Source of the DNA: Spirochaetales bacterium Spiro_09
GTDB lineage: Bacteria; Spirochaetota; Spirochaetia; Treponematales; Treponemataceae
DNA: 64,000 bases
Assembly: GCA_001604385.1 (NCBI GenBank)
Contig: LVBK01000020.1
Location: 1-64,000, forward strand
Direction of reading: 5' to 3'
The translations under genes and the position numbers were made by a program. Of the stretch, positions 1 through 64,000 are shown piece after piece (position 1 is the stretch's first letter; each line of letters begins with the position of its first letter). The notes under the pieces are model-generated. The model did not search any database, was not told the origin of the DNA, and was given only the letters and a program-made list of their open reading frames with translations.

Positions 1-21
1 GGATTTGCATTTTTATTTGTA

Positions 22-52
22 GACCTCTAAAAAACTGAGGTTTTTAGAGGTC
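22..52. repeat. Inverted repeat (hairpin) upstream of the first toxin-antitoxin pair
   Basis: Perfect 12-bp arms at 22-33 and 41-52 enclose a 7-nt loop. There is no clear T-tract on the plus side. On the minus side the stem is followed by AT-rich sequence, so it may terminate a gene lying left of the window. Confidence 0.5.
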
Positions 53-60
53 CCCTTTAC

Positions 61-95
61 TTGATATCTTCTAAAAATAGTCATATAATAGTCAT
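61..95 (+). promoter_or_regulatory. Promoter and operator of toxin-antitoxin pair 1
   Basis: TTGATA (61-66), a 17-nt spacer and TATAAT (84-89) lie only 6 nt before the ATG at 96, so the transcript would start at or next to the start codon. An 11-bp direct repeat AATAGTCATAT occurs twice back to back (76-86 and 87-97). AATAGTC at 87-93 also pairs with GACTATT at 101-107. Repeats across the -10 box and start codon fit binding by the antitoxin, as is usual for Phd-type modules; that use is inferred. Confidence 0.7.
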
Positions 96-338
96 ATGGA
101 GACTATTTCTATATCCAGGTTGAAAGCCCATTTAAGCGCGGAACTCAAGCGTATCGAAGGCGGCCTTGTGCTCACCGTCGTAGATCATAAAAGGCCAGTC
201 GCCATACTCAGTCCTCTTCACGAAGACACTCTTTTTGTACGCGAAGCCACATCTCTATATTCCTGCAAGTCTTTTGAACCGCTGATAGACGAGGATGCAA
301 TGGTCTTTTTGAATGAGGAGCGAACGGATTCATGGTAG
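96..338 (+). CDS. Phd/YefM-type antitoxin
   Basis: The 80-residue protein has the N-terminal fold pattern of Phd/YefM antitoxins: a short start (ETISISRLKAHLSAELKRI) that would form the DNA-binding region, then the characteristic strand with VVDHKRPVAILSPL. The remainder is a polar tail that would bind the toxin. It overlaps the following PIN gene by 7 nt, typical of a co-translated type II toxin-antitoxin pair. In this family the antitoxin neutralises the toxin and represses its own promoter. There is no ribosome binding site, and the -10 box sits directly before the ATG, suggesting leaderless translation. Confidence 0.75.
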   Translation: METISISRLKAHLSAELKRIEGGLVLTVVDHKRPVAILSPLHEDTLFVREATSLYSCKSFEPLIDEDAMVFLNEERTDSW

Positions 339-751
339 CATATCTCGATTCTTCGGTTGTCCTCCGACATATTTTGCTGGGTGATCTTGCAATACAACGC
401 GCACTTGAATGTGGTTCGCTCGTTTCAAGCGAGCTTATGGAAATAGAATGCAGGCGGGTTTTACAACGTTGCCGCATGACTGGAGTCTTGAACGATGTAA
501 CCTATGTTACCGCCATTGCTCGTCTTAACGCAGTTCTTGAGGGCGTAAGTCTGCTCTCACTTTCTGCGGCAGTTAAAAAGAGGGCGATGGAGTCTTTTCC
601 GGTGGTTATTAAAACTCTCGATGCGCTTCATCTGGCAACAGCTCTTGTGTATAAAGATACGCTTTTGTCAGAAGAGCTAGTACTTTTCTCTCATGATGAC
701 GCAATGAATCGGTGTGCTGCGGTGCTTGGTTTTGTCACTCTGCTTGGATAA
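332..751 (+). CDS. PIN-domain ribonuclease toxin (VapC-like)
   Basis: A 139-residue PIN domain. The N-terminal YLDSSVVLRHI carries the first acidic residue, ELMEIECRR the second, and TLDALHLATAL the third acidic cluster near residues 95-105; FSHDDAMN supplies the last. These acids bind Mg/Mn in the family, whose members cleave RNA. It overlaps the Phd-type antitoxin gene upstream, with the start inside the antitoxin's last codons. Target RNA unknown. A Phd antitoxin paired with a PIN toxin is a common mixed arrangement. Confidence 0.8.
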   Translation: MVAYLDSSVVLRHILLGDLAIQRALECGSLVSSELMEIECRRVLQRCRMTGVLNDVTYVTAIARLNAVLEGVSLLSLSAAVKKRAMESFPVVIKTLDALHLATALVYKDTLLSEELVLFSHDDAMNRCAAVLGFVTLLG

Positions 752-798
752 GGTAAATCAGGCTCTCGCGATGTTCGGGAATCAGGAGGTATGACATA

Positions 799-1386
799 AT
801 GACAATGCGTTGCGCCTGGGCGAATCCGAATAATCCCCTGTATCTTGCCTACCACGACGAAGAGTGGGGCGTGCCGGTTCATGATGACCGGAAGCTTTTC
901 GAGATGCTAATCCTCGAGGGGGCCCAGGCGGGACTTTCATGGGAAACCATCCTGAACAAGCGCTCCCGCTATCGCCAGGTCTTTGACGGATTCGATCCTG
1001 AGCGGGTTGCCGCCTATGGCGAGTCGAAAATTGCCGAGCTTCTTGGCGACGCGGGTATTGTGCGCAACCGCCTGAAAGTCCGCTCTGCCGTCGCGAATGC
1101 GCGCGTCTTTCTTGACATTCAGCGGGAATCGGGCTCTTTTTCCGCCTGGCTCTGGGCCTTTGTCGACCACACGCCGGTACAAAACCGCTGGAAGAGCCTG
1201 TCCGAAGTACCCGTGCGAACGGAACTTTCCGACATCATATCGAAGGACTTGAAAAAGCGGGGCATGAGCTTTGTCGGCTCTACCATTATCTATGCCTGGC
1301 TGCAGGCGATCGGGGTGGTCAACGATCACGTCTGTGACTGTTTCCGCTCTCCACATGCCGGTGCGGGAGAAGGCTGCGCACAATGA
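799..1386 (+). CDS. tag: DNA-3-methyladenine glycosylase I
   Basis: Excises 3-methyladenine from alkylated DNA as the first step of base excision repair. The 195-residue protein shows the Tag pattern: RCAWANPNNPLYLAYHDEEWG at the start and NDHVCDC near the end. The family's zinc ligands are all present: Cys5, His19, His177 and Cys181. An AGGAGG ribosome binding site (785-790) supports the ATG at 799. Its last codons overlap the next gene by 4 nt (ATGA), so the two are probably co-translated. Confidence 0.93.
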   Translation: MTMRCAWANPNNPLYLAYHDEEWGVPVHDDRKLFEMLILEGAQAGLSWETILNKRSRYRQVFDGFDPERVAAYGESKIAELLGDAGIVRNRLKVRSAVANARVFLDIQRESGSFSAWLWAFVDHTPVQNRWKSLSEVPVRTELSDIISKDLKKRGMSFVGSTIIYAWLQAIGVVNDHVCDCFRSPHAGAGEGCAQ

Positions 1387-1886
1387 AGAGGACGGTAACC
1401 GTCAACGACCGCATGCAAAGCGGGTATACCTATGAACTGACCTGTCCCGAGGGTGAAAACTTTGACAGCGAGTTCAAGCCCGAGCTGACCCCGAAAGAAA
1501 TGCTTGCCCTTGGCGTGTTCGGGGGAAAGTACCTGACCGATTGCCGGGACGAATTTCCGGCTTCCTGGTTCGAGGGCGCAAAGCTTTCCCCGGAAGGAGC
1601 GCGCGCGGACATGAACTATTTTCTGGTGCACGCCTCAAAGCCCCTCAGCTACTGGCGCGCGAAGGGCTGGATCCATGAAGATGACCCGCGCGGCTGGTTT
1701 CAGTGGTACTGCCGCTATTATTTGGGGCGGCGCTCGGCGGATGACGCGCGACAAATCAAGCGGTGGAAGGCAATGAAGCGGCATATCGCGCAAATCCGCG
1801 CGCACTGTGCGCCGGGAGACCTTCCCTGCCGCCGTCGCCAGAGACAGGCCCTGCTTCACTGGGCATACGACAGCAGAAAGATATAG
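1383..1886 (+). CDS. Conserved protein of unknown function
   Basis: 167 residues, no signal peptide or membrane segment. The sequence is rich in Trp, Tyr and Arg, with blocks such as LGVFGGKYLTDC, GWIHEDDPRGWFQWYCRYY and CRRRQRQALLHWAYDSR. I recall these as typical of a widespread soluble family with no assigned function. Its start overlaps the tag stop codon (ATGA), which suggests translational coupling, but gives no firm clue to function. The many invariant-looking aromatic and basic residues would suit nucleic acid or nucleotide binding, but that is a guess. Confidence 0.7.
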   Translation: MKRTVTVNDRMQSGYTYELTCPEGENFDSEFKPELTPKEMLALGVFGGKYLTDCRDEFPASWFEGAKLSPEGARADMNYFLVHASKPLSYWRAKGWIHEDDPRGWFQWYCRYYLGRRSADDARQIKRWKAMKRHIAQIRAHCAPGDLPCRRRQRQALLHWAYDSRKI

Positions 1887-1914
1887 ACTGTGGGTAATGA
1901 CAAGGAGTTATCTT

Positions 1915-2364
1915 ATGAGCACTATTACTTTTTCTTTGAATAAAAAAAATGCACGAGAACTGGTCCGTCATGTGTTTATTGGGAACTGGATTCTTAATTC
2001 AACGAAGATTGAACGTGATGAAGAACTGGATGCGTTTTACGAAAGCATCCTGTCGATGGCGAAAAACTACAATGTTATGGAAGATGCAGATGACATTGAA
2101 TATTCAGAGAAGATAAACGAATATACCCTGTCGGAAGACAAGATGAATGAGTATATGGATGACATTGATGAGCACACGAACGAAATTTTTTGGGATGACT
2201 TGTGTGAGAAACTTGCGTTTCGCGACGCAATAGAGAAGTATGGCAAGGATGAACTTGAGAGCCTGGAACACTTTGAATGCAAGAAAAAAATTTGGGCAGA
2301 AGAAGAAAAATACGCCAAGGAATTTGAAGCACGAGGTGTCGAGCGTTTGCGAATTGTACAATGA
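1915..2364 (+). CDS. Hypothetical acidic protein, AT-rich gene
   Basis: A 149-residue soluble protein very rich in Glu, Asp, Lys and Tyr, probably mostly helical, with no motif I recognise. The start at 1915 is chosen because AAGGAG (1902-1907) lies 7 nt upstream; longer in-frame versions would begin inside the previous gene. Base composition is clearly more AT-rich than both neighbours, which hints at recent acquisition. Its stop overlaps the next start (ATGA at 2361), so it is read together with the HAD gene. Confidence 0.6.
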   Translation: MSTITFSLNKKNARELVRHVFIGNWILNSTKIERDEELDAFYESILSMAKNYNVMEDADDIEYSEKINEYTLSEDKMNEYMDDIDEHTNEIFWDDLCEKLAFRDAIEKYGKDELESLEHFECKKKIWAEEEKYAKEFEARGVERLRIVQ

Positions 2365-3092
2365 GACAGTACCACATTTTTTTGTTTGATCTTGACGGAA
2401 CCCTCCTCGATACCCTTCCGGACATTGAATGGGCCCTGAACTCAGCCCTCGGTTACTATGGCCAGCCGCCGATCAACCGCGCGCGTGTGAGGCGCTTTGT
2501 CGGTAACGGCCTGGGCGAACTTGTCAGGCAGTCGCTCGGACTCCCCCTCCGCGTCGCCGGGGAAACCGCAACCGGTGAGACAAATGCCGAGCGGGAAACA
2601 CTCGCGCGTGCCATTACCGGCAAACTGAAAGAGCTCTACGCGGACGTTCCTTTCCGCTACACGAAGCCCTACGACGGCATCAGCGACCTTTTGGTGAAAT
2701 TGCGGGCCCTGCCTGGCGTCAAACTTGCGGTCATCACCAACAAGGCCCGCTCAGTCGCCGACGCGACGGTACACCACTTCTTTCCGGGCATCTTCGACCT
2801 TGTCTACGGAGAGTCTCACGACCGGCCGCGAAAGCCCGACCCGCAAACGGTACGGATCACGCTCGAATCCCTCGGCGGCAGCGGCGATCCCGCGGCTGAC
2901 CGAGCCGTCTTCATCGGCGACAGCGACGTCGACATCCGCACCGCAGTAGCCGCCTCCTGCCCGCATGTCGCCTGTCTTTGGGGCTTCCGCGACCGCGCCG
3001 ACCTCGAGAAATCGGGAGCCAGGGTGTACGCGCAAACCGCCGCCGACCTCGAGGCCCTCCTGCTGGTCGGTGGTAAGACCCACGTACAATAA
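2361..3092 (+). CDS. gph: HAD-superfamily phosphatase, phosphoglycolate phosphatase-like
   Basis: 243 residues. Motif I is FLFDLDGTLLDT near the N-terminus, with the nucleophile Asp and acid/base Asp. Motif II is VITNKA, motif III the Lys in RKPDP, and motif IV FIGDSDVDI. The cap between motifs I and II is helical (subclass C1), as in Gph and PpaX. Such enzymes hydrolyse 2-phosphoglycolate or related small phosphate esters; the exact substrate cannot be read from sequence. The start overlaps the preceding stop by 4 nt. Confidence 0.82.
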   Translation: MRQYHIFLFDLDGTLLDTLPDIEWALNSALGYYGQPPINRARVRRFVGNGLGELVRQSLGLPLRVAGETATGETNAERETLARAITGKLKELYADVPFRYTKPYDGISDLLVKLRALPGVKLAVITNKARSVADATVHHFFPGIFDLVYGESHDRPRKPDPQTVRITLESLGGSGDPAADRAVFIGDSDVDIRTAVAASCPHVACLWGFRDRADLEKSGARVYAQTAADLEALLLVGGKTHVQ

Positions 3093-3110
3093 AAAAACCG
3101 AGGAGAATCT

Positions 3111-3692
3111 ATGGCACGAATTTTGGGTATCTGCGGAAGTCCCCGCCGTGAGGGAAACACCGCCTTTGCACTTCAGTACGCGCTCGATGCGGTGAAAGGG
3201 ACTCATGAAACGCGCTTCCTGTCGGTGGCGGATCATGCGGTCATGCCGTGCACAGCCTGCGGCGCATGCGCCAAAACGGGAGTGTGCCCGCAGAAGGATG
3301 ACATGATCACCTTCTATGACGCCCTGCGCTGGTGTGACGCCCTGGTGATCGCCTCGCCGGTTTTCATGGGCATGGTGTCGTCCCAGCTCAAGGCGGTCAT
3401 GGACCGCTGCGTCCTCCTGCGCCCCGATTACGAAAAACCCTACGAACTTGCCGGAAAAGTCGGCGCGGGTATCGCCTGCGGCTGGTTCCGGAACGGCGGG
3501 CAAGAAGGCACCCTTCAAAACATTCACACCTTCCTTTTGCAAATGCACATGCAGGTACTCAACGACGGCGCGCCCTACTGCCATTCCGGTGCGGCGATTG
3601 TCGCCAACGCCCGCGAGGATTCGCTCGGCCTCGAGACTGTTGGGGCAACCATGCGAAACCTGGACAGGGTGCTCAAGGGGATGAACCGGTAA
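3111..3692 (+). CDS. NAD(P)H-dependent FMN reductase / flavodoxin-like iron-sulfur flavoprotein
   Basis: 193 residues with a flavodoxin-type fold. GICGSPRREGNTA near the start is the FMN-phosphate loop. CTACGACAKTGVCPQKDDM carries the cysteines seen in the iron-sulfur flavoprotein branch. ASPVFMGMVSSQLKAVMDRC is the second flavin-binding loop. GAGGAG at 3100-3105 supports the start. Members transfer electrons to small substrates or cluster proteins in anaerobes. It follows the HAD gene by 18 nt and may share its transcript. Confidence 0.8.
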   Translation: MARILGICGSPRREGNTAFALQYALDAVKGTHETRFLSVADHAVMPCTACGACAKTGVCPQKDDMITFYDALRWCDALVIASPVFMGMVSSQLKAVMDRCVLLRPDYEKPYELAGKVGAGIACGWFRNGGQEGTLQNIHTFLLQMHMQVLNDGAPYCHSGAAIVANAREDSLGLETVGATMRNLDRVLKGMNR

Positions 3693-3809
3693 GTGAGCCA
3701 GAAAGCGCTTAGGTGGGGCGCTCTCCAACGCGCGCAGGCGGCGCGACAGGACGCGGAACGTTGCGAGTGATCTCTATGTAAAAAAAACACCGGGAATCGG
3801 GCTGACACC

Positions 3810-3844
3810 TTGTCAGAAATACCGGATCGGTTTATATTTGTGGA
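3810..3844 (+). promoter_or_regulatory. Promoter of the cellulase gene
   Basis: TTGTCA (3810-3815), a 17-nt spacer and TATATT (3833-3838) are followed by just 6 nt and then the ATG at 3845. No Shine-Dalgarno sequence fits in that space, so the message is predicted to be leaderless. Confidence 0.65.
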
Positions 3845-5101
3845 ATGAAGAAACAAATTAAGCAGACATCTCTGCTCCATACCGCGTACGCGCTTTCGTT
3901 TTCGGTGCTGCTGGTTCTTGCCGGCTGTTCGTCTTCAGGCTCGACGGCTTCCGACGATCCGGTGCCCGCCGCCCTGCCGCCCGCCGCTCCGGCGAGTTAT
4001 CCCGAAACGGGCGTTGAAATTCAACCGGGCGATTTTACCCTGAGTGCTATCAATTTTGTTGAAACGCTCGGAGCGGGCTGGAACCTGGGCAATACGCTCG
4101 ATGCCCACGTGGACGGCATGACCGGTTTGGCGACCCAAACCTCCTGGGGGCAGCCGCTGACCACTCAGGCGATGCTTGACGGAATCCGGGACGCTGGCAT
4201 GAAGGTCGTCCGCATTCCGGTCAGCTGGCACAATCACGTTGACGCGGCCTTCACCATCGACCCCGTCTGGATGAGCCGGGTTATCGAAGTGGTCGAGTAC
4301 GCCCGTGCGGCGGACCTCGCGGTCATTATCAATATTCACCATGACGACAAAAAAGAGTATTACTACCCCGACCCGGTGCACGCCGCGCGTTCGCGTGAAT
4401 ACGTGACCCGTGTATGGAAGCAAATCGCGCTCATGTTCCGCCACTATGACGAGCGGGTCATCTTCGAGCTATTGAACGAGCCCCGCCTTGTCGGCCACGT
4501 CAATGAGTGGAACTGGAACAACGGCAATCTGGATCCCGATCTTGCCGAAAGCGCACGCATTATCGGCGAGCTTGAGCAGGCCGCCCTCGATGTCATTCGC
4601 GAAACGGGCGGCAATAACGCCGAGCGGTACGTGATGGTCACGCCCTACGCGGCCTCTCCCTGGGCGTCGTTTTCATCCCACTTCGCCATTCCCGAAGATA
4701 CCGCCGACGACAAGCTCATCCTCTCGGTCCACGCCTACACGCCCTATGTGTTTGCCATGCAGGACCCGGGTGTTTCCGCCTTCACCGATGCCCACAAGAG
4801 TGAAATTGACCAGTTCATGGGCCAGTTGCACACAACGTTTACCGTCGCAAAGAATATGCCGGTTATCATCGGCGAGTACGGCGCAACGAACAAGAACAAC
4901 CTTGCCGACCGGGTCGCGTGGTTTTCCTATTATTGCGGGAAAGCGGCCTCATACGGCATGAGCACCATTTTGTGGGATAACGGAAACCATGTCGTCCCTT
5001 CGAGCGGCAAATTTTCCGAACTCTACGGATTCTATAATCGTACCGCGCAGACCTGGTACTTCCCGGAAATCCTTGAGGCGATTATAGGCGCGTACGAGTA
5101 A
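3845..5101 (+). CDS. Glycoside hydrolase family 5 endoglucanase, lipoprotein
   Basis: 418 residues. A type II signal peptide ends in VLAGC with Cys28 as the lipidated residue, followed by a Ser/Pro/Ala-rich linker to about residue 55. The GH5 barrel starts with GAGWNLGNTLDA. The general acid is Glu212 in LLNEPR and the nucleophile Glu344 in IIGEYGA; HVYTP-like and WDNG strands are also present. It should cleave beta-1,4-glucan or a related hemicellulose at the cell surface. The convergent GH3 lipoprotein would finish the oligosaccharides. No carbohydrate-binding module is visible. Its terminator lies inside the end of the GH3 gene. Confidence 0.9.
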   Translation: MKKQIKQTSLLHTAYALSFSVLLVLAGCSSSGSTASDDPVPAALPPAAPASYPETGVEIQPGDFTLSAINFVETLGAGWNLGNTLDAHVDGMTGLATQTSWGQPLTTQAMLDGIRDAGMKVVRIPVSWHNHVDAAFTIDPVWMSRVIEVVEYARAADLAVIINIHHDDKKEYYYPDPVHAARSREYVTRVWKQIALMFRHYDERVIFELLNEPRLVGHVNEWNWNNGNLDPDLAESARIIGELEQAALDVIRETGGNNAERYVMVTPYAASPWASFSSHFAIPEDTADDKLILSVHAYTPYVFAMQDPGVSAFTDAHKSEIDQFMGQLHTTFTVAKNMPVIIGEYGATNKNNLADRVAWFSYYCGKAASYGMSTILWDNGNHVVPSSGKFSELYGFYNRTAQTWYFPEILEAIIGAYE

Positions 5102-5140
5102 TCGTACGCGTCCTGTACATCCCGTAAACCCGACTCTGTA

Positions 5141-7045
5141 TCAAAGGCCGTATCCGAAAGGATACAGGCCTTTTTTTCCGTCCCCGGCGTTGATCGGAAT
5201 CTGCTCCATGGACGCGGGCCAGGTAAACGACAGTTTTCCAGTAAAGGGGTAATCGCCGAAGAGCACGTCGGCAATGCCGGGGCCGGCCATGGAACCGGGG
5301 AGCCAGGCGGCCACTATCGCCTCGCAATAGGGCAAAATGCTGTCGATAATGAGCGGCCGGCCGCTGACAATTACGGCGACCACGGGAACGCCTTCCGCGT
5401 GGGCATTCCTGACGCGCTCGACATCAGCCTTTGACAGGGCAAGATTGTCGCTGTCTCCGGTAAACTCGGTGTAGGGAGCCTCTCCAATAACCACCACCGC
5501 CCTCTTCGCTCCGCGGATACCCCGCCCGTCATCTGAATACGCTATCCTGTCGGCACCCAACCGTTCCGTAAAGGCGCCCAGAATATCCTTCCCCTTGACG
5601 CGGAAGCCGCTCGAGGCCGCCCGGCGGGAATTCCATTCCAGGGTGGGGTGCAGGGTTTCATATTCGCTGTAGCCGCCCCAGTAAATGGTCCAGCCACCCG
5701 AGAGCGCGCCCAGATCCTTTGCCTTGGTGCCGACCAGGGCTATCGTGCCCTCTGCGGGCAGGGGGAGCGCCCGGTTTTTGTTTTCCAGGAGCACCAGGCT
5801 CTTTCGTACGGCCTCGCGGGCAACGGCCATGTGCTCGTCGCTCCCAACCAGGGGCAACAGGCTGTCGTCGGCAAGCGGTTTTTCGAAGAGTCCCAGCTCG
5901 AATTTCAGCGTCAGGATACGAGTGACCGCCTCGTCGACACGCGCCTCGCTGACAATGCCGTCGGTAACGTTCTTGCTCACCTCTGCGATAAAGCCCGTGA
6001 AGTCTTCCGGAATCATGATCATGTCGATGCCTGCGTTGATTGCCTTTGCGTACTTGTTCGGCCCGACAAGCTCGGCATGGCCTGCCCAGTCGGACACGAT
6101 AAGGCCGGTAAATCCCAATTCTTCGCGGAGCACGTCGATCCATCGGGCGTTTTCGTGCATCTTGACGCCGGATATACTCGAAAAGGATATCATGACCGTC
6201 GCGGGGTTTTCCTTCATGACCGCCGCATAGGGCGCAAGATGAATGCGCCTCAGTTCCGCTTCCGGCAGGGTCGAATCGCCCCGGTCTATGCCGTGCGGAC
6301 TGGTGCCCCATTCGGCGCCGCCGTCGGCAAAGTAATGCTTGGCCGTCGAGGCGATGGTCGCGCGGCCTGAAAGAGCTCCCTCTTCGTGGCCGCGCACAAA
6401 GGCGGCGCCCAGAACGGAGACGATATCGGGAGATTCCGAAAAGCTTTCATAGGCGCGGCCCCATCGCTCATCGCGGGAAACCGCAATGCAGGGCGCGAAA
6501 TTCCAGTGGACGCCGCCAGCCGCGGTTTCGACGGCGGTAATGCGCCCTATCCGCTCGACAAGGCCGGCATCGTTTGCCGCGCCCAGTCCGACATTGTGGG
6601 GGAATACCGTAGCCCCGCCTGTTTTCGCGCTTCCGTGCACCGCGTCAATGCCATATAGAATGGGGATGCCCAACCGGGTTTGCAGCGCGGCCTTCTGGTA
6701 CGCGTTGGTGTGCTCAAGCCAGTCCTTCGCGCTTATTCCCGACGCGGGATGGTCGCCCCCGCCGCTTAAAATGGAACCAAGCGCATGGGCGGTGACGTCC
6801 GCGGGCGACGCGCGGTAAATGACCGCTTGCGCCATTTGCGCGACTTTCTCTTTCACCGTCATCCTGGCCAACAAGTCCTCAACCCGCTCGGCTATCGGCA
6901 ACGCGGCGTTCCGGTAGGGCGCGTTGGCCGTATCCGCCTGGCCGGTTTGCGCCCCCGCGTTTTTTGCGCACGAGACAAACGCAAGTATCGCGACGCACGC
7001 GCATATCTTCCTCAAGGCAGCCCTGGCTGCCCGCCTCTCTTTCAT
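5141..7045 (-). CDS. Glycoside hydrolase family 3 beta-glucosidase, lipoprotein
   Basis: 634 residues. The signal peptide ends in LAFVSC (Cys26), a loose lipobox of the spirochaetal kind. The N-terminal (alpha/beta)8 domain contains the nucleophile Asp319 in IVSDWAGH. The second alpha/beta sandwich domain ends in YPFGYGL, the usual terminus of exo-acting GH3 enzymes without a fibronectin-like domain. It should release glucose from cello-oligosaccharides outside the cytoplasm, complementing the convergent GH5 endoglucanase. AGGAGG lies just upstream of the ATG, and a TATACT -10 box lies about 45 nt upstream. Confidence 0.9.
   Translation of the reverse strand: MKERRAARAALRKICACVAILAFVSCAKNAGAQTGQADTANAPYRNAALPIAERVEDLLARMTVKEKVAQMAQAVIYRASPADVTAHALGSILSGGGDHPASGISAKDWLEHTNAYQKAALQTRLGIPILYGIDAVHGSAKTGGATVFPHNVGLGAANDAGLVERIGRITAVETAAGGVHWNFAPCIAVSRDERWGRAYESFSESPDIVSVLGAAFVRGHEEGALSGRATIASTAKHYFADGGAEWGTSPHGIDRGDSTLPEAELRRIHLAPYAAVMKENPATVMISFSSISGVKMHENARWIDVLREELGFTGLIVSDWAGHAELVGPNKYAKAINAGIDMIMIPEDFTGFIAEVSKNVTDGIVSEARVDEAVTRILTLKFELGLFEKPLADDSLLPLVGSDEHMAVAREAVRKSLVLLENKNRALPLPAEGTIALVGTKAKDLGALSGGWTIYWGGYSEYETLHPTLEWNSRRAASSGFRVKGKDILGAFTERLGADRIAYSDDGRGIRGAKRAVVVIGEAPYTEFTGDSDNLALSKADVERVRNAHAEGVPVVAVIVSGRPLIIDSILPYCEAIVAAWLPGSMAGPGIADVLFGDYPFTGKLSFTWPASMEQIPINAGDGKKGLYPFGYGL
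5143..5177 (+). terminator. Rho-independent terminator of the cellulase gene
   Basis: AAAGGCC at 5143-5149 pairs with GGCCTTT at 5167-5173. The inner TATCC/GGATA arms close a GAAA tetraloop, and a run of T continues to 5177. The hairpin lies in the last codons of the convergent GH3 gene. Confidence 0.8.
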
Positions 7046-7099
7046 GGAATCCTCCTGTGCCCCGCGCGGGGCATGAATTCAGTATAGCGTGAAAACGCC

Positions 7100-7150
7100 G
7101 AGGCAGAAAGACTTTGCCTGTTGGCCGCTTTTCGGGCGGAGCCGCCGCCA
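7100..7150 (+). repeat. Dispersed intergenic repeat, copy E
   Basis: GAGGCAGAAAG at 7100-7110, then CTTTGCC, and GCGGAGCCGCC 37 nt after the start. It shares both landmarks and spacing with the copy after araD (35,139 downward). It lies between the GH3 and S51 peptidase genes. Confidence 0.55.
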
Positions 7151-7182
7151 AGATTACGGGACGGTGAGCGTACGGGCCGCCC

Positions 7183-7815
7183 CTATTGCCTGATTTTTTC
7201 TCCGGTGTGTACGGAAACCGCGCTTCCCCGCACCGCGATATACTGTGCGTTGCTTATAGGGTAGAGCGTACAGGTTTTTCCGTAGGCGTCGACAATGGTG
7301 TTTGCCGCCTTCTTGAAGGGCGCGTTGCCGAAGTGGGGAACCGGGTAGAAGTCAATCGCCGCGAGGCCCGTATAATCGCCCAGGTCGGGAGCCGCCTTCG
7401 GCGAGTCCATGTGGGCGGCATACGAAATGTCCGGGGCAAGGATCATCGCGCCGGCGGACTCGCCGATATACACGGTGCCGCTTTCTATCAGGTTGCAGAT
7501 TACCGAATCGCAGCCTGTTCGCCGCAACTCCTGCAAAAGGTAAAAGACATTCCCGCCAGAGACGTAGATGAACGGATTCTTTCGAAGCGCCGCGGCTGCG
7601 TGTTCGGGGGTTTCGCGCGCAAGATCAAGCTCCTCAACAATCATTCCCATTCGTTCCAGGGCCTTCCTTCCGGCGCTCACATAAAAGCGGACTTTTTCCG
7701 GAATGCTGGCGGTCGCGATAAAGGTGACGGTATTGCCTGCGGGGTTCCGATCCAAAAACGTTTCAAGCGACTTCGCGACATCGGCGAAAGAAGAGGACAA
7801 GAATATTCGTTTCAT
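7183..7815 (-). CDS. Peptidase S51 family (dipeptidase E-like)
   Basis: 210 residues. The catalytic Ser120 lies in YIGESAGAM, the nucleophile elbow of the S51 family, and YVSGGNVFYLL is the conserved strand before it. VPHFGN near residue 160 provides a plausible catalytic His. E. coli PepE cleaves Asp-X dipeptides; this branch (YgaJ-like) is of uncertain specificity. Cytoplasmic, with no signal peptide. AAGGAAG lies 8-9 nt before the ATG. Stand-alone gene. Confidence 0.82.
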   Translation of the reverse strand: MKRIFLSSSFADVAKSLETFLDRNPAGNTVTFIATASIPEKVRFYVSAGRKALERMGMIVEELDLARETPEHAAAALRKNPFIYVSGGNVFYLLQELRRTGCDSVICNLIESGTVYIGESAGAMILAPDISYAAHMDSPKAAPDLGDYTGLAAIDFYPVPHFGNAPFKKAANTIVDAYGKTCTLYPISNAQYIAVRGSAVSVHTGEKIRQ

Positions 7816-7937
7816 GTAATTCTTCCTTTTTGCGCTTGCGCGCAGAGGTTTATATCCGGTAGTCTACTGCATGAAGTCTGACATCTTCTGTCAGTATTTT
7901 TTTTTCGGGTACGGAAGTGCCTGCAGGATGTTCCAAT

Positions 7938-8753
7938 ATGGCTCAAAAGAAAGATACCGCGCGATCCCGGAGTCCTCATGACACCGAGAGCGCCAAAAGC
8001 GGTGTAGCCCTTTCGGGAGGCAACATGAACGCCCCGGTAAAGATGGGCTCGGAGGTACACCGCTCCGCGGGCGTTCACACGCCGACCATTCACCGGCTAT
8101 TGACCCATGTCCGCGCGCGGGGCGTTGATTGGGTTCCCCGTCCCCTGTCGTGCGACGGTACGACCGAGGTTCTGACCTATCTGGACGGGGACGTCCCCCA
8201 CGATATGCCCTCCTGGATTTGGGACGGGTCCGTGCTCAGGACAGTCGCGCGCCGCCTTCGGTGTTGGCATGATGCGACGGCCGACTTCCCGCGCGAAGGC
8301 GCCCTCTGGAGTTTTTCCACCGGTCAGGAGGACGAGGTTATCTGCCACAACGATTTTGCCCCCTACAATTGTGTGTTTCAAAACGGCACCTTCTCCGGCC
8401 TCATCGACTTTGACCTGTGCGCGCCGGGAAGCCGTCTGTGGGACATGACCTACTGCGCCTACCGGTTCGTGCCGCTCATGAGCGACGCTCCGCTCGCGGT
8501 CGGGCAGGAATTCGCCCCCTTCCCCCTGGGAACGGTCCTTGAACGGCTCGAGATTTTTCTGGATGAATACTCCCGGGGCGATCCTCCGTTTCGGTACGGC
8601 GCCGGAACCCTGCTGCAGAAAACCGCCGAACGCCTTGACCGCATCGCCGACTGGACCGCGGACTTTGCGGCCCGTAGCGGCAACACCGTTCTTGCGGGCA
8701 ATGCGATCATGTACCGCGACCATGCAGGGTGGATCCGCTCTCTCGGGGGCTAA
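7938..8753 (+). CDS. Aminoglycoside phosphotransferase-family kinase
   Basis: 271 residues from the ATG at 7938. ICHNDFAPYNCVF is the catalytic loop (Asp base and Asn) and LIDFDLCAPG the metal-binding Asp of the APH / choline kinase fold. SGGNMNAPVKMG resembles the N-terminal strand of the common soluble branch of unknown substrate. Three starts are possible: GTG 7917, ATG 7938, or ATG 8025 with a GGGAGG site. The longer forms keep the conserved GGN strand, so I prefer 7938. Antibiotic resistance is not implied; most members of this branch have no known substrate. Confidence 0.75.
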   Translation: MAQKKDTARSRSPHDTESAKSGVALSGGNMNAPVKMGSEVHRSAGVHTPTIHRLLTHVRARGVDWVPRPLSCDGTTEVLTYLDGDVPHDMPSWIWDGSVLRTVARRLRCWHDATADFPREGALWSFSTGQEDEVICHNDFAPYNCVFQNGTFSGLIDFDLCAPGSRLWDMTYCAYRFVPLMSDAPLAVGQEFAPFPLGTVLERLEIFLDEYSRGDPPFRYGAGTLLQKTAERLDRIADWTADFAARSGNTVLAGNAIMYRDHAGWIRSLGG

Positions 8754-8765
8754 GGACCGCAGGAC

Positions 8766-10865
8766 TCATTTTTTTCCGAATTCCGCACCCATGAAATACG
8801 CCGAAAAGGCGATGGCGATGTTGCTCAGAATGAACGCCCAGAAGGGAATGGAGGGCCAGGCAACGCCCCCTGTCCGGTCATACACAGTTCCGGTTGTGGC
8901 GGTGTAGCCAGCCCAGTCTTCGTTGTCCTTTTTGACGGTCTTTCTGAAATCGGCAAAGACTTCCGGCGCTATCGTTTCGGCCAGGTTGCGGTATTCCCAT
9001 TGTATCGTGACTGTCCTGTCTTCTTTTTTCGCATCGTACGAAAGAGCATACCAGGGATTATCCGTCCTGTGGGACTCGTTTCCGACCAAAAGCGGCAAGG
9101 GGCTGACGATCGTGACGCGGTGGGTTACCGTATAGGGCTTTTCCAGGAAAAGGGGGAACTTTCGCTCCGCGGGCAGCTTGTCGAAGGCATCCATATAGGT
9201 GCTGAAGGTATGCGGATAGACATAGAGGGTTTCGGTTTTTTCATCGGTGGACTTTTTCCATAGTTGGGGAATGGAATAGGATTCATACACCTCGATAACG
9301 TTTTTCCCGGGATCGTCGGTGGAACGGACATCGGCGGTTTTTTCCGTTCCGGGAAACAGGCGCTGATAAAAATCGAGGTAGAGTTTTTCCATGGTCGCCC
9401 GTCCGGTTGACGCTAGCCTCCAGCGCATGGCATTTGCTTCTTTGCCTGAGTACACGGTTGTCACTTCCAGCGTTCCGCTGCCGTCCGGCCCGGTTCCGGT
9501 AAAGGTTTCGTGCGTTTCGATTGTGCCGGGCAATTCGTCAAGCATGTATTCAAGACTGCCTTCTGCGTAGGGACGTTCGCCCAAGGACAGGACCCAGCCG
9601 TAGTGAGGAACATGGGTAGAGCGGAGATCCCCGCCCTGGTGGGAGATGGTCGGGTCATACCAGTAGCGGTATCCGTTTTGATCCGTCAGTTTGACAATGA
9701 CGTGATTGAAGGCATAGGGGGAGGGTAGCCGGTCATTGATGCTGCGGCCCGCATCCGAGTGGACAAGCGTGGCAACGACATCCCAGCCGTCAAGACGGGC
9801 AAGTTCGCTGAACAGCAGGGCCTTGTCCTTGCAGTCACCGAAACGGCTTGCCGCAACTTCCAGGGGTTTGCGGGGTTTGTGGGAGTTAATGCCGATCTCG
9901 ATACCGAAGTACCGGATATCGTTCTGCACAAACCGGAGCAGGTCAATCAGTCTCTCTTCCCTTCCTTGGCCCGTTCCCCGGTCTTTTGCGATCCGTTCCG
10001 ATAATTCTGCCAAACCGGTGGCCGCATCGCCAGAAGCGGACAGGGCAAAGAGTTTTGTACCCCATTCACGAACCTCTTCCCAACTTTGCCATTGTGAATA
10101 CTCGATCCAGGGATATGTCCAGAACCAGGGGGGCGTTCGCTCTTCCGCCTTTACTTCCGGCGAGTTCTTTTCATGCCACACATACTCGTGCAAGCCGTCC
10201 GCGGTGGTTACCTTTGACACCGGTAATTCCCTGACGTGCTGCTTTATTGAAAGCGGCCTTCGCGGATCGACAAGCAGGCGGAAATGCACGGTGTCCATCG
10301 GATAATTGTAGCCATGATGAAAACTGCCCGCCGTCATGTCGCCGAATATCGGATTCGTTCCCGTGATGCTGAATTCGTACTCCACCACGTCGTTCACCCT
10401 GATGTCCTCCAAAACCAGCAGCATGGTTCTGGTTTCTTTGTATTGCAGAATGTCGAGCGACTCCTCTTTCTGGATTTCCTTCCATCGAATGCGGTTTGTC
10501 CACTCGTGCTTCGTCCCGTTGCGCCAGACGGAGAGGGAATGCAACGTGAATTGTTCGTACGAGGGTTCCCATGAAAGTTCAATCTGTGAGGCGTCGGTGA
10601 GGCCCGCATTATTGATAACCCGAAACGCGTAGTGGCGGTAATCCTGCTTTTGTTCGACATGAATTTGCTGGTCCACCAGCAGGTAATAATATCCGTAATC
10701 AACCAGTGAGGGGTCTATGGTTGCCGCAGGATCGCAGGTAACCGGCTGTGTCCACTGTGGCCGCGCGCTGACCGGGATGCTGCCGTTGTCCAGGGCCTTC
10801 AGGGAGGGAAGGAAGACCGTAGCCAGAATAAGGAACGCAATCAAAGAAAAGAATCTGGGGTGCAT
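8766..10865 (-). CDS. Exported DUF3857 / transglutaminase-like protein
   Basis: 699 residues from the ATG at 10,865. Residues 1-24 form a signal peptide. A DUF3857 beta domain follows ([13 protein letters not shown] region), then a transglutaminase-like core with the catalytic Cys in [11 protein letters not shown] and a His in FNHVIV. A C-terminal membrane helix ([19 protein letters not shown]) is near the end. Such proteins are anchored with the catalytic part outside the cytoplasm; substrates are unknown. A promoter ends 6 nt before this ATG, so the start is probably leaderless. An in-frame TTG at 10,943 has no ribosome site. Confidence 0.78.
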
Positions 10866-10900
10866 CCATACAGTATAGACCCGGTACCCTTCGGGGACAA
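10866..10900 (-). promoter_or_regulatory. Promoter of the DUF3857 gene
   Basis: Read on the minus strand: TTGTCC (10,900-10,895), a 17-nt spacer, TATACT (10,877-10,872), then 6 nt to the ATG at 10,865. It implies a transcript starting at the start codon. Confidence 0.6.
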
Positions 10901-10954
10901 GAAATTTGCATTTGGGGCACACAGACAGTACAGTATGTTTCAAGGGGTGAACTA

Positions 10955-13039
10955 ATGATCGTCATGAATATGCGAACCAGACAGATTATTGCCTTTATGT
11001 CTCTGGCAATAGTATTGTCCGCCGGAATGGGTTTCTCCATTTTCGTCGGGACCTCGCGAATAGTCAGCCAGCAAGTGGAACAAACGCTTTTGGCCGAGTC
11101 GGATCTCCTGGCGGACGTATATTCGTCCTGGGTTGACCTGCAGCTTGCCCAGCTGCAAACCATAGCTGCGGTAGCCGATTTTACCGAATATAATGCCGGT
11201 TTGTATGCAATTCTCGACGCGGAGGCGGTCAGGTTGGGCTTCAATTCCATGTCCCCGGCGAATACCGCGGGCATTTTGCACCTGGCGAACGGACGTACTG
11301 CGGATCTTTCCGCGCGCGCTTATCTTCAAAAGGTTTTTCGGGAACGGGTTCCCGCCGTCTCTGACCCGGTTTTCAGCGCGCTCGCCGGGGAAGAAACCCT
11401 GTTAACCGTCCTTTTTGCGGTTCCCATTATCCGCAACGGCGAGCTGCAGGGTGCCCTGATCGGCCAGCGAAAGGCGGAGTTCCTGAGCAACCGGCTTTTG
11501 GAAACCGATTATGGACGGGGTTCCGAGGTCTTTGTGTTGAACGGTTCGGGTATGGCGATAGCCCACTCGGATCCCGAACAGGTACTGAAACGGGTCAACG
11601 TGCTGGAGCTAGCGAAAACCGATGCTTCGTATCTGTCGATTGCCGCGGTCGTCGAGCGCATGATTGCGGGGAATCGTGGCCTCGATTCCTATGAAAGCGC
11701 CCAGGGTAAAACCTTTATTGCGTATTCACCCATTGGCGAATACGGCTGGAGCGTTGGCGTCTCCCTCCCTTCGGATACCATCATGGAGCCTCTTCGCAAC
11801 CTGCGAACCATTTTGCTTACCATGGCTGTCCTGTCGGTGCTAATCGGGCTCGTCCTTGCGGTCATACTGGGCTCGGCCTTCGCCAAACCCCTTGGCGTGC
11901 TCTCCGTCTCCTTCAAAGATATTTCCCGGGGCGATGCCGACCTGACCAAACGCATCGAAATGCGGCGCCGGGACGAAATCGGTCTTCTGGTCGAAGGTTT
12001 TAACCTTTTCGTCGAGAAACTGCAGGGCATTGTGCGCAGCCTGCAGGGAACCCAGGGGTCACTGGGTAAAATAGGGGCGGATTTGGCGTCGATCTCCCAC
12101 GAGTCAGCTGCGGCCATTTCGCAAATTCTCGCAAACATAGACGGGGTCCGAAAGCAGACACGCTTTCAGGCAAGCGCCGTGGAAAAGATGACCGCCTCGG
12201 TACAGACCGTAACCGCCGGAGTGGAGCGACTTGACGAGCTGATCGCGACGCAGGTAGCCGGAAGCACGCAGGCCTCGGCCTCAATCGAGGAGATGGTTGG
12301 CAACATCGGGTCCGTGACCGCTTCAGTGCAGAAGATGGCGGACCGTTTCGAGGCCCTGATGCAGGCGGCACTAGACGGGCGGGTCAAACAGGAGGCGGTC
12401 GATACGCACGTAAAGGAGATCGCCGCACAGTCCGAGCAGCTTCTTGACGCAAATGCCGTGATTGAGGGCATAGCCGCCCAGACCAACTTGCTGGCCATGA
12501 ACGCCGCCATAGAAGCGGCCCATGCGGGAGACGCGGGGAAGGGCTTCTCGGTGGTTGCCGATGAAATACGCAGGCTCTCCGAAACCTCGGCGGAACAATC
12601 CCGAAAGATAGGTTCCGAACTTATGCGGATCAAAACCGGCATTTCGCAGGTAGTGGACGTTTCCCGGGAGTCCGAGGCTTCTTTTGTCAGTCTGAATTCC
12701 GGTATCGAGGAAACCGGCGAATTGGTAAAGGAGATCGAGGGCGCGATGTCGGAGCAAAAAGAGGGATCGCAGCAAATCCTGGAGGCCTTGCGCGATATGA
12801 GCGCGTCTTCCTCCGAGGTCAAGGATAAGGCGTCGGAGATGAAGCGGGAAGCCCTGAACGCAATCAATGCGATGCAGGGCCTGAACGAGGCTTCCTCCAC
12901 CATAATAGGCAGTATGGACGAGATGAGCGTGGGCACTACCCAGATCAATCAGTCGGCGCAAACCGTCGCCAGCCTTGCAGCCCAAACCAATGAAAGCATC
13001 AAGGAGATGGAAGCGGTCATCGGACAGTTTAAGATATAG
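10955..13039 (+). CDS. Methyl-accepting chemotaxis protein with periplasmic cache domain
   Basis: 694 residues. Membrane helix 1 lies at about 12-32, followed by a periplasmic dCache-type sensor region to about 280. Helix 2 lies at about 285-308, then a HAMP linker, then a long coiled-coil signalling domain. Its tip, [22 protein letters not shown], is the CheA/CheW-binding hairpin of chemoreceptors. No C-terminal CheR-docking pentapeptide is visible. AAGGGGTGA before the ATG supports the start. The ligand cannot be read from sequence. It shows that the organism is chemotactic. It is divergent from the DUF3857 gene, about 90 nt apart. Confidence 0.92.
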
Positions 13040-13063
13040 TCGCATCTTGCCGGCAACGGCCGC

Positions 13064-14068
13064 TTACACCTCGGCCGTGTCGGTATACAATTCCTTTATA
13101 ACGGTTTCAATGGGTACTTCCTGCACCGCAAGGTCGCGCAGTCCACAGGTGTCACCAATCAGCCGGATAAGGGAGCCGAGGTCCATGACCGAGGTGTCGC
13201 ATTCCAGCTCGACGTCTGCCGGCGAGAGTCGGTTGAGCAGGGTAACCCCTGCGGGCAGGGGCTGTTCGCGACCGTCGTTTCCGAAATAAAACGGCGAGGC
13301 GCAGGCGGCAGTGACGATTTTTTTCGCGCCGAAGTGACGGCGTAGCATGGCAATGCCGTCATCAAAGACAATGCTTCCATGATTTATGACGATGACACGG
13401 CGCGCAAGGCGTTCGACATCGTCAAGGTCATGCGTGGTTAAAATGAAGGTGACTCCTTCCCTGTTCATTTCCTGGATAAACTCCCGGATGCGATCCTTTG
13501 CGATCACGTCAAGGCCGATTGTCGGTTCGTCCAGAAACACGATGCGGGGGTTGTGGAGCATGGCCATGATGAACTCGCATTTCATGCGTTCGCCGAGCGA
13601 GAGGTTACGGGTTGGCTGTTTCATGTGTTCGCGCACGCCGAGCATATCGGTGAGCCGGTCAAGGGTGCGCCGGAAATCCGCGTCCGGGATGCGGTAAATA
13701 GCCTGGTTCATCATGAAGGAGTCAACCGGGGGAATGTCCCAGACCAGCTGCGACTTTTGGCCAAAGACCGCCCCGATATTGGCAACGTATTTTTTGCGGT
13801 CCTTCCAGGGGCATACGCCCAGGACGGACACCTCGCCCGCGGTCGGATAGAGGACGCCGGTCAGAATCTTGAGCGTGGTGGATTTTCCCGCTCCGTTTGG
13901 CCCCAAAAAACCGACCAATTCGCCCTTTTCAATCGAAAAATCGATTCCCCTGAGCGCGTGAACCTCGCTTTTGTTTCGTTTGACTATGCTGGAAAGTACT
14001 TCCGCGAAGGTGCTTCCGCGGTTCCAGGTGGTGTAGACCTTGGTAAGGCCTGCTACATTGATGTGCAT
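13064..14068 (-). CDS. ABC transporter ATP-binding protein (COG4586 type)
   Basis: 334 residues. Walker A is GPNGAGKST near residue 58, the signature is LSLGERMKCE, Walker B is IVFLDEPTIGLD, and the switch His is in LTTHD. The C-terminal 90-residue extension is typical of the COG4586 ATPases that pair with the two ABC-2 permeases COG3694 and COG4587, both present just upstream. The three-gene set forms an exporter of unknown substrate. GGAGG lies about 10 nt before the ATG, between this gene and the preceding permease. Confidence 0.87.
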   Translation of the reverse strand: MHINVAGLTKVYTTWNRGSTFAEVLSSIVKRNKSEVHALRGIDFSIEKGELVGFLGPNGAGKSTTLKILTGVLYPTAGEVSVLGVCPWKDRKKYVANIGAVFGQKSQLVWDIPPVDSFMMNQAIYRIPDADFRRTLDRLTDMLGVREHMKQPTRNLSLGERMKCEFIMAMLHNPRIVFLDEPTIGLDVIAKDRIREFIQEMNREGVTFILTTHDLDDVERLARRVIVINHGSIVFDDGIAMLRRHFGAKKIVTAACASPFYFGNDGREQPLPAGVTLLNRLSPADVELECDTSVMDLGSLIRLIGDTCGLRDLAVQEVPIETVIKELYTDTAEV

Positions 14069-14074
14069 GGGATT

Positions 14075-14860
14075 TCAGCCTCCGCCGCCGGCATAGCGCC
14101 GGATCATTGATTTCCAGAAAAAGTAGCCTGCCGCCACAAAGGCGAAGGACGCGGGAATGGACGCGAGCATGTGGACGCTGAATCGTCCCAGGAGGGCTTC
14201 AGCGGGAAAGAGGGCAATCATGGACAGGGGAATGCCTGCCGCGAAGGCCCATTGCAGGGGTTTTGTAAAAATGGATGAAGGATAGCGCGAAAAGACAAGG
14301 ATCGCTTCCAGAAGCTCTATCACCCGGCCGTTTCCGATCCACACAAAAAGGCTTGCTGCCAGGATGAGCGCAAAACCGAACAAGATCATAACGGATAGCG
14401 TCATGAACAGGACAAATACGAGCCATTGCATGCCGGTGGGAGAAGGAAGCGCATGAACGGTCAGGGCAACAAGGAGCAGTCCCCCCAGCATGCGGCTGAT
14501 CCCTTCAAGATCGATGCCGCGCAGCATGGTCAAAAGAAGGGGTGACCGGGGCTTTAGCAGGGTAATCTCGAAGGTCCCCTGCACAGCTTGCTCGAAGATG
14601 ATCCACACCATACCGAAAAAGAGGGGGAGGGCAATGCCGCGGGAAAGGAGAAAAACCGCCTGGATGAGCAGGGCTTCTTCCATTGTCCAGCCGGGAAAGG
14701 CCGTTCCCGAACGGTAGATAAGTACGGTTACCAGGGGGGTAACCAGTTCAAGCAAAAATGAAACGGTAAAGCTCAGGATAAAATCAAAGCGGTAGGCGGC
14801 CCGTTCGGCAAAGGACGTTCGAAGAGACCGGGCAAAAAGGTGCAGTGTCCAGAATTTCAT
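14075..14860 (-). CDS. ABC-2 family permease (COG3694 type)
   Basis: 261 residues from the ATG at 14,860, which overlaps the preceding permease stop as ATGA. Six hydrophobic segments are visible, with the family's pattern AAYRFDFILSFTVSFLLEL at the start. It should pair with the second permease and the COG4586 ATPase to form an export channel. A longer in-frame form beginning at 14,899 would lie inside the previous gene and has no ribosome site. Confidence 0.83.
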   Translation of the reverse strand: MKFWTLHLFARSLRTSFAERAAYRFDFILSFTVSFLLELVTPLVTVLIYRSGTAFPGWTMEEALLIQAVFLLSRGIALPLFFGMVWIIFEQAVQGTFEITLLKPRSPLLLTMLRGIDLEGISRMLGGLLLVALTVHALPSPTGMQWLVFVLFMTLSVMILFGFALILAASLFVWIGNGRVIELLEAILVFSRYPSSIFTKPLQWAFAAGIPLSMIALFPAEALLGRFSVHMLASIPASFAFVAAGYFFWKSMIRRYAGGGG

Positions 14861-15675
14861 GCGCCGACTCCCGTAAATCGTTTGATGCCGACTCTCCATA
14901 GACCTTCGGTTATCCCGAGCATCACGAGGGCCATAAGCGCCTGGATCGCGACTATTACCGGAATGTCAAACCTCATTCCCGCCAGTTCATAGGAGCCCAA
15001 AAACACCCTGACCGGTACATAGCTGACAAACTGAAAGGGCAGGAAAAAGAGGACCGTTTGTACCGTTTCCGGAAAAAAGGACAGGGGAATGAAGACCCCG
15101 GCCAGGAGGTCGCGCAGGAGGCGGATGAGTGACCGGATGCCGTCTGTTCGTGTCATCCAGAAGGCCAGGATGCCCGTCGAATAATTGAGCAAAAAGAGAA
15201 TGACAAAACTGAGCGACACCGAAAGGACTGTCCACAGCGGTTCGGCCGGAATCAGGCGGATGCCGAAGACAAAGAAGAAAATGAGCCAAACGGGAATGAA
15301 CTCGAAAATAAAGCCGAGCAGCCGGTGACCCGTTTTTTGGGAGAAGGCAAAAAAACGGTGGGACATGGGGCGTAAAATGTAGGTCAAGAACCGTCCCGAC
15401 CTGATAAGCATTTGCAGGTTCCAGTCGGCAAAGTCCATGGTCAGGTAATAGATGACGGACGAGGCGCCGTAATAGAGGAGCATTTGTTCAAGCGTAAACC
15501 CGCCCAGGCTTTCCCGGCCTGCATACACTGCTCGCCAGATAAACACCTGGGCAAGGAAGTATGCCGGACCGACGACCAGTGACAGGAGCATGTGCGAGCG
15601 GTAGGCAGCCCATTCCTTCCAGGTGACGAAGGCCACCGCCCGCAATGTTTTGAGTCCCGAGACGATTGATCGCAT
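14857..15675 (-). CDS. ABC-2 family permease (COG4587 type)
   Basis: 272 residues, six predicted membrane helices, starting near residues 20-40 after a short cytoplasmic helix (VTWKEWAAYRSHM). FRFLTYILRP-like and DGIRSLIRLLRDLLAG segments are typical of this family. It is the first gene of the exporter trio and overlaps the second permease by 4 nt. It starts 11 nt after the serine hydrolase stop with no strong ribosome site, suggesting translational coupling to that hydrolase. Confidence 0.83.
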   Translation of the reverse strand: MRSIVSGLKTLRAVAFVTWKEWAAYRSHMLLSLVVGPAYFLAQVFIWRAVYAGRESLGGFTLEQMLLYYGASSVIYYLTMDFADWNLQMLIRSGRFLTYILRPMSHRFFAFSQKTGHRLLGFIFEFIPVWLIFFFVFGIRLIPAEPLWTVLSVSLSFVILFLLNYSTGILAFWMTRTDGIRSLIRLLRDLLAGVFIPLSFFPETVQTVLFFLPFQFVSYVPVRVFLGSYELAGMRFDIPVIVAIQALMALVMLGITEGLWRVGIKRFTGVGA

Positions 15676-15686
15676 TCCGGTTACCG

Positions 15687-16808
15687 TCAGATGATACCCG
15701 AAAAGGCGATAGTCCGGGGCTTGACCATGACGTCGGGATTCCAGCCTTCGTGCGTATTGGTAAAGCTTGCGAAGATGAATTGTTCCCGGGGGTCAATGAA
15801 CAGCGAACACCAGCCCCAACCCTCATGATTATAGCATTCCACCGATTCCGTCGGTCCGTCGGAATAGAATTCCCACCCAAGTCCCTGACGGAACGACTTG
15901 CAGTTTTTTCCCCAGTGGAAGGAGGGTACATTCTCCAGCTGGTTACGGGTCATGGCCTCTACGGTCTTTCGCCCCAACAGGCGCACTCCGTCAAGGGTTC
16001 CGCCGTTCAGGTAGCACTGGGCAAAGCGGAACATGTCGGGCAGGGACGAATAGGCGCCGAATCCGCCCAGGGCAAAGTGGCGTTCATCCCGGGGCCCGTT
16101 GATAAAGGAGTCCGTCTCCCAGCTTTCGGTCGTCGTTATGTCCGGGATCAGGCTTTTGTCCGGGTTGAAGAAGCTGCGCGTCATGCCGAGCGGCTTGAAC
16201 ACTTCTTTCTCGATATAGTCTTCCACCTTCATGCCGGTAACGCGCGCAATCATTTCTCCGAGGACGGAAAAGCCCAGCGTGCAGTAGTTCCACTGTTCTC
16301 CCGGCTTTGCCTGTATAGGCCCGGAAAGAAGCCGCTTGATCCAGTCGGGTTTGTTAATTATTTCGAAGTAGTCGATGGGGTATGGTTCGCACCAGTAGCC
16401 GTCGTCCGCCCAGAGACCCGAGGTATGGGTCAATAAGTGCCAGAGGTTGATGTTCCCGTGCATGGGAGTATCGAATTCGCTCAGAATCGATTTGACTGGC
16501 TGCTCGAGCCAGAGTTTGCCGTCCTCGACCAGTTTCATGGCAGCGGTCGCGGTAAAAACCTTTGTTATCGAAGCCATGTGTTTGATGGCGTCTGGTTGTA
16601 TGTCGGCCGAATTTTCGGTGTGATGTTGCTTGCCGGCAACGCGGTGGCAAAAGGTTTTTCCGTTTCGTGCCATCAGAAAGCCCGCTGCGCGAATCTTCCC
16701 CGAGTCGATGAGGGAACCGTAGTAGTCGCTCAAGAGTTCGACGCGGCTTGCCGAGTAACCTGCCTTGGCTGCGCTTGTCTGTGCCTTCGCTTCTGTCCAT
16801 TTTGCCAT
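15687..16808 (-). CDS. Serine hydrolase of the class C beta-lactamase / S12 family
   Basis: 373 residues, no signal peptide. The SxxK motif is SITK in HMASITKVFTATA, where Ser is the nucleophile. The second motif is YCT in WNYCTLGF in place of the usual YxN. LLTHTSGLW is the family's conserved HTSGL block, and a third-motif HEGWG lies near the C-terminus. Such enzymes are esterases or D-amino-acid peptidases more often than true beta-lactamases. AAAGGAG is well placed before the ATG. It precedes the exporter genes by only 11 nt and probably shares their transcript. Confidence 0.83.
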   Translation of the reverse strand: MAKWTEAKAQTSAAKAGYSASRVELLSDYYGSLIDSGKIRAAGFLMARNGKTFCHRVAGKQHHTENSADIQPDAIKHMASITKVFTATAAMKLVEDGKLWLEQPVKSILSEFDTPMHGNINLWHLLTHTSGLWADDGYWCEPYPIDYFEIINKPDWIKRLLSGPIQAKPGEQWNYCTLGFSVLGEMIARVTGMKVEDYIEKEVFKPLGMTRSFFNPDKSLIPDITTTESWETDSFINGPRDERHFALGGFGAYSSLPDMFRFAQCYLNGGTLDGVRLLGRKTVEAMTRNQLENVPSFHWGKNCKSFRQGLGWEFYSDGPTESVECYNHEGWGWCSLFIDPREQFIFASFTNTHEGWNPDVMVKPRTIAFSGII

Positions 16809-16898
16809 AAGGTGCTCCTTTTTTCATATACTACTACTGCGCCGTACTTTCGTACAGCCCCTTTTTTTTGTCACCCGGAAACGGATTATGGTGTTATC

Positions 16899-17438
16899 AT
16901 GAACGCGGGGGCAGGTATGAGAATCGAATTGGTCAAAGGGGACATTACCGCTGTTGCGGTTGACGTTATCGTTAACGCGGCGAATTCTTCGTTGTCGGGG
17001 GGCGGTGGCGTTGACGGAGCCATTCACCGTGCCTCCGGTGAGAGTCTGGCGGCCGAATGTCGTGCGGTGATCGCGGAGCGGGGTCCGCTTGTGCCGGGCC
17101 AGATCGTCCGTACCGGCGCCGGAGCCCTCCCTGCCCGCGCGGTCTTTCACGCCCTCGGACCCGTGTGGCGCGGGGGCCGGAACGGTGAGCGTGAACATCT
17201 TTCCGCCTGCTACGAGAACGCCCTTTCCCTTGCCCGTGAGCTGGGCTTTGCCTCCATTGCCTTCCCCGCCATCAGTACCGGCGCGTATCTTTTCCCCAAG
17301 AACGAGGCTGTTGCCCTGGTGCGCAGGGTTATCGACCGGCATCTTGCCGCGCTCTCTCCCCTTCACGTCATCTTCGTCAACCCCGACCCCGAGAATCATC
17401 GTCTCTATCAAGCCGCCTTCGCGGGCATGACGGGATGA
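16899..17438 (+). CDS. Macrodomain protein (ADP-ribose-binding/hydrolase)
   Basis: 179 residues. VDVIVNAANSSLSGGGGVDGAIHRASG is the macrodomain loop 1 with the catalytic-site Asn and Gly-rich stretch, and ISTGAYLFPKNEA is loop 2. The MacroD-type family (YmdB) removes ADP-ribose from proteins or hydrolyses O-acetyl-ADP-ribose. Start choice is open. ATG 16,899 has a -10-like TATGGT 6 nt upstream. ATG 16,917 has GGGGGCAGG just before it and begins at the core fold (MRIELVKGDIT). Convergent with the mercury methylation operon, 19 nt away. Confidence 0.88.
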   Translation: MNAGAGMRIELVKGDITAVAVDVIVNAANSSLSGGGGVDGAIHRASGESLAAECRAVIAERGPLVPGQIVRTGAGALPARAVFHALGPVWRGGRNGEREHLSACYENALSLARELGFASIAFPAISTGAYLFPKNEAVALVRRVIDRHLAALSPLHVIFVNPDPENHRLYQAAFAGMTG

Positions 17439-17457
17439 TGTTGTTCGCCGGTGAAAA

Positions 17458-17898
17458 CTACACCGCGAGGATTCGTTCCAGGAGCATGACCGAATCACGG
17501 ATATAGGTTTCACAGCGTGGTTTCATGTCTTCTTCCCGGTACCGGTTTTGGCCCGCTTCGGTCAGGAGATTCACTCCGTCAAGCAGGATCCTGCATTCGC
17601 TTGTTCCATGACGGCTTTCAAATTCCGCAAAAAAGTCGCGCGTCAGGGCATAGGCTTCTTCCTGGTCTGCCTTCGTTCCTCCCTTGCCGCGACCCCTCAA
17701 TTGCGAGATGACCATCAGGGCTCCCGAAACTGCACCGCAACATAATTGTCTGCGGCCGCCGCCTGCCCCGAAGGCGCAGGCAATGCGGCAGCTGTCGTCC
17801 TCGCTCATGCCGGTGTCGGCGCTGAAGGCCGTCAGTACTGCCTGCGCGCAGTTGTAGGAATCGGCGAACATGCCAACCGCTTTTTCCGTTCTGTTCAT
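17458..17898 (-). CDS. C_GCAxxG_C_C family redox protein in the hgcAB operon
   Basis: 146 residues from the ATG at 17,898, with AAGGAGT upstream. The family's cysteines are visible: NCAQAVLTAF near residue 17, DDSCRIACAFGAGGG, QLCCGAVSGALMV, and a later ECRILL. This family (C_GCAxxG_C_C) is annotated as redox-active; some members are thought to carry a metal or cluster, but the function is unproven. It is the last gene of the marR-hgcA-hgcB run and starts 20 nt after hgcB. A role in electron supply to HgcB or HgcA is a natural guess from context only. Confidence 0.8.
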   Translation of the reverse strand: MNRTEKAVGMFADSYNCAQAVLTAFSADTGMSEDDSCRIACAFGAGGGRRQLCCGAVSGALMVISQLRGRGKGGTKADQEEAYALTRDFFAEFESRHGTSECRILLDGVNLLTEAGQNRYREEDMKPRCETYIRDSVMLLERILAV

Positions 17899-17918
17899 AT
17901 TGGTACTCCTTTTTATCA

Positions 17919-18215
17919 TCAACAGCAGGACGTGGAGTTGTCGCAGGAACATTCTCCCGTTCTGTTGAGCATTCCGTTTATTACCGCGGCCGCGCAGCCG
18001 ACTCCCGAGTTGACCCTGATAGCACGGACGGGGCAGTTTTTCGCGCAGGCTCCGCACTCCATGCAATAGTCCCGTTGGCGAATGCTCACCGCGCCGTTTC
18101 CTTCCGGAAGAAGAAAGACCGCATGGGGACACACGTCAATACAGCGGCCGCACCGAACGCAGATGGATTCATCGACCTGCAGGCTTCGCCCGTTTCCCTG
18201 ATAGTGTTGTTTCAT
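17919..18215 (-). CDS. hgcB: HgcB, ferredoxin partner of mercury methylation
   Basis: 98 residues with two 4Fe-4S motifs of CX2CX2CX3CP type (Cys19/22/25/29 and Cys51/54/57/61). Two features separate HgcB from ordinary ferredoxins: an extra conserved Cys74 in SGVGCAAAVING and a C-terminal vicinal cysteine pair (Cys97-Cys98, SCC end). HgcB reduces the corrinoid of HgcA and is thought to bind mercury via these extra cysteines. AAGGAGG precedes the ATG. It lies 10 nt downstream of hgcA, the invariant order for this pair. All diagnostic residues are present, so the gene looks functional. Confidence 0.93.
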   Translation of the reverse strand: MKQHYQGNGRSLQVDESICVRCGRCIDVCPHAVFLLPEGNGAVSIRQRDYCMECGACAKNCPVRAIRVNSGVGCAAAVINGMLNRTGECSCDNSTSCC

Positions 18216-18225
18216 GGGAGCCTCC

Positions 18226-19272
18226 TTATCGATTCAATACGCGTACAAGATGGATGATTGTCGTCGCAATGCCCGTTGCAAGAGTAAGAGCCAGGAAGGG
18301 AAGACTGCGTTTGACCTCCTGTATGACGCCGTTTTGATTGGTGTATGTGGTAGACCCGGTAAAATTCATGGCGATATAGGATGATACCGCCCCGAATATC
18401 GCAATTGACGAAATGAGTGAAAGATACCCTAACCCGGCGGGCTTGCCGGCCACCAGAAGAACACATACCGTCCACAGAATATGGAGAACCATGCCCTTTA
18501 CGGAAAAATACTTTCCGGGAAGAAAGGGTAGAGCCAGGGGGAACAGGATGAGCGACACGAGAAGCGAGGCTTCGTTATAGATGATAAGAGCGATAAAGCG
18601 GCCCGGAAACTGTCCGTCTGCAGGAAGAGAAACAGGCAGGGCCAGAAGAAGAGCCGCAAGATGCGCGATACCGCTGTGCGCGAATTCTACCGGAACAAGA
18701 ACGGCTCGTTCCGGCGCGGTGAAATGGATATCCCGCATCGAGGCATCCTTTACCATACCGGAGGACAGGAAACGCGGAATGTCACGGGCATATACCGGAC
18801 CGAAAACAACGCGCCGGCCGGTCAGCCGCCCAAGTTCGTTTCCGTCAATGCCGCTTGCTGAAAGCTGGGGCAACACAAGTATTCCCTCCGGGGAAACGTC
18901 CGCGACACGGAAAGTTGACAGTGCCTTTGCGACGACACTGGCGTTCATTCTTCCTTTTCCTGCCGCGCACCAGACGTTCACGCCGCCAGTGTCAACAATC
19001 AGCAGCCATGCGTGTACGCCGTTCAGTTCCCTTCGAACCATGTTGACTGTCAGGATATAATTGGCAGTAACCAGTACCGGGGAGGTATTGTCCGGCTTTC
19101 CGACAAAGTACAGCCCCGGTGGAAAAACGGCCCGGTTCCGCCCGACACCGCAGCGGATTGCGGCATTTTGCAGTCGGTCACGCCACGTGAGCCGGGTTGT
19201 CAGGCCAAGTGCCGCGATTATTCTATGCGGCGACAGAATCGCCGTTTGTGTTGTCGTTACGGGTTGCAACAT
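18226..19272 (-). CDS. hgcA: HgcA, corrinoid protein for mercury methylation
   Basis: 348 residues. The corrinoid-binding domain spans about residues 45-195. Its cap helix holds the diagnostic motif N(V/I)WCA(A/G)GK, seen here as NVWCAAGK with Cys102 as the axial cobalt ligand. The C-terminal part has about five membrane helices (roughly 200-343) and the NFTGSTTYTN loop found in HgcA. It transfers a methyl group to Hg(II) to give methylmercury; HgcB re-reduces the cobalt. The related acetyl-CoA pathway protein CFeSP lacks the membrane part and the WCA motif. The start overlaps marR by 16 nt and has GAGGGG 8 nt upstream. Confidence 0.95.
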   Translation of the reverse strand: MLQPVTTTQTAILSPHRIIAALGLTTRLTWRDRLQNAAIRCGVGRNRAVFPPGLYFVGKPDNTSPVLVTANYILTVNMVRRELNGVHAWLLIVDTGGVNVWCAAGKGRMNASVVAKALSTFRVADVSPEGILVLPQLSASGIDGNELGRLTGRRVVFGPVYARDIPRFLSSGMVKDASMRDIHFTAPERAVLVPVEFAHSGIAHLAALLLALPVSLPADGQFPGRFIALIIYNEASLLVSLILFPLALPFLPGKYFSVKGMVLHILWTVCVLLVAGKPAGLGYLSLISSIAIFGAVSSYIAMNFTGSTTYTNQNGVIQEVKRSLPFLALTLATGIATTIIHLVRVLNR

Positions 19273-19721
19273 ATTGATTGCCCCTCACTGCGGTTCGTTT
19301 CCATGGCGTGCGCCAGTATTTCAACGGCCTCCATGACGACCGCAGTTTTCTCTTCCGGAATATGCGCAAAGAGTGCCCTGTATTGAGCGTTGCACAGCGA
19401 GTTGATGGTGTCGCATTTTTCCTGCCCTTTGGATGTCAGGCTTAGCGTGATTTTCCGTCTGTTCCGCTCATCCTGCACCCGTTCGGTAAAGCCCTCCCTG
19501 ACAAGACTATCTGCGGTCCTGCTCAAGGTGCTTTTATCCAGGGCAAGAGCGTCGGCCAGATCCTGCAGACTGGAAGGCCCGCGAATTTCGATTTCAAGCA
19601 GCAGATGGCACTGGGCAACCGTAACCCCGCAACAGGCGGTTTCTTCGGAAAGAAGAAGTCCCGTTTCCCGCTCAAGCATCCGCATGTATTTCCTGAAAAG
19701 TGGCAAATCAAGTTTTCTCAT
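19257..19721 (-). CDS. MarR-family regulator of the hgcAB operon, Cys-rich
   Basis: 154 residues. The winged helix is at about 35-110, with recognition helix SLQDLADALALDKSTLSRTADSL and wing ERVQDERNRRKITLSLT. An unusual run of cysteines sits before the domain (ETACCGVTVAQC), with further Cys in EKCDTINSLC and SICCNP. These could sense a thiophilic metal or redox state; that is inferred. The ATG at 19,721 lies next to a perfect 25-bp palindrome, the probable operator. It is the first gene of the operon and overlaps hgcA. Longer in-frame starts up to 20,006 run through the repeat region and are unlikely. Confidence 0.85.
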   Translation of the reverse strand: MRKLDLPLFRKYMRMLERETGLLLSEETACCGVTVAQCHLLLEIEIRGPSSLQDLADALALDKSTLSRTADSLVREGFTERVQDERNRRKITLSLTSKGQEKCDTINSLCNAQYRALFAHIPEEKTAVVMEAVEILAHAMETNRSEGQSICCNP

Positions 19722-19722
19722 A

Positions 19723-19747
19723 CAACAGTTGTAATATACAACTGTTG
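19723..19747 (-). promoter_or_regulatory. Palindromic operator of the marR-hgcAB operon
   Basis: CAACAGTTGTA (19,723-19,733) and TACAACTGTTG (19,737-19,747) are perfect 11-bp arms around a 3-nt centre. The site ends 1 nt before the marR ATG and overlaps any promoter there. MarR proteins bind palindromes of this size, so autoregulation together with hgcAB is likely. Confidence 0.78.
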
Positions 19748-19829
19748 CTATTATCAACCTGTTTTTTATCTGATGAGGCTCTTTCAAAAGTAATCGACTT
19801 TTGAAATTGGCTCTGATGATTCCTTTACG

Positions 19830-19933
19830 CGAAGGCGAGCGCGCCCGGCATTTTTCGTGAATGAGGGGGCTCCGAACGGCCCGCCGCGCGCTCTTGCCGC
19901 GCGGCTTCGCCTTATGTGGCCCGCTCTGCCTCA
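19830..19933 (-). repeat. Dispersed intergenic repeat, copy B
   Basis: On the minus strand it begins with TGAGGCAGA (19,933-19,925), whose TGA is the stop codon of the MFS gene. CGGAGCCCCC follows 59 nt later (19,874-19,865), then a tail close to that of copy A (TC-CGAAA-ATxC-GGCGCGC-CTCG-TTCGCG). It separates the MFS gene from the hgc operon. Confidence 0.7.
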
Positions 19934-21106
19934 GTCTTGTTCCCTTCCGCCCGCTGAAAGGAGCAGCGCGCATATCAGGATGACAAGAGCCCCGCTTGCC
20001 GTCCATACCGTTTTCCAGTCGCGAAGTTCGGCAAGGTAGCCGGTTCCCAATATGAGCAGGATGGCTACCAGATTGTCAAGGAGACTTCGGACCGACATGA
20101 CGGTCGCGCGCCGCGAGCCGGGAACCAGGTCCTGCATGCGCGCTTCAACCTGAACCGACAGCAGGGCGTAGAGCGCGTAGTAGAGGCCGTACAAGGGCAG
20201 CACGATGAGGCTGCCGGTTATGCCGATCAGGGGAAGCACCAGGGCGCCCAGTGCCGCGATTGCCAGGATGCGGGGGATGCTGGAAAGAAGGCGGTCCGCC
20301 CGGTGCGCCAGGAGGGCTCCGGCCGATTCGCAGGCATAGCGGATGGCGAGCCACAGACCCAGATGAACGGGAAGCATGCCGAGGGAGGTCAGAAAGACCG
20401 GGTCCCATTCCTCAAGCACTCCGGGTATCAAAAGTACCGCGCTCGCGAGGATGGTAAGTGTCAGCAAGGAGCGTGAGGCCCGTATGTCCGCGAAGGCGTT
20501 TCGGACCATCGAGGGAAAATTGAGGCGCGACTCTTCGTCCTCGTCCGGTTCGCCGGTTTTCGGGGGCCTGTCGAAGAAGAGGACTGCCCCGGCCGCAAGG
20601 ACACTGGCCGCCGCCGAAACGCCCAGGACGAAGGTTTCACCAAAGCGGATGCCAAAGCCGCCAAGAATGGACGACAGGCCGATTGCCATCGAAGAGAGGA
20701 ATCTGCCCCTTCCCCGGATCTTCCGGTACTCTGCGCCTCTTCCCGAGTCGGCAAGGCTTTCGTAGAGCCAGGCTTCCTCGGTACCCGAATGCAGGGCCTC
20801 GGACAGTCCCCACAGGATGAAGCCTGCCAGGATGAGGAGAAAGGATTGCGCAGGAATCCACAGGGTGAAGGCAAGGGCTTTTGCGATGGATGCGGCAAAC
20901 AGCACTTTTTTTCTGTCGGTTTTGTCGGAAAGCACCCCCATCGGCAGCTCGAGGGCGACCACGCTCAAGGACCACAGGGCTAAAAGCCATGCAATGGATG
21001 TTTCGTTGAGGCCCCGGTTCTGGAATATAAGGACATACAGGGGGTACGCCAGAATGAGGTCGAAGGAGGCCTTGAAGAGGTAGTAGTGAATATACGCCTT
21101 TTTCAT
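19931..21106 (-). CDS. MFS transporter
   Basis: 391 residues with about 12 membrane helices. The loop between helices 2 and 3 (GVLSDKTDRKKVLF) matches the MFS signature. FWGLSEALHSGTEEAWLYE resembles a branch of drug/unknown-substrate exporters common in Firmicutes and spirochaetes. Substrate unknown. It starts 9 nt after the YkgJ-type gene and is probably co-transcribed with it. Its stop codon is the first base triplet of a dispersed repeat. Confidence 0.82.
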   Translation of the reverse strand: MKKAYIHYYLFKASFDLILAYPLYVLIFQNRGLNETSIAWLLALWSLSVVALELPMGVLSDKTDRKKVLFAASIAKALAFTLWIPAQSFLLILAGFILWGLSEALHSGTEEAWLYESLADSGRGAEYRKIRGRGRFLSSMAIGLSSILGGFGIRFGETFVLGVSAAASVLAAGAVLFFDRPPKTGEPDEDEESRLNFPSMVRNAFADIRASRSLLTLTILASAVLLIPGVLEEWDPVFLTSLGMLPVHLGLWLAIRYACESAGALLAHRADRLLSSIPRILAIAALGALVLPLIGITGSLIVLPLYGLYYALYALLSVQVEARMQDLVPGSRRATVMSVRSLLDNLVAILLILGTGYLAELRDWKTVWTASGALVILICALLLSAGGREQD

Positions 21107-21115
21107 ATTATTCGC

Positions 21116-21625
21116 TCAATATTCCGCCATGATTTTCTCGCATATCAGATACGCCGCCGGGCAGTAGAGGGAATCGAGGGCAAGACCGACAAGCTTCTTC
21201 TGTATATTCCGCCCCTCGGTATGCGGAAACTCCTGACAGGAGAGGGTACGGTGCTCGTATTCCGAGCAGGTATTGTCCTCATTTTGCAGGGGGCAGGGTA
21301 GTTCCCGCAACTCGTAGCCGACACCGTCGGAGTCCGGTACCAGGTATCTCTTTTTGAATTCCAAGGGGTTTCTGCCGCTTGCCTTGCACATAAGTTTTAT
21401 ATCGGTTTCGCGGAAACGCGGGCCATAATTCCGGCAACAGTTTCCGCAGTCAGTGCATATAATGGAAGAGAAAACCTCGTCATGCCAGGCATGCACCTTT
21501 GCGTCAAAAGACGGTTTGGTCAGTTTTGACAGGTAGCGCATTCGTTTCAGAATGTCCGCATGACGGACCGCCGCGCGCTGTAAAAGATGTGCGTAGTGTT
21601 CGCTGATAATTTTCCGTTCCTCCAA
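21116..21625 (-). CDS. YkgJ-family cysteine cluster protein
   Basis: About 169 residues if started at TTG 21,625. CTDCGNCCRNYGPR carries the CxxCxxCC motif; further Cys in LPCPLQNEDNTCSEYEHRTLSCQEFP complete the usual eight-cysteine set thought to bind a metal or cluster. The start is uncertain: there is no ATG near a good ribosome site, and an upstream TATACT (21,655-21,650) suggests that transcription begins after the longest possible start at 21,679. Function unknown. Head-to-head with the lipoprotein gene at 21,695. Confidence 0.72.
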   Translation of the reverse strand: MEERKIISEHYAHLLQRAAVRHADILKRMRYLSKLTKPSFDAKVHAWHDEVFSSIICTDCGNCCRNYGPRFRETDIKLMCKASGRNPLEFKKRYLVPDSDGVGYELRELPCPLQNEDNTCSEYEHRTLSCQEFPHTEGRNIQKKLVGLALDSLYCPAAYLICEKIMAEY

Positions 21626-21694
21626 AATTCCGGGGCATCGTGAAAGTGCAGTATACCGGAGATATACTTTCCGTAACAACTATGGAGGTAAACC

Positions 21695-22522
21695 ATGAAC
21701 GTTGTTATTGCCTGCCTGTGCGCGGTCCTTTTGGTGTCATGCGGTACGGGTTCAAACGCCGGGGACGATCAGCCCCTTTCGGGCGGAATTACCATTATCG
21801 ATTCGAGCGCGCTGAATGCCGCCGACATTCCGGACGCAGTTCGTGCGGAGATCAGGGAGATGGACGTGTACTTCGAGCATGCCTCGGTCGGATCGAACAT
21901 TTCTGACGGAATCGACGCGCTGGTCGCAGAATCCGGCGGTCGCTTTGCCATCGGGCGGAGCGGATGGAGTTCGGATGGCAGCGAGGTAAGCCAGGATATG
22001 ATCGACTGGTATACGGAGCATGACGGCTTCGGGGACAATGCCCGGGGGAACCCCGGTTTTGCAAGCAAGATTGCCGGTTTTGAGTCGCGCATGCGGACGG
22101 AGGGCTTTGCCGATGTCCTTGACGTCGCGTCCTGGAAATTCTGCTACATCGACAACGATTATGCGGGGAGCGCACAGGACGCCTTCGATGCCGTGCGCGT
22201 GTCGACCGAGGCCCTGGAAGAGGATTTCCCCGACATTACCTTTGTATGGTGGACCATGCCCATTTGCACAGGCGGGGATTCGAGCCGGGACGACTATAAC
22301 GAACTGGTGCGCGCCTATTGCGTACAAACGGGGCGGTATTTGATCGACATTGCGGACATCGAGTGCCATGATCCTGCGGGGAACCGCCTTGTCGATGACG
22401 AAATGCGGGAACTGTTGTATTCTGGATATACTGATGACGGCGGCCATTTGAACGAGTCCGGCGCCGAGCGGCTTGCCCTCGCCTGGTGGGTGGCCCTTGC
22501 CCGGATTCGCGGGTGGCAATAA
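21695..22522 (+). CDS. Lipoprotein, possible SGNH-type hydrolase
   Basis: 275 residues. The signal peptide ends in LLVSCGTG (lipid Cys16). The rest looks like a secreted alpha/beta protein. VYFEHASVGSNISDGI occupies the position of the first SGNH block, and the C-terminal DDGGHLNESGAERLA resembles the Asp-x-x-His block V. FVWWTMPI lies in the middle. The first block lacks the usual GDS serine, so catalytic activity is doubtful. A TATACT box and GGAGGT ribosome site lie in the short intergenic region. A downstream PPC-domain protein follows by 12 nt. Confidence 0.6.
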   Translation: MNVVIACLCAVLLVSCGTGSNAGDDQPLSGGITIIDSSALNAADIPDAVRAEIREMDVYFEHASVGSNISDGIDALVAESGGRFAIGRSGWSSDGSEVSQDMIDWYTEHDGFGDNARGNPGFASKIAGFESRMRTEGFADVLDVASWKFCYIDNDYAGSAQDAFDAVRVSTEALEEDFPDITFVWWTMPICTGGDSSRDDYNELVRAYCVQTGRYLIDIADIECHDPAGNRLVDDEMRELLYSGYTDDGGHLNESGAERLALAWWVALARIRGWQ

Positions 22523-22534
22523 GAGGAGAAACGC

Positions 22535-23725
22535 GTGAAAGTATTCCGTACCGGACTTTTTGGTCTTTTTATCTGTGTGAGCATGATGTTGCCCCTGTCT
22601 GCCCAGAACCCCGATGCCGTTCTGTTGGCGGAAATCGACGCGGTATGCGCGCGGATTGCGAGCGCCGTCGAGCGTAAGATCGTCTCGCTGAAGGGCGCCG
22701 GGCCTGCCCCGCAGGTCTTTGTGGAGAATTTCTATACCGATCGGCGTGAAACGCCGTTCGGCTCTCTCGTTGCGCTCAATGTACGAACGGCCCTGGCGGG
22801 CCGCTCTACGCTCTCCGTGCGGACGACTCCCGATAACCGGGGCGGTTTGCATATCCGGGGCGAGGTTATCCGCATCGGCCCGCTTGTCCGCATTAACGCC
22901 CAGCTCGTACGCATGGAGGATCAGGTGCTTCTGTGGAGCGAACATGCCGACCTGCCGGGAAACAACCTGATCCTCGACATGCTGGCGTTCTCCGGAGAAG
23001 AAGCCTCTGTATCATGGGACGCATGGGAGATGGACAGACGGGAGAATCCGGTAGCCCTGGAGGTTTCCGGGTCGCAGATGAATCGGAGCCTTCATGACGG
23101 TGACGAGGACTGGTTTTCGATTAACCTGAACGAAGCTGCCATCATTTCTGTGTATACTTCCGGTTCAGTAGATACCTATCTGACCGCCTATGAATCTGGG
23201 GGCACCCGCGAACTGAAAAGCAACGATGACGGGTTTTCCGACGACGATTCGAACCTGAACGCCAACCTCACTCTATCCTGTGAGGCGGGGAAAACCTATC
23301 TTTTCAGGGTAACGGGTTTTGAGGGCGCTACCGGTTTTTATGGCATACAGGCGGAACGCGCGGTGGTCGACGATTCGGGCGAGCCGAATGATACCCTCGA
23401 TATGGCGACTGAGCTTGCTCCGGGAACGAGCCTGACGGCAAGCTTTTCCGACTCGTCCGACGTTGACTGGTACCGGATCGAGGTGGGTGCTGGCGGAGGC
23501 GTCCTTTATGTCTCGACCACCGGCTCCCAGGATACGGTCATCCATCTGTATGACCAGAATGAGGATCATCTTGCGGAGGCCGACGACACCGGCGACGACT
23601 ACAACGCCTCGCTTCGCATTCCGGTTTCCTCCGGAGCCTACTATATAAAAATAACCGACTTCGACGAACACAGCGGACGATATACCGTTCAGGCCGACAT
23701 TCTTGCCTCCGACTCGGATGACTGA
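22535..23725 (+). CDS. Exported protein with two pre-peptidase C-terminal (PPC) domains
   Basis: 396 residues with a GTG start and a signal peptide of 22 residues ending in LSAQ. Residues 25-150 form a domain like FlgO/CsgG-type penicillin-binding activator folds (GSLVALNVRTALAG, IRGEVIR). Two PPC beta-sandwich repeats follow (about 165-275 and 280-390). They share DGDEDWFSINL / SSDVDWYRIEV and acidic calcium-like loops SNDDGFSDDDSN / ADDTGDDYNAS. PPC domains usually accompany secreted enzymes, but no enzyme domain is present. It may bind glycans or act in the envelope. Confidence 0.65.
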   Translation: MKVFRTGLFGLFICVSMMLPLSAQNPDAVLLAEIDAVCARIASAVERKIVSLKGAGPAPQVFVENFYTDRRETPFGSLVALNVRTALAGRSTLSVRTTPDNRGGLHIRGEVIRIGPLVRINAQLVRMEDQVLLWSEHADLPGNNLILDMLAFSGEEASVSWDAWEMDRRENPVALEVSGSQMNRSLHDGDEDWFSINLNEAAIISVYTSGSVDTYLTAYESGGTRELKSNDDGFSDDDSNLNANLTLSCEAGKTYLFRVTGFEGATGFYGIQAERAVVDDSGEPNDTLDMATELAPGTSLTASFSDSSDVDWYRIEVGAGGGVLYVSTTGSQDTVIHLYDQNEDHLAEADDTGDDYNASLRIPVSSGAYYIKITDFDEHSGRYTVQADILASDSDD

Positions 23726-23828
23726 ATAAATCAGCCCGCCATTCACCCGATATAAGAAAAACACCCGATACCGCTCTTGGGGATGGGGTGTAAGCTGGTA
23801 TAAAGGATTTTTCGAGGAGGAGAGAAAA

Positions 23829-24407
23829 ATGAAACGAATTCTTACTGTAAGTATGGTATTGGCCGTCGTTGCGGCTCTTGTTGTCGGCTGCGCAAGCGCT
23901 GAACCTGCCAAAGCCGCTCCGGTGAAGCCCGCGCCGGCTGCCGCAGCTCCGGTTGTCGCCGTCGATGCCGATCCGTGGACCATGAATTTTGACGACGGCA
24001 CCGCAATGGGCTGGGCCGGAAACAATTCCGACGCCATGGTATCGAAGGAAAAGGCAAAGAGCGGCGAGTACAGCCTCAAGGTTATGAGCGGTGACGCCGG
24101 CTGGAAGACCGCCTGGAACTACAAGATTGGCGACAAGATTCTGGGGAACGTTCCCTATTCCTATTCAGCCTGGATCTATCATGAAAAGGGCTCGGACGTA
24201 AAGTTCAACATCACCATCAAGACCAGCTTCTCTGCCTACAAGGGTGCCGTTCAGGGAGCAACCGTTCCGTCAGGAGTATGGACAGAAATCAAGAGTGATT
24301 CCTTCACCCTTTCTTCCGCTGACGGACAGCCCGGAGATATCTACATCGAACCCGCAACACCCGGTGTTGTGTTCTACATTGACGATATCGCCATTCTTCC
24401 CAAATAA
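23829..24407 (+). CDS. Lipoprotein with CBM4/9-like beta-sandwich
   Basis: 192 residues. The signal peptide ends in ALVVGCASA (lipid Cys21), followed by an Ala/Pro/Lys linker to about residue 48. The remainder reads like a carbohydrate-binding module of the CBM4/9 type: WTMNFDDGTAMGWAG, SGEYSLKV, YSYSAWIYHEKG, VPSGVWTEIKSDSF and FYIDDIAIL at the end. It has no catalytic domain and probably binds a glycan at the cell surface. GGAGGAG precedes the ATG. A TATAAA -10 box lies about 27 nt upstream of the ATG, with TTGGGG 16 nt before it. A strong terminator follows. Confidence 0.72.
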   Translation: MKRILTVSMVLAVVAALVVGCASAEPAKAAPVKPAPAAAAPVVAVDADPWTMNFDDGTAMGWAGNNSDAMVSKEKAKSGEYSLKVMSGDAGWKTAWNYKIGDKILGNVPYSYSAWIYHEKGSDVKFNITIKTSFSAYKGAVQGATVPSGVWTEIKSDSFTLSSADGQPGDIYIEPATPGVVFYIDDIAILPK

Positions 24408-24427
24408 GCAGCCGCTTTGACTGTCTA

Positions 24428-24458
24428 CAGGGCCCGCTCCGGGCCCTGTTTTTTTTTT
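24428..24458 (+). terminator. Rho-independent terminator
   Basis: A perfect 9-bp GC stem (24,428-24,436 with 24,440-24,448), a 3-nt loop and a T-tract of 10. It ends the CBM-like lipoprotein transcript; the convergent gtrA-type gene stops 16 nt further on. Confidence 0.93.
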
Positions 24459-24473
24459 GTTCCAGGTCTATTC

Positions 24474-24911
24474 TCAAACCGCTTTCTTTTTTCCGGTGAA
24501 CACCAAAAACTTTCCCAGTACATAGTTCATGATGACGACCAGAATGGTGGTAACGATTTTTCCCGCGTGCTCATTGACGCCAAAGCCGCTGACCAGAAGA
24601 ACCAGGGCGGCCCAGTCAAGGGCCATGGTACCCAGTCGTGCGAGCATAAACCGGCCGAATTCCGCGGCCAGAGCCGTTTTCCCGGCCGTTTCCGTCCTGA
24701 AAACATAGCGTTTGTTGAAGAAATAGGCGCAGAACTTTGTGACAATAAGCGCGACAACATTGGCCGCGCGGTAATCGGCCCGCGCAAGGAGCAGGAGCTC
24801 GAATATGCCGATGTTGATAATCGAGGTAATGACGCCCGTTACGGCATAGGATACCGTTTCCCGGTTTACGAGGCGAGCGGCAATTCCCCGTGTGCGGCTG
24901 TCCGGCCTCAT
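24474..24911 (-). CDS. GtrA-family membrane protein
   Basis: 145 residues with four membrane helices. AVTGVITSIINIGIFELLLL at the start and FVVTKFCAYFFNKRYVF in the middle are GtrA hallmarks. GtrA proteins are thought to flip polyprenyl-phosphate-linked sugars across the membrane. It overlaps the upstream GT2 gene by 4 nt (ATGA). The order GT-C, GT2, GtrA suggests one system that builds, flips and uses a lipid-linked sugar to glycosylate an envelope polymer. Confidence 0.85.
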   Translation of the reverse strand: MRPDSRTRGIAARLVNRETVSYAVTGVITSIINIGIFELLLLARADYRAANVVALIVTKFCAYFFNKRYVFRTETAGKTALAAEFGRFMLARLGTMALDWAALVLLVSGFGVNEHAGKIVTTILVVIMNYVLGKFLVFTGKKKAV

Positions 24912-25873
24912 TCCGCGTTCGTTCCGTCGGTTCGTTGCGCCGAGGTCAGCTCGCGCATACGGCGCTGCACGTCTTCCAGAATTTTCCGGTTTGCCGCGAT
25001 GACGTCAGCCTGCAGGCCGACGATAAAGGTCTGGAAACCGAGCATGAGCAGCACGGCCGCCAGAATGAGCGACTGAATGTGCCCTGCTCCCGGTTTGGTG
25101 AAAAAATAGTACAGAAACCGGAGACCGAGCGCAAAACCGGCGAGAAAGAGCACGCTTCCTATGGTACAGAAAAACTGCAGGGGCTTGTACATCATGAATG
25201 CCCGGATAATGGTGACCGAGGACTTTTTGATGTAACCGGTCATGCTCGAAAAGAGCCTGCTTTTGCGAAGCTCCGGATTTGTGCGGACGGGAACCGAGGT
25301 GATGGCCATGCGGTTATGTCCGGCCTGAATAATCGTTTCCAGTGTGTAGGTATATTCATTGACGACATTGATTTGCATGGCCGCCGCGCGGGAGTACGCG
25401 CGGAAGCCGCTCGGCGCGTCCGGTATGCGGGTGCCGCTCGCCATTCTGACCACAAAACTGCCGACCTTTTGCAAGCGTTTTTTCAGGGGAGAAAAGTGCG
25501 CGGTTTTTGCTATGGGCCGCTCGCCGATGACAATGTCCGCTTTCCTTTCAAGGATCGGCTGAACCAGCGCCGCAATGTCCGCGCCGCAGTACTGGTTGTC
25601 CGCGTCGGTATTCACGATAATGTCGGCGCCCTGGCGCAAACAGGCGTCTATGCCCGCCATAAAGCCGCGGGCAAGGCCACGGTTGCGCGTGAACGACACG
25701 ATATGGTGGACGCCGTTCTTTCTGGCGACCTCAACGGTCCGGTCGGTGCTCCCGTCATTGATAACGAGTATTTCGATACTGTCTATGCCCGGTATCGATG
25801 AGGGAAGATCGTTCAAGGTGGTTACGAGCGTTTCTTCTTCGTTAAAGCAGGGAATCTGGATAATCAGTTTCAC
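24908..25873 (-). CDS. Family 2 glycosyltransferase (polyprenol-phosphate sugar synthase type)
   Basis: 321 residues. The GT-A domain occupies 1-220: IPCFNEEETLV, VINDGSTDRT and the metal-binding NTDADNQY. Two C-terminal membrane helices follow, as in DPM1/GtrB-type enzymes. It would load a sugar from a nucleotide donor onto undecaprenyl phosphate. The GTG start overlaps the preceding stop codon (GTGA). Cytoplasmic face of the membrane. Confidence 0.87.
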   Translation of the reverse strand: MKLIIQIPCFNEEETLVTTLNDLPSSIPGIDSIEILVINDGSTDRTVEVARKNGVHHIVSFTRNRGLARGFMAGIDACLRQGADIIVNTDADNQYCGADIAALVQPILERKADIVIGERPIAKTAHFSPLKKRLQKVGSFVVRMASGTRIPDAPSGFRAYSRAAAMQINVVNEYTYTLETIIQAGHNRMAITSVPVRTNPELRKSRLFSSMTGYIKKSSVTIIRAFMMYKPLQFFCTIGSVLFLAGFALGLRFLYYFFTKPGAGHIQSLILAAVLLMLGFQTFIVGLQADVIAANRKILEDVQRRMRELTSAQRTDGTNAE

Positions 25874-27408
25874 TTGTTCTCTCCTTGCGGAATTTTAGGG
25901 AAGGCCTCGTTTTCGAGTTCCCCGAGCCGGTTCGCGGGAATTGTCTGTATGCGGAAGGGACTGCGGATGAGGGCCAGCACCGGCTGATCGCTTGCCGGAA
26001 GGCGTCCGCCGAGCGATGACAAGGCGGTTGTGGAATCCGGCCAGTTGATGTCTTGTGGTACTGGCGGTCGTCCGTCCAGGTACAATTCACGATCAATAAA
26101 GTACCAGCTTGCGGTGTACAGGGCGTTTGTTCCCGCGTTCGTGTCGAGCGCGACTATAGGCGTGCCGTCTGTCCATGCCCGGTTTATTGCCGAGCGGTAT
26201 TCCACGGTAAGGGCAAAGGGATGATCCTTGGCGAAGGGAGGCCGGATGATCGAACGTATCTGTCGTGGAATGAGGGGAAGCGAAAACAGTACGGCGAAGA
26301 GGACTGCTGACGCGAATACGGCAGGTGCGGTATACGCCCTCGCTGCCGGCATGACTGCCCGGAACGGCCTCCGTGCCAGAAGTTCGATATACCGGCAGAT
26401 AATAAGGAAGACAAGCGGAAGGACGGCCGAAAAATAGCGGTTGATAAAGGGCTCGGCCATTTTCAGGGGATGGACGCTGCTGACGGTGAATGTAATAAAA
26501 AAGAAAAACGAGAGGGCCGGAATGATGACGAGAAGCAGTTCCCGCGTGCGGTGTTTTACAAAGGTCCAGACGACGAGGGCGGCAAATACGGCAAAGGGAA
26601 TTTGCCAGTAGATCTGCAGATAGGGACTGCGATAGCGGTTGAATATTTCCCGCACAGATGACAGTCCTTCCATTCCCCCGAGATGATTGGTCGAGATTAT
26701 TTCCAGATGCCCGAAGCGATAGGCGGTAAAGCGCGCATAGAGGAGGGTTTCGACAATAAAGAGCATGAGCGGGATAGATCCAAAAATCAGGGAGTCCCGC
26801 ACCCAGGTTTCTTTACGATACAGGTAGATGAGGACAAACATGCCCGGCATGAAAAAAAGATTGGTGATTTTCGCCTCGTAGGCGAGGAACATCATGAAAG
26901 CGGCTATAGTCAGGGAAAAGAGCCGTTTAGTCGCAGGAGCCTGTACATAATATGCGAAGAATAGCACCATAGCCAGAATGTACGTGATGCTGAATATTTC
27001 GGGACGTACCTGCGAGGCTGACCGTATCTGGTAGGGAAAGAAGATGAGGCACAGGCAGGCAAGGACTGCAGTTTTTCTTCCGTACAGACGCTTTCCGAGG
27101 AGATAGAGGAGTATGGTTTGGACCAGTGAATTGAGAATGGGCATGACATAGTAGGCATTCGGGGCTGTTCCGGTAATCAGCTGTTGCGCCGCGACCGGAA
27201 GTATGACCGCCCAGCGGATGGTCCGGTGGTTGATGTAGGGATACTCCACCGCGGAGCCCTGGCTGATTGCCTTGGCCGAATACCAGTAATCCCGCTCGTC
27301 GATACCGGTGTGAATCATCATGACCGTCCACAGACGGATTACCAGGGTCAGGACAACAAGGCTTGCGACCAGTAGGTAATCGGCTCTTGATTTTCGAAGT
27401 GCGCTCAT
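25870..27408 (-). CDS. GT-C type glycosyltransferase (ArnT/PMT family 39)
   Basis: 512 residues from the ATG at 27,408; an alternative ATG at 27,441 adds 11. It has about 11-12 membrane helices. GIDERDYWYSAKAISQG in the first periplasmic loop holds the acidic residue pair (DE) expected for metal-dependent polyprenyl-phosphate-sugar transferases. It would transfer the sugar delivered by the following GT2 and GtrA proteins to an acceptor outside the cytoplasm. Neither start has a strong ribosome site. Confidence 0.78.
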   Translation of the reverse strand: MSALRKSRADYLLVASLVVLTLVIRLWTVMMIHTGIDERDYWYSAKAISQGSAVEYPYINHRTIRWAVILPVAAQQLITGTAPNAYYVMPILNSLVQTILLYLLGKRLYGRKTAVLACLCLIFFPYQIRSASQVRPEIFSITYILAMVLFFAYYVQAPATKRLFSLTIAAFMMFLAYEAKITNLFFMPGMFVLIYLYRKETWVRDSLIFGSIPLMLFIVETLLYARFTAYRFGHLEIISTNHLGGMEGLSSVREIFNRYRSPYLQIYWQIPFAVFAALVVWTFVKHRTRELLLVIIPALSFFFFITFTVSSVHPLKMAEPFINRYFSAVLPLVFLIICRYIELLARRPFRAVMPAARAYTAPAVFASAVLFAVLFSLPLIPRQIRSIIRPPFAKDHPFALTVEYRSAINRAWTDGTPIVALDTNAGTNALYTASWYFIDRELYLDGRPPVPQDINWPDSTTALSSLGGRLPASDQPVLALIRSPFRIQTIPANRLGELENEAFPKIPQGENK

Positions 27409-27472
27409 ATCTTTCGATGGTAGCATGCCTTTCGGGTTCATATCAATCTTGATCGCGTCTTCGAATATCTCG

Positions 27473-27490
27473 AGGCAGAAAGCGGCCGCT
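27473..27490 (+). repeat. Partial match to the dispersed repeat, copy F
   Basis: GAGGCAGAAAGCGGCCGC resembles the first part of the dispersed repeat. The rest of the 160-nt gap up to 27,570 is not clearly conserved and holds nothing else that I recognise. Confidence 0.35.
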
Positions 27491-27570
27491 TCTTCGATCC
27501 TTCCCTCATTTCGCTCTGTCTGGCTTACCGCGGGGGAATCGTCGCAATCCAGGAAGAATACGCGAGCGTG

Positions 27571-28476
27571 TCAGGGTAATTTTACCGTGGCGTTCAGGAC
27601 GAGGCGGTAGAATGAAACCGATCGGTTCTCTCCCTCCGCCATGCGTCTGTCCTGGTAAAATCCGTAATTTGCGGTTTCCCGGGTAAAGATGCGTTCTGTA
27701 TGCCATTGCGCGAGAAGGGCGGTCGAGACCTTTTGGGTGAGGTCAATATTCACGAGCGGGCCGAAAACGAACCGGACAAGATTTTCGCCCCACAGTTCTC
27801 CGCCCGCCGTCTGATACAGCGCCATTTCGGTTTCCATATAGACACCGGCCATACTCACTTTCAGCGGCATGGTATATCCCGCAAACCAGGATGATGCATA
27901 CACCCATCCGTTTCTGTTTTCGCCGGTATCTGCTTCAAAGAGCCAGGATTCGTCCTCTTTGGCCGCCGTATACCGCCGGTACCGTGCCTCATGGGAAGTT
28001 TGAAACACGACATGGTTCCATTCCCCGGGAAAGAGGGATGCAAGGTCGAAACGGAACACGCTGCCCGCGCGGGCTGATAGCACCAGGCCGTCGAAGGCGT
28101 CGCCGGTCAGGGTGTTGTCGTGTTCCTCCTTCCGTTCATTCATACGGAGTCCGTCAGCAATTGGAAGATTCCATCCCGATCCGGCAGAAACACCTGAAAA
28201 GACTTGCAAAAAGGCGATGGGTGTCAATCGGACTTCCGCCGTAGCGTTGACCGAGAGGGGAGACAGTGCCGCGCCCAGTGTCAGGTCAAGCGAGTTATCC
28301 CGTGTCAGCGGCCCCTCGCCTCGAAGCCACGGATGGACCCGCGTATGGAAAAATGATGCTTTCGCTTCGCCGATACTGGTCGCGACGATGTTGAGGCTGA
28401 GTGACGTTTTCGTCTCGCCGTACAGGTTGCACAGACCCAGCGCGATGAAAAGGATTGCGACTCCACGTTGTTTCAT
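27571..28476 (-). CDS. Exported protein of unknown function, probable outer-membrane beta-barrel
   Basis: 301 residues. A signal peptide ends near LCNLYGE. The rest is made of alternating hydrophobic/polar strands (TKTSLSLNIVATSIG, LDLTLGAALSPLS, FYRLVLNATVKLP at the end). This pattern and a C-terminal strand suggest a beta-barrel in the outer membrane, but I cannot name a family. AGGGG precedes the ATG. It follows a second exported protein by 45 nt on the same strand. Confidence 0.6.
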   Translation of the reverse strand: MKQRGVAILFIALGLCNLYGETKTSLSLNIVATSIGEAKASFFHTRVHPWLRGEGPLTRDNSLDLTLGAALSPLSVNATAEVRLTPIAFLQVFSGVSAGSGWNLPIADGLRMNERKEEHDNTLTGDAFDGLVLSARAGSVFRFDLASLFPGEWNHVVFQTSHEARYRRYTAAKEDESWLFEADTGENRNGWVYASSWFAGYTMPLKVSMAGVYMETEMALYQTAGGELWGENLVRFVFGPLVNIDLTQKVSTALLAQWHTERIFTRETANYGFYQDRRMAEGENRSVSFYRLVLNATVKLP

Positions 28477-28521
28477 CCCCTGTGGTACTCCTTGTGCCGG
28501 CAGTATGAGGTGAATCGGCCG

Positions 28522-29214
28522 TTATTTCAACCGGATTTCTGCCCGCTCGATGATCGATAAGGCAGTGGTTATCCCTTGCGTTCCGCTTCTGATCACCCCG
28601 TCCGATCCATCAATGCTTCCCGTTCCTGTCGGAGTGAATTCTGTCTTCCCCGGAGAGCCTGCGGTGATGAGCGCCTCGTACACGAGCGAGGGCTGACCGT
28701 TCACGCCGGAATAGTTTGCCTCTCCTTCCCGTGCTCTCTTCGGCCAGGATTGATTGTAATCGAAGCTGTGATTGACTTCGAGTCGCACCCGATAGCGGTG
28801 TCCCGGAATCAGGGACACGGTCGAGCCGCTCAGTGCAAGCCCCGCTTTCGGCGTTGCCGATGTTTCTGCATCCGTTGCCTGAATGCCGCCTCTGGCGTGC
28901 GACCACACGGGAAGGGCTTCCGGCCGACCGTCTTTCGGACTGCCGATCCAGCTTTCCCGGGACGCACGCGAACTGACGGTCAGGGTTGCGATGAATTCAC
29001 CAGCCTCCGTTTCGATCCATGCCGCAATCTGCGGCGCCTTTTTCATGGGGACAGGGCCTATCCACATGGTAGTATTCCATCGCTTGCCGGGTATCACCTC
29101 CAGCTCATAGTTGACGTTCACTGTTTGGGCTGAAAGCGGGAAGCCCGATGCCATCACGATACCGTACAGTACTGCAATCAATACACCCCGGGGTGTTTTG
29201 TCTGGTTTCACCAT
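28522..29214 (-). CDS. Exported DUF2271-like protein
   Basis: 230 residues. The signal peptide ends near FPLSAQ. The body shows a pattern that I associate with DUF2271: IAAWIETEAGEFIATLTVSS, then DAETSATPKAG and RYRVRLEVNHSFDYN. Such proteins often sit near thiamine/FMN-linked periplasmic proteins or in lipoprotein clusters; function is unknown. AAGGAGA precedes the ATG, and a TATACT box about 35 nt upstream gives a conventional leader. It may be co-transcribed with the barrel-like gene downstream. Confidence 0.6.
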   Translation of the reverse strand: MVKPDKTPRGVLIAVLYGIVMASGFPLSAQTVNVNYELEVIPGKRWNTTMWIGPVPMKKAPQIAAWIETEAGEFIATLTVSSRASRESWIGSPKDGRPEALPVWSHARGGIQATDAETSATPKAGLALSGSTVSLIPGHRYRVRLEVNHSFDYNQSWPKRAREGEANYSGVNGQPSLVYEALITAGSPGKTEFTPTGTGSIDGSDGVIRSGTQGITTALSIIERAEIRLK

Positions 29215-29277
29215 TGTCTCCTTAGTTTGCGCACATGCAGTATAACACGCAGGATGGCGAAAACTGATACAGTCTCC

Positions 29278-29868
29278 CTAGTTTGCGGCCTCGTAATCGT
29301 ATCGGACTGCGCGAATACTGATTACCGTCTGGATCTCGTATTTTTTGTTTTCCTCATCGATGCTCATATCCTGAAAACTGATTTGCATTTCGGTCATGGT
29401 CGTCTTTGTGTCGCGGTAGTACCAAAGAGCGGTTGCGCTTTCTATCCAGCCGTTTTCGCGGTCTTTCTTCCGTTTTTGCAGCTCTTTCGCTATCCATGCC
29501 CGTTTTGAGAACCCGCCCTCGCCAAAATCGCCATCAATAAACTGGCTGTCGTCCCAAAAATAGACTTGCAGATGAGGACGCGCCAACTTGCCGACTGCCA
29601 GTTCGTAGGGATCTTCCTGATCGGCGAACCGTTTTTGTACCGCAAGAACCTTTTCATAATAGGCCACGACTTCCTCGATAGGGGCCTTAACCGTGTACTC
29701 CCGCATAATTGCGTAATGCAATCCATTACCGTCAGGCTCCGTCATTTCACTCATCAGAACGGCGCCCTGATAGACTGGCAGTGCGTCAAGCGTTACCGGT
29801 GTTTGCGCCGAAGCGAATGTCATGAACAGCAACAGCACAGGAATCAATACTTTTTTTGACAGGTACAT
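29278..29868 (-). CDS. Exported protein of unknown function
   Basis: 196 residues from the ATG at 29,868, with AAGGAG upstream. A signal peptide ends near TFASAQ. The core (LPVYQGAVLMSEMTEPDG, YTVKAPIEEVVAYYEKVL) resembles secreted proteins in which a short amphipathic domain compares an applied stimulus over time. VQKRFADQEDPYELAVGKL and STALWYYRDT-like strands follow. No catalytic motif. The longer in-frame extension to 30,414 covers the opposite-strand DoxX-like gene and is not real. Confidence 0.55.
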   Translation of the reverse strand: MYLSKKVLIPVLLLFMTFASAQTPVTLDALPVYQGAVLMSEMTEPDGNGLHYAIMREYTVKAPIEEVVAYYEKVLAVQKRFADQEDPYELAVGKLARPHLQVYFWDDSQFIDGDFGEGGFSKRAWIAKELQKRKKDRENGWIESATALWYYRDTKTTMTEMQISFQDMSIDEENKKYEIQTVISIRAVRYDYEAAN

Positions 29869-30000
29869 TGAATTCTCCTTACAGAATGGTAAAAGTATAG
29901 CACGCGGACAGAAAAAAACCGGCCGCCTCTTTCTTCTGGACAATTGGCCGCCGACAGACCTACAATACAGGGGTGTACACGCATGAAAGGAGGAAAACTC

Positions 30001-30456
30001 ATGTCGGTAACGAAACAATCCATATCTTCTCTGGTTCTCCGCATCGCCCTTGCCTGTTTCCTGATCGCGACAGGCATCCTGACCCTGCAGCTCGATTCCG
30101 GTTTCTTCGGGAAACTGCAAGCCGGTTTCGCCGGCAACGAGCTGGCTACCGCCGTGCACAGCCTGTTCAAGGGCGACATGGCGAACATGCTTATCGTGCT
30201 TCTGGGCATCCTGGAGCTTGTAGCCGGAATCTTCCTGATCGTTGGCCTCTTCGTCACCGTCGGCCATTTCAACAAAATTGCGCTGGTCGCCATCCTGATT
30301 CTCTGGGTCGCGGTTATCATTCTGGTCGACATTCTGGGCAAGGGCGGCCTGATGGGCGGCGCTTTCAAAAACCTGGGAACCTTCCTGTCCTTCCTGAAAG
30401 TGCTTTCGGCCCATCTTTTGGTACTGGGCGCGATTCTTGCGTCCATGGAAGTCTGA
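30001..30456 (+). CDS. Small integral membrane protein (DoxX-like)
   Basis: 151 residues with four hydrophobic helices (about 10-30, 58-82, 86-107, 125-148). The layout and the opening LVLRIALACFLIATGILTL resemble DoxX-type membrane proteins, but the match is by shape rather than by key residues. AAAGGAGG lies 8 nt before the ATG. Its TGA stop is the first codon of a dispersed repeat. Confidence 0.6.
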   Translation: MSVTKQSISSLVLRIALACFLIATGILTLQLDSGFFGKLQAGFAGNELATAVHSLFKGDMANMLIVLLGILELVAGIFLIVGLFVTVGHFNKIALVAILILWVAVIILVDILGKGGLMGGAFKNLGTFLSFLKVLSAHLLVLGAILASMEV

Positions 30457-30569
30457 GGCAGATCGTCCTTGCAGGCGTGACGGCGAAAGCGGCCTGCGCC
30501 GCTTTCGCCTTGTCGACGCTCGGAGCCCCCTCGGTCGCGAAATAATTCGGCGCGCCCTCGTTTTCGCGG
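30454..30569 (+). repeat. Dispersed intergenic repeat, copy A
   Basis: It begins with TGAGGCAGA on the stop codon of the DoxX-like gene. A 12-bp perfect hairpin follows (GGCGAAAGCGGC / GCCGCTTTCGCC around CTGC, 30,482-30,509), then CGGAGCCCCC (30,521-30,530) and a tail like copy B. The hairpin may stop transcription before rmuC, but no T-tract follows. Confidence 0.7.
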
Positions 30570-30582
30570 TATACTATCCGGT
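30570..30582 (+). promoter_or_regulatory. -10 box directly before rmuC
   Basis: TATACT (30,570-30,575) is followed by 7 nt and the rmuC ATG. There is no convincing -35 hexamer and no ribosome site, so the transcript is predicted to be leaderless. Confidence 0.5.
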
Positions 30583-31881
30583 ATGGAAAACCTTCTTGCA
30601 GTAGCGCTTGCCTTCATTTCTGTCGTCGAGCTCATATTTCTCGCCATTGTATTGATTCGTCTTGCATCCGTCTCCCGCTCCGTTTCATACGTTGCCTCGC
30701 TCGAAAAAAGACTCGATGCCACCGAGCGCGCACTCCGGGACGAGTTTGCCCGCAGCCGGGACGAATCCGCCCGGTCGGCGCGCCAATCCCGCGAGGAACT
30801 TTCGGCAACCTTTACCCAATTTACCGGACTGGTAACCCAACGTCTCTCCGGCATACAGGATTCCCTTTCCGTGTCCTCGCGTCACAGCCGGGAAGAGCTT
30901 GCCCTTTCGCTGAAATCCTTCGAGGGCAAGGTCGACGCGATGCGCGACGCCGTGGAGAAAAAACTGATGGCCATCCAGCAGGACAACAGCGCCAAACTGG
31001 AGAAAATGCGCGAAACGGTGGACGAAAAATTGCATAAAACCCTTGAAACGCGCCTCGGGGAATCGTTCAAGCTGGTCAGCGAGCGACTCGAACTGGTGCA
31101 AAAGGGCTTGGGTGAAATGCAAAGCCTCGCGACCGGCGTCGGCGACCTGAAAAAAGTCTTGTCGAACGTGAAAACGAAGGGCGTTCTGGGCGAGTACCAG
31201 CTGGGCGCCATATTGGAGCAGCTTCTTACGCCCGCCCAGTACGAGGCTAACGTAAAAACCAGAAAGGGCTCGAACGACATTGTCGAGTTTGCGGTCAAAA
31301 TACCGGGCAAGGATGACTCATCTCGCGTGGTGTGGCTTCCGATAGACGCGAAGTTTCCGACCGAGGACTATTCCCGCCTGATGGCTGCCTGCGAAACGGG
31401 GGATAGCGCCGACATTGACGGGGCATCGAAAGCCCTGAAGGCAAAAATTGTTCAGTTCGCCAAAGACATCAGCGCAAAATACCTGGACCCGCCGAATACA
31501 ACCGACTTTGCCATCATGTTTTTACCCTTCGAAGGACTCTTTGCCGAAGTCTTGCGGATTCCCGGCCTCTTTGAAAGCGTCCAGCGCGACTACCGCATTA
31601 CCATCACCGGCCCGACCACCATCTCGGCCTTCCTTTCCAGTTTGCACATGGGCTTCCGCAGTCTTGCCGTGGAGCGCCGTACCAGTGAAATTTGGGAATT
31701 GCTCGGCGCGGTAAAGACCGAATTCGGCAAGTTCGGCGAGGTCCTTGAAAAGACCAAACAAAAACTGGATGCGGCAAGCCGGGAAATAGACCAGGCAGGC
31801 GTGCGGAGCCGGTCAATCGAGCGACAGCTCCGCAGTGTACAGGAACTGCCTGCCGAAAGCGCGCGACTGGTGCTGGAATAA
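30583..31881 (+). CDS. rmuC: RmuC-family DNA recombination protein
   Basis: 432 residues. The N-terminal membrane anchor is at about 4-25, then a long coiled coil to about 190. The RmuC core follows (GVLGEYQLGAILEQLL, VWLPIDAKFPTEDYSRL, FAIMFLPFEGLFAEVLR, ITGPTTISAFLSSLHMGF). The core is related to PD-(D/E)XK nucleases; DAK is the expected active-site pattern. RmuC limits inversion of short inverted repeats in E. coli. The predicted leaderless start removes any ribosome site. Confidence 0.92.
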   Translation: MENLLAVALAFISVVELIFLAIVLIRLASVSRSVSYVASLEKRLDATERALRDEFARSRDESARSARQSREELSATFTQFTGLVTQRLSGIQDSLSVSSRHSREELALSLKSFEGKVDAMRDAVEKKLMAIQQDNSAKLEKMRETVDEKLHKTLETRLGESFKLVSERLELVQKGLGEMQSLATGVGDLKKVLSNVKTKGVLGEYQLGAILEQLLTPAQYEANVKTRKGSNDIVEFAVKIPGKDDSSRVVWLPIDAKFPTEDYSRLMAACETGDSADIDGASKALKAKIVQFAKDISAKYLDPPNTTDFAIMFLPFEGLFAEVLRIPGLFESVQRDYRITITGPTTISAFLSSLHMGFRSLAVERRTSEIWELLGAVKTEFGKFGEVLEKTKQKLDAASREIDQAGVRSRSIERQLRSVQELPAESARLVLE

Positions 31882-31889
31882 GGACCGTT

Positions 31890-33089
31890 CTATGAAACGT
31901 GTTTTTTCCGCTCGTTCGTAGAGCGAAGTCCCCATATCAGCAGGACTATCCCCAGGAGGGGCAGGACGCTCAGGACCCACATCAATTGCCGGTATGAGCC
32001 GCTCAGGTCATGGGCAATGCCTCCCGCCCAGGGGCCGATCAGGGCCGCTGCTCCGTAACAGGCAAAAATCCAGGGGTACACGCGTCCTATCGCTCCGCTT
32101 CCGTAATAGCGCTCGGTAAATGTGGCAAATATGACCAGACTTGCGCCGAATTGAAGACCGGCAAGAAAAATACCGGCAAGAAACCAGATAGGCCGGTTTT
32201 CCCCCAGGGCAAGAAGGATAAATCCGCACATCATCACTGCGAGAGATAGCGACAGGGTGCGGCTGGCAAGCTTGTCCATAATAATGCCCCACAAGAGGCG
32301 CCCTCCGGCGTTTCCCAGGGTCAGCAGTCCAATGGTAAGCGCGCTCCAGGCATATAACCCGTACTCGCTGGCCATGTTCAGGGCAGCTCCTATGACGATC
32401 AAACCGCCAATGGTTGACAAAAACATGGCACCTGCAAGGGCCCAGAAAATCCTGCTGCGGTAAAAGGGTCTTTGGTGCGATAAAATGCGGGGCACGGGAT
32501 CGCCCCCGGTTGGGCGACCCTGATGAGTCTCCTGGGGCGCCCTTTGAAGAAACAGGGCGGATATACCAATAACCAGGGTTCCCGTGACGGCGATAATCCC
32601 GAAGATGTCGTTGATTGAATGGCCCTGTGCGGCCAGAGCCTTGCTTAAACTGCCGCTCAAAAACGCTCCGCCTCCAAAACCCGTGACGGCCAGACCGGTT
32701 ACCATACCCTTACGATGGGGAAACCAGCCTGCGGCGGTGGATAGGGGACACACGTACCCAAAAGCAATTGAAAGACCCAGAACCGGACCGAGCGTTATCA
32801 ATAAACCGGGGTAGGATGGGCCTGCAAGACTTGCGCCGGCGAAGGCAAGGCCGAATAATACGGCACTGATCAAGGACATCAGGCGGGGTCCGATCCGGTA
32901 TACAAGTCTGCCGGTAATAATCGTCCCGAAGGCGAATACGCCGATCCCCAGTCCGTATATGAATTCCGTACGGGCTGAACTTAACCCGTAGGCCTCTCTG
33001 AGCTGTAGCCCGAAAAAAGACCAGGCATAGATGGTACCCAGACATATTTGCATGAGCAGGCCGGCTGCAAGTACGAGTATACCCTTCAT
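31890..33089 (-). CDS. MFS transporter of the oxalate/formate antiporter (OFA) type
   Basis: 399 residues with 12 helices. The opening, ILVLAAGLLMQICLGTIYAWSFF, is the family's diagnostic N-terminus, and GRLVYRIGPR is the helix 2-3 loop. OFA members exchange small carboxylates, but substrates differ widely. It overlaps the winged-helix regulator gene by 4 nt (ATGA), which therefore probably controls it. Confidence 0.86.
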   Translation of the reverse strand: MKGILVLAAGLLMQICLGTIYAWSFFGLQLREAYGLSSARTEFIYGLGIGVFAFGTIITGRLVYRIGPRLMSLISAVLFGLAFAGASLAGPSYPGLLITLGPVLGLSIAFGYVCPLSTAAGWFPHRKGMVTGLAVTGFGGGAFLSGSLSKALAAQGHSINDIFGIIAVTGTLVIGISALFLQRAPQETHQGRPTGGDPVPRILSHQRPFYRSRIFWALAGAMFLSTIGGLIVIGAALNMASEYGLYAWSALTIGLLTLGNAGGRLLWGIIMDKLASRTLSLSLAVMMCGFILLALGENRPIWFLAGIFLAGLQFGASLVIFATFTERYYGSGAIGRVYPWIFACYGAAALIGPWAGGIAHDLSGSYRQLMWVLSVLPLLGIVLLIWGLRSTNERKKHVS

Positions 33090-33385
33090 ATTGAGTCCTC
33101 CTTGCAGATGACGGTCAAAATGTCGCCGATGGAGCGGTGAGCCTCCAGGGGGTGGCGTAATGGCATGTGCCGGTTAATGGTATATTTGTTGCTGCGCCCA
33201 ACCCTGACTTTGGTAATTATGCCGTTCCCGGCCAAATCACTGATAATTTTTTGTACGGCCCGTTCCGTAATGCCGATTGCCGAGGCAACTTCCCGCAAGG
33301 GAAGATCCGGGTGTGTGGCCAGATAAAACAACACATGGCTATGGTTGGTGAAAAAAGTCCAGGGGCTCGGTTGTCTGGTATTCAT
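33086..33385 (-). CDS. Winged-helix transcriptional regulator
   Basis: 99 residues from the ATG at 33,385. The helix-turn-helix is LPLREVASAIGITERAVQKIISDL and the wing GIITKVRVGRSNKYTIN, close to the ArsR/MarR-like HTH_24 group. Longer starts at 33,415 and 33,445 exist, but a promoter ends 6 nt before 33,385, which makes it the probable (leaderless) start. It overlaps the MFS gene and presumably regulates it. Confidence 0.75.
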   Translation of the reverse strand: MNTRQPSPWTFFTNHSHVLFYLATHPDLPLREVASAIGITERAVQKIISDLAGNGIITKVRVGRSNKYTINRHMPLRHPLEAHRSIGDILTVICKEDSI

Positions 33386-33420
33386 ACCGGTATTGTAATG
33401 CGTAGTTTTATTCATGTAAA
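33386..33420 (-). promoter_or_regulatory. Promoter of the winged-helix regulator
   Basis: Read on the minus strand: TTTACA (33,420-33,415), 17 nt, TACAAT (33,397-33,392), 6 nt, ATG. A strong consensus placed immediately before a start codon. Confidence 0.65.
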
Positions 33421-33499
33421 TACATTCACGAATTTTTATTCGCATTTAATACGCACTGCGTTGCACAAAAACCGCGTAGCAGGTAGTGTATACGCATAA

Positions 33500-34373
<874 letters not shown>

Positions 34374-34625
34374 ATGACAACTGTTCGATTGCCCGTGGAG
34401 TATGAACAAAAACTGGAATACCTCGCTCAGATAAAGAACACATCAAAGAGCGACATAATTAAAGAAGCGCTCGATGTGCTCTTTAAGCGGGAAGAAACAG
34501 AAATTGATTCATTTACATTGGGCGAACCCTGTTTTGGTGTGTATGGCAGCGGGGATGGAACATTATCAACGACATATAAGCGCAGGATAAAGGACAAAAT
34601 CAATGGTAAAAGAGATACTCATTGA
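34374..34625 (+). CDS. Ribbon-helix-helix antitoxin
   Basis: 83 residues. TTVRLPVEYEQKLEYLAQ forms the beta strand and first helix, and KSDIIKEALDVLF the second, a typical RHH/CopG DNA-binding fold. The C-terminal half would hold the toxin. GAGG lies upstream of the ATG. It overlaps the PIN gene by 23 nt. The AT-rich base use of this pair differs from its neighbours and suggests mobility. Confidence 0.78.
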   Translation: MTTVRLPVEYEQKLEYLAQIKNTSKSDIIKEALDVLFKREETEIDSFTLGEPCFGVYGSGDGTLSTTYKRRIKDKINGKRDTH

Positions 34626-35037
34626 TGCTGGCCCGTTGATTGCGTTATTTGACCGTGATGATCATTTTCATGAATCTATTGTTCTGTTCCTGCAAAAAAC
34701 AAAGTATAGATTTATATCAACCCTTGCCGTGATTACCGAAGTAACCCATATGCTGGATTTTAATATTCGGGTGCAGATTGATTTTCTTGAATGGGTAATG
34801 AACCAGGGGATTATTATTGCAGACATAGGTCAGGAAGACTTGCTCAGAATAATTGAGTTAACCAGGAAATCTGACGATCTTCCAATGGGTTTTGCAGATG
34901 CGACATTAGTTGTCACCGCTGAAAAAACCGGGATCAGAGAAATTATCAGTATCGATACGGATTTCAATGTATACCGTTTGCCCGGAAAAGTGAAAATCGA
35001 AAACATTTATTTCAACAATATTGATAGCAGTACATAA
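34603..35037 (+). CDS. PIN-domain ribonuclease toxin
   Basis: 144 residues. LIDAGPLIALFDRDD carries the first acidic site, TEVTHML the second, and MGFADATLVVTAE the third; SIDTDFNVY completes the set. PIN toxins of this type cleave RNA when released from the antitoxin. Its last codons (FNNIDSST) lie in a short sequence that recurs at two other intergenic sites. Confidence 0.82.
   Translation: MVKEILIDAGPLIALFDRDDHFHESIVLFLQKTKYRFISTLAVITEVTHMLDFNIRVQIDFLEWVMNQGIIIADIGQEDLLRIIELTRKSDDLPMGFADATLVVTAEKTGIREIISIDTDFNVYRLPGKVKIENIYFNNIDSST
35012..35032 (+). repeat. 21-bp repeat, copy 1
   Basis: TCAACAATATTGATAGCAGT plus A. It lies at the end of the PIN toxin gene. It is identical at 53,157-53,177 and, in reverse, at 45,042-45,062. 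Confidence 0.7.
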
Positions 35038-35059
35038 GAGATCGCCCCTGCACGGGCGG

Positions 35060-35139
35060 CCGAATCCCCCCGGGGGATTCGGACCGGACGCGGCGGCTCC
35101 GCGCTGTGCACCTTCGCCCGGCAAGGACTTTCTGCCTCA
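35060..35139 (-). repeat. Dispersed intergenic repeat, copy C, with strong inverted repeat
   Basis: On the minus strand it starts with TGAGGCAGA on the araD stop codon (35,139-35,131), and CGGAGCCG follows 38 nt later. A perfect inverted repeat with 11-bp arms (35,060-35,070 and 35,072-35,082) and almost no loop closes it; this could help end the transcript of araD and of the PIN toxin. Confidence 0.6.
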
Positions 35140-35871
35140 ATCTTTTTTCTTTTGGCCGTAGTATGAACCGGGCCCATGCTTTCTCAGGTAGTGCTTTTCG
35201 ATGATGTAGTCGGGAAGGCTTTTGACGAGAGGGTTAAGGCTTTCAGTCAGCAGGGCAATGCGGGCCATTTCTTCGAGCACGGCCGCATGGTAGACCGCCT
35301 TCATGGCCGACGTACCCCAGGTAAAGGGTCCGTGGCCGCCAACCAGCACCATGGGAATTTCAGCCGGATCGAGCGAGCCACACTGGCCGGGAATGCCGTT
35401 CCGGAAGGCCTGTGCGATAAGTTCGCCCGTTTCACGTTCGTAGTCGCGGGCAACCGCGTCCGCATCCAGATAGGGTGTGCAGGGAACGGGCGTGCGCATG
35501 TGATCCGCGTGAGTAGTGCCAAGAAGGGGGATGGGCCGACACGCTTGTGCCCAGGCTGTCGCGTGGGTAGAGTGGGTATGAACGATGCCCCTGATGCCCC
35601 GGGAGGCGAATTCGCGGTAGAGCACGCGGTGGGTCGGTTCGTCGGAGGACGGGTTCAAATTCCCCTCGACGACCGTGCCCTCAAGATCCATGACGACCAT
35701 GTCGGCAGCTTTCAGTTCGTCGTAGGGAACTCCCGACGGTTTTATGGCAAAGACCGCGCGGCCATTGTCCCAGGCCGACACGTTGCCCCAGGTGTACAGG
35801 GCCAGTCCTTGCCGGGGAATCTCGAGGTTCGCCTTCCAGGCTTCTTCTTTGAGGGACTCATACACCGACAT
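35137..35871 (-). CDS. araD: L-ribulose-5-phosphate 4-epimerase
   Basis: 244 residues. Converts L-ribulose-5-phosphate to D-xylulose-5-phosphate, the last step of bacterial L-arabinose breakdown. The class II aldolase fold is seen: GLALYTWGNVSAWDN, IKPSGVPYDELKA, SSDEPTHRVLYREF, and the zinc-binding histidines in IVHTHSTHATAWAQ plus the later His in VLVGGHGPFTWG. It starts 3 nt after the araA stop, as the last gene of the lacI-araB-araA-araD operon. Confidence 0.94.
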   Translation of the reverse strand: MSVYESLKEEAWKANLEIPRQGLALYTWGNVSAWDNGRAVFAIKPSGVPYDELKAADMVVMDLEGTVVEGNLNPSSDEPTHRVLYREFASRGIRGIVHTHSTHATAWAQACRPIPLLGTTHADHMRTPVPCTPYLDADAVARDYERETGELIAQAFRNGIPGQCGSLDPAEIPMVLVGGHGPFTWGTSAMKAVYHAAVLEEMARIALLTESLNPLVKSLPDYIIEKHYLRKHGPGSYYGQKKKD

Positions 35872-35874
35872 TGG

Positions 35875-37377
35875 TTATCTCCAGTACGAGGCGTTCCAGC
35901 GCAGTTCATTGCGCAGGGAGGCTTCGGTTGTGCTGTTGTCGATCAGTACGCATTCGGTTCCGGTCATTTCGGCCCAGTCGCGTACCATGTCCGCGGTCAC
36001 GATGTTCGAGAAAGCGGTGTGATGGCCGCCGCCCGCGTAGATCCAGGCCTCGGCGGCGCGGATCATGTCGGGTTCGGGTTTCCACAGAACGCGGGCGACG
36101 GGGAGTTTCGGGAAGGGCCCTTCCGGTTTGACAACCTGTACCTTGTTTATGATGCACCGGAAGTGGTTGCCGAAGTCGGTCACCGCCGCGCAGATGGCGG
36201 GAGCGGGTTTCGCGTCGAAGACAAGGCGCGCCGGCGCGTCACGGTCGCCGATGCCGAGCGGGTGTACCTCGAGCCGTGCTTTCCCCTCAGCTATGGACGG
36301 GCAGATTTCAAGCATGTGGGCGCCGAGGACCAGCGCATCGCGGTCCGCATTCCCGAAGTGATAGGTGTAGTCTTCCATGAAGGAGTTTCCGAACCCTTTT
36401 CCCTCGCATCCCGCGGACATAACCTTGAAGGTGCGGACGAGCGCTGCCGTTTTCCAGTCTCCCTCTCCGGCAAAACCGTATCCGTCGGCCATGAGGCGCT
36501 GACAGGCAAGGCCGGGAAGCTGGGTCAGACCGTGCAGGTCCTGGAAGTTGGTGGTAAAGGCCTTAGCCCCGATTTCATCAAGGAAGGAGCGCAGGGCAAT
36601 CTCGATCCGGGCCTGCTCGCGGATGTGCGTGCGGGTGTACGCGGGGTCAGGACCGTCCTGGATGGCGTATTCCGCGGCATAGAGGTCGACCATTCGATTG
36701 GTATCCGCGTCGCTGACCGAGCGTATGCGTTCGGCAAGGTCGCCGATTCCATAATAGGGAACGGACCAGCCGTACCGGATCATGGCCGCTACCTTGTCGC
36801 CGTCGGTTACCGCGACCTCGCGCATGTTGTCGCCGAAGCGCGCAATCTTGAGCGTTTTGCCGTCCGCGACCGCGCAGGCGACACGCATCCAGCGCGCAAT
36901 GCGCTCCTGCGTGTGCGTGTTTCCCCAGTGTCCGGCAATGACGGTTCGGGGAATGTCCATGCGCGCGGTGATAAAGCCGAACTCCCGGTCGCCGTGGGCG
37001 GACTGGTTCAGGTTCATGAAGTCCATGTCGATGTCCGCGTAGGGGAGGTCCCGGTTGAATTGGGTGTTGAGCTGCAGGAGCGGTTTTTTCCAGACGGAGA
37101 GACCCGCGATCCACATTTTTGCCGGGCTGAAGGTATGCATCCAGGCGATGACGCCCGCGCAGCCTTGATCCGCCTGCGCCGCTTCCAGTTCGGCCTTGAT
37201 GCCTTCCGGAGTCAGAACGGTAGGGGTCCAGACGATGGGACAGGGCATGAGTCCGCTTTGGTTCAGCGCTTCAACCACTTTTTTTGAATTGCTTGCAACC
37301 TGTGCAAGGGTTTCGTCCCCGTATAAATCCTGGCTTCCTGTCAGGAATTTGATGGTGTATGCCGGCATTGATTTCAT
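35875..37377 (-). CDS. araA: L-arabinose isomerase
   Basis: 500 residues, the family's usual length. Converts L-arabinose to L-ribulose. IKFLTGSQDLYGDE at the start and WMHTFSPAKMWIAGL are hallmarks. Metal-binding Glu and His residues lie in GFAGEGDWKTAAL, SFMEDYTYHF and GGGHHTAFS. It overlaps the araB stop by 4 nt (ATGA). A second Met nine nt later (37,368) could be the start, but coupling favours 37,377. Confidence 0.96.
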   Translation of the reverse strand: MKSMPAYTIKFLTGSQDLYGDETLAQVASNSKKVVEALNQSGLMPCPIVWTPTVLTPEGIKAELEAAQADQGCAGVIAWMHTFSPAKMWIAGLSVWKKPLLQLNTQFNRDLPYADIDMDFMNLNQSAHGDREFGFITARMDIPRTVIAGHWGNTHTQERIARWMRVACAVADGKTLKIARFGDNMREVAVTDGDKVAAMIRYGWSVPYYGIGDLAERIRSVSDADTNRMVDLYAAEYAIQDGPDPAYTRTHIREQARIEIALRSFLDEIGAKAFTTNFQDLHGLTQLPGLACQRLMADGYGFAGEGDWKTAALVRTFKVMSAGCEGKGFGNSFMEDYTYHFGNADRDALVLGAHMLEICPSIAEGKARLEVHPLGIGDRDAPARLVFDAKPAPAICAAVTDFGNHFRCIINKVQVVKPEGPFPKLPVARVLWKPEPDMIRAAEAWIYAGGGHHTAFSNIVTADMVRDWAEMTGTECVLIDNSTTEASLRNELRWNASYWR

Positions 37378-39062
37378 TTGTTCTCTCCTTCGATGAATGC
37401 GCCCAGGCGCAGATATTTCTCATACAGTTTGTTATACATCCTGACCCGTTCCGGGTCAGGTTTATGTACTCGGTCCGTGCCCGAGGAAAGCGCCTTTTGC
37501 GCGGTGAAGACGTCGGGATACAGTCCCGCGGCGACTGACGCGAAAACGGCCGCTCCCGTGGCGCAGGCCTGGTCGACTGCCGTCACATGAATGCTGCGGT
37601 TGGTAATGTCCGCAAGAATCTGCATTCCCAGCATGCTCTTTCGGGCAACGCCGCCGATCGCCATGACGCGGTTTATTTTTATGCCGTGCTTTTCAAAGGT
37701 TTCGATGATTGCGCGGGCGCCGAACGCGACCGATTCGAGTAATGAGCGAAGAATCATGGGCGCATCGGTACCCAGCTTAAGGCCGGTCAGGGCTGCGGTC
37801 AGTTTCTGGTTCGCTATCGGGGTGCGCCTGCCGTTTATCCAGTCAAGGGCAAGCGGGGCGCTTTCCGACGGTTCAAGTTTATCCGCTACCTGTTCAAGTT
37901 CCCGTATAATGCGCTTCTCGACAGCCTCGATTTGATCTTCCGTAATCTGTACTTCCTGGGGAATGATATGCTCGACGGGCCACATCAGGAGGTTGCGGAA
38001 CCACGCAAAATAGTCTCCCCATGCCGACTGTCCCGCTTCGTAGCCAATCCACCCGGGAACAACCGACCCGTCAACCTGGCCGCAAATGCCCGGTACCAGG
38101 GTCTCCTGGACACCTTTCTCGGGCGGGCGGGCAATGATAATGTCACAGGTGGACGTTCCGATGCTCTTGACCAGGGTTCCCTCCCGGGCGTTACCGCCGA
38201 TAGCGCCGATGTGCGCGTCGTAGGCGCCCACGCAAACGATCGTTTTGTCGGACAGGCCGAGGTCTGCCGCCCAACGCGCGGTCAGGGTTCCCGCGCTCGT
38301 ATCGGTAGTCCAGGTTTCGGTTCCCAGGGTATCCCGGATGTCGCCGAGCCGGCTGTCGAGGCGGTCAAAAAATTCCCGGGGAGGGTAGCCGCCCCAGTCC
38401 TTGTGCCACAGAATCTTGTGGCCTGCCGCACAGCGACTGCGCTTTATGAGCTGAGGCGCCGTCGTTCCCGTCAGTTCCGCGACGATCCAGTCGCAGTGCT
38501 CAACCATTGTGTATGCCGCTTTCGATACAGCGGGGTTCGTCCGTATCGTATGGAGCGCCTTTGCCCAAAACCATTCGGAGGAGTACACCCCTCCGGTGTA
38601 GCGGGTGTAGTCGGTTCCACCCCAGGTACGGGAAAGGCGGTTAATTTCATCTGCCTCCGCAACGGCGCTGTGGTCTTTCCACAGGATGAACATGGCGTCA
38701 CTGTCTTCGGCAAATTCGGGAAGGAGGGCGAGGGGAGTTCCGTTCCGGTCCGCAAAACAGGGAGTCGAGCCGGTGGTGTCGATACAGATTGCCCTGATCT
38801 TGCTTGCAACTGATGCGTTAACGTACACGCATGATTGCAAAAGGGCCTCCTTGACTGCCTTGTGCAGGCACTCCGTATAATCCGAGGGGTGCTGCCGGAA
38901 TCGGTCTTTTGCCGGATCGCACCAGGCACCTGTCTTCCAGCGGGGGTAGTATTCCACGTGCTGGCCGGCGATTTTTCCGTTGGCTGCGTCCAGAACGACA
39001 ACCCGGACGGAGTCGGAACCGAAGTCCGCCCCGATCACATAATGTTCATCTTTATACATCAT
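37374..39062 (-). CDS. araB: L-ribulokinase
   Basis: 562 residues, FGGY kinase family. Phosphorylates L-ribulose with ATP. VIGADFGSDSVRVVVLDA is the N-terminal phosphate loop, ICIDTTGSTPCF the sugar site, and AIGGVARKSMLGMQILADI the C-terminal FGGY signature. It overlaps lacI by 4 nt and araA by 4 nt. An operator-like 20-bp palindrome lies within the gene at 38,813-38,832. Confidence 0.95.
   Translation of the reverse strand: MMYKDEHYVIGADFGSDSVRVVVLDAANGKIAGQHVEYYPRWKTGAWCDPAKDRFRQHPSDYTECLHKAVKEALLQSCVYVNASVASKIRAICIDTTGSTPCFADRNGTPLALLPEFAEDSDAMFILWKDHSAVAEADEINRLSRTWGGTDYTRYTGGVYSSEWFWAKALHTIRTNPAVSKAAYTMVEHCDWIVAELTGTTAPQLIKRSRCAAGHKILWHKDWGGYPPREFFDRLDSRLGDIRDTLGTETWTTDTSAGTLTARWAADLGLSDKTIVCVGAYDAHIGAIGGNAREGTLVKSIGTSTCDIIIARPPEKGVQETLVPGICGQVDGSVVPGWIGYEAGQSAWGDYFAWFRNLLMWPVEHIIPQEVQITEDQIEAVEKRIIRELEQVADKLEPSESAPLALDWINGRRTPIANQKLTAALTGLKLGTDAPMILRSLLESVAFGARAIIETFEKHGIKINRVMAIGGVARKSMLGMQILADITNRSIHVTAVDQACATGAAVFASVAAGLYPDVFTAQKALSSGTDRVHKPDPERVRMYNKLYEKYLRLGAFIEGENK
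38813..38832. promoter_or_regulatory. Operator-like palindrome inside araB
   Basis: ATGCGTTAACGTACACGCAT, with arms ATGCGT/ACGCAT. It matches the intergenic site at 42,342 in 17 of 20 positions, which suggests a shared repressor site within the coding sequence. Confidence 0.6.
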
Positions 39063-40075
39063 ACAAGGTTCTCCTTGATAAAAATATCCAGCGGCATTTG
39101 AACTTCAGTTGCCGGAGTCTCTTCCAGCACGACGCTCCGGTACAGTTCGGTAATGACTCTGCGACCCTGCTCTTCCGGCCGTTGGGAAATAAGGCAGTCG
39201 ATGATATCCGTTTTCAGGAATTCAACATTTTCCGGGACCGGGTCGTAGCCAACCAGGATGCGTCCCTTTTTTGCCCCGCTGTTGTACAGAATATCCGCGA
39301 TAATATGCGAGGCAGACGTGACGACGAAGAATCCGCGAAGTGAGGGATGCGCATCTACCAGTTCTCCAAGAATTCGTTTCGCTTCCTGCCGGTTGGTTTC
39401 GGGACAGACGCAGTCGATGATGGCGCAGCCCGGTTTTTTCCGAAACCATTGGGTGAAGCCCCGTGCCCGTTCATTCAGGTTGAAAGCTTCCGTGTATGGG
39501 CGGATTATGGCATAGGGTCCCTGGTTTCCGCCCAGCAGCTCCATCATTCTGCCGGCTACAAGGCCCCCCTTGAAGGGGTCCTGCGCAACAACGGTTTGTG
39601 CCCGTGCCCCCGGAAGCGGAGAGTCTATCAGACAGTAGGGCGCTTGCGGCGGCATTTCCTCAAGCAGGGCGAGCAGTTCCTTTTGCATGACCGGCGCGAT
39701 AACAAAGCCGTCACAGCCTGACTGTACCATTCGCTCCCACACTTCTTTCAGGGAATCGCGGTCTGTGCGGGAGAAGGGAAACAGTTCGGTTTTAATGGAG
39801 AAAACGGCAAAACTATCCGCGGCTTGCACTATTGCGTCGTACATCATTCGCCAGTACAAACTTTCAGAATCCAGTTTGGGAAGCAGCAGCGCGAACCGGT
39901 ATCCCTTGTTCCGTTTCAGGTGACGGGCCAGGGGATTGGGCTGAAAACCTTCCTGCTCGATAATCGCCTGAATTTTATTCCGGGTTTCTGCGGAAACCCG
40001 GCCACGGTTATGCAGCACCCGGTCAACCGTTCCGATGGAGACTCCCGCTAATCTGGCAATTTCAGTAACTGTCAT
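39059..40075 (-). CDS. LacI-family regulator of the arabinose genes
   Basis: 338 residues. The N-terminal helix-turn-helix is MTVTEIARLAGVSIGTVDRVLHN and the hinge helix NPLARHL; the sugar-binding periplasmic-type domain spans 60-330. It is the first gene of the araBAD operon and probably binds L-arabinose or a related sugar. GGGGGACAG lies just before the ATG. An operator-like site overlaps its promoter (TTGACG, 18 nt, TATGAT). Most AraR proteins are GntR-type; this one is not. Confidence 0.9.
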   Translation of the reverse strand: MTVTEIARLAGVSIGTVDRVLHNRGRVSAETRNKIQAIIEQEGFQPNPLARHLKRNKGYRFALLLPKLDSESLYWRMMYDAIVQAADSFAVFSIKTELFPFSRTDRDSLKEVWERMVQSGCDGFVIAPVMQKELLALLEEMPPQAPYCLIDSPLPGARAQTVVAQDPFKGGLVAGRMMELLGGNQGPYAIIRPYTEAFNLNERARGFTQWFRKKPGCAIIDCVCPETNRQEAKRILGELVDAHPSLRGFFVVTSASHIIADILYNSGAKKGRILVGYDPVPENVEFLKTDIIDCLISQRPEEQGRRVITELYRSVVLEETPATEVQMPLDIFIKENLV

Positions 40076-40093
40076 CTGTCCCCCGGCACCAGG

Positions 40094-40109
40094 TGCGTGT
40101 ACCTACACA
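40094..40109. promoter_or_regulatory. Operator-like site at the lacI-araBAD promoter
   Basis: TGCGTGTACCTACACA, containing the palindrome GTGTA-GG-TACAC on the other strand. It lies at the likely transcription start and shares TGCGTGTACCT with the site at 42,342. Confidence 0.65.
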
Positions 40110-40167
40110 TCATACAGGCTGACGAAGTGAACCGTCAATACGGAAGTTTCCCCGATGCTGTGTATGG

Positions 40168-41595
40168 TCACCTTTGTTCCAGCAGTTCAAAGGAGAGGAG
40201 GCTTGCGCGGCCTTCTCCCCGGTAGGTCCAGTACAGGGCGTGTACCCCGTCCGGAATACTGGCTTGTACCGTGTTCCGGGTCCATATATTGGTATAATCG
40301 ACCGGAATGCGGACGAGCGCCGGTCCGTTTATTGATAGGGATAAAAGGAATTCCCCCCGTGCATACCCCCGCGTCGTGATTGCAACCGACCGGATAGCGC
40401 GGGTTTCAATGTACTTGAAGCCGGCGACGCTTCGGTCCACCATGTTGGCAATATAGCCCGCCTCCTCGTCCCCGTCCTTTCCGTCCTGGGTGATCAGGGG
40501 AAAGCGGTTGTCCGGCCAGGGGGCCTGGGCGGTATAGATTGACGGTATGGCGCAAAAAAGATTGCAGGCAATGTAGGCGGGAATGGTTCCCCTTCCTTCT
40601 ATGGGTTTCCCGCGCGGCCCCTGGGAGGTAATTTCAACCTGTGCAATCCCGCCATCCTGATCGATCGAAATTTTTTCTATGCAACCCTGTCTGCTGAAAG
40701 TAGTGCCGTTTGTCTGGCGATGGTAAAAAATCCAGGTATCCGTTCCATTTACCAAAATGCCCCCATGGTTGTTTCCGCCGTAATAGGCGGGCATTTGGGC
40801 GTTCTTGTAGGTATCGATATGGAGGTCATTGTTGCTGACGATGACACCCCGATACATGAAGTCTCTGTCGGGGTGCGCGCTTGTCGCATAGCACAGTTCA
40901 TGCATCACCGTCGAGGAGTATACCAGATAATAGAGCTGCCCGATTTTTCTGATGCTGGGCGCCTCGAAATATTCATGCTGTTCGAAGCCCGTACCTTTTG
41001 CAAGATGCTGGGCCGGCAGTATAAATTCGGGACCGCGTTCAAGGGTGATCATGTCCTTTCCGATCGCGCTGAACATGCAGCCGCTGCGGCTGGTGTCTCC
41101 CGGAGGGCAGAAGCCGGTATACAGCCAGGTGTGCTCCCCTTCGGTCAATACCGCGGGGTCGTATTGGTGTTCGTCGCCTTTTTTTTCTCCGAGCGGGGTA
41201 CCGTCCGCATGACGGACATAGCCGTAAAACGCGAAGGGCCCGGCTGGCCCGTCCGCCACCGCGACGGAAATTCTGCTTACCTTATCGAGGGCATAATACA
41301 GGTAATACCGGCCGTCGGCGCCCCGGGTTACGTCCGGCGCGTACAGGCACATGCGCCCGTCAGGATTGAGGGGATCGTCCGTTTTTTTGTAGATTGTGCC
41401 TTCGCAGGTCCAGGTGGTCAGGTCGTCAGCGGGAGCCGACCAGCACAAATAATCGTTCAGGCAGAATACGTGGCCGTTGAATTTGTCGTGCGAGCCGTAG
41501 AGGTATACCCTCCCCTCGAAGAGATGCGGTTCGCCGTCAGGAATGTATTCCCAGGATGGCAGATAGGGGTTGCCCGGTGTTTTCCATGCGTTCAT
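40168..41595 (-). CDS. Glycoside hydrolase family 43 with C-terminal carbohydrate-binding domain
   Basis: 475 residues, no signal peptide, so cytoplasmic. The five-blade propeller occupies about 1-330. HLFEGRVYLYGSHDKFNG has the catalytic-base Asp region, LYAPDVTRGADGRYYLYY the middle Asp, and EYFEAPSIRKIGQLYYLVYSS the acid Glu. The last 130 residues form a CBM6-like beta sandwich. It probably releases arabinose or xylose from imported oligosaccharides. The start overlaps the esterase stop (ATGA). Confidence 0.88.
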   Translation of the reverse strand: MNAWKTPGNPYLPSWEYIPDGEPHLFEGRVYLYGSHDKFNGHVFCLNDYLCWSAPADDLTTWTCEGTIYKKTDDPLNPDGRMCLYAPDVTRGADGRYYLYYALDKVSRISVAVADGPAGPFAFYGYVRHADGTPLGEKKGDEHQYDPAVLTEGEHTWLYTGFCPPGDTSRSGCMFSAIGKDMITLERGPEFILPAQHLAKGTGFEQHEYFEAPSIRKIGQLYYLVYSSTVMHELCYATSAHPDRDFMYRGVIVSNNDLHIDTYKNAQMPAYYGGNNHGGILVNGTDTWIFYHRQTNGTTFSRQGCIEKISIDQDGGIAQVEITSQGPRGKPIEGRGTIPAYIACNLFCAIPSIYTAQAPWPDNRFPLITQDGKDGDEEAGYIANMVDRSVAGFKYIETRAIRSVAITTRGYARGEFLLSLSINGPALVRIPVDYTNIWTRNTVQASIPDGVHALYWTYRGEGRASLLSFELLEQR

Positions 41596-42302
41596 GTAGC
41601 GCGCTCCTTCCAATTGAATTTAAGTGATTGTTCAAGTCCGTACTTCCAGACATCCCAGTCATGTCCTCCGGGAATGTATTCACAGCGGTGAGAAAAGCCC
41701 TTGTTCGACAAAACGCGGTCTGCATCCTTTGTGACGTATAACAGCTCGTCCTCCGTTCCGCAGCACAGCCATATCTTCGCGCTGTCTTTCCTGCATACGG
41801 CCGATTCCAGCAAGGCGATATCGGTATTCGGCGCGGGGGAGAAGGCCGCGACAAAGGAAAAAAGATCCGGACGGGACAGACCGATATTCAGGCTTTGTCC
41901 GCCCCCCATGGAGAGGCCGCAGATGCCTCGGCATTCGCGCCTGTCCGGGATGGCGAAGCGTTCATGACAAAGCGGGACAAGGCAGGATGCCAGTTCGCGG
42001 CCAAAATTGAGGAAGCCCTCGATTGCATGGGGTTCGAATACATTTTCGGGTGCGCTGTCCGGATTCGATGCCCTGCCGTTCGGAAATACGGCAATGAGCG
42101 GGGGTATGCTCCTGTCGGCTATCAGGCGGTCCAGAATGGCGTCCGGATTGCCGTACCGCTGCCATTCGTCTTCATCTCCCCCGATGCCGTGCAGCACGAA
42201 CAGGAGGTACCGGATATCGCCGCTTTCTGTCGTGGACGGGGTGTATATGCGGCACCTTCGAAGCGTTCCGGTTACCGGGGACTGATACTCCATCAATTCC
42301 AA
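41592..42302 (-). CDS. CE1-type esterase, cytoplasmic
   Basis: 236 residues, TTG start with GGAGGT about 5 nt upstream. FVLHGIGGDEDEW is the oxyanion strand, [13 protein letters not shown] the nucleophile elbow and GGHDWDVW the His. There is no signal peptide. It is a close relative of the lipoprotein esterase at 33,515 and sits next to GH43, so it should deacylate imported arabino- or xylo-oligosaccharides. Confidence 0.87.
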   Translation of the reverse strand: MELMEYQSPVTGTLRRCRIYTPSTTESGDIRYLLFVLHGIGGDEDEWQRYGNPDAILDRLIADRSIPPLIAVFPNGRASNPDSAPENVFEPHAIEGFLNFGRELASCLVPLCHERFAIPDRRECRGICGLSMGGGQSLNIGLSRPDLFSFVAAFSPAPNTDIALLESAVCRKDSAKIWLCCGTEDELLYVTKDADRVLSNKGFSHRCEYIPGGHDWDVWKYGLEQSLKFNWKERAT

Positions 42303-42341
42303 GATTGACCTCCGTAGTATATGGGTGTATCATGTAGTATA

Positions 42342-42361
42342 TTGCGTTAAGGTACACGCAA
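42342..42361. promoter_or_regulatory. Operator-like palindrome between esterase and GH51 genes
   Basis: TTGCGTTAAGGTACACGCAA, arms TTGCGT/ACGCAA. On the minus strand TATACT follows at once, so a protein bound here would block the esterase-GH43 promoter. Confidence 0.72.
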
Positions 42362-42416
42362 AAAGAGCCGGAACAATTCCCCGGCGACTTCGTTACCATA
42401 CCACGGCTTTTTCAGT

Positions 42417-42430
42417 TTGTGTACCCACAA
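42417..42430. promoter_or_regulatory. Operator-like site before the GH51 gene
   Basis: TTGTGTACCCACAA, arms TTGTG/CACAA, sharing the GTGTACC core. It lies directly before the ribosome site of the arabinofuranosidase gene. Confidence 0.65.
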
Positions 42431-42440
42431 AGAGGTGAAT

Positions 42441-43955
42441 ATGGATCACGCGTTAATTGTGTATGTTAATCAGACGGGACCGGTCATCGAGCGGGATATT
42501 TACGGTCATTTTTCCGAGCACTTGGGCCGCTGCATTTATGGCGGAATATGGGTGGGAAAGGATTCTCCCATTCCGAATATCAACGGATACCGCAAGGATT
42601 TGGTCGAGGCGCTCAAACGCATCCGGATTCCCAATCTCCGCTGGCCGGGCGGCTGTTTTGCCGACGAGTATCATTGGATGGACGGTATCGGGCCCCAGGA
42701 AACGCGCAAACGCATGGTCAACACGCACTGGGGCGGTGTCGTCGAGGACAATTCGTTCGGTACGCACGAGTTTATGGATTTGTGCGAGCTGTTGGACTGC
42801 AAGGCCTACGTAAACGGCAATGTCGGAAGCGGCTCCGTCCAGGAAATGCAGGAGTGGGTCGAGTATATGACCTTTGACGGGGATTCCCCCATGGCCCGCC
42901 TCCGCGCAAAAAACGGCCGGGAAAAACCCTGGAAGCTTCCCTATTTCGGCGTGGGGAACGAGAACTGGGGCTGCGGCGGCAATATGACCCCCCAGCAGTA
43001 TGCTCTTGAGTACCGGCGGTATCAAACCTACGTGCGTAATTACGGCGGAAACACCATCTACAAGATTGCCTGCGGCGCGAATGTGGCAGACTATGCGTGG
43101 ACGGAAACGCTGATGAAGGAAGCCGGACGTTTTATGGACGGGCTGAGCCTGCATAATTATACCTTCGAGCTTGACTGGGATCATAAGGGGTCGGCGACAG
43201 AGTTCGACGAGAATAACTGGTATACCACGCTCCGAAACGCCTGCGGCATGGATGGTCTGATTACCAACCACGAGCGGATTATGGACACCTGGGACCCGGG
43301 CAAACGGATCGGCATGATCGTCGATGAATGGGGCTGCTGGCACAAGGTTGAGCCGGGAACCAACCCGGGCTTTTTGTATCAGCAGAACACGCTGCGCGAC
43401 GCCCTGGTCGCGGGCATTGTGCTGAACGTCTTCAACAATCATGCCGAGCGCGTGCGCATGGCCAATCTTGCGCAGCTCGTGAATGTGCTTCAGTCTCCCA
43501 TTTTGACCGAAGGGCCTGATATGGTGCTGACCCCCACCTGGCATGTCTTTGACCTGTATAAGGAACATCAGGGAGCCCGTTTGCTTGCGACAGGACTGGC
43601 GACCGCCGAGTATCGGCCTGCGGCAAAAAGCGAGGCCGCCGCGAAGGACAAAAAAGGCATTCCCGCCGTCAGCGCGTCCGCATCCTGCTCCGATGACGGC
43701 ACGGTAACGGTAACGCTGACCAATGCGAATCCGTCGGAAAACGCCCGGGTTCCCCTGTCGCTTTCCGGTTCCGCGAAACAGTACCGCGTCTCCAGCGCAG
43801 AGGTCTTGAGCGCCGACCGGATGAACGTACATAACGATTTTGTCAATCCTCGTGCATTGGTTCCAGTTCCTCTTTCGGTGCCGTCGGTTCGCGACAATAG
43901 TATTGATCTGGTGCTGCCGCCCATGTCGGTTGCCTGTATCCGTTTTTTAGTCTAG
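42441..43955 (+). CDS. abfA: Glycoside hydrolase family 51 alpha-L-arabinofuranosidase
   Basis: 504 residues from the ATG at 42,441 with GAGGTGA upstream. No signal peptide, as usual for GH51. [20 protein letters not shown] starts the catalytic barrel. The acid/base is Glu174 in [11 protein letters not shown] and the nucleophile Glu296 in VDEWGCW. A C-terminal beta domain follows ([17 protein letters not shown]). It frees L-arabinose, feeding AraA-AraB-AraD. It is divergent from the esterase-GH43 operon. Confidence 0.95.
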
Positions 43956-43961
43956 GCGTTC

Positions 43962-44243
43962 ATGGCATGCAGAAATTGCGGCGGGGAAGGGCTTCCCGCT
44001 CTTGAGGAGATAGACCGGATAGCGAGGGAAGTCGCCCTGTCAATGAGCGGGCAGCTTGAGCGCCCTCCCGTGTCGGGACCCGCTCTTTCCGCCCGTATCG
44101 AAGCCTGCCAAAAGTGCGAGGGCCTTGCCGGCTCGGTGCTGTGTACGCACTGCGGCTGTTTTGTCGCGGTGCGGGCGCTGGACCCGGCCCAAAAGTGTCC
44201 CCACCCCGCCGGCAGCCGCTGGGGTGCGGCCGGCGATCGCTAG
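43962..44243 (+). CDS. Small Cys-rich protein (DUF6171-like)
   Basis: 93 residues. CRNCGG near the start, CQKCEGL, LCTHCGCFVAVRAL and CPHP form a set of cysteines that would bind zinc. The pattern CxxC...CxxC...CxxCGCFV.xRA matches a family of small proteins of unknown function from Firmicutes and spirochaetes (DUF6171, from memory). It starts 6 nt after abfA. Confidence 0.62.
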   Translation: MACRNCGGEGLPALEEIDRIAREVALSMSGQLERPPVSGPALSARIEACQKCEGLAGSVLCTHCGCFVAVRALDPAQKCPHPAGSRWGAAGDR

Positions 44244-44253
44244 CTGCGAACCC

Positions 44254-44271
44254 AGGGGCGGCTGCCCCTTT
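44254..44271. terminator. Possible bidirectional hairpin between convergent genes
   Basis: AGGGGC and GCCCCT pair around a 4-nt loop between the DUF6171-like and CPBP genes. The T-content after it is modest. Confidence 0.4.
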
Positions 44272-44284
44272 CAACTCTTTCCCG

Positions 44285-44998
44285 TCACTCCCCGTCAAAC
44301 AGAAAGACGACGACAAGATCCTGCACACAATGCAACAGGATGACCGGAAAAAGACTTCCGGTTGAAAGATAGTAAAAGCCGAAGAGAGTCCCCAACAGGA
44401 GTGGTTTGAACACATCCCGTCCCTGATAGACATGGCCCAAGCCGAAGACTGCCGAGGACATACCCAAAATGGCAAGCGGATGCAGGGCCGGAAGGTAGAC
44501 TGCGAGTGCGAAAAACAGAAAACCCCGGTACACCGTTTCTTCCACAATGCCGGCAGAGAGGGCCACCGGAACCCAGGCCTTTCGTTCGGCAGCGGTGACC
44601 GGCAAGAACGCGGTGTAGGCTTCGGTCATTCCTCTTGTCGCCTGTTCCTGGACAGCGGCGCTCGATTTCAGCGCGATAATCGAATAGATCGTGTAGCCCA
44701 GATGCAGGCAGAAAAGAACTATGCCGACAATTGCGGCTGCCGGATGCAGCGAGAAGTGGGCGATAGAAATTAAGCGGAAACCCAGGAGAGCGGGTGAAAG
44801 GCCCGCAAGCGGTATCAGCAAAATAACAGGCAGCAGGGGGAGCCATGCCCACAACGCCTGGCTCCGGTATCCGGCCAGCTTGTCGGTATTTCCGGCGACG
44901 CGCTTCCGCTGTTCAATCAAACCCTCGATGGGAGCATATACCAAAAGAAAAATGACGAGCATCGCGGAACACACATGAAAAATAAAACTGTTTGTCAT
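44285..44998 (-). CDS. CPBP-family intramembrane metalloprotease
   Basis: 237 residues from the ATG at 44,998. Seven or eight helices. The glutamate motif EETVYRGFLF and the His motifs FGLGHVYQG and LLHCVQD are the three conserved blocks of the CAAX protease / bacteriocin-processing (Abi) family. Substrate unknown. TTGACA, 17 nt, TACACA and 6 nt lead to this ATG, again consistent with a very short or absent leader. Confidence 0.83.
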   Translation of the reverse strand: MTNSFIFHVCSAMLVIFLLVYAPIEGLIEQRKRVAGNTDKLAGYRSQALWAWLPLLPVILLIPLAGLSPALLGFRLISIAHFSLHPAAAIVGIVLFCLHLGYTIYSIIALKSSAAVQEQATRGMTEAYTAFLPVTAAERKAWVPVALSAGIVEETVYRGFLFFALAVYLPALHPLAILGMSSAVFGLGHVYQGRDVFKPLLLGTLFGFYYLSTGSLFPVILLHCVQDLVVVFLFDGE

Positions 44999-45033
44999 AT
45001 TCCCTGTGTACCCTGTCCGGGGCAAACTGTCAA
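44999..45033 (-). promoter_or_regulatory. Promoter of the CPBP gene
   Basis: Minus strand: TTGACA (45,033-45,028), 17 nt, TACACA (45,010-45,005), 6 nt, ATG. The -35 box is perfect and the -10 box weak. AGGGA within the 6 nt could instead act as a ribosome site. Confidence 0.5.
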
Positions 45034-45041
45034 CAACGGGG

Positions 45042-45081
45042 TACTGCTATCAATATTGTTGATGCTATCAATATTGTTGAT
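45042..45081. repeat. 21-bp repeat, copy 2, with tandem 18-bp unit
   Basis: The reverse complement of the 21-bp repeat lies at 45,042-45,062. GCTATCAATATTGTTGAT occurs twice in tandem (45,046-45,063 and 45,064-45,081). Each unit holds the inverted half-sites ATCAA-N5-TTGAT, like a small operator. Confidence 0.7.
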
Positions 45082-45090
45082 GAATCAACA

Positions 45091-45190
45091 TGAGGCAGAA
45101 AGCGTCATCCTGGTTGACCGCCGGACGGCTCCCGCCATCCGGCTCGACCAACGCGCGGAGCCCCCGCGTTCGAAAGCATCAGGGGTAGCG
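45091..45190 (+). repeat. Dispersed intergenic repeat, copy D
   Basis: TGAGGCAGAAAGCG at 45,091 and CGGAGCCCCC at 45,156-45,165 (65 nt apart), followed by GCGTTCG / CGAACGC arms (45,166-45,191). It lies between the divergent CPBP promoter and the end of cysK, directly after the tandem 18-bp repeat. Confidence 0.6.
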
Positions 45191-45225
45191 AACGCGCTCC
45201 GGCAGGCAATCTGCCGCCACCTATT

Positions 45226-46185
45226 CTATAATTCGCCGGTATCGGCAAGCTGCGTTGACAGGTAGCGCTCGCCCGAATCGGGAAGAATGACAACAATCAG
45301 TTTGTCCTTTGAGTCGCTGCGGGCGGCGATCGTGAGCGCGGCAGAAAGAGCCGCCCCGGCGGAAATACCGGCCAGAATGCCCTCTGCGCGGGTCAGGGCG
45401 CGGGAAGTGGAGAAGGCGCTTTCGTTTGACACCTGGACAACTTCGTCAATAATCGAGCGGTTAAGAATTTTTGGGATAAATCCCGCGCCGATTCCCTGTA
45501 TGCGGTGAGGCCCGCTTCGACCGCCTGACAGAACGGGGGATGCCTCCGGTTCGACCGCGACGATGCGGATGGCCTTGTTTCGCGCCTTCAATACTTCGCC
45601 CACCCCGGTAATTGTCCCTCCCGTACCTACGCCGGCAACGAAAATATCCACCTTGCCGCCCGTGTCCCGCCAAATTTCCTCTGCGGTGGTTTCGCGGTGT
45701 ATTTGCGGGTTGGCCGGGTTTTCAAACTGTGCGGGAATAAAGCTCTGGGGAATTTGGCGGTGTAGCTCCTCGGCCTTCGCGACCGCCCCTTTCATCCCTT
45801 CGTTTCCGGGCGTCAATACCAGCTCGGCTCCGAGCATTTGCACCAGCTTCCGCCGCTCAATCGACATTGTTTCCGGCATGGTCAGGATAAGCCGGTACCC
45901 TCGCGCCGCGCAGGCAAAGGCGAGCCCGATTCCGGTATTTCCCGAGGTCGCCTCGATTATGGTCGAGCCCGTCGCGATTTTGCCATCCCGTTCCGCGGCG
46001 CTGATCATGGCGTTGCCGACCCGGCACTTGACGCTGTTCAGCGGATTGAAGGATTCGACCTTGGCCGCGATGCGACCGGGAAGACCTTCTCCGATTCTGT
46101 TCAGATAGACGAGCGGGGTTGCCCCGATTGCCTCGGTGATGGAGCCGTGTATGCGGCCACGGAAATGTTCGTGTTGTGTACTCAT
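45226..46185 (-). CDS. cysK: Cysteine synthase (O-acetylserine sulfhydrylase)
   Basis: 319 residues. Makes cysteine from O-acetylserine and sulfide with PLP. The PLP lysine is Lys53 in NPLNSVKCR, the same block as in E. coli Cys[12 protein letters not shown] and [15 protein letters not shown] bind the cofactor phosphate. It is the last gene of the SsuABC-like operon and overlaps the ATPase gene (ATGA), which points to uptake of a sulfur source. Confidence 0.95.
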
Positions 46186-47054
46186 ATGCTATACTCGCTT
46201 TCATGGGTAATGTCATGCTTGAACAGTAAATGGATTCGCTCCTTTATACTGGCAAGATCCGGATCGCTCCTTCTGCGGGGCCGGGGTACGGTTACCGGAA
46301 AGCGGTTCCGTACGCTCCCCGGTTGGCTTGAAAAGAAGATAATTTCGTCCGAAAGATAGACCGCCTCGTCGACATCATGGGTTACCAGGATTATGGTAAC
46401 TCCGGTATCCTGCCACAGTTCCAGAAGCTCGTCCTGCAGGCGCTCCCTGGTCAGTTCGTCCACTGCGGCGAAGGGCTCGTCCATCAGGATGATTTTCGGT
46501 CCGACGGACAGGGCCCGTGCGATGGCAAGACGCTGTTTCATGCCTCCTGACAACTGGGAAGGATACTTGTTTTCAAAACCTTCCAGGCGCACCTTTGCAA
46601 GATATTTGCGCGCCAGAGTCTCCCGTTCTTTGCGGGGTATGCCGCGAAGTTTCAGGGTGAAGATGATGTTCCCCAGGGCGGTCATCCAGGGAAAGACCGC
46701 ATAATCCTGAAAGATCATGGCAATGTCGTGTTTTACCCTGTTCCGGAAGAGGCTGTTCGCGAGCGGCGACAGAAAGCGGTATTTTTTACGGTACGCGTCC
46801 ATCTCCTTGCGGGTTGCCGGCAGGGGCTCAAGTACCCGCACGCCATCGATGTATACTTCTCCCTCGGTGGGAGCTTGAAGGCCGGCCAGAATTTCCAGCA
46901 AGGTAGACTTGCCGCAGCCGGAAGGTCCCAGAAACGAGACAATCTTCCCGTCCGGAATGGTCAGGGAAACGGATTGTACGGCGGTTAGCCCTTCAGCGAT
47001 TCCGTGCTCATTGATAACCGGAAAAAACTTGCTGATACATCGTGCTTCTATCAT
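46182..47054 (-). CDS. ABC transporter ATPase, nitrate/sulfonate/taurine type
   Basis: 290 residues. Walker [10 protein letters not shown], signature [15 protein letters not shown], Walker [14 protein letters not shown], switch TLVTHD-like VTHDVDEA. The group is SsuB/TauB/NrtD. An insertion between Walker A and the signature (about residues 75-115) is longer than usual. It follows the permease by 6 nt. Confidence 0.9.
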
Positions 47055-47060
47055 GGTGCC

Positions 47061-47894
47061 CTACCTCCCGGTTTTCCATACGGCAAGCTTAAGCTCGACA
47101 TACTTCAATATTTCGATCAGAAACCAGCCGATAAACCCCAATACGACCATGCAGGCAACCATGCGGGGAATCAGGAAAAAATCTTTCGCTTCTACCAGCA
47201 GGTAGCCAATACCGCTTCGGCCTCCGTACATCTCCGCGATGATGAGCATGACCAGACCCATCGCGACCCCGGTTTTCACGCTCATGATTATCGACCCCAG
47301 GGCGTGCCAGAAGTACACTCGGACAAGCAGGGTAAACTCGCTCGCGCCGAACACGCGCGCCGAGGCGAGGTACCGCGGATCGGTATCCTTCACGCCCTGG
47401 TACGTATTAAAAAGGATGGGATAAAAGGCTCCCAGGAAAATAAGAAAAAGTTTCATGGGTAGGCCGATTCCCAAAAGCGCGATGGTTATGGGCACCCATG
47501 CCGGGGGCGGAACGGGCGCGAGCATTTGAAAAAAGGGAAGAATATGGCGACGGATGGCCATATTCCAGCCCATTACCAGACCGATGGGTACCGCGGTGAC
47601 CACCGCGATGGCAAGAGCGAGGACGAAACTCGTCATACTGTGGCCCAGGTGTCCCAGCAGATTCCGGTGAACAATCAGGTCCCGGAGGGCGGATATCACG
47701 TCCGAGGGCGGCGGAACGAGCGTTCGGGGTACCGCTCCGATTCGGGGCAAAACTTCCCATAAACCGGCAAGGGGTATGAACAGTGTCAGAAATTCCACGG
47801 TAAAGAGGCTTCCGAAGGCATTGGAGACAAAGGTTTTCACTTCATGCGCGACCAGGTTTAGCCCCCGGGAACGATGTATGGTGCTGTCAGTCAT
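47061..47894 (-). CDS. ABC transporter permease, SsuC/TauC type
   Basis: 277 residues with six helices. The EAA-type cytoplasmic loop lies in GVKDTDPRYLASARVFGAS, and the SsuC-like motif AVPRTLVPPPSDVISALRDL near residue 55. GGGAGAAG precedes the ATG, which lies inside the end of the second binding protein gene (8-nt overlap). Confidence 0.9.
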   Translation of the reverse strand: MTDSTIHRSRGLNLVAHEVKTFVSNAFGSLFTVEFLTLFIPLAGLWEVLPRIGAVPRTLVPPPSDVISALRDLIVHRNLLGHLGHSMTSFVLALAIAVVTAVPIGLVMGWNMAIRRHILPFFQMLAPVPPPAWVPITIALLGIGLPMKLFLIFLGAFYPILFNTYQGVKDTDPRYLASARVFGASEFTLLVRVYFWHALGSIIMSVKTGVAMGLVMLIIAEMYGGRSGIGYLLVEAKDFFLIPRMVACMVVLGFIGWFLIEILKYVELKLAVWKTGR

Positions 47895-48789
47895 GGTGAT
47901 CTTCTCCCGAATGTTCCAGCAAAAGCGCCAGGGTCAATTCATTGGCACGCTCATAGGAGGCTATCGGCAGATTCTGCAAAGCCTTCAGGGGGTATCCGGT
48001 TCGCGCTGCCGTTTGCGCGCGGATCAGCTGCGCATCCCGCTCATTTGAGTCAAGAAGCAGATTTTGCAGGGTATCCGCTTGTGGCATCCGGGTTTTATTG
48101 ACGACCAGAAAGTATTCAAGCTGATCGACAATGGCCGGGCAGCACTCGTTGCCCGGTTCAAGATCCCAATTCTGATAGAGTATTGGATGACCCTGAATTT
48201 CTGCCAGGGCTGCATGGGAACCCTTTAATAGAGCCGCGTGTACAACGCGTGCTTCAAGGGCGGCCAGCATGTCCTCGTAGGAAAGCTTCACAAAACGGGC
48301 GTCGTCAAGCGTAACCGAAAGCCGGTCAAGGTCTTCGTTGAACGCGTCAAACAGTTCGTGACCAATCGCGGGAATGGCGATTGTCTTTCCGTTAAGGTCA
48401 TTCAAGCGCAAGTCCAGATCCTTTCTGAGCACCAGGGTCGCTCCATAGGGGAAGGTAACACTGCCCACAATTTCGAGGACCTCATCTACATCAAGGTCAT
48501 GGAGCGCCTTTGCCTTGTCAATATCAAGGAAGCCCGCGTCAATGGTCCCAGCAAGCAGGGCATACCCGATCTCGGAAGTTCCCTGGAATTTGCGGGCGTC
48601 GATCGACCAGTCTTGTTCGCGTGCGGTATGCATCGATACGTAGAGCGGCGACAGTATGGGGTTTCCGGTATGTCCGACGATTATGAGCGCGTCTTTGCTG
48701 AGCGATGAACCCGTGCGCAAAACGATAATGGCAAGGGCGACAAGCACAGAAAGACCGATTGATATCCAAAGTATTGAGTGCTTTTTCAT
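47887..48789 (-). CDS. ABC substrate-binding protein, membrane-anchored
   Basis: 300 residues from the ATG at 48,789 (CAGGAGT upstream). One N-terminal helix (about 7-24) without a lipobox Cys suggests a membrane anchor or uncleaved signal. The remainder is a NMT1/SsuA-like two-lobe fold (FQGTSEIGYALLAGTIDAGFLDIDKA, GATLVLRKDL). It is only distantly like the lipoprotein binding protein encoded upstream, so the transporter may serve two ligands. Confidence 0.82.
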   Translation of the reverse strand: MKKHSILWISIGLSVLVALAIIVLRTGSSLSKDALIIVGHTGNPILSPLYVSMHTAREQDWSIDARKFQGTSEIGYALLAGTIDAGFLDIDKAKALHDLDVDEVLEIVGSVTFPYGATLVLRKDLDLRLNDLNGKTIAIPAIGHELFDAFNEDLDRLSVTLDDARFVKLSYEDMLAALEARVVHAALLKGSHAALAEIQGHPILYQNWDLEPGNECCPAIVDQLEYFLVVNKTRMPQADTLQNLLLDSNERDAQLIRAQTAARTGYPLKALQNLPIASYERANELTLALLLEHSGEDHHD

Positions 48790-48863
48790 GCGTACTCCTG
48801 TGTGTACCTGCAAGGGTCTGTCCTGAATCGGGGCAAGACAGACCCGGGTGGTCTTACTGGTTG

Positions 48864-49826
48864 TTAATTCCAGGTAATGGTTCGAAACTCGTCTGCAAAG
48901 AGCGCGTTCTTCGGATTTTGCTTAATGGTATTAAGCGTTACCAGTTCGTCGGCAAGGGCAAAAAGTCCCGACTCGTCAAGGTTTGTCCTGAATTTGAGCC
49001 GGTCATTGCCATGGCGGATTGCCTCTGCGGGGGCTCCGGTATATTTCACCGCAATTTCCACTATGCGGTCCGCGACCGGATCGGCAAGGATAATTTCATT
49101 CGCCTCTTCCACGGCTTTGATAAAACGCTTGAGCGCTTCCGCGTTTGATTTGAGGAAGGCGGTGCGGGCGTTGATGGTGCGGCAGGGAATATTGGCTGAC
49201 GCTTCGGGGAACAGAATCTTGTAGCCCTTCAGCTGTGCGATACTGACATGGGGTTCCTCAAGGATCACGCCGTCAACCTTTCCCGCTTCGAGGGCCGCAA
49301 TTGCGGGGCCTCCCGCCAGTTTTTCAAGGATGAACGAACCGCCGTTCTGCCGGGCCTTTATGTCAAGCGAGAGGACTGCCTCGCAGGTAGGAGAGATTCC
49401 TCCGATATTCTTTCCCGCCAGATCGCTGTATTCATTAATGGGCGAATCCGGCGAGACGACAAGAACCGAGGTACAGGGTTTTTTCACCTGCGAAATAATT
49501 TTAAGCGGCGCGCCGTTCGCAATGGACGCAATGGCTACCGTCGGGCAAGACCAGAATACATCTGCCTGTCCGGAGATTACCAGATCCCGGGAAGCAGCGT
49601 TTTCGTCAACCGACACTATCTCAATCTCGAGACCGTATTTGGCGAACAATCCCAGTTCCTGTGCGGTATAGAGGTTCAGGTGGTGGGTGGTCTTTGCATC
49701 TGCTACAATAATGCGGGTTTTATCCGATACCTGCTTTGGTTTTTCCGTACAGGATGATACCCCGGCGATGAGCGCGCCGAGTGCTAAAATCGCAAGAATC
49801 CGTGTTTTTCTACCGTTCACTTTCAT
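48864..49826 (-). CDS. ABC substrate-binding lipoprotein, SsuA/NMT1 type
   Basis: 320 residues from the ATG at 49,826 (AAAGGAGAG upstream). The signal ends in AGVSSCTEK (lipid Cys26). DAKTTHHLNLYTAQELGLFAKYGLEIE is the typical SsuA/TauA opening, with DVFWSCPTVAIASIANGAPL downstream. First gene of the sulfur-type uptake operon. The longer frame to 49,904 has no ribosome site. Confidence 0.88.
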   Translation of the reverse strand: MKVNGRKTRILAILALGALIAGVSSCTEKPKQVSDKTRIIVADAKTTHHLNLYTAQELGLFAKYGLEIEIVSVDENAASRDLVISGQADVFWSCPTVAIASIANGAPLKIISQVKKPCTSVLVVSPDSPINEYSDLAGKNIGGISPTCEAVLSLDIKARQNGGSFILEKLAGGPAIAALEAGKVDGVILEEPHVSIAQLKGYKILFPEASANIPCRTINARTAFLKSNAEALKRFIKAVEEANEIILADPVADRIVEIAVKYTGAPAEAIRHGNDRLKFRTNLDESGLFALADELVTLNTIKQNPKNALFADEFRTITWN

Positions 49827-49875
49827 ACTCTCTCCTTTGTGGTTTATTAAACCTATGTAATTTGTAGTAATTGAG

Positions 49876-49904
49876 AATATGACGCAGGGATTCCTGTTTG
49901 TCAA
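49876..49904 (-). promoter_or_regulatory. Promoter of the SsuABC-cysK operon
   Basis: Minus strand: TTGACA (49,904-49,899), 17 nt, CATATT (49,881-49,876). The spacer contains CAGGAATCCCTG (arms CAGG/CCTG), a possible regulator site. The leader to the ATG is about 40 nt and carries a normal ribosome site. Confidence 0.65.
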
Positions 49905-50021
49905 CTAATTTACCTACTATTTTGCTCGAATTTATATTATTTATGCAGGGAGTGTATATTGAACCTCGCATTAACCGGTTGAGTGAAGTATGCTTACCCA
50001 AGCGCCATGGAGGATGTTTAT

Positions 50022-51404
50022 ATGGAAGCAAAGGCCTATAGCCAGTTGCTCAAGCGACAGAGGGATTTTTATCAAAGAGGCCTGACGAGATCTCTGGACT
50101 TTAGACGCACTCAGCTCATCAAACTAAAACGCGCAATTCTTTCCCATGAACACCAGATCATGGAAGCGTTGAAGGCAGACCTTGGCAAGTCGGAACACGA
50201 GGCAATGACCACCGAGATCGGGTTTACGCTTCTTGAAATAAGTTCCGCTATAAAGAAATTGAAGCGCTGGGACCGGATACGAAAAGTAAAAACCAATATT
50301 TTCAATATACCCGGTAAATCCTTTATTATGAGGGAACCCTATGGCAACACATTGGTAATAGGTCCCTGGAATTATCCCTTTCAACTGGCGCTGGCTCCAG
50401 TCATTGGCGCGATTGGCGGGGGAAATACCGTTATTATCAAGCCGTCCGAAATGGCTGAACGGACGGCACGTGTATTGACCCGGCTTATCCAGGAAACTTT
50501 CGATGAAGCATACGTCGGAGTCGTCAACGGGGGTGTTGAGGAAACGGCCGCCCTCTTGCAAGAGCGCTTTGACCTCATCTTTTTTACGGGAAGCCCCAAG
50601 GTCGGTAAAATCGTTATGGAAAAGGCAGCCCGTCACCTTACGCCGGTTATTTTGGAACTGGGCGGTAAAAGTCCGTGTATCGTAGACGAAACCGCCCCCC
50701 TTGATATTGCGGTCAGGCGGATTCTCTTCGGTAAAGGAACAAACGCTGGCCAAACCTGCGTCGCACCGGACTACGTGCTTCTGCATGAAAGCCAAAAGGA
50801 CGCGTTTTATCAGCGCTTTAAGGAAACCGTGGAAGTTTTTTATGGAAAAAACTGCATCGACAATCCGCAGTATGGCTCCATCATTCATCACAATCATTAC
50901 GCACGGCTCAAGGCCTTCTTGTCCGATGGAACCATTATTACAGGCGGTCAGTGTGATGACGAAAGAAGACGCATGGCCGTAACCCTCCTGGAGGTTACGG
51001 ACGGCGATGTCCCTGTCATGCAGGAAGAGATATTCGGGCCTATTCTCCCGGTTATCGTGTATTCGCAGGAGGAGGATATCTATCAATGGACTTCACGGCA
51101 CCCGGATCCTCTTGCCCTCTATGTGTTCAGCACCAACGAAGCCTTCATACAGCGCATACTGCACCGAATCCCGTTTGGGGGCGGTTGTGTGAATGACACC
51201 ATTATGCACCTGACAAACGAACACCTGCCCTTTGGCGGAAGGGGTAGCAGCGGCATGGGCAATTATCATGGTCAACGAAGTTACGAAGCCTTTACCCACG
51301 AAAAAAGCATCTATCGCGGCAGTACCCACTTCGATTTACAATTGAAGTACCCGCCCTACGATGAAAAAAACAGGGGTCTGATCAAATGGCTCCTGTATAA
51401 ATAG
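50022..51404 (+). CDS. Aldehyde dehydrogenase (class 3-like)
   Basis: 460 residues from the ATG at 50,022 with GGAGG 8 nt upstream; longer in-frame starts exist at 49,983 and 50,007. The NAD site is IIKPSEMAERTA and FFTGSPKVGK. The general base is the Glu of LELGGKSP and the nucleophile Cys lies in NAGQTCVAPDYVL. The sequence is close to the class 3 / fatty aldehyde branch (YwdH, AlkH). It has the C-terminal hydrophobic tail region but no clear anchor. It oxidises medium-chain or aromatic aldehydes to acids. The AT-rich upstream region separates it from the divergent uptake operon. Confidence 0.9.
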   Translation: MEAKAYSQLLKRQRDFYQRGLTRSLDFRRTQLIKLKRAILSHEHQIMEALKADLGKSEHEAMTTEIGFTLLEISSAIKKLKRWDRIRKVKTNIFNIPGKSFIMREPYGNTLVIGPWNYPFQLALAPVIGAIGGGNTVIIKPSEMAERTARVLTRLIQETFDEAYVGVVNGGVEETAALLQERFDLIFFTGSPKVGKIVMEKAARHLTPVILELGGKSPCIVDETAPLDIAVRRILFGKGTNAGQTCVAPDYVLLHESQKDAFYQRFKETVEVFYGKNCIDNPQYGSIIHHNHYARLKAFLSDGTIITGGQCDDERRRMAVTLLEVTDGDVPVMQEEIFGPILPVIVYSQEEDIYQWTSRHPDPLALYVFSTNEAFIQRILHRIPFGGGCVNDTIMHLTNEHLPFGGRGSSGMGNYHGQRSYEAFTHEKSIYRGSTHFDLQLKYPPYDEKNRGLIKWLLYK

Positions 51405-51419
51405 GAGAGGGGCGGCCCC

Positions 51420-51455
51420 TTGTGGGTTTTGCGTGCGGGGCCGTATAGTAGGGGT
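51420..51455 (+). promoter_or_regulatory. Promoter of the ECF sigma gene
   Basis: TTGTGG (51,420-51,425), 18 nt, TATAGT (51,444-51,449), then 6 nt to the ATG. It suggests a leaderless message, although AGGGG in those 6 nt might act as a very close ribosome site. Confidence 0.5.
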
Positions 51456-52139
51456 ATGACAACTGCCGCCCCGGTCTCGGACTGGGTAACGAACTATGGA
51501 AAGATGGTATTTTCCCTGTGCGTCAAGGTGATTCAAAATCGCGAGGCCGCCCTGGACGCGAGCCAATCGGTATGGGAAATCGTGTTCCGGAAGAGCTCAT
51601 CGTTCAGGGGCGAGAGCGCTCCTTCGACCTGGATTTATTCAATCGCCTGCCGTGAAGCCCTCCGGGCGGCACGAAAAGAGCGAACGCGGCGCTACCGGGA
51701 CCTGCTGCGCATGTATCATGATCCCGCCTGTTATCCCGTATCTGAAGAACCGCTTGCGGAGAAGTGCGATGCCTGCGTATCCGGTGTTATCGGCACGCTC
51801 AATTTCAGGGCACGCCTCATTTTCGTGTTCCGCTTTATTCTGGATATTTCCCATGAGGACATCGCCTCCATTATGGGTATGGAACAGGCTGCCGTACGGA
51901 AAACCGCGTCCCGCGCAAGGCGCCGGCTCGAGGTTTTTTTCCGGGATGAGTGCGGACTCCATGCGGGTGTCTCGCATTGCAAGTGCGGTCTTGAAGGGCA
52001 ACTGGACACGGGAGGCTTCAGGGGCGATATTCTGGCTCTCAAAACCATTACCGCTAAAGCGAAGCGTCTTCACGCAAGAGGATGCCCCTTGCCGCCGCTT
52101 GAATACTGGGAAAAAATCAGGAAAGCCTGTCACAAGTAA
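51456..52139 (+). CDS. ECF-type RNA polymerase sigma factor with Cys/His-rich C-terminal tail
   Basis: 227 residues. Region 2 is at about 10-75 (VFSLCVKVIQNREAALDASQSVWEIVF). Region 4 is at about 115-160 (LDISHEDIASIMGMEQAAVRKTASRARRRL). Beyond the usual end lies a 65-residue tail with SHCKCG, GCPLPP and KACHK. The tail is not typical of ECF sigma factors; it could bind zinc and hold the sigma in an inactive state. No separate anti-sigma gene is adjacent. The next gene is a lipoprotein hydrolase. Confidence 0.78.
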   Translation: MTTAAPVSDWVTNYGKMVFSLCVKVIQNREAALDASQSVWEIVFRKSSSFRGESAPSTWIYSIACREALRAARKERTRRYRDLLRMYHDPACYPVSEEPLAEKCDACVSGVIGTLNFRARLIFVFRFILDISHEDIASIMGMEQAAVRKTASRARRRLEVFFRDECGLHAGVSHCKCGLEGQLDTGGFRGDILALKTITAKAKRLHARGCPLPPLEYWEKIRKACHK

Positions 52140-52187
52140 CAGAAATCCTCCCTCTCATTATACATATTGATGAGTGGAGGTCGATCT

Positions 52188-53153
52188 ATGAGTGTCGTTG
52201 CAAGAATTGTGTGTGCCTGTGTTTTGATGGCGGCGTTTTTCTCCTGCGAAAAAAATTCCTCGTTTGCCACCGAAACGGGGAGCCGTCTTTTTCCGTTCAA
52301 TCCTGTATCCCTGTCCCGGTTGGTTCTTGCCCCGGTAGACCCCGGGAAGATCAAGCTGAAGGACCCGGGTCCTGTACGGGTCTATCTCTATGAGATGAAA
52401 GTGAACGCTCAGTATACGGCACGCGGGTATCTGTTCGAGGGTGAGTCGGGCGCGCTCGAGAAAGGCGGGCACCCGATACTTTTCGGCCATTGGCTCGGAG
52501 GCATTTCAAACGTCGATTCGAGCGAACGGGAATTTTTCGCCGAGGCTGCTGCCTTCGCCAGGGAAGGCAATGTGTGCGCCATTCCCCTGGGCCATCATCC
52601 CTGGATGGAGTCGAGCACCGGAACCGCAGAGGATATCCCGCTCGTGATCGGTCAGGTGAACGATTACCGCATAGCCCTGGATATTCTTTTTTCACGGTTC
52701 AGGCAAAAACCCGCGAAGGCCATGGTTATCGGCCACGACTATGGTGCCATGTTTTCAATTTTGACGGCCGCCGCGGATACGCGCGTGGGCGCCCTGGTGA
52801 TTATGGCGCCCGTGTCGCATTTTTACTATTGGAACCGCATCCTCAGGTCCATTCCGGAAGGTCCGGTGTTGGAGGCCTACAAGGAGGCTATGCTTCCCTA
52901 CGAGCCGATAACCCTTGTCCGAGAGCTTTCGATTCCGCTTTTGTTTCAATATGGCGAGTCCGACGAGTACGTGAACAAGGCCGACGGTCTTTCCCTGATC
53001 GACGCTGCCGTTATGGCCCAAAAGGAAGCGCGATGGTACAAGGCAACGCACAGCCTTACGCGTTATCCTGTTATCACCGCGGACCGTAAGGCCTGGGTGG
53101 ACACGCTGTTTGCAGAATGGAGCAAGAATCCTCAATTGCAGGCGCAAAAGTAG
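52188..53153 (+). CDS. Alpha/beta-hydrolase lipoprotein
   Basis: 321 residues from the ATG at 52,188 (GGAGGT upstream). The signal ends in AAFFSC (lipid Cys20), a loose lipobox. The nucleophile elbow is VIGHDYGAMFS with Asp184 in place of the usual Ser, as in haloalkane dehalogenases and epoxide hydrolases. LLFQYGESDEYV and the C-terminal HSLTRYP would supply the acid and His. Substrate unknown. Confidence 0.72.
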   Translation: MSVVARIVCACVLMAAFFSCEKNSSFATETGSRLFPFNPVSLSRLVLAPVDPGKIKLKDPGPVRVYLYEMKVNAQYTARGYLFEGESGALEKGGHPILFGHWLGGISNVDSSEREFFAEAAAFAREGNVCAIPLGHHPWMESSTGTAEDIPLVIGQVNDYRIALDILFSRFRQKPAKAMVIGHDYGAMFSILTAAADTRVGALVIMAPVSHFYYWNRILRSIPEGPVLEAYKEAMLPYEPITLVRELSIPLLFQYGESDEYVNKADGLSLIDAAVMAQKEARWYKATHSLTRYPVITADRKAWVDTLFAEWSKNPQLQAQK

Positions 53154-53156
53154 TTT

Positions 53157-53177
53157 TCAACAATATTGATAGCAGTA
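53157..53177 (+). repeat. 21-bp repeat, copy 3
   Basis: Identical to the copy at 35,012-35,032 and extended by two T on the left. It lies in the gap between the two lipoprotein hydrolase genes. Confidence 0.7.
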
Positions 53178-53240
53178 ATTATGAATTGTGTTATCCTTTA
53201 TAGCGGGATTGATATCTCTCTTTAAAAGGAAGTCCAAAAA

Positions 53241-54002
53241 ATGAACAAACCGATGTGGGTGAGCGCTTTTTTTGTCCTTTGCGTTGTTTTGAGCGTTACT
53301 TCATGCCAGACCGTTGCAGGCAGGGAAGTGTTCGAAACCTGGTCTACGGCAAGTCAAAACTATGCCCTGTACGTCCCCGCCCGGTCAGGTGACAAACCGC
53401 TGCCGGTTGTCATGTACCTGCATCCGGCAGGGGATAACCCCAATCCGGGATGCCGGACGTTCTGGATTATCGACGCCCTGAATGCGATTGAACCCTGCGC
53501 GGTCTATATTCCGCATCACCCCTATAACGTGCTCGACCAGGGTGCTGGCTGGGGCGGCACCTACGATGCGGAGTTACGCGACAGTCTGAAAGAGGCCCTT
53601 TCCGAGTTGGACAAGAAAATAGCGAAACATAAACTTGATGCGGATCGCCAGTATGCCTATGGAGACTCAATGGGGGGCGAAGGGGTTGTACAACTTGCCG
53701 CAAAATTGCCCGGCAGGTTTGCGGGCCTCGTTTCCGTGGCCGGATACGCCGAGCGAAGGGGCGTCAAGGAAATTGCGCAAACCCCGCTGTGGATGCTGTA
53801 CAGCAAGGGAGACATGGACTGGAATGTGGCCTCCTCCTTGCGGAACCTGTACGCCGCCATTCTTGAAGCGGGAGGCACCAGTACGCGCGTCACCGAATAC
53901 GACTCGCAGAGTACCGGCATGGACGCCCATATGTACGCCATCTATACCGCACAGGGAGATCCCGAAGTGCTTCAATGGCTTTTGAAGCAACGAAAAAAGT
54001 GA
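53241..54002 (+). CDS. Esterase lipoprotein (LpqC / PHB depolymerase-like)
   Basis: 253 residues. The signal ends in LSVTSC (lipid Cys22). PVVMYLHPAGDNP is the oxyanion strand, YAYGDSMGGEGV the nucleophile elbow (GDSMGG), and DAHMYAIYTA carries the His. It resembles the CE1-type / polyhydroxybutyrate depolymerase family, which removes feruloyl or acetyl groups. AAGGAAG precedes the ATG. Confidence 0.83.
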   Translation: MNKPMWVSAFFVLCVVLSVTSCQTVAGREVFETWSTASQNYALYVPARSGDKPLPVVMYLHPAGDNPNPGCRTFWIIDALNAIEPCAVYIPHHPYNVLDQGAGWGGTYDAELRDSLKEALSELDKKIAKHKLDADRQYAYGDSMGGEGVVQLAAKLPGRFAGLVSVAGYAERRGVKEIAQTPLWMLYSKGDMDWNVASSLRNLYAAILEAGGTSTRVTEYDSQSTGMDAHMYAIYTAQGDPEVLQWLLKQRKK

Positions 54003-54070
54003 TCACGCAATAGCAAAGTTGACAAATATTTGTAATGTGTTCTACTTATACGTGTAATGGAGGCGTTCAC

Positions 54071-55234
54071 ATGGCTCGCATGATGTACCGAATTCAACTG
54101 GCCCGGCGCATATCCCTGGGTTTCTTTCTCGTTTTTTCAACCCTGATTGCCATTTTACACCAAAAAATCCCTGGCTTTCCCGCCGTTGACGCCCTCTGCC
54201 CCTTTGGCGGACTGGAAACCCTCTTCAAATTCCTCTCTGGTGGAGAGCTCCTGCGCCGCATCGAGCCTTCCAACATACTTCTCCTTGCGCTGATCATAGT
54301 CCTTGGCGTTCTTTTTGGGCGCATCTTTTGCGGGTGGATTTGTGCCTTTGGCGCCCTGCAGGGAATATTCGGCAGCCTCGGCAGGCGCATATTCAAGAAA
54401 CCCTTGACCATCCCCCAAAGAGTCGACCGCATCCTGCGCCTTTTCAAATATCCCTTCCTTGTTGCCATACTCATCTGGACCTGGCGGGTCGGGGACCTTG
54501 TCATACGCCCCTATGACCCCTGGCCGGCGTGGGCGCATTTAAGCGCCGGGTTTGCAGAGGTATGGGGAGAATTCAAGATTGGATTCATAGTGCTGATTCT
54601 CACCCTCATCTCGTCCATTTTTTATGAGCGAACATTTTGCAAGTATCTATGTCCTCTGGGAGCCTTCAATGCCCTGCTGTCGCGTATTCCGCTCATGCGT
54701 ATCAAACGGGAACAAAGTACCTGTACCTCCTGTACCCTCTGCAACAGGGTCTGTCCCATGAATATCAAGGTCATGGAGACCGATCGCATCAATTCCCCCG
54801 AGTGCATCGCCTGCATGGAATGTGTGACTGCCTGTCCCACCAAAAAGAACACCCTATCCCTGCATTTCGTCCGCAAACAGGTTCCGCTATGGCTCATAGC
54901 CCTTCTGGGGGTCGGGATCTATGCCGGGAGCATAGGCATTGCACGCGGCACCGGCTTGGTCAGTTTCACCGCCCCGCCACTCACTCATCGGGCAGCCAAG
55001 GGAGACGTACGGGTCGAGGACATCAAAGGTTCGTCGACCTATGCAGATATCTGTGAGGCTTTCGGGGTTGACCTGCCCGTCCTCCTGGCAGAAAGCGGGT
55101 TATCGACCTTTGACATTCCCCCCGACACCCGCATCAAGGATACCGGACTCATAACCGGCCTGGCGTTTGAGACTGATACAGTACGCAACGCCATAGCTCG
55201 TATTCTCGATCTGCCATATTCTGGCGAGCACTAG
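54071..55234 (+). CDS. Membrane-bound polyferredoxin (NapH/NosR C-terminal type)
   Basis: 387 residues from the ATG at 54,071 with GGAGG upstream. Five or six helices. FCGWICAFGALQG and FCKYLCPLGAFNALL are paired CxxxCP-like motifs at the membrane. Two classical 4Fe-4S sites follow: CTSCTLCNRVCP and CIACMECVTACP. The last 65 residues form a small helical domain (DIKGSSTYADICEAFGVDL) common in this family. It would pass electrons between quinol or flavoprotein and a periplasmic partner not present here. A TTGACA box lies upstream. Confidence 0.86.
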   Translation: MARMMYRIQLARRISLGFFLVFSTLIAILHQKIPGFPAVDALCPFGGLETLFKFLSGGELLRRIEPSNILLLALIIVLGVLFGRIFCGWICAFGALQGIFGSLGRRIFKKPLTIPQRVDRILRLFKYPFLVAILIWTWRVGDLVIRPYDPWPAWAHLSAGFAEVWGEFKIGFIVLILTLISSIFYERTFCKYLCPLGAFNALLSRIPLMRIKREQSTCTSCTLCNRVCPMNIKVMETDRINSPECIACMECVTACPTKKNTLSLHFVRKQVPLWLIALLGVGIYAGSIGIARGTGLVSFTAPPLTHRAAKGDVRVEDIKGSSTYADICEAFGVDLPVLLAESGLSTFDIPPDTRIKDTGLITGLAFETDTVRNAIARILDLPYSGEH

Positions 55235-55312
55235 GCAAAAATTTACAATTGTACTTGCGGGGATCCAGCTGGAGTACCGGTATATAACTCATATCCGAGA
55301 GGGGGTAGATGC

Positions 55313-55918
55313 ATGCATGTGACTGGATGCGGAATTCTTGAAGTTCTGGAACAGGTATGCACGATTCCCGACGGCGAAAAGGAGAGATTCCTTTCGCTTT
55401 TAAAACCGCTCGAGCTTTCTGCGGGAGACTTCTTTTTGCGCTCGGGGGACAAGGCTAATCGTGTGGCCTTTATGACGCGGGGCTTGCTCCGATATTATTA
55501 TTCATCTTCGGATGGTCGGGAGCATACGCGTCACTTTTGTACAGGTGGCGGTTTTGTGGTCCCGGTTGCCGCTGTGTGGACTGCCGATGGTATGGGCGTT
55601 TCCAAGTACAACGTGCAGGCTCTGGAAGAATGTATCTTTGAGGTGTTTGCCGTGAGCGACTGGAAGCAGCTCATTGCTTCGCACACTGTCTGGGGTACGG
55701 TCAGTTTTGCGTTCCTTTCAGAGGCCCTTGGTTGGGCTGAGCGACGGGAGCGGTCACTCGTGCTGGATGACGCAAAAACACGGTATCTGGACATGAAACG
55801 GCAGTATCCCGGCATAGAGGAGCGAGTGCGGCAATATCACATTGCCTCTTTTCTGGGAATAAGCCCGGTCGCATTGAGCCGGATACGTGCACAACTTTCT
55901 GAAAGCTCTCTGGTGTAA
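55313..55918 (+). CDS. Crp/Fnr-family regulator
   Basis: 201 residues. The cyclic-nucleotide-like beta-roll occupies 15-130 (LSAGDFFLRSGDKANRVAFMTRGLLRYYY), then a dimer helix, then a C-terminal winged helix (RQYHIASFLGISPVALSRIRAQL). No N-terminal Cys cluster of FNR. This branch (COG0664, often near exported or redox proteins) usually responds to stress or small molecules. It follows the polyferredoxin gene by 78 nt. GAGGGGG lies upstream of the start. Confidence 0.85.
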   Translation: MHVTGCGILEVLEQVCTIPDGEKERFLSLLKPLELSAGDFFLRSGDKANRVAFMTRGLLRYYYSSSDGREHTRHFCTGGGFVVPVAAVWTADGMGVSKYNVQALEECIFEVFAVSDWKQLIASHTVWGTVSFAFLSEALGWAERRERSLVLDDAKTRYLDMKRQYPGIEERVRQYHIASFLGISPVALSRIRAQLSESSLV

Positions 55919-55992
55919 TGAAAAAGATTTTTTTACCCGGTTTATTAACCTGTGTTAATGAGTGCCAGTCAATAGAACGATATACTATTCCT

Positions 55993-57015
55993 ATGAAACA
56001 GAAAACATATCGCAATAGTGATACCAGTACACATCGGTCGATTAAGGATATTGCACGGCACGTAGGCTTTTTTCTTGCCGCTGCCCTTGTTGTCTCCATG
56101 GTTCAATCGTGCACGGGAACTCCGGTTGCATCCTTCGAGAATGAGTCGTATGGTTCCCTGTCAGCAGTACCCCTTGTGCCACCGCTGGACGGTGATTGGT
56201 CATCGGTGCTCGCGGAACTGCAGCCGGTCGGCATGCATCGTGCCCGATCCGGATATTTGACGGTAAAGCGAAGCCAGCTCAATAACCTTGCCCTCTATCC
56301 GGAAGGAACGGACCGGACTGACCGACTAATAACCGTAGACATCCAGTCCCTTGTGTTTGTTCTCCCTTCAGGCGATGTGATTCTCGTTGATACGGGGATT
56401 GGCAGCGCGTTTGATACGCGGAAGACCGGCACTATTTCGGGCCTTTTGGCGGCGGCAATCTTGCCCCCTATTGTATGGGATGGTACTGATTCTCCTTTTT
56501 CGATTATCACGCGTCTTCAACTACCCACACCATCGGCAATCGTCCTGACGCATCTTCATTTTGATCATGTGAACGGTCTCGCTGATTTTCCCGTTGATAT
56601 CCCGATTGTGTACCACGAAAAGGAAAAGCATATAGATATCCCCCTTTTGTTTGAGGATCCGTCGCTTCGGTCGCGGCCGATTGGAACACTCATGTCCACA
56701 CACGGAGGAACCCGGGAACCCTTCTCCGAAGTTTGGGATGTATTCGGTAACGGATGTCTGCTCGCGGTTTCGCTTCCCGGTCACAGTCCGGGACATATCG
56801 GTTTTCTTTTTTGTACCGAAACAGCCAACAATGAACGGCAGTATTACTTATTTGTGGGAGATGCCCTGACCGCTGAAGCATATGGCTATGGGTCTGGCCC
56901 CGGAAGCTTTTCTGCCAGACTGGACGACGCACATAAAACCGCACAGGCCATTCGATCTTTTATTGCCGCACATAGTGGCGTAGAGCTGTTGTTTGCGCAT
57001 TCTGAGCGTCAATAA
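55993..57015 (+). CDS. Metallo-beta-lactamase-fold lipoprotein
   Basis: 340 residues from the ATG at 55,993. The signal ends in MVQSCTG. LTHLHFDHVNGLADF is the zinc motif HxHxDH, with further ligands in SLPGHSPGHIGFLF and VGDALTA. The family hydrolyses lactones, thioesters or similar bonds; AHL-lactonase-like activity is possible but not shown. TATACT lies 6 nt before this ATG with no ribosome site; an earlier in-frame start at 55,918 overlaps the regulator stop. Confidence 0.8.
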   Translation: MKQKTYRNSDTSTHRSIKDIARHVGFFLAAALVVSMVQSCTGTPVASFENESYGSLSAVPLVPPLDGDWSSVLAELQPVGMHRARSGYLTVKRSQLNNLALYPEGTDRTDRLITVDIQSLVFVLPSGDVILVDTGIGSAFDTRKTGTISGLLAAAILPPIVWDGTDSPFSIITRLQLPTPSAIVLTHLHFDHVNGLADFPVDIPIVYHEKEKHIDIPLLFEDPSLRSRPIGTLMSTHGGTREPFSEVWDVFGNGCLLAVSLPGHSPGHIGFLFCTETANNERQYYLFVGDALTAEAYGYGSGPGSFSARLDDAHKTAQAIRSFIAAHSGVELLFAHSERQ

Positions 57016-57289
57016 TATTCCACAATCTCCCGTACCCTATTGATATTTTTTTCTCGATATATTAGATTCCAATCTACAAGCCAACCTGAGGTCAAGGACC
57101 CGCCTGCGGCATTCACTGAATGCGCGGCATATCTGAAACCAGGGGTAGGATCGAGACCCTCCATTTCCGCCCGAATGTTCAGGCAATTTCCGCGCGCAGC
57201 GCGTGGTTGTCCGTTTCCTTCCGCGGTTGTTCCGGGTCCGTTTCTTCCTGTTCAGGTTGCGACTGAAGCCTGATAAGGAGGACCGGATT
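57016..57289 (+). promoter_or_regulatory. Long leader of the hydrogenase maturation operon
   Basis: 274 nt without a gene. TTGATA (57,042-57,047) with a TTAGAT-like -10 near 57,063 may form the promoter, giving a leader of about 220 nt. I see no known riboswitch, but the region has several short GC-rich inverted stretches. AAGGAGG is placed before the TM1266-like gene. Confidence 0.4.
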
Positions 57290-57562
57290 ATGGAAAACCG
57301 ATCTGTCGGTGTCATCGCAATCATTGTCAAAAACCGCACTTCAAGTGCAAAGGTCGTCAACGACGTACTTGCTCCCTTTGGAGACATGGTCGTCGGACGC
57401 ATGGGACTTCCGTATCACGAGCGGGATCTCAACATCATCACGCTCATTGTCGACGCGTCCAATGACCGCATTGGAGCCCTGACCGGCAAGTTGGGCCAGA
57501 TTCCCGGAGTAACGGTAAAGTCGACCCTGGTAAAGATGCAGGAGGCCGGCGATGAAGCATGA
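57290..57562 (+). CDS. TM1266-family iron-only hydrogenase system regulator
   Basis: 90 residues, an ACT-like fold: ENRSVGVIAIIVKNRTSSAKVVNDVLAPF, then RMGLPY and a LIVDASNDRIGALTGKL helix. TM1266-type proteins sit next to hydEFG in many anaerobes and are believed to control the system. AAGGAGG upstream. It overlaps hydG by 11 nt. First gene of the operon. Confidence 0.88.
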   Translation: MENRSVGVIAIIVKNRTSSAKVVNDVLAPFGDMVVGRMGLPYHERDLNIITLIVDASNDRIGALTGKLGQIPGVTVKSTLVKMQEAGDEA

Positions 57563-59078
57563 TGCAGGGGTGCCCCGCAAGCAGAGCGTCGGCGAATGGG
57601 TAAAGACGGTAATCCGTCAGGATGAAATCGACCGCTACCTTGATAAGGGTGCGGACTTTATCGATGACGAGGCGATAGAATCGGACCTTGCGCGCGGAAA
57701 GGAGGCCCAGGCCGAAGAGATTCGCGCGATAATCCGGAAAGCCTATAACATAAAATTGATGGACGCCCGCGATGTTGCCGCCCTGGTGCAGGTGACCGAT
57801 CCCACCCTGAAGGAAGAAGTTTTTCGTGCCGCGCGGGAGATAAAGACAAAGGTGTACGATAACCGCGTGGTAACCTTTGCCCCCCTGTATTGCGGAAGCA
57901 AGTGCGTGAACGCCTGCACCTATTGCGGGTTCCGGTGCGACAACGAGGCGGTCGAACGCCGCGTGCTGTCGATGGACGAGATCGAGGCAGAAGCCCGGGT
58001 GCTGGCAACCCAGATCGGGCACAAGCGCCTTGTCGTTGTCTATGGCGAACACCCGGAAACCGACGCCGACTATATTGCCGAGAGCATGCGCCGCATTTAT
58101 TCCATTAAAGAAAAGGTTCGTAACGGCGTCGGAGAAATCCGCCGCGTGAACGTGAACGCAGCTCCCTTGCCCATCGAGGGATTGCGGAAACTGCACGAGG
58201 CCGGTATCGGAACCTATCAGGTCTTTCAGGAAACCTATCACCGCAAAACCTACGAAGCGGTGCACCCCGCATCCACGCTCAAGGGCAACTTTCACTGGCG
58301 CCTCTATGCGCTGCACCGCGCGATGGACGCGGGCATTGACGACGTCGCCGTCGGCGCCCTCTTCGGCCTTGCCGACTGGAAGTTCGAGGTGATGGGCCTT
58401 GTTGCCCATGCACGCGACCTGGAAAAACGCTTCGGCCTTGGACCGCACACCGTCAGCGTCCCGCGCCTCGAAAGCGCGGCCGGCACCGACTTCAGCTGGG
58501 TACAGCACCGGGTGAGCGACGATGATTTCAGGTATTTGATTGCCTGTATCCGCCTTGCCATTCCCTACGCGGGCCTTATTGTCACAAACCGCGAAAAACC
58601 CGAGATGCTCCGTTCGGTGATCAAAATGTGTACCCAGCGGGACGCTGATACCCGGGTCGGCATTGGCGCCTATACCGAAGCCTTTTCCGCCTCCGAGCAA
58701 AAGGAAGAAACCCAACAGTTCATGCTGGGGGACACCCGCAGTCTGGACGAAATAATCCGCGAGCTTGCCTCGATGGGGCATATCGTCTCGTTCTGTACGG
58801 CGGGCTACCGCTGCGGACGGACGGGGAAAAAGATTATGGATGCCCTCGAGTCCGGTCGCGAGGGTTGTTTCTGCAAGTTGAACGCTGTCCTGACCTTTCA
58901 GGAATGGCTTGAGGATTTTGCCTCGGCAGAAACGAAGAAGATAGGGGACGACATAATTGACCGCGAGATGGCCGAAATCAGGGCGCGGGTTCCCGCCGAT
59001 TATTCGGAAGTCCTGTGGGACCATTTGCTGAAAGCCCGGCAAAAGATTCTTGCGGGCGAGCGGGACCTGTATTTTTAA
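57552..59078 (+). CDS. hydG: HydG, tyrosine lyase of H-cluster assembly
   Basis: 508 residues. Radical-SAM Cys118/122/125 in KCVNACTYCGF. HydG cleaves tyrosine to CO and CN- for the iron centre of [FeFe]-hydrogenase. The auxiliary-cluster motif is expected as CX2CX22C near the C-terminus; here it reads CTAGYRCGRTG...CFC. Cys415 and Cys441 align, but position 418 is Gly (GGC codon) instead of Cys. Extra cysteines at 421 and 439 might substitute. The rest of the sequence is typical (GVGEIRRVNVNAAPL, GIGTYQVFQETYHR). Confidence 0.93.
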   Translation: MKHDAGVPRKQSVGEWVKTVIRQDEIDRYLDKGADFIDDEAIESDLARGKEAQAEEIRAIIRKAYNIKLMDARDVAALVQVTDPTLKEEVFRAAREIKTKVYDNRVVTFAPLYCGSKCVNACTYCGFRCDNEAVERRVLSMDEIEAEARVLATQIGHKRLVVVYGEHPETDADYIAESMRRIYSIKEKVRNGVGEIRRVNVNAAPLPIEGLRKLHEAGIGTYQVFQETYHRKTYEAVHPASTLKGNFHWRLYALHRAMDAGIDDVAVGALFGLADWKFEVMGLVAHARDLEKRFGLGPHTVSVPRLESAAGTDFSWVQHRVSDDDFRYLIACIRLAIPYAGLIVTNREKPEMLRSVIKMCTQRDADTRVGIGAYTEAFSASEQKEETQQFMLGDTRSLDEIIRELASMGHIVSFCTAGYRCGRTGKKIMDALESGREGCFCKLNAVLTFQEWLEDFASAETKKIGDDIIDREMAEIRARVPADYSEVLWDHLLKARQKILAGERDLYF

Positions 59079-59156
59079 TGAGACGCCATCCCGGCGGGGA
59101 GTCAAGCTTCCCGGCGGGGTGCGCATTAAGCTACCGTATCGGGGAGGAGGGCCACA

Positions 59157-60575
59157 TTGGACAGAAAACTGACACGAACCGAGTCTGATATACTCGGTGA
59201 CATGAGCATCCCCGCGGACGACCTTCGAGGCATTCATACGTATCGCGCGATGGATAATTTTAACCTGACGGGTCGACCCGTGCATCCGCGGCTTGTGCAT
59301 GCCTATGCGCTGGTAAAAAAAGCCTGCGCGCGTGCAAACGCACTGAGCGGCTTTCTGTCGTCCGATATGGCGAGCGCTATTGAAACCGCCTGTGATGAAG
59401 TTGCCTCGGGAATCCATGACGCTCTCTTTGCCATAGATGCCTTGCAGGGCGGGGCAGGGACGTCGACCAATATGGCCGTTAATGAAATTATTGCGCACCG
59501 GGCCGGGCAGCTTGTTTCTGAACAATTTCACGGGGAACAAGGGCCTGCAGTCTCCGGGATCATTTCCCCCCTCGATCATGTCAATTTGCATCAGTCCACC
59601 AACGATACCTATCCGACCGCCCTCAAGGTTGCACTCATCGCTCTGGTCCGCGAGGCTGCCGAGGCCGCCGCTTTTCTTCAGGGCGCCTTGCAAAAAAAGG
59701 AAGGCGAGTTCGCGGACATTGTGACGGTCGGCCGCACAGAAATGCGCGAAGCCGTGCCCATGACGCTCGGGTCCATTTTTTCGGCCTTCGCCGAAGCGAC
59801 CGGACGCGACCGCTGGCGCGCGTTCAAGTGCGAGGAACGCCTTCGCGTGGTAAACCTGGGGGGCACCGCCACCGGCACCGGTTTGGCCGCTCCCCGGAAA
59901 TACATCCTGTCGGTGACCGACCAGCTCCGCTCCCTGACCGGCTTTCCCCTTGCGCGCGCGGAAAACCTCGTTGACCAGACCGCGAACTGCGACTCCCTGG
60001 TGGAAGTCGCGGGGATTATCCAGGCGGCCGCCGCCAACCTTATTAAAATCTCGCGTGATATCCGTTTTTTATCGCATACCGGCGAGCTTGCGCTGGGAGC
60101 CCTGCAGGCCGGCTCTTCCATCATGCCGGGCAAGGTAAACCCGGTTATCCCGGAGGCCGTTATCCAGGGCGGCATGCGCATAAAGGCCGTGCTGTCGATC
60201 GTGCCCGATGCGGCTTCCCATGGCACCTTGCAAATAAACGAGTTTCTTCCATTAGTGAGCGATGCCATGATCGAAGCCCTCGAGCTTTACTGCGCTTCCG
60301 CCCGCACGCTTGCCCGCCACCTTGAAACGGTGTCGGCGGACCGGGCGCGGTGCGCGCAATTACTCGACGCAAATCCCCTGACGCTTACGGCCTTTGTCCC
60401 GCACCTGGGTTATGACCGGGTCGGCTCCCTGGTCGGTGAATGGGATCTCTCTGGCCGTCCACCCTTGCGCAATTTTCTTTCAGGCGTATTGGGAGACGAG
60501 CTTGTTGCCCGTACCCTCTCGGCCGCCGCGCTGACCTCGCTCGGCTTTGTACACAAGGAGACACCTCATGCATGA
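59157..60575 (+). CDS. Aspartate ammonia-lyase-like enzyme in the hyd operon
   Basis: 472 residues, TTG start with GGAGGAGGG upstream. Fumarase/aspartase superfamily: STNMAVNEII, HVNLHQSTNDTYPTALK and the signature GSSIMPGKVNPVIPE starting at residue 319. It releases ammonia from aspartate in the family's best-known branch. Its place between hydG and hydF suggests that it serves H-cluster assembly, possibly as a source of the bridgehead nitrogen; this is inferred. Its stop overlaps the hydF start region. Confidence 0.85.
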   Translation: MDRKLTRTESDILGDMSIPADDLRGIHTYRAMDNFNLTGRPVHPRLVHAYALVKKACARANALSGFLSSDMASAIETACDEVASGIHDALFAIDALQGGAGTSTNMAVNEIIAHRAGQLVSEQFHGEQGPAVSGIISPLDHVNLHQSTNDTYPTALKVALIALVREAAEAAAFLQGALQKKEGEFADIVTVGRTEMREAVPMTLGSIFSAFAEATGRDRWRAFKCEERLRVVNLGGTATGTGLAAPRKYILSVTDQLRSLTGFPLARAENLVDQTANCDSLVEVAGIIQAAAANLIKISRDIRFLSHTGELALGALQAGSSIMPGKVNPVIPEAVIQGGMRIKAVLSIVPDAASHGTLQINEFLPLVSDAMIEALELYCASARTLARHLETVSADRARCAQLLDANPLTLTAFVPHLGYDRVGSLVGEWDLSGRPPLRNFLSGVLGDELVARTLSAAALTSLGFVHKETPHA

Positions 60576-61854
60576 AACCCCCAAGGCGCTTCGCCTGCAC
60601 ATCGGCATATTCGGCCGGACCAATTCGGGTAAATCGAGCTTCATCAATCTGGTAACCGGTCAATCCACCTCCATCGTTTCCCCCGTCGCGGGAACGACCA
60701 CCGATGTGGTGCGAAAAAGCATGGAACTCCTGCCCCTCGGGCCGGTGACCTTTCTGGATACGGCGGGAATAGATGATGGAGGCGAGCTTGGCGGTTTGCG
60801 CGTGTCTCGCACCCGTGACGCCCTTGCATCCTCCGATATCGCCATTCTGGTATGCGAGCCTTCCACGTGGACCGTGTACGAAGAAGGTGTGGTTTCAGCC
60901 TGCGCCGAACAGAAGACCCCGCTCGTCATTGTGGTCAACAAAATTGACCTTCAGGTTCCCGATCAAGCATTCATAGCCGCTCTTTCCGGAAAGAGCGCGC
61001 ACCTCATTACCCTCTCGTGCCAGAGAGCGAGAGAGGACCGGAACGAGCGCGAGGACGCCCTCCTGGCCCTGAAAAAAGCCCTTATCGCCTGTGCTCCGGA
61101 GAGCTTCTTTGAACCCCCGGCCATCCTGGGCGACCTTCTTCCCTCGGGGTCTTCGCTCCCTCTGGTGGTGCTGATCGTGCCGATTGACCTGCAGGCGCCG
61201 AAGGGCCGCCTGATCCTTCCGCAAGTACAGGCAATCCGCGATGCCCTCGATTCGGATGCGGCCTGTATTGTGGTCAAGGAACGCGAGTATGCTGCCTTGC
61301 TCGCTTCGCTTTCCCGTCCGCCCGACCTGGTGGTATGTGACTCGCAGGTCGCGCTCAAAATGGTCGCCGACACGCCGGACGGAATCAACTGCACGACATT
61401 CTCGATTCTCTTTTCCCGGTTCAAGGGAAATATCGAGCTGATGGCCCGTGGAGCGGCTGCGTTATCCCGGCTGGCGGACGGTGACCGCCTTCTGATATCG
61501 GAGGCATGCACGCATCATGCCCTGGAAGACGATATTGGCCGCGTCAAAATACCCCGCTGGATTCGCCAGTATACCGGCCTTGCACTCGACATCGAGCATG
61601 TTGCCGGACGTGATTATCCGGCCGATCTGTCAGCGTATTCGCTCGTTATTCACTGCGGCGCCTGTACGTTGACCCGGCGCGAAATGCTTTTGCGCATCGA
61701 GCTTGCCCGCCGCGCGGGAGTTCCGGTAACCAATTACGGCATGGCCATTTCCGCCCTGCAGGGTGTCATCGAGCGCACCCTTTCGCCCTTTCCCGCCGCC
61801 CTCGACGCATACCGCGAAGAGCTTGGTTCAGCATCATCCGGAGGCATTCAATGA
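60568..61854 (+). CDS. hydF: HydF, GTPase scaffold of H-cluster assembly
   Basis: 428 residues from the ATG at 60,568 with AAGGAG upstream. The GTPase domain has GRTNSGKSS (15-23), the DTAG switch (LDTAGIDD) and NKID. The C-terminal cluster site is Cys314-x-His316 ... His362-Cys363-xx-Cys366, matching CxHx(44-53)HCxxC. HydF holds the diiron precursor and delivers it to apo-hydrogenase. It overlaps both neighbours. Confidence 0.95.
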   Translation: MHETPKALRLHIGIFGRTNSGKSSFINLVTGQSTSIVSPVAGTTTDVVRKSMELLPLGPVTFLDTAGIDDGGELGGLRVSRTRDALASSDIAILVCEPSTWTVYEEGVVSACAEQKTPLVIVVNKIDLQVPDQAFIAALSGKSAHLITLSCQRAREDRNEREDALLALKKALIACAPESFFEPPAILGDLLPSGSSLPLVVLIVPIDLQAPKGRLILPQVQAIRDALDSDAACIVVKEREYAALLASLSRPPDLVVCDSQVALKMVADTPDGINCTTFSILFSRFKGNIELMARGAAALSRLADGDRLLISEACTHHALEDDIGRVKIPRWIRQYTGLALDIEHVAGRDYPADLSAYSLVIHCGACTLTRREMLLRIELARRAGVPVTNYGMAISALQGVIERTLSPFPAALDAYREELGSASSGGIQ

Positions 61855-62927
61855 TACGCCCTCAATTTTCCGACACCCTTGCCCGCGTGGCCGGGGACTG
61901 GACTGACGCGCGAAGTGCCGACGCAGCAATCGAAAACCTCGTATTTCTCCTTGATTCGGCAGATCCTGACGAACAGGACGCGCTTGTCACCCTGGCCGCG
62001 CGCATTCGTGACCATCACTGCGGGCAGCGCATGGTAGTTCGCGGTCTCGTGGAGTTCTCCAGTTGTTGCGTCAATACCTGCCGCTATTGCGGCTTGAACC
62101 GGAATAATCCGAAGGCAGAGCGTTTCCGCCTTACTCCGGACGACATTCTGGAAAGCGCGCGTCTTGTGCACGAGGCAGGTATCCGCACTATTGTGCTGCA
62201 GTCGGGAGAAGAATCCCGCGACGCCCGTGAGCTTGCCGATGTTATCAACAAAATTAAGAGCACCTATGATATGGCAATTACCCTGTCGGTCGGGGAGAGA
62301 AGCCATGCCGATTACGCGCTCTGGAAGGAAGCTGGTGCCGACCGGTATCTTTTGCGGATAGAGTCCGTGGACGCGGATGTATACCGCTCCCTGCACGTGG
62401 GTCGGGAACTGGAAACCCGTCTTGCCTGTCTTGAAACGCTTCGGGAGTTGGGGTATCAGGTGGGAAGCGGCGTCATGGTTGGCGTACCCGGTCAGACGAC
62501 GCATCATCTTGCCCGGGACATCCGGTTTCTCGCTTCCCGCGAATTCGACATGATCGGGGTGGGTCCCTTTATTCCCCACCCGGACACCCCCTTCCGGGAC
62601 GAGAAGGCCGGCGGGGTTGGCCTGACGCTCAGGATGCTCGCCCTTTTACGGATCGTCACGCGGAACGCCTGGCTTCCGGCGACGACCGCCCTCGGGAGCA
62701 TGGACAGGGATTACCGCATTGACGCGCTCAAGGCAGGCGCCAATGTGCTCATGCCCAATTTCTCGCCGGTGGAAGTGAAGAAAAAGTATGAAATTTATCC
62801 GGGAAAGCGGTGCATAACCGAACGCACCGGCGCCTGTGCGCTCTGTACCGAGGGTATTGCCCGCGCAGGGGGGCTCGAGATTGACTGGTCCCGGGCAGAT
62901 TCGCTGAAGATGGCCGTCCGGCTCTAG
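61851..62927 (+). CDS. hydE: HydE, radical SAM enzyme of H-cluster assembly
   Basis: 358 residues. Radical-SAM Cys73/77/80 in CCVNTCRYCGLN. VLQSGEESRDARELADVI and LLRIESVDADVYRSLH follow the HydE pattern. HydE acts on the HydG product on the way to the diiron site. It overlaps hydF by 4 nt and ends the operon. A few Cys near the C-terminus (CITERTGACALCTEG) would carry a second cluster seen in some HydE proteins. Confidence 0.94.
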   Translation: MIRPQFSDTLARVAGDWTDARSADAAIENLVFLLDSADPDEQDALVTLAARIRDHHCGQRMVVRGLVEFSSCCVNTCRYCGLNRNNPKAERFRLTPDDILESARLVHEAGIRTIVLQSGEESRDARELADVINKIKSTYDMAITLSVGERSHADYALWKEAGADRYLLRIESVDADVYRSLHVGRELETRLACLETLRELGYQVGSGVMVGVPGQTTHHLARDIRFLASREFDMIGVGPFIPHPDTPFRDEKAGGVGLTLRMLALLRIVTRNAWLPATTALGSMDRDYRIDALKAGANVLMPNFSPVEVKKKYEIYPGKRCITERTGACALCTEGIARAGGLEIDWSRADSLKMAVRL

Positions 62928-62931
62928 GTGC

Positions 62932-62953
62932 GGCAACGGCTCTTGCCGTTGCC
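62932..62953. terminator. Hairpin between hydE and the convergent membrane gene
   Basis: Perfect 9-bp stem GGCAACGGC / GCCGTTGCC around TCTT, right after the hydE stop. There is no T-tract, so terminator strength is uncertain. Confidence 0.5.
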
Positions 62954-62961
62954 CCTGCATC

Positions 62962-63585
62962 CTATATCCAGCCCAGAATTCCCGCAAACAGGATCATTGC
63001 CAGGGCGTCCACCGCGAACAGAGACCCGATGACCAGTCGTTGCACCCGGGGTTTCCAGTCGTGCGCGAAGTTTGCCATGAGGAAGAAAGGGATATAGACG
63101 GTAATGAACACGGGCAGGCTGCCCCACCAGGGGTACACCCAGACGAAGGCCGGGGTGCGGGCAAGAAAAATCTCGAATATCGAGAAAAACGCCGCATTGC
63201 CAAGGGCGAACACAATCCGGTTGTTGATTCCCAGAATTTTCAGCGCGGGGTCGGCCGGCAGCAGTTTGGAAAAAATGAGGCCGGCAACCGCGAACATCAT
63301 GGACAGTTCCCAGCCGACGCCGACCAGAAGCAGGAAGGAGGTGCCGGTCGGAACCGTCCACAACGCGTGGCCGCTCCAGTGCTGGATCAGCGCGTTCAAA
63401 ATCTCGAAGAACCAGTGGGTTGCATACAGGGCCAATCCCGCCGCTATTTGTTTCCAGTTTTTCTTTTCAATTTCACCGATATAGATGTACACCACAAAGG
63501 CAAAAAGAGGGATAAAATACCATTGAAAGGGATGGCCCTGACGCAGTATGGAAAGGGCCTGGTTTGTTGCTTCCGGATTGTTCAT
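62962..63585 (-). CDS. Integral membrane protein of unknown function
   Basis: 207 residues from the ATG at 63,585 with AAGGAG upstream. Six hydrophobic helices, with conserved-looking polar positions in ATHWFFEILNALIQHWSGHALW and FVWVYPWWGSLP. The pattern His/Trp-rich in the membrane suggests a small-molecule or haem binding protein, but no family is recognised. The longer frame to 63,747 has no support. Confidence 0.6.
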   Translation of the reverse strand: MNNPEATNQALSILRQGHPFQWYFIPLFAFVVYIYIGEIEKKNWKQIAAGLALYATHWFFEILNALIQHWSGHALWTVPTGTSFLLLVGVGWELSMMFAVAGLIFSKLLPADPALKILGINNRIVFALGNAAFFSIFEIFLARTPAFVWVYPWWGSLPVFITVYIPFFLMANFAHDWKPRVQRLVIGSLFAVDALAMILFAGILGWI

Positions 63586-63660
63586 GCGTGACTCCTTGTT
63601 AATGAAGGATACCGCACCGGAAGAAAAAAAACCGCTCCGGTGAGGCTCATTTCCCCTGCG

Positions 63661-63682
63661 GCAACCAGCGGTTGCGTTTTTT
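63661..63682 (+). terminator. Terminator-like hairpin upstream of the last gene
   Basis: GCAACC / GGTTGC around AGC, then TTTTTT. It faces the plus strand but no plus-strand gene lies just before it; it may act as an attenuator or stop read-through from the hyd operon. Confidence 0.5.
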
Positions 63683-63747
63683 GTCCGGTATGGCTGGTAG
63701 AATGCCTCCTTCACCGGTTGTACTCTTGAAATAAGGAGAATAGACAA

Positions 63748-64000
63748 ATGGATATATCATCAACCTTACAGGCTCTCAGAAGAGAACAGGGGTTGTCACA
63801 GGAACGGCTTGCGGAGCTTTTAGGTGTCTCGCGCCAGGCTGTGGCAAAATGGGAGTCGGCCGACAGCCTTCCGGAAATAGAGAATCTTGTGGCAATTGCT
63901 TCTGTCTTCAGGGTCTCCCTGGACGATCTGGTCAGAAATTCAGCCGACTGCGGCGTTCACCCGGGCAGGAAGGACGGTGCAGCTTGCCATGACGCACAGT
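63748..64000 (+). CDS. XRE-family regulator, cut off by the window end
   Basis: 84 residues are visible. The helix-turn-helix is LSQERLAELLGVSRQAVAKWESADSLP, common in Gram-positive-style XRE regulators. ATAAGGAG precedes the ATG. Beyond residue 66 the sequence has Cys and His residues, but the frame runs off the end, so any C-terminal domain is unseen. Confidence 0.85.
   Translation, partial: MDISSTLQALRREQGLSQERLAELLGVSRQAVAKWESADSLPEIENLVAIASVFRVSLDDLVRNSADCGVHPGRKDGAACHDAQ

What the first reader, a model, noticed from the sequence alone, without database searches (positions are those of the whole stretch)
17458..19747. Mercury methylation genes hgcA-hgcB in a four-gene operon
HgcA has the cap-helix motif NVWCAAGK (Cys102) and a membrane tail. 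HgcB has two 4Fe-4S motifs, Cys74 and a terminal Cys pair. All residues that define the pair are present, so the host should be able to form methylmercury. The operon also contains a MarR-type regulator and a C_GCAxxG_C_C protein, an arrangement I do not know as standard.
Basis: partly seen in the sequence, partly recalled or inferred. Interest (0 to 1): 0.92.

Follow-up and report, generated by a model that had tools for sequence, protein, structure and literature searches.

The report
Mercury-methylation operon with arsenic-type regulator
A spirochaete genome carries a real pair of mercury-methylation genes, and the switch gene in front of them belongs to a group of regulators that elsewhere often sits in front of arsenic-methylation genes, which hints at what turns methylmercury production on.

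Summary
On the minus strand lie marR (19721-19257), hgcA (19272-18226), hgcB (18215-17919) and a C_GCAxxG_C_C gene, "cga" (17898-17458), closely packed. HgcA and HgcB pass NCBIfam's curated cut-offs (305.1/275 and 103.3/99 bits); HgcA groups with HgcAs, apart from CFeSP and HgcA-like paralogues. The host is a Spirochaetota MAG near Treponema. That it makes methylmercury is not shown: window HgcA differs at 7 of 63 near-invariant columns, the most of 127 HgcAs. The new part is around hgcAB. (i) 39 of 42 distinct hgcA-linked MarRs share a Cys-Cys-x6-Cys-His signature. (ii) A palindrome with 11-bp perfect arms abuts the marR start; a similar site lies before 16 of 35 other hgcA-linked marRs. (iii) In Clostridia this MarR type, mostly with a similar site, stands before arsenite methyltransferase, ArsN-like or cga genes. 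(iv) cga is near hgcAB in 9 of 135 loci, five lineages. Best reading: hgcAB and cga are repressed by a thiol-based MarR of an arsenic-methylation-type circuit. Sensing is inferred. hgcAB itself is known; the arrangement is a new variant.

The parts
19723..19747 (.). palindrome CAACAGTTGTA-TAT-TACAACTGTTG, 11-bp perfect arms; proposed MarR operator, ending 1 nt before the first marR ATG
   Evidence: core 19727-19743 is the only exact match to AGTTGTANNNTACAACT in the genome; similar sites upstream of relatives' marRs above shuffles
19257..19721 (-). marR: MarR-family regulator, 154 aa, with C30-C31-x6-C38-H39 and C151-C152
   Evidence: PF01047 47.9 bits; C30, C31, C38, H39 invariant in 16 of 16 rows of A3; a later start at Met13 with AGGAAA in front is possible
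18226..19272 (-). hgcA: corrinoid mercury-methylation protein, 348 aa, cap-helix NVWCAAGK, Cys102
   Evidence: NF040863 305.1 bits, cut-off 275; tree; 7 unusual residues
17919..18215 (-). hgcB: dicluster ferredoxin, 98 aa, Cys74, Cys97-98
   Evidence: NF040864 103.3 bits, cut-off 99; terminal CC in 107 of 125 and CxC..CC in 74 of 125 HgcB rows
17458..17898 (-). cga: C_GCAxxG_C_C family protein, 146 aa, Cys 17, 37, 41, 53, 54, 102, 129; all-helical model
   Evidence: PF09719 97.6 bits; 52-62% identical homologues after hgcB in G005, G009 and G011; model pLDDT 89.6

Best explanation
The locus is a true hgcAB pair of a Treponema-like spirochaete, transcribed (inferred) as marR-hgcA-hgcB-cga from a promoter that the MarR itself blocks by binding the palindrome at 19723-19747 (inferred). 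The MarR belongs to a distinct subfamily with a Cys-Cys-x6-Cys-His site. This site most likely binds a thiophilic metal or metalloid (As(III), a methylated arsenical, or Hg(II)) and releases the DNA (inferred). In Clostridia the same regulator type, mostly with a similar operator, stands before arsenite methyltransferase (arsM), arsN-like or cga genes. hgcAB here therefore occupies the place of another SAM-dependent methylation enzyme for a soft element, and cga is a shared thiol-rich accessory of such modules (redox partner or metal-handling protein; inferred). Shown: the genes, motifs, operator conservation, gene order and associations. Not shown: DNA binding, ligand, co-transcription, methylmercury formation, the role of cga.
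For: NCBIfam equivalog hits. Tree: window HgcA in a same-genus clade of 5 rows (SH-aLRT 99), apart from six HgcA-like rows (100) and two CFeSP-type rows. MarR profile in 392 Spirochaetota genomes: 25 hits over 85 bits, 23 directly at hgcA. CC-x6-CH in 39 of 42 distinct hgcA-linked MarRs, in none of 37 MarRs scoring under 80 bits. Operator within 2 mismatches: 16 of 35 other hgcA-linked upstream regions (0.03 expected in shuffles); within 3: 12 of 14 regions not linked to hgcA (0.26 expected). Clostridia: 14 hits in 12 of 196 genomes, 13 of them not at hgcA; of the neighbours tested, five are ArsM over cut-off (295-309 bits), one ArsN1 over cut-off (232.9), two ArsN1-like below it; cga follows directly in L272 and sits between arsM and an arsN-like gene in L275. 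cga near hgcAB: 9 of 135 loci in five lineages, against about one PF09719 gene per genome (57 in 59 genomes). MarR and ArsR in front of hgcA nearly exclude each other (40/40/1 of 129). SAM is the methyl donor of HgcAB in vitro (PMC11588087, passages).
Against: No experiment. The MarR model is only fair around C30-C31 (pLDDT 67 for residues 21-30) and poor at the C-terminal end (residues 152-154 under 50), so a metal site is not demonstrated. OhrR-like thiol oxidation would use the same cysteines. The operator was defined from the window's own site, and the upstream regions are related by descent; 14 of 35 other hgcA-linked regions, L054 and the two congeners of the other HgcA lineage among them, have no site within three mismatches. 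In the Clostridial set 9 of 13 MarRs have CC-x6-CH exactly; L266 has CY, L267 an x7 spacing, L268 and L269 depart more. One Clostridial locus (L279) has other genes after the MarR (by eye). cga is absent from most hgcA loci. The orphan marR of G003 lacks the operator, as does the separate G003 cga.
Confidence: 0.55

Rival explanations
1. The MarR is a thiol redox sensor (OhrR-like) that keeps the oxygen-sensitive corrinoid/Fe-S pair and a redox protein under redox control; arsenic neighbours in Clostridia are secondary.
For: Conserved cysteines fit thiol chemistry; PF09719 is described as a putative redox-active protein; HgcB is a ferredoxin-type protein.
Against: The signature includes His39 and an adjacent Cys pair, more like a ligand set; the recurrent ArsM/ArsN neighbours point to a soft element.
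Confidence: 0.3
2. hgcAB is decaying or has drifted in this genus and no longer makes methylmercury efficiently, or acts on another substrate.
For: 7 of 63 near-invariant positions changed, the most of 127; long HgcA branch (0.99); HgcA 46-56% identical (two segments) to syntenic G005 while three flanking proteins are 75-86% (macro gene 60%); G005 hgcA is frameshifted (at a T7 run, possibly an assembly error); G003 (77% complete) keeps marR and an hgc-type cga but shows no hgcA.
Against: The frame is open over 348 codons, the cap motif and the HgcB cysteines are kept, and the scores are over the curated cut-offs.
Confidence: 0.3
3. cga is a neighbour without a role in mercury methylation.
For: Only 9 of 135 loci have it; the family occurs in 38 of 59 genomes of this group, with a second copy in this genome; in L097 and L074 it is about 1.8 kb from hgcA with genes between.
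Against: Five lineages, several arrangements, including insertion between hgcA and hgcB (L154, L155); the same MarR type precedes cga without hgcA (L247/L284, L272).
Confidence: 0.3

Closest known systems
hgcAB of Pseudodesulfovibrio mercurii ND132 under an ArsR-like regulator
   Same: hgcAB with a repressor-type gene upstream and a link to arsenic (as cited in passages of PMC10349881 and, for related strains, PMC7438021; the original paper is not held)
   Different: The regulator here is MarR-type with a CC-x6-CH signature and cga follows hgcB
'Putative transcriptional regulator' upstream of hgcAB in 112 genomes (McDaniel 2020, PMC7438021, passages seen)
   Same: Regulator immediately upstream of hgcAB in several phyla; an Opitutae member is named there, and an Opitutales locus (L049) has this MarR here
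   Different: Family, signature, operator and arsM link are not given in the passages seen; identity of the two sets was not tested
MarR family genes upstream of hgcA in Dethiobacter alkaliphilus and Geobacter daltonii (PMC10349881, passages seen)
   Same: MarR-family gene upstream of hgcA
   Different: No signature, operator or cga in the passages seen
Clostridial marR-arsM clusters, one with cga and an arsN-like gene
   Same: Same MarR subfamily and a similar operator
   Different: The methylating enzyme is ArsM, not HgcAB
C_GCAxxG_C_C family (PF09719)
   Same: Full-length match to the profile
   Different: A role in hgc operons is not described in the papers found (no held paper has both hgcAB and GCAxxG)

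Membership tests
HgcA | score over the curated NCBIfam HgcA cut-off | tested here: met
   305.1 against 275 bits
HgcA | cap-helix motif N(V/I)WCA(A/G)GK with its Cys (motif recalled) | tested here: met
   NVWCAAGK, Cys102
HgcA | C-terminal membrane domain | tested here: met
   about five hydrophobic stretches, by hydropathy only
HgcA | groups with HgcAs, not with CFeSP or HgcA-like paralogues | tested here: met
   tree of 137 rows; the HgcA-like clade hangs on a 4.95 branch among the HgcAs, so the rooting is not resolved, but the window row is far from it
HgcA | other near-invariant positions kept | tested here: not met
   7 of 63 changed; these do not define the family, so membership stands, but activity is in doubt
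HgcA | makes methylmercury with HgcB | not testable with these tools
   needs an assay
HgcB | over NCBIfam cut-off; two CxxCxxCxxxC motifs; C73-equivalent; terminal Cys pair | tested here: met
   103.3 against 99 bits; C74, C97, C98; functional cysteines as in PMC11588087
MarR family | winged-helix MarR domain and fold | tested here: met
   PF01047 47.9 bits; model matches MarR structures, best E 9e-7
hgcA-linked MarR subfamily (proposed) | CC-x6-CH | tested here: met
   CCGVTVAQCH
ArsR-type hgc regulator | ArsR/SmtB domain | tested here: not met
   the Pfam hits over their cut-offs are MarR, MarR_2, HTH_27 and HTH_IclR
C_GCAxxG_C_C (PF09719) | match to the profile over its gathering score | tested here: met
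   97.6 against 27 bits
C_GCAxxG_C_C (PF09719) | redox activity | not testable with these tools
   no solved relative by sequence (best E 0.16, unrelated) or fold (none at E <= 0.001)

The most novel reading that the evidence does not exclude
hgcAB in spirochaetes and several other phyla is one output of a MarR-controlled soft-element methylation regulon shared with arsM/arsN. The regulator senses a thiophilic species through a Cys-Cys-x6-Cys-His site at a conserved operator, and C_GCAxxG_C_C proteins are a common third component. Mercury methylation would then be wired as an arsenic/thiophile response, not as part of carbon metabolism.
Probability: 0.4. Interest if true: 0.75.

Novelty: new variant of a known kind. 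Interest (0 to 1): 0.55.

Why it matters
Why microbes keep hgcAB and what switches it on is a long-standing question in mercury biogeochemistry. A regulator with a defined signature and operator, shared with arsenic-methylation genes, gives a direct test of which chemical turns on methylmercury genes outside the sulfate reducers. A recurrent third gene (cga) offers a candidate partner of HgcAB.

Tried and rejected
HgcA as a CFeSP paralogue: rejected; the Pfam CdhD and PDB hits to CFeSP reflect the shared corrinoid domain.

Four-gene operon as unique to this strain: rejected; marR-hgcA-hgcB-cga recurs in G005 and G011, and hgcA-hgcB-cga in G009, whose contig ends inside hgcA.

Other operator sites in the genome: within two mismatches there are three sites in all (the exact one, C58, C70), against seven for the reversed-pattern control, so no wider regulon is claimed. 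Operator near the separate cga of G003: none.

cga by structure: no PDB match at E <= 0.001. Mobile origin via plasmids: no match in the plasmid collection. ArsM in the own genome: none at E <= 0.001, though the assembly is 88% complete. Consensus promoter on the minus strand at 17300-20000: none by the simple scan.

The basal place of L154/L155 in the HgcA tree is not trusted, because long branches (L165, CFeSP rows) meet there. A guessed DOI led to an unrelated paper, and the ND132 regulator paper is not held.
Full report
What is there. On the minus strand, 19721-17458 holds four closely packed genes: marR (154 aa), hgcA (348 aa), hgcB (98 aa) and a C_GCAxxG_C_C gene, here cga (146 aa). marR and hgcA overlap by 16 bp; the next gaps are 10 and 20 bp, with AAGGAG before hgcB and cga. 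HgcA and HgcB pass NCBIfam's curated equivalog cut-offs (305.1/275 and 103.3/99 bits); the 'HgcAB-like fusion' model scores 180.3 (cut-off 285). MarR and cga match PF01047 and PF09719. The genome (2.72 Mb, 83 contigs, 88% complete) shows one hgcA and two PF09719 genes. Contigs of two same-genus genomes equal in length records titled Treponema sp. MAG11 and Spirochaetes bacterium ADurb.Bin215.

Placing HgcA. In a 137-row tree (quick search, SH-aLRT only) the window HgcA lies with four same-genus sequences (99) inside a 22-row, mainly spirochaete group (95). Six HgcA-like rows form a clade (100) on a branch of 4.95, drawn among the HgcAs; two CFeSP-type rows are the outgroup; a partial row (L165) sits on a very long branch. 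The rooting is therefore not resolved. Two HgcA lineages occur in this genus: that of the window, and that of G002/G004. Over the cut-off, 47 of 392 Spirochaetota genomes have hgcA, own included, so hgcAB here is not new; spirochaete-like hgcAB is also in print (PMC7536318, abstract).

Caution on function. Of 63 columns at least 93% conserved in 122 other HgcAs (ten rows, nine of them HgcA-like or CFeSP and one split frame, were dropped), the window HgcA differs at seven: K73I, F76V, D77N, F109M, E113V, G240S, G264H. This is the highest count of 127. Phe109 is invariant in all 122. Five of the seven lie within 30 residues of Cys102. In G005, which shares the downstream flank, two ABC-type proteins and a beta-lactamase-like protein are 75-86% identical to the window's (macro gene 60%), but HgcA is 46-56% (two segments), HgcB 52%, cga 60% and MarR 63%. 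G005 hgcA is frameshifted at a T run, which may be an assembly error. G003 (77% complete) keeps this MarR and a 60%-identical cga at another place but shows no hgcA. hgcAB may be drifting or decaying in this genus.

The regulator. Searching 59 genomes (own and 58 relatives) with a profile of hgcA-linked MarRs gives 14 hits over 180 bits, 13 of them at hgcA (the other is G003), and nothing else over 79 bits. In 392 Spirochaetota genomes, 25 hits exceed 85 bits; 23 sit directly at hgcA, the exceptions being G159, where cga follows, and G050. Of 42 distinct hgcA-linked MarRs, 39 carry CC-x6-CH; the exceptions are L075 (distant), L088 (N-masked assembly) and L123. C30, C31, C38 and H39 are invariant in 16 of 16 rows from Spirochaetota, Bacillota, Verrucomicrobiota, Atribacterota and one unplaced bacterium. 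None of the 37 MarRs under 80 bits in the set shows the motif. The model is a MarR fold with the cysteines just before and at the start of helix 2; no coordinates were available to measure distances.

The operator. CAACAGTTGTA-TAT-TACAACTGTTG (19723-19747) abuts the first marR ATG. Its core is the only exact match to AGTTGTANNNTACAACT in the genome. In 150-bp regions upstream of MarRs, 4 of 4 of the window's lineage, 16 of 35 other hgcA-linked and 4 of 14 not hgcA-linked regions match within two mismatches; means over 100 sets of shuffles are 0.01, 0.03 and 0.01. Within three mismatches the counts are 4, 21 and 12, against 0.08, 0.36 and 0.26. So 14 of the 35 have no site within three mismatches, among them L054 and the two congeners of the other lineage (L023, L024). 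The motif came from the window, and the regions are not independent by descent. The group of 14 includes L247.

The arsenic link. In 196 genomes of the class of Acetivibrio mesophilus (G416 included), 12 genomes have 14 such MarRs; only G416's has hgcA within the 1.5-kb flanks. Nine of the other 13 have CC-x6-CH; L266 has CC-x6-CY, L267 CC-x7-CH, and L268/L269 depart more. Around these 13: ArsM over cut-off next to five (L273 one of two copies tested, L274, L275, L276, L280: 295-309 bits, cut-off 263); ArsN1 over cut-off in L277 (232.9/170) and below it in L282 (132.2) and L275 (138.5). The second L273 copy, L278 and L283 look alike by eye but were not tested. L281 has a broken methyltransferase reading (one fragment tested, 48.2 bits to a UbiE-type model). 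L272 has cga directly (PF09719 125.8 bits). L279 has other genes. L275 runs MarR-ArsM-cga-ArsN-like-ArsR. Nine of these 11 genomes have no hgcA over the cut-off; G538 and G584 have it on other contigs. In the MarR tree a mainly Clostridial group (17 rows, four of them hgcA-linked) and the main hgcA-linked group (35 rows, 33 hgcA-linked) are separate, with moderate support (92 and 86).

cga. Unbiased clustering of genes within 5 kb of hgcA in 135 loci (141 located, six duplicates dropped; six of the 135 are HgcA-like) gives, besides hgcA and hgcB, an ArsR-size gene (48 loci), a MarR group (37, at least two not adjacent), an antisense artefact (36), an Acr3-size transporter (21), an ArsC-size gene (12), a permease-size gene (10) and cga (9). 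One member each of the ArsR and the transporter group was checked (PF01022, PF01758). The nine with cga: window, L030, L038, L039 (one genus); L053 (another Treponema record); L154 and L155 (another family, cga between hgcA and hgcB); L097 (Bacteroidales: ArsR-ArsC-hgcA-hgcB-Acr3-one gene-cga, by eye); L074 (Clostridiaceae; one gene between hgcB and cga, by eye). PF09719 was confirmed for L154, L155, L053, L097 and L074. The HgcA tree needs six changes for the cga label, one of them because the G008 contig ends inside hgcA. With 57 PF09719 genes in 59 genomes, a copy within 2.5 kb of hgcA is expected in about 0.2% of loci (my estimate, 0.2-0.3 loci in 135). Other phyla may carry more copies. 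The cga model is confident (pLDDT 89.6) and has no PDB match at E <= 0.001.

MarR versus ArsR. Among 129 hgcA loci, 40 have MarR only, 40 ArsR only, 1 both, 41 neither and 7 too little upstream sequence. L033 and L066, counted as neither, do have a MarR (overlapping reading, and downstream). The set is biased toward spirochaetes and toward relatives of the window HgcA.

Prior work seen. PMC10349881 (passages): MarR genes upstream of hgcA in Dethiobacter and Geobacter daltonii; arsR in many bacteria. PMC7438021 (passages): an unnamed putative regulator upstream of hgcAB in 112 genomes, and arsenic genes nearby. PMC11588087 (passages): SAM is the methyl donor. PMC13188914 and PMC9312934 (passages): selenoprotein forms of HgcA-type, HgcB (the former paper) and C_GCAxxG_C_C proteins. 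Searches: hgcAB with GCAxxG (0 papers); hgcAB with 'MarR family' (1, seen); arsM with MarR (7; passages of three seen, none linking a MarR to arsM; four not opened); GCAxxG with arsenic (2, passages of both seen, no link made); GCAxxG or redox-active (top 5 listed, one opened). None of what I saw describes this regulator group or cga in hgc operons. Subscription papers are mostly not held.

Verdict. Real hgcAB; a new variant of arrangement; the regulator and its arsenic link are the part worth following.

Noticed in passing
L159-L164 (G110, G159, G220, G213, G131, G122): Spirochaetota carry an HgcA-like clade (147-183 bits to NF040863, below its cut-off), five of six with an HgcB-like gene next to it (40-53 bits); a separate paralogue group of unknown role.
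   Followed up: partly
L198 6282-6710 and L288 4624-5091 (G003, same genus): A congener in which no hgcA was found keeps this MarR (no operator match) and an hgc-type cga at a different place: looks like a remnant of hgcAB loss.
   Followed up: partly
L034 about 9450-9470 (G005): hgcA of the syntenic congener is frameshifted near a run of seven T; assembly error or decay cannot be told apart.
   Followed up: no
G416:C1 166008 and 272806: Acetivibrio mesophilus has two hgcA genes over the cut-off; the one fetched (L054) has both a MarR and an ArsR upstream.
   Followed up: no
16755-17438 (+): Macro-domain gene (PF01661, 136.2 bits) convergent with the operon, ending 19 bp from the cga stop; also present beside the operon in G005.
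   Followed up: no
15687-16808 (-): Beta-lactamase-family protein (PF00144, 182 bits), conserved beside the operon in G005 (75%).
   Followed up: no
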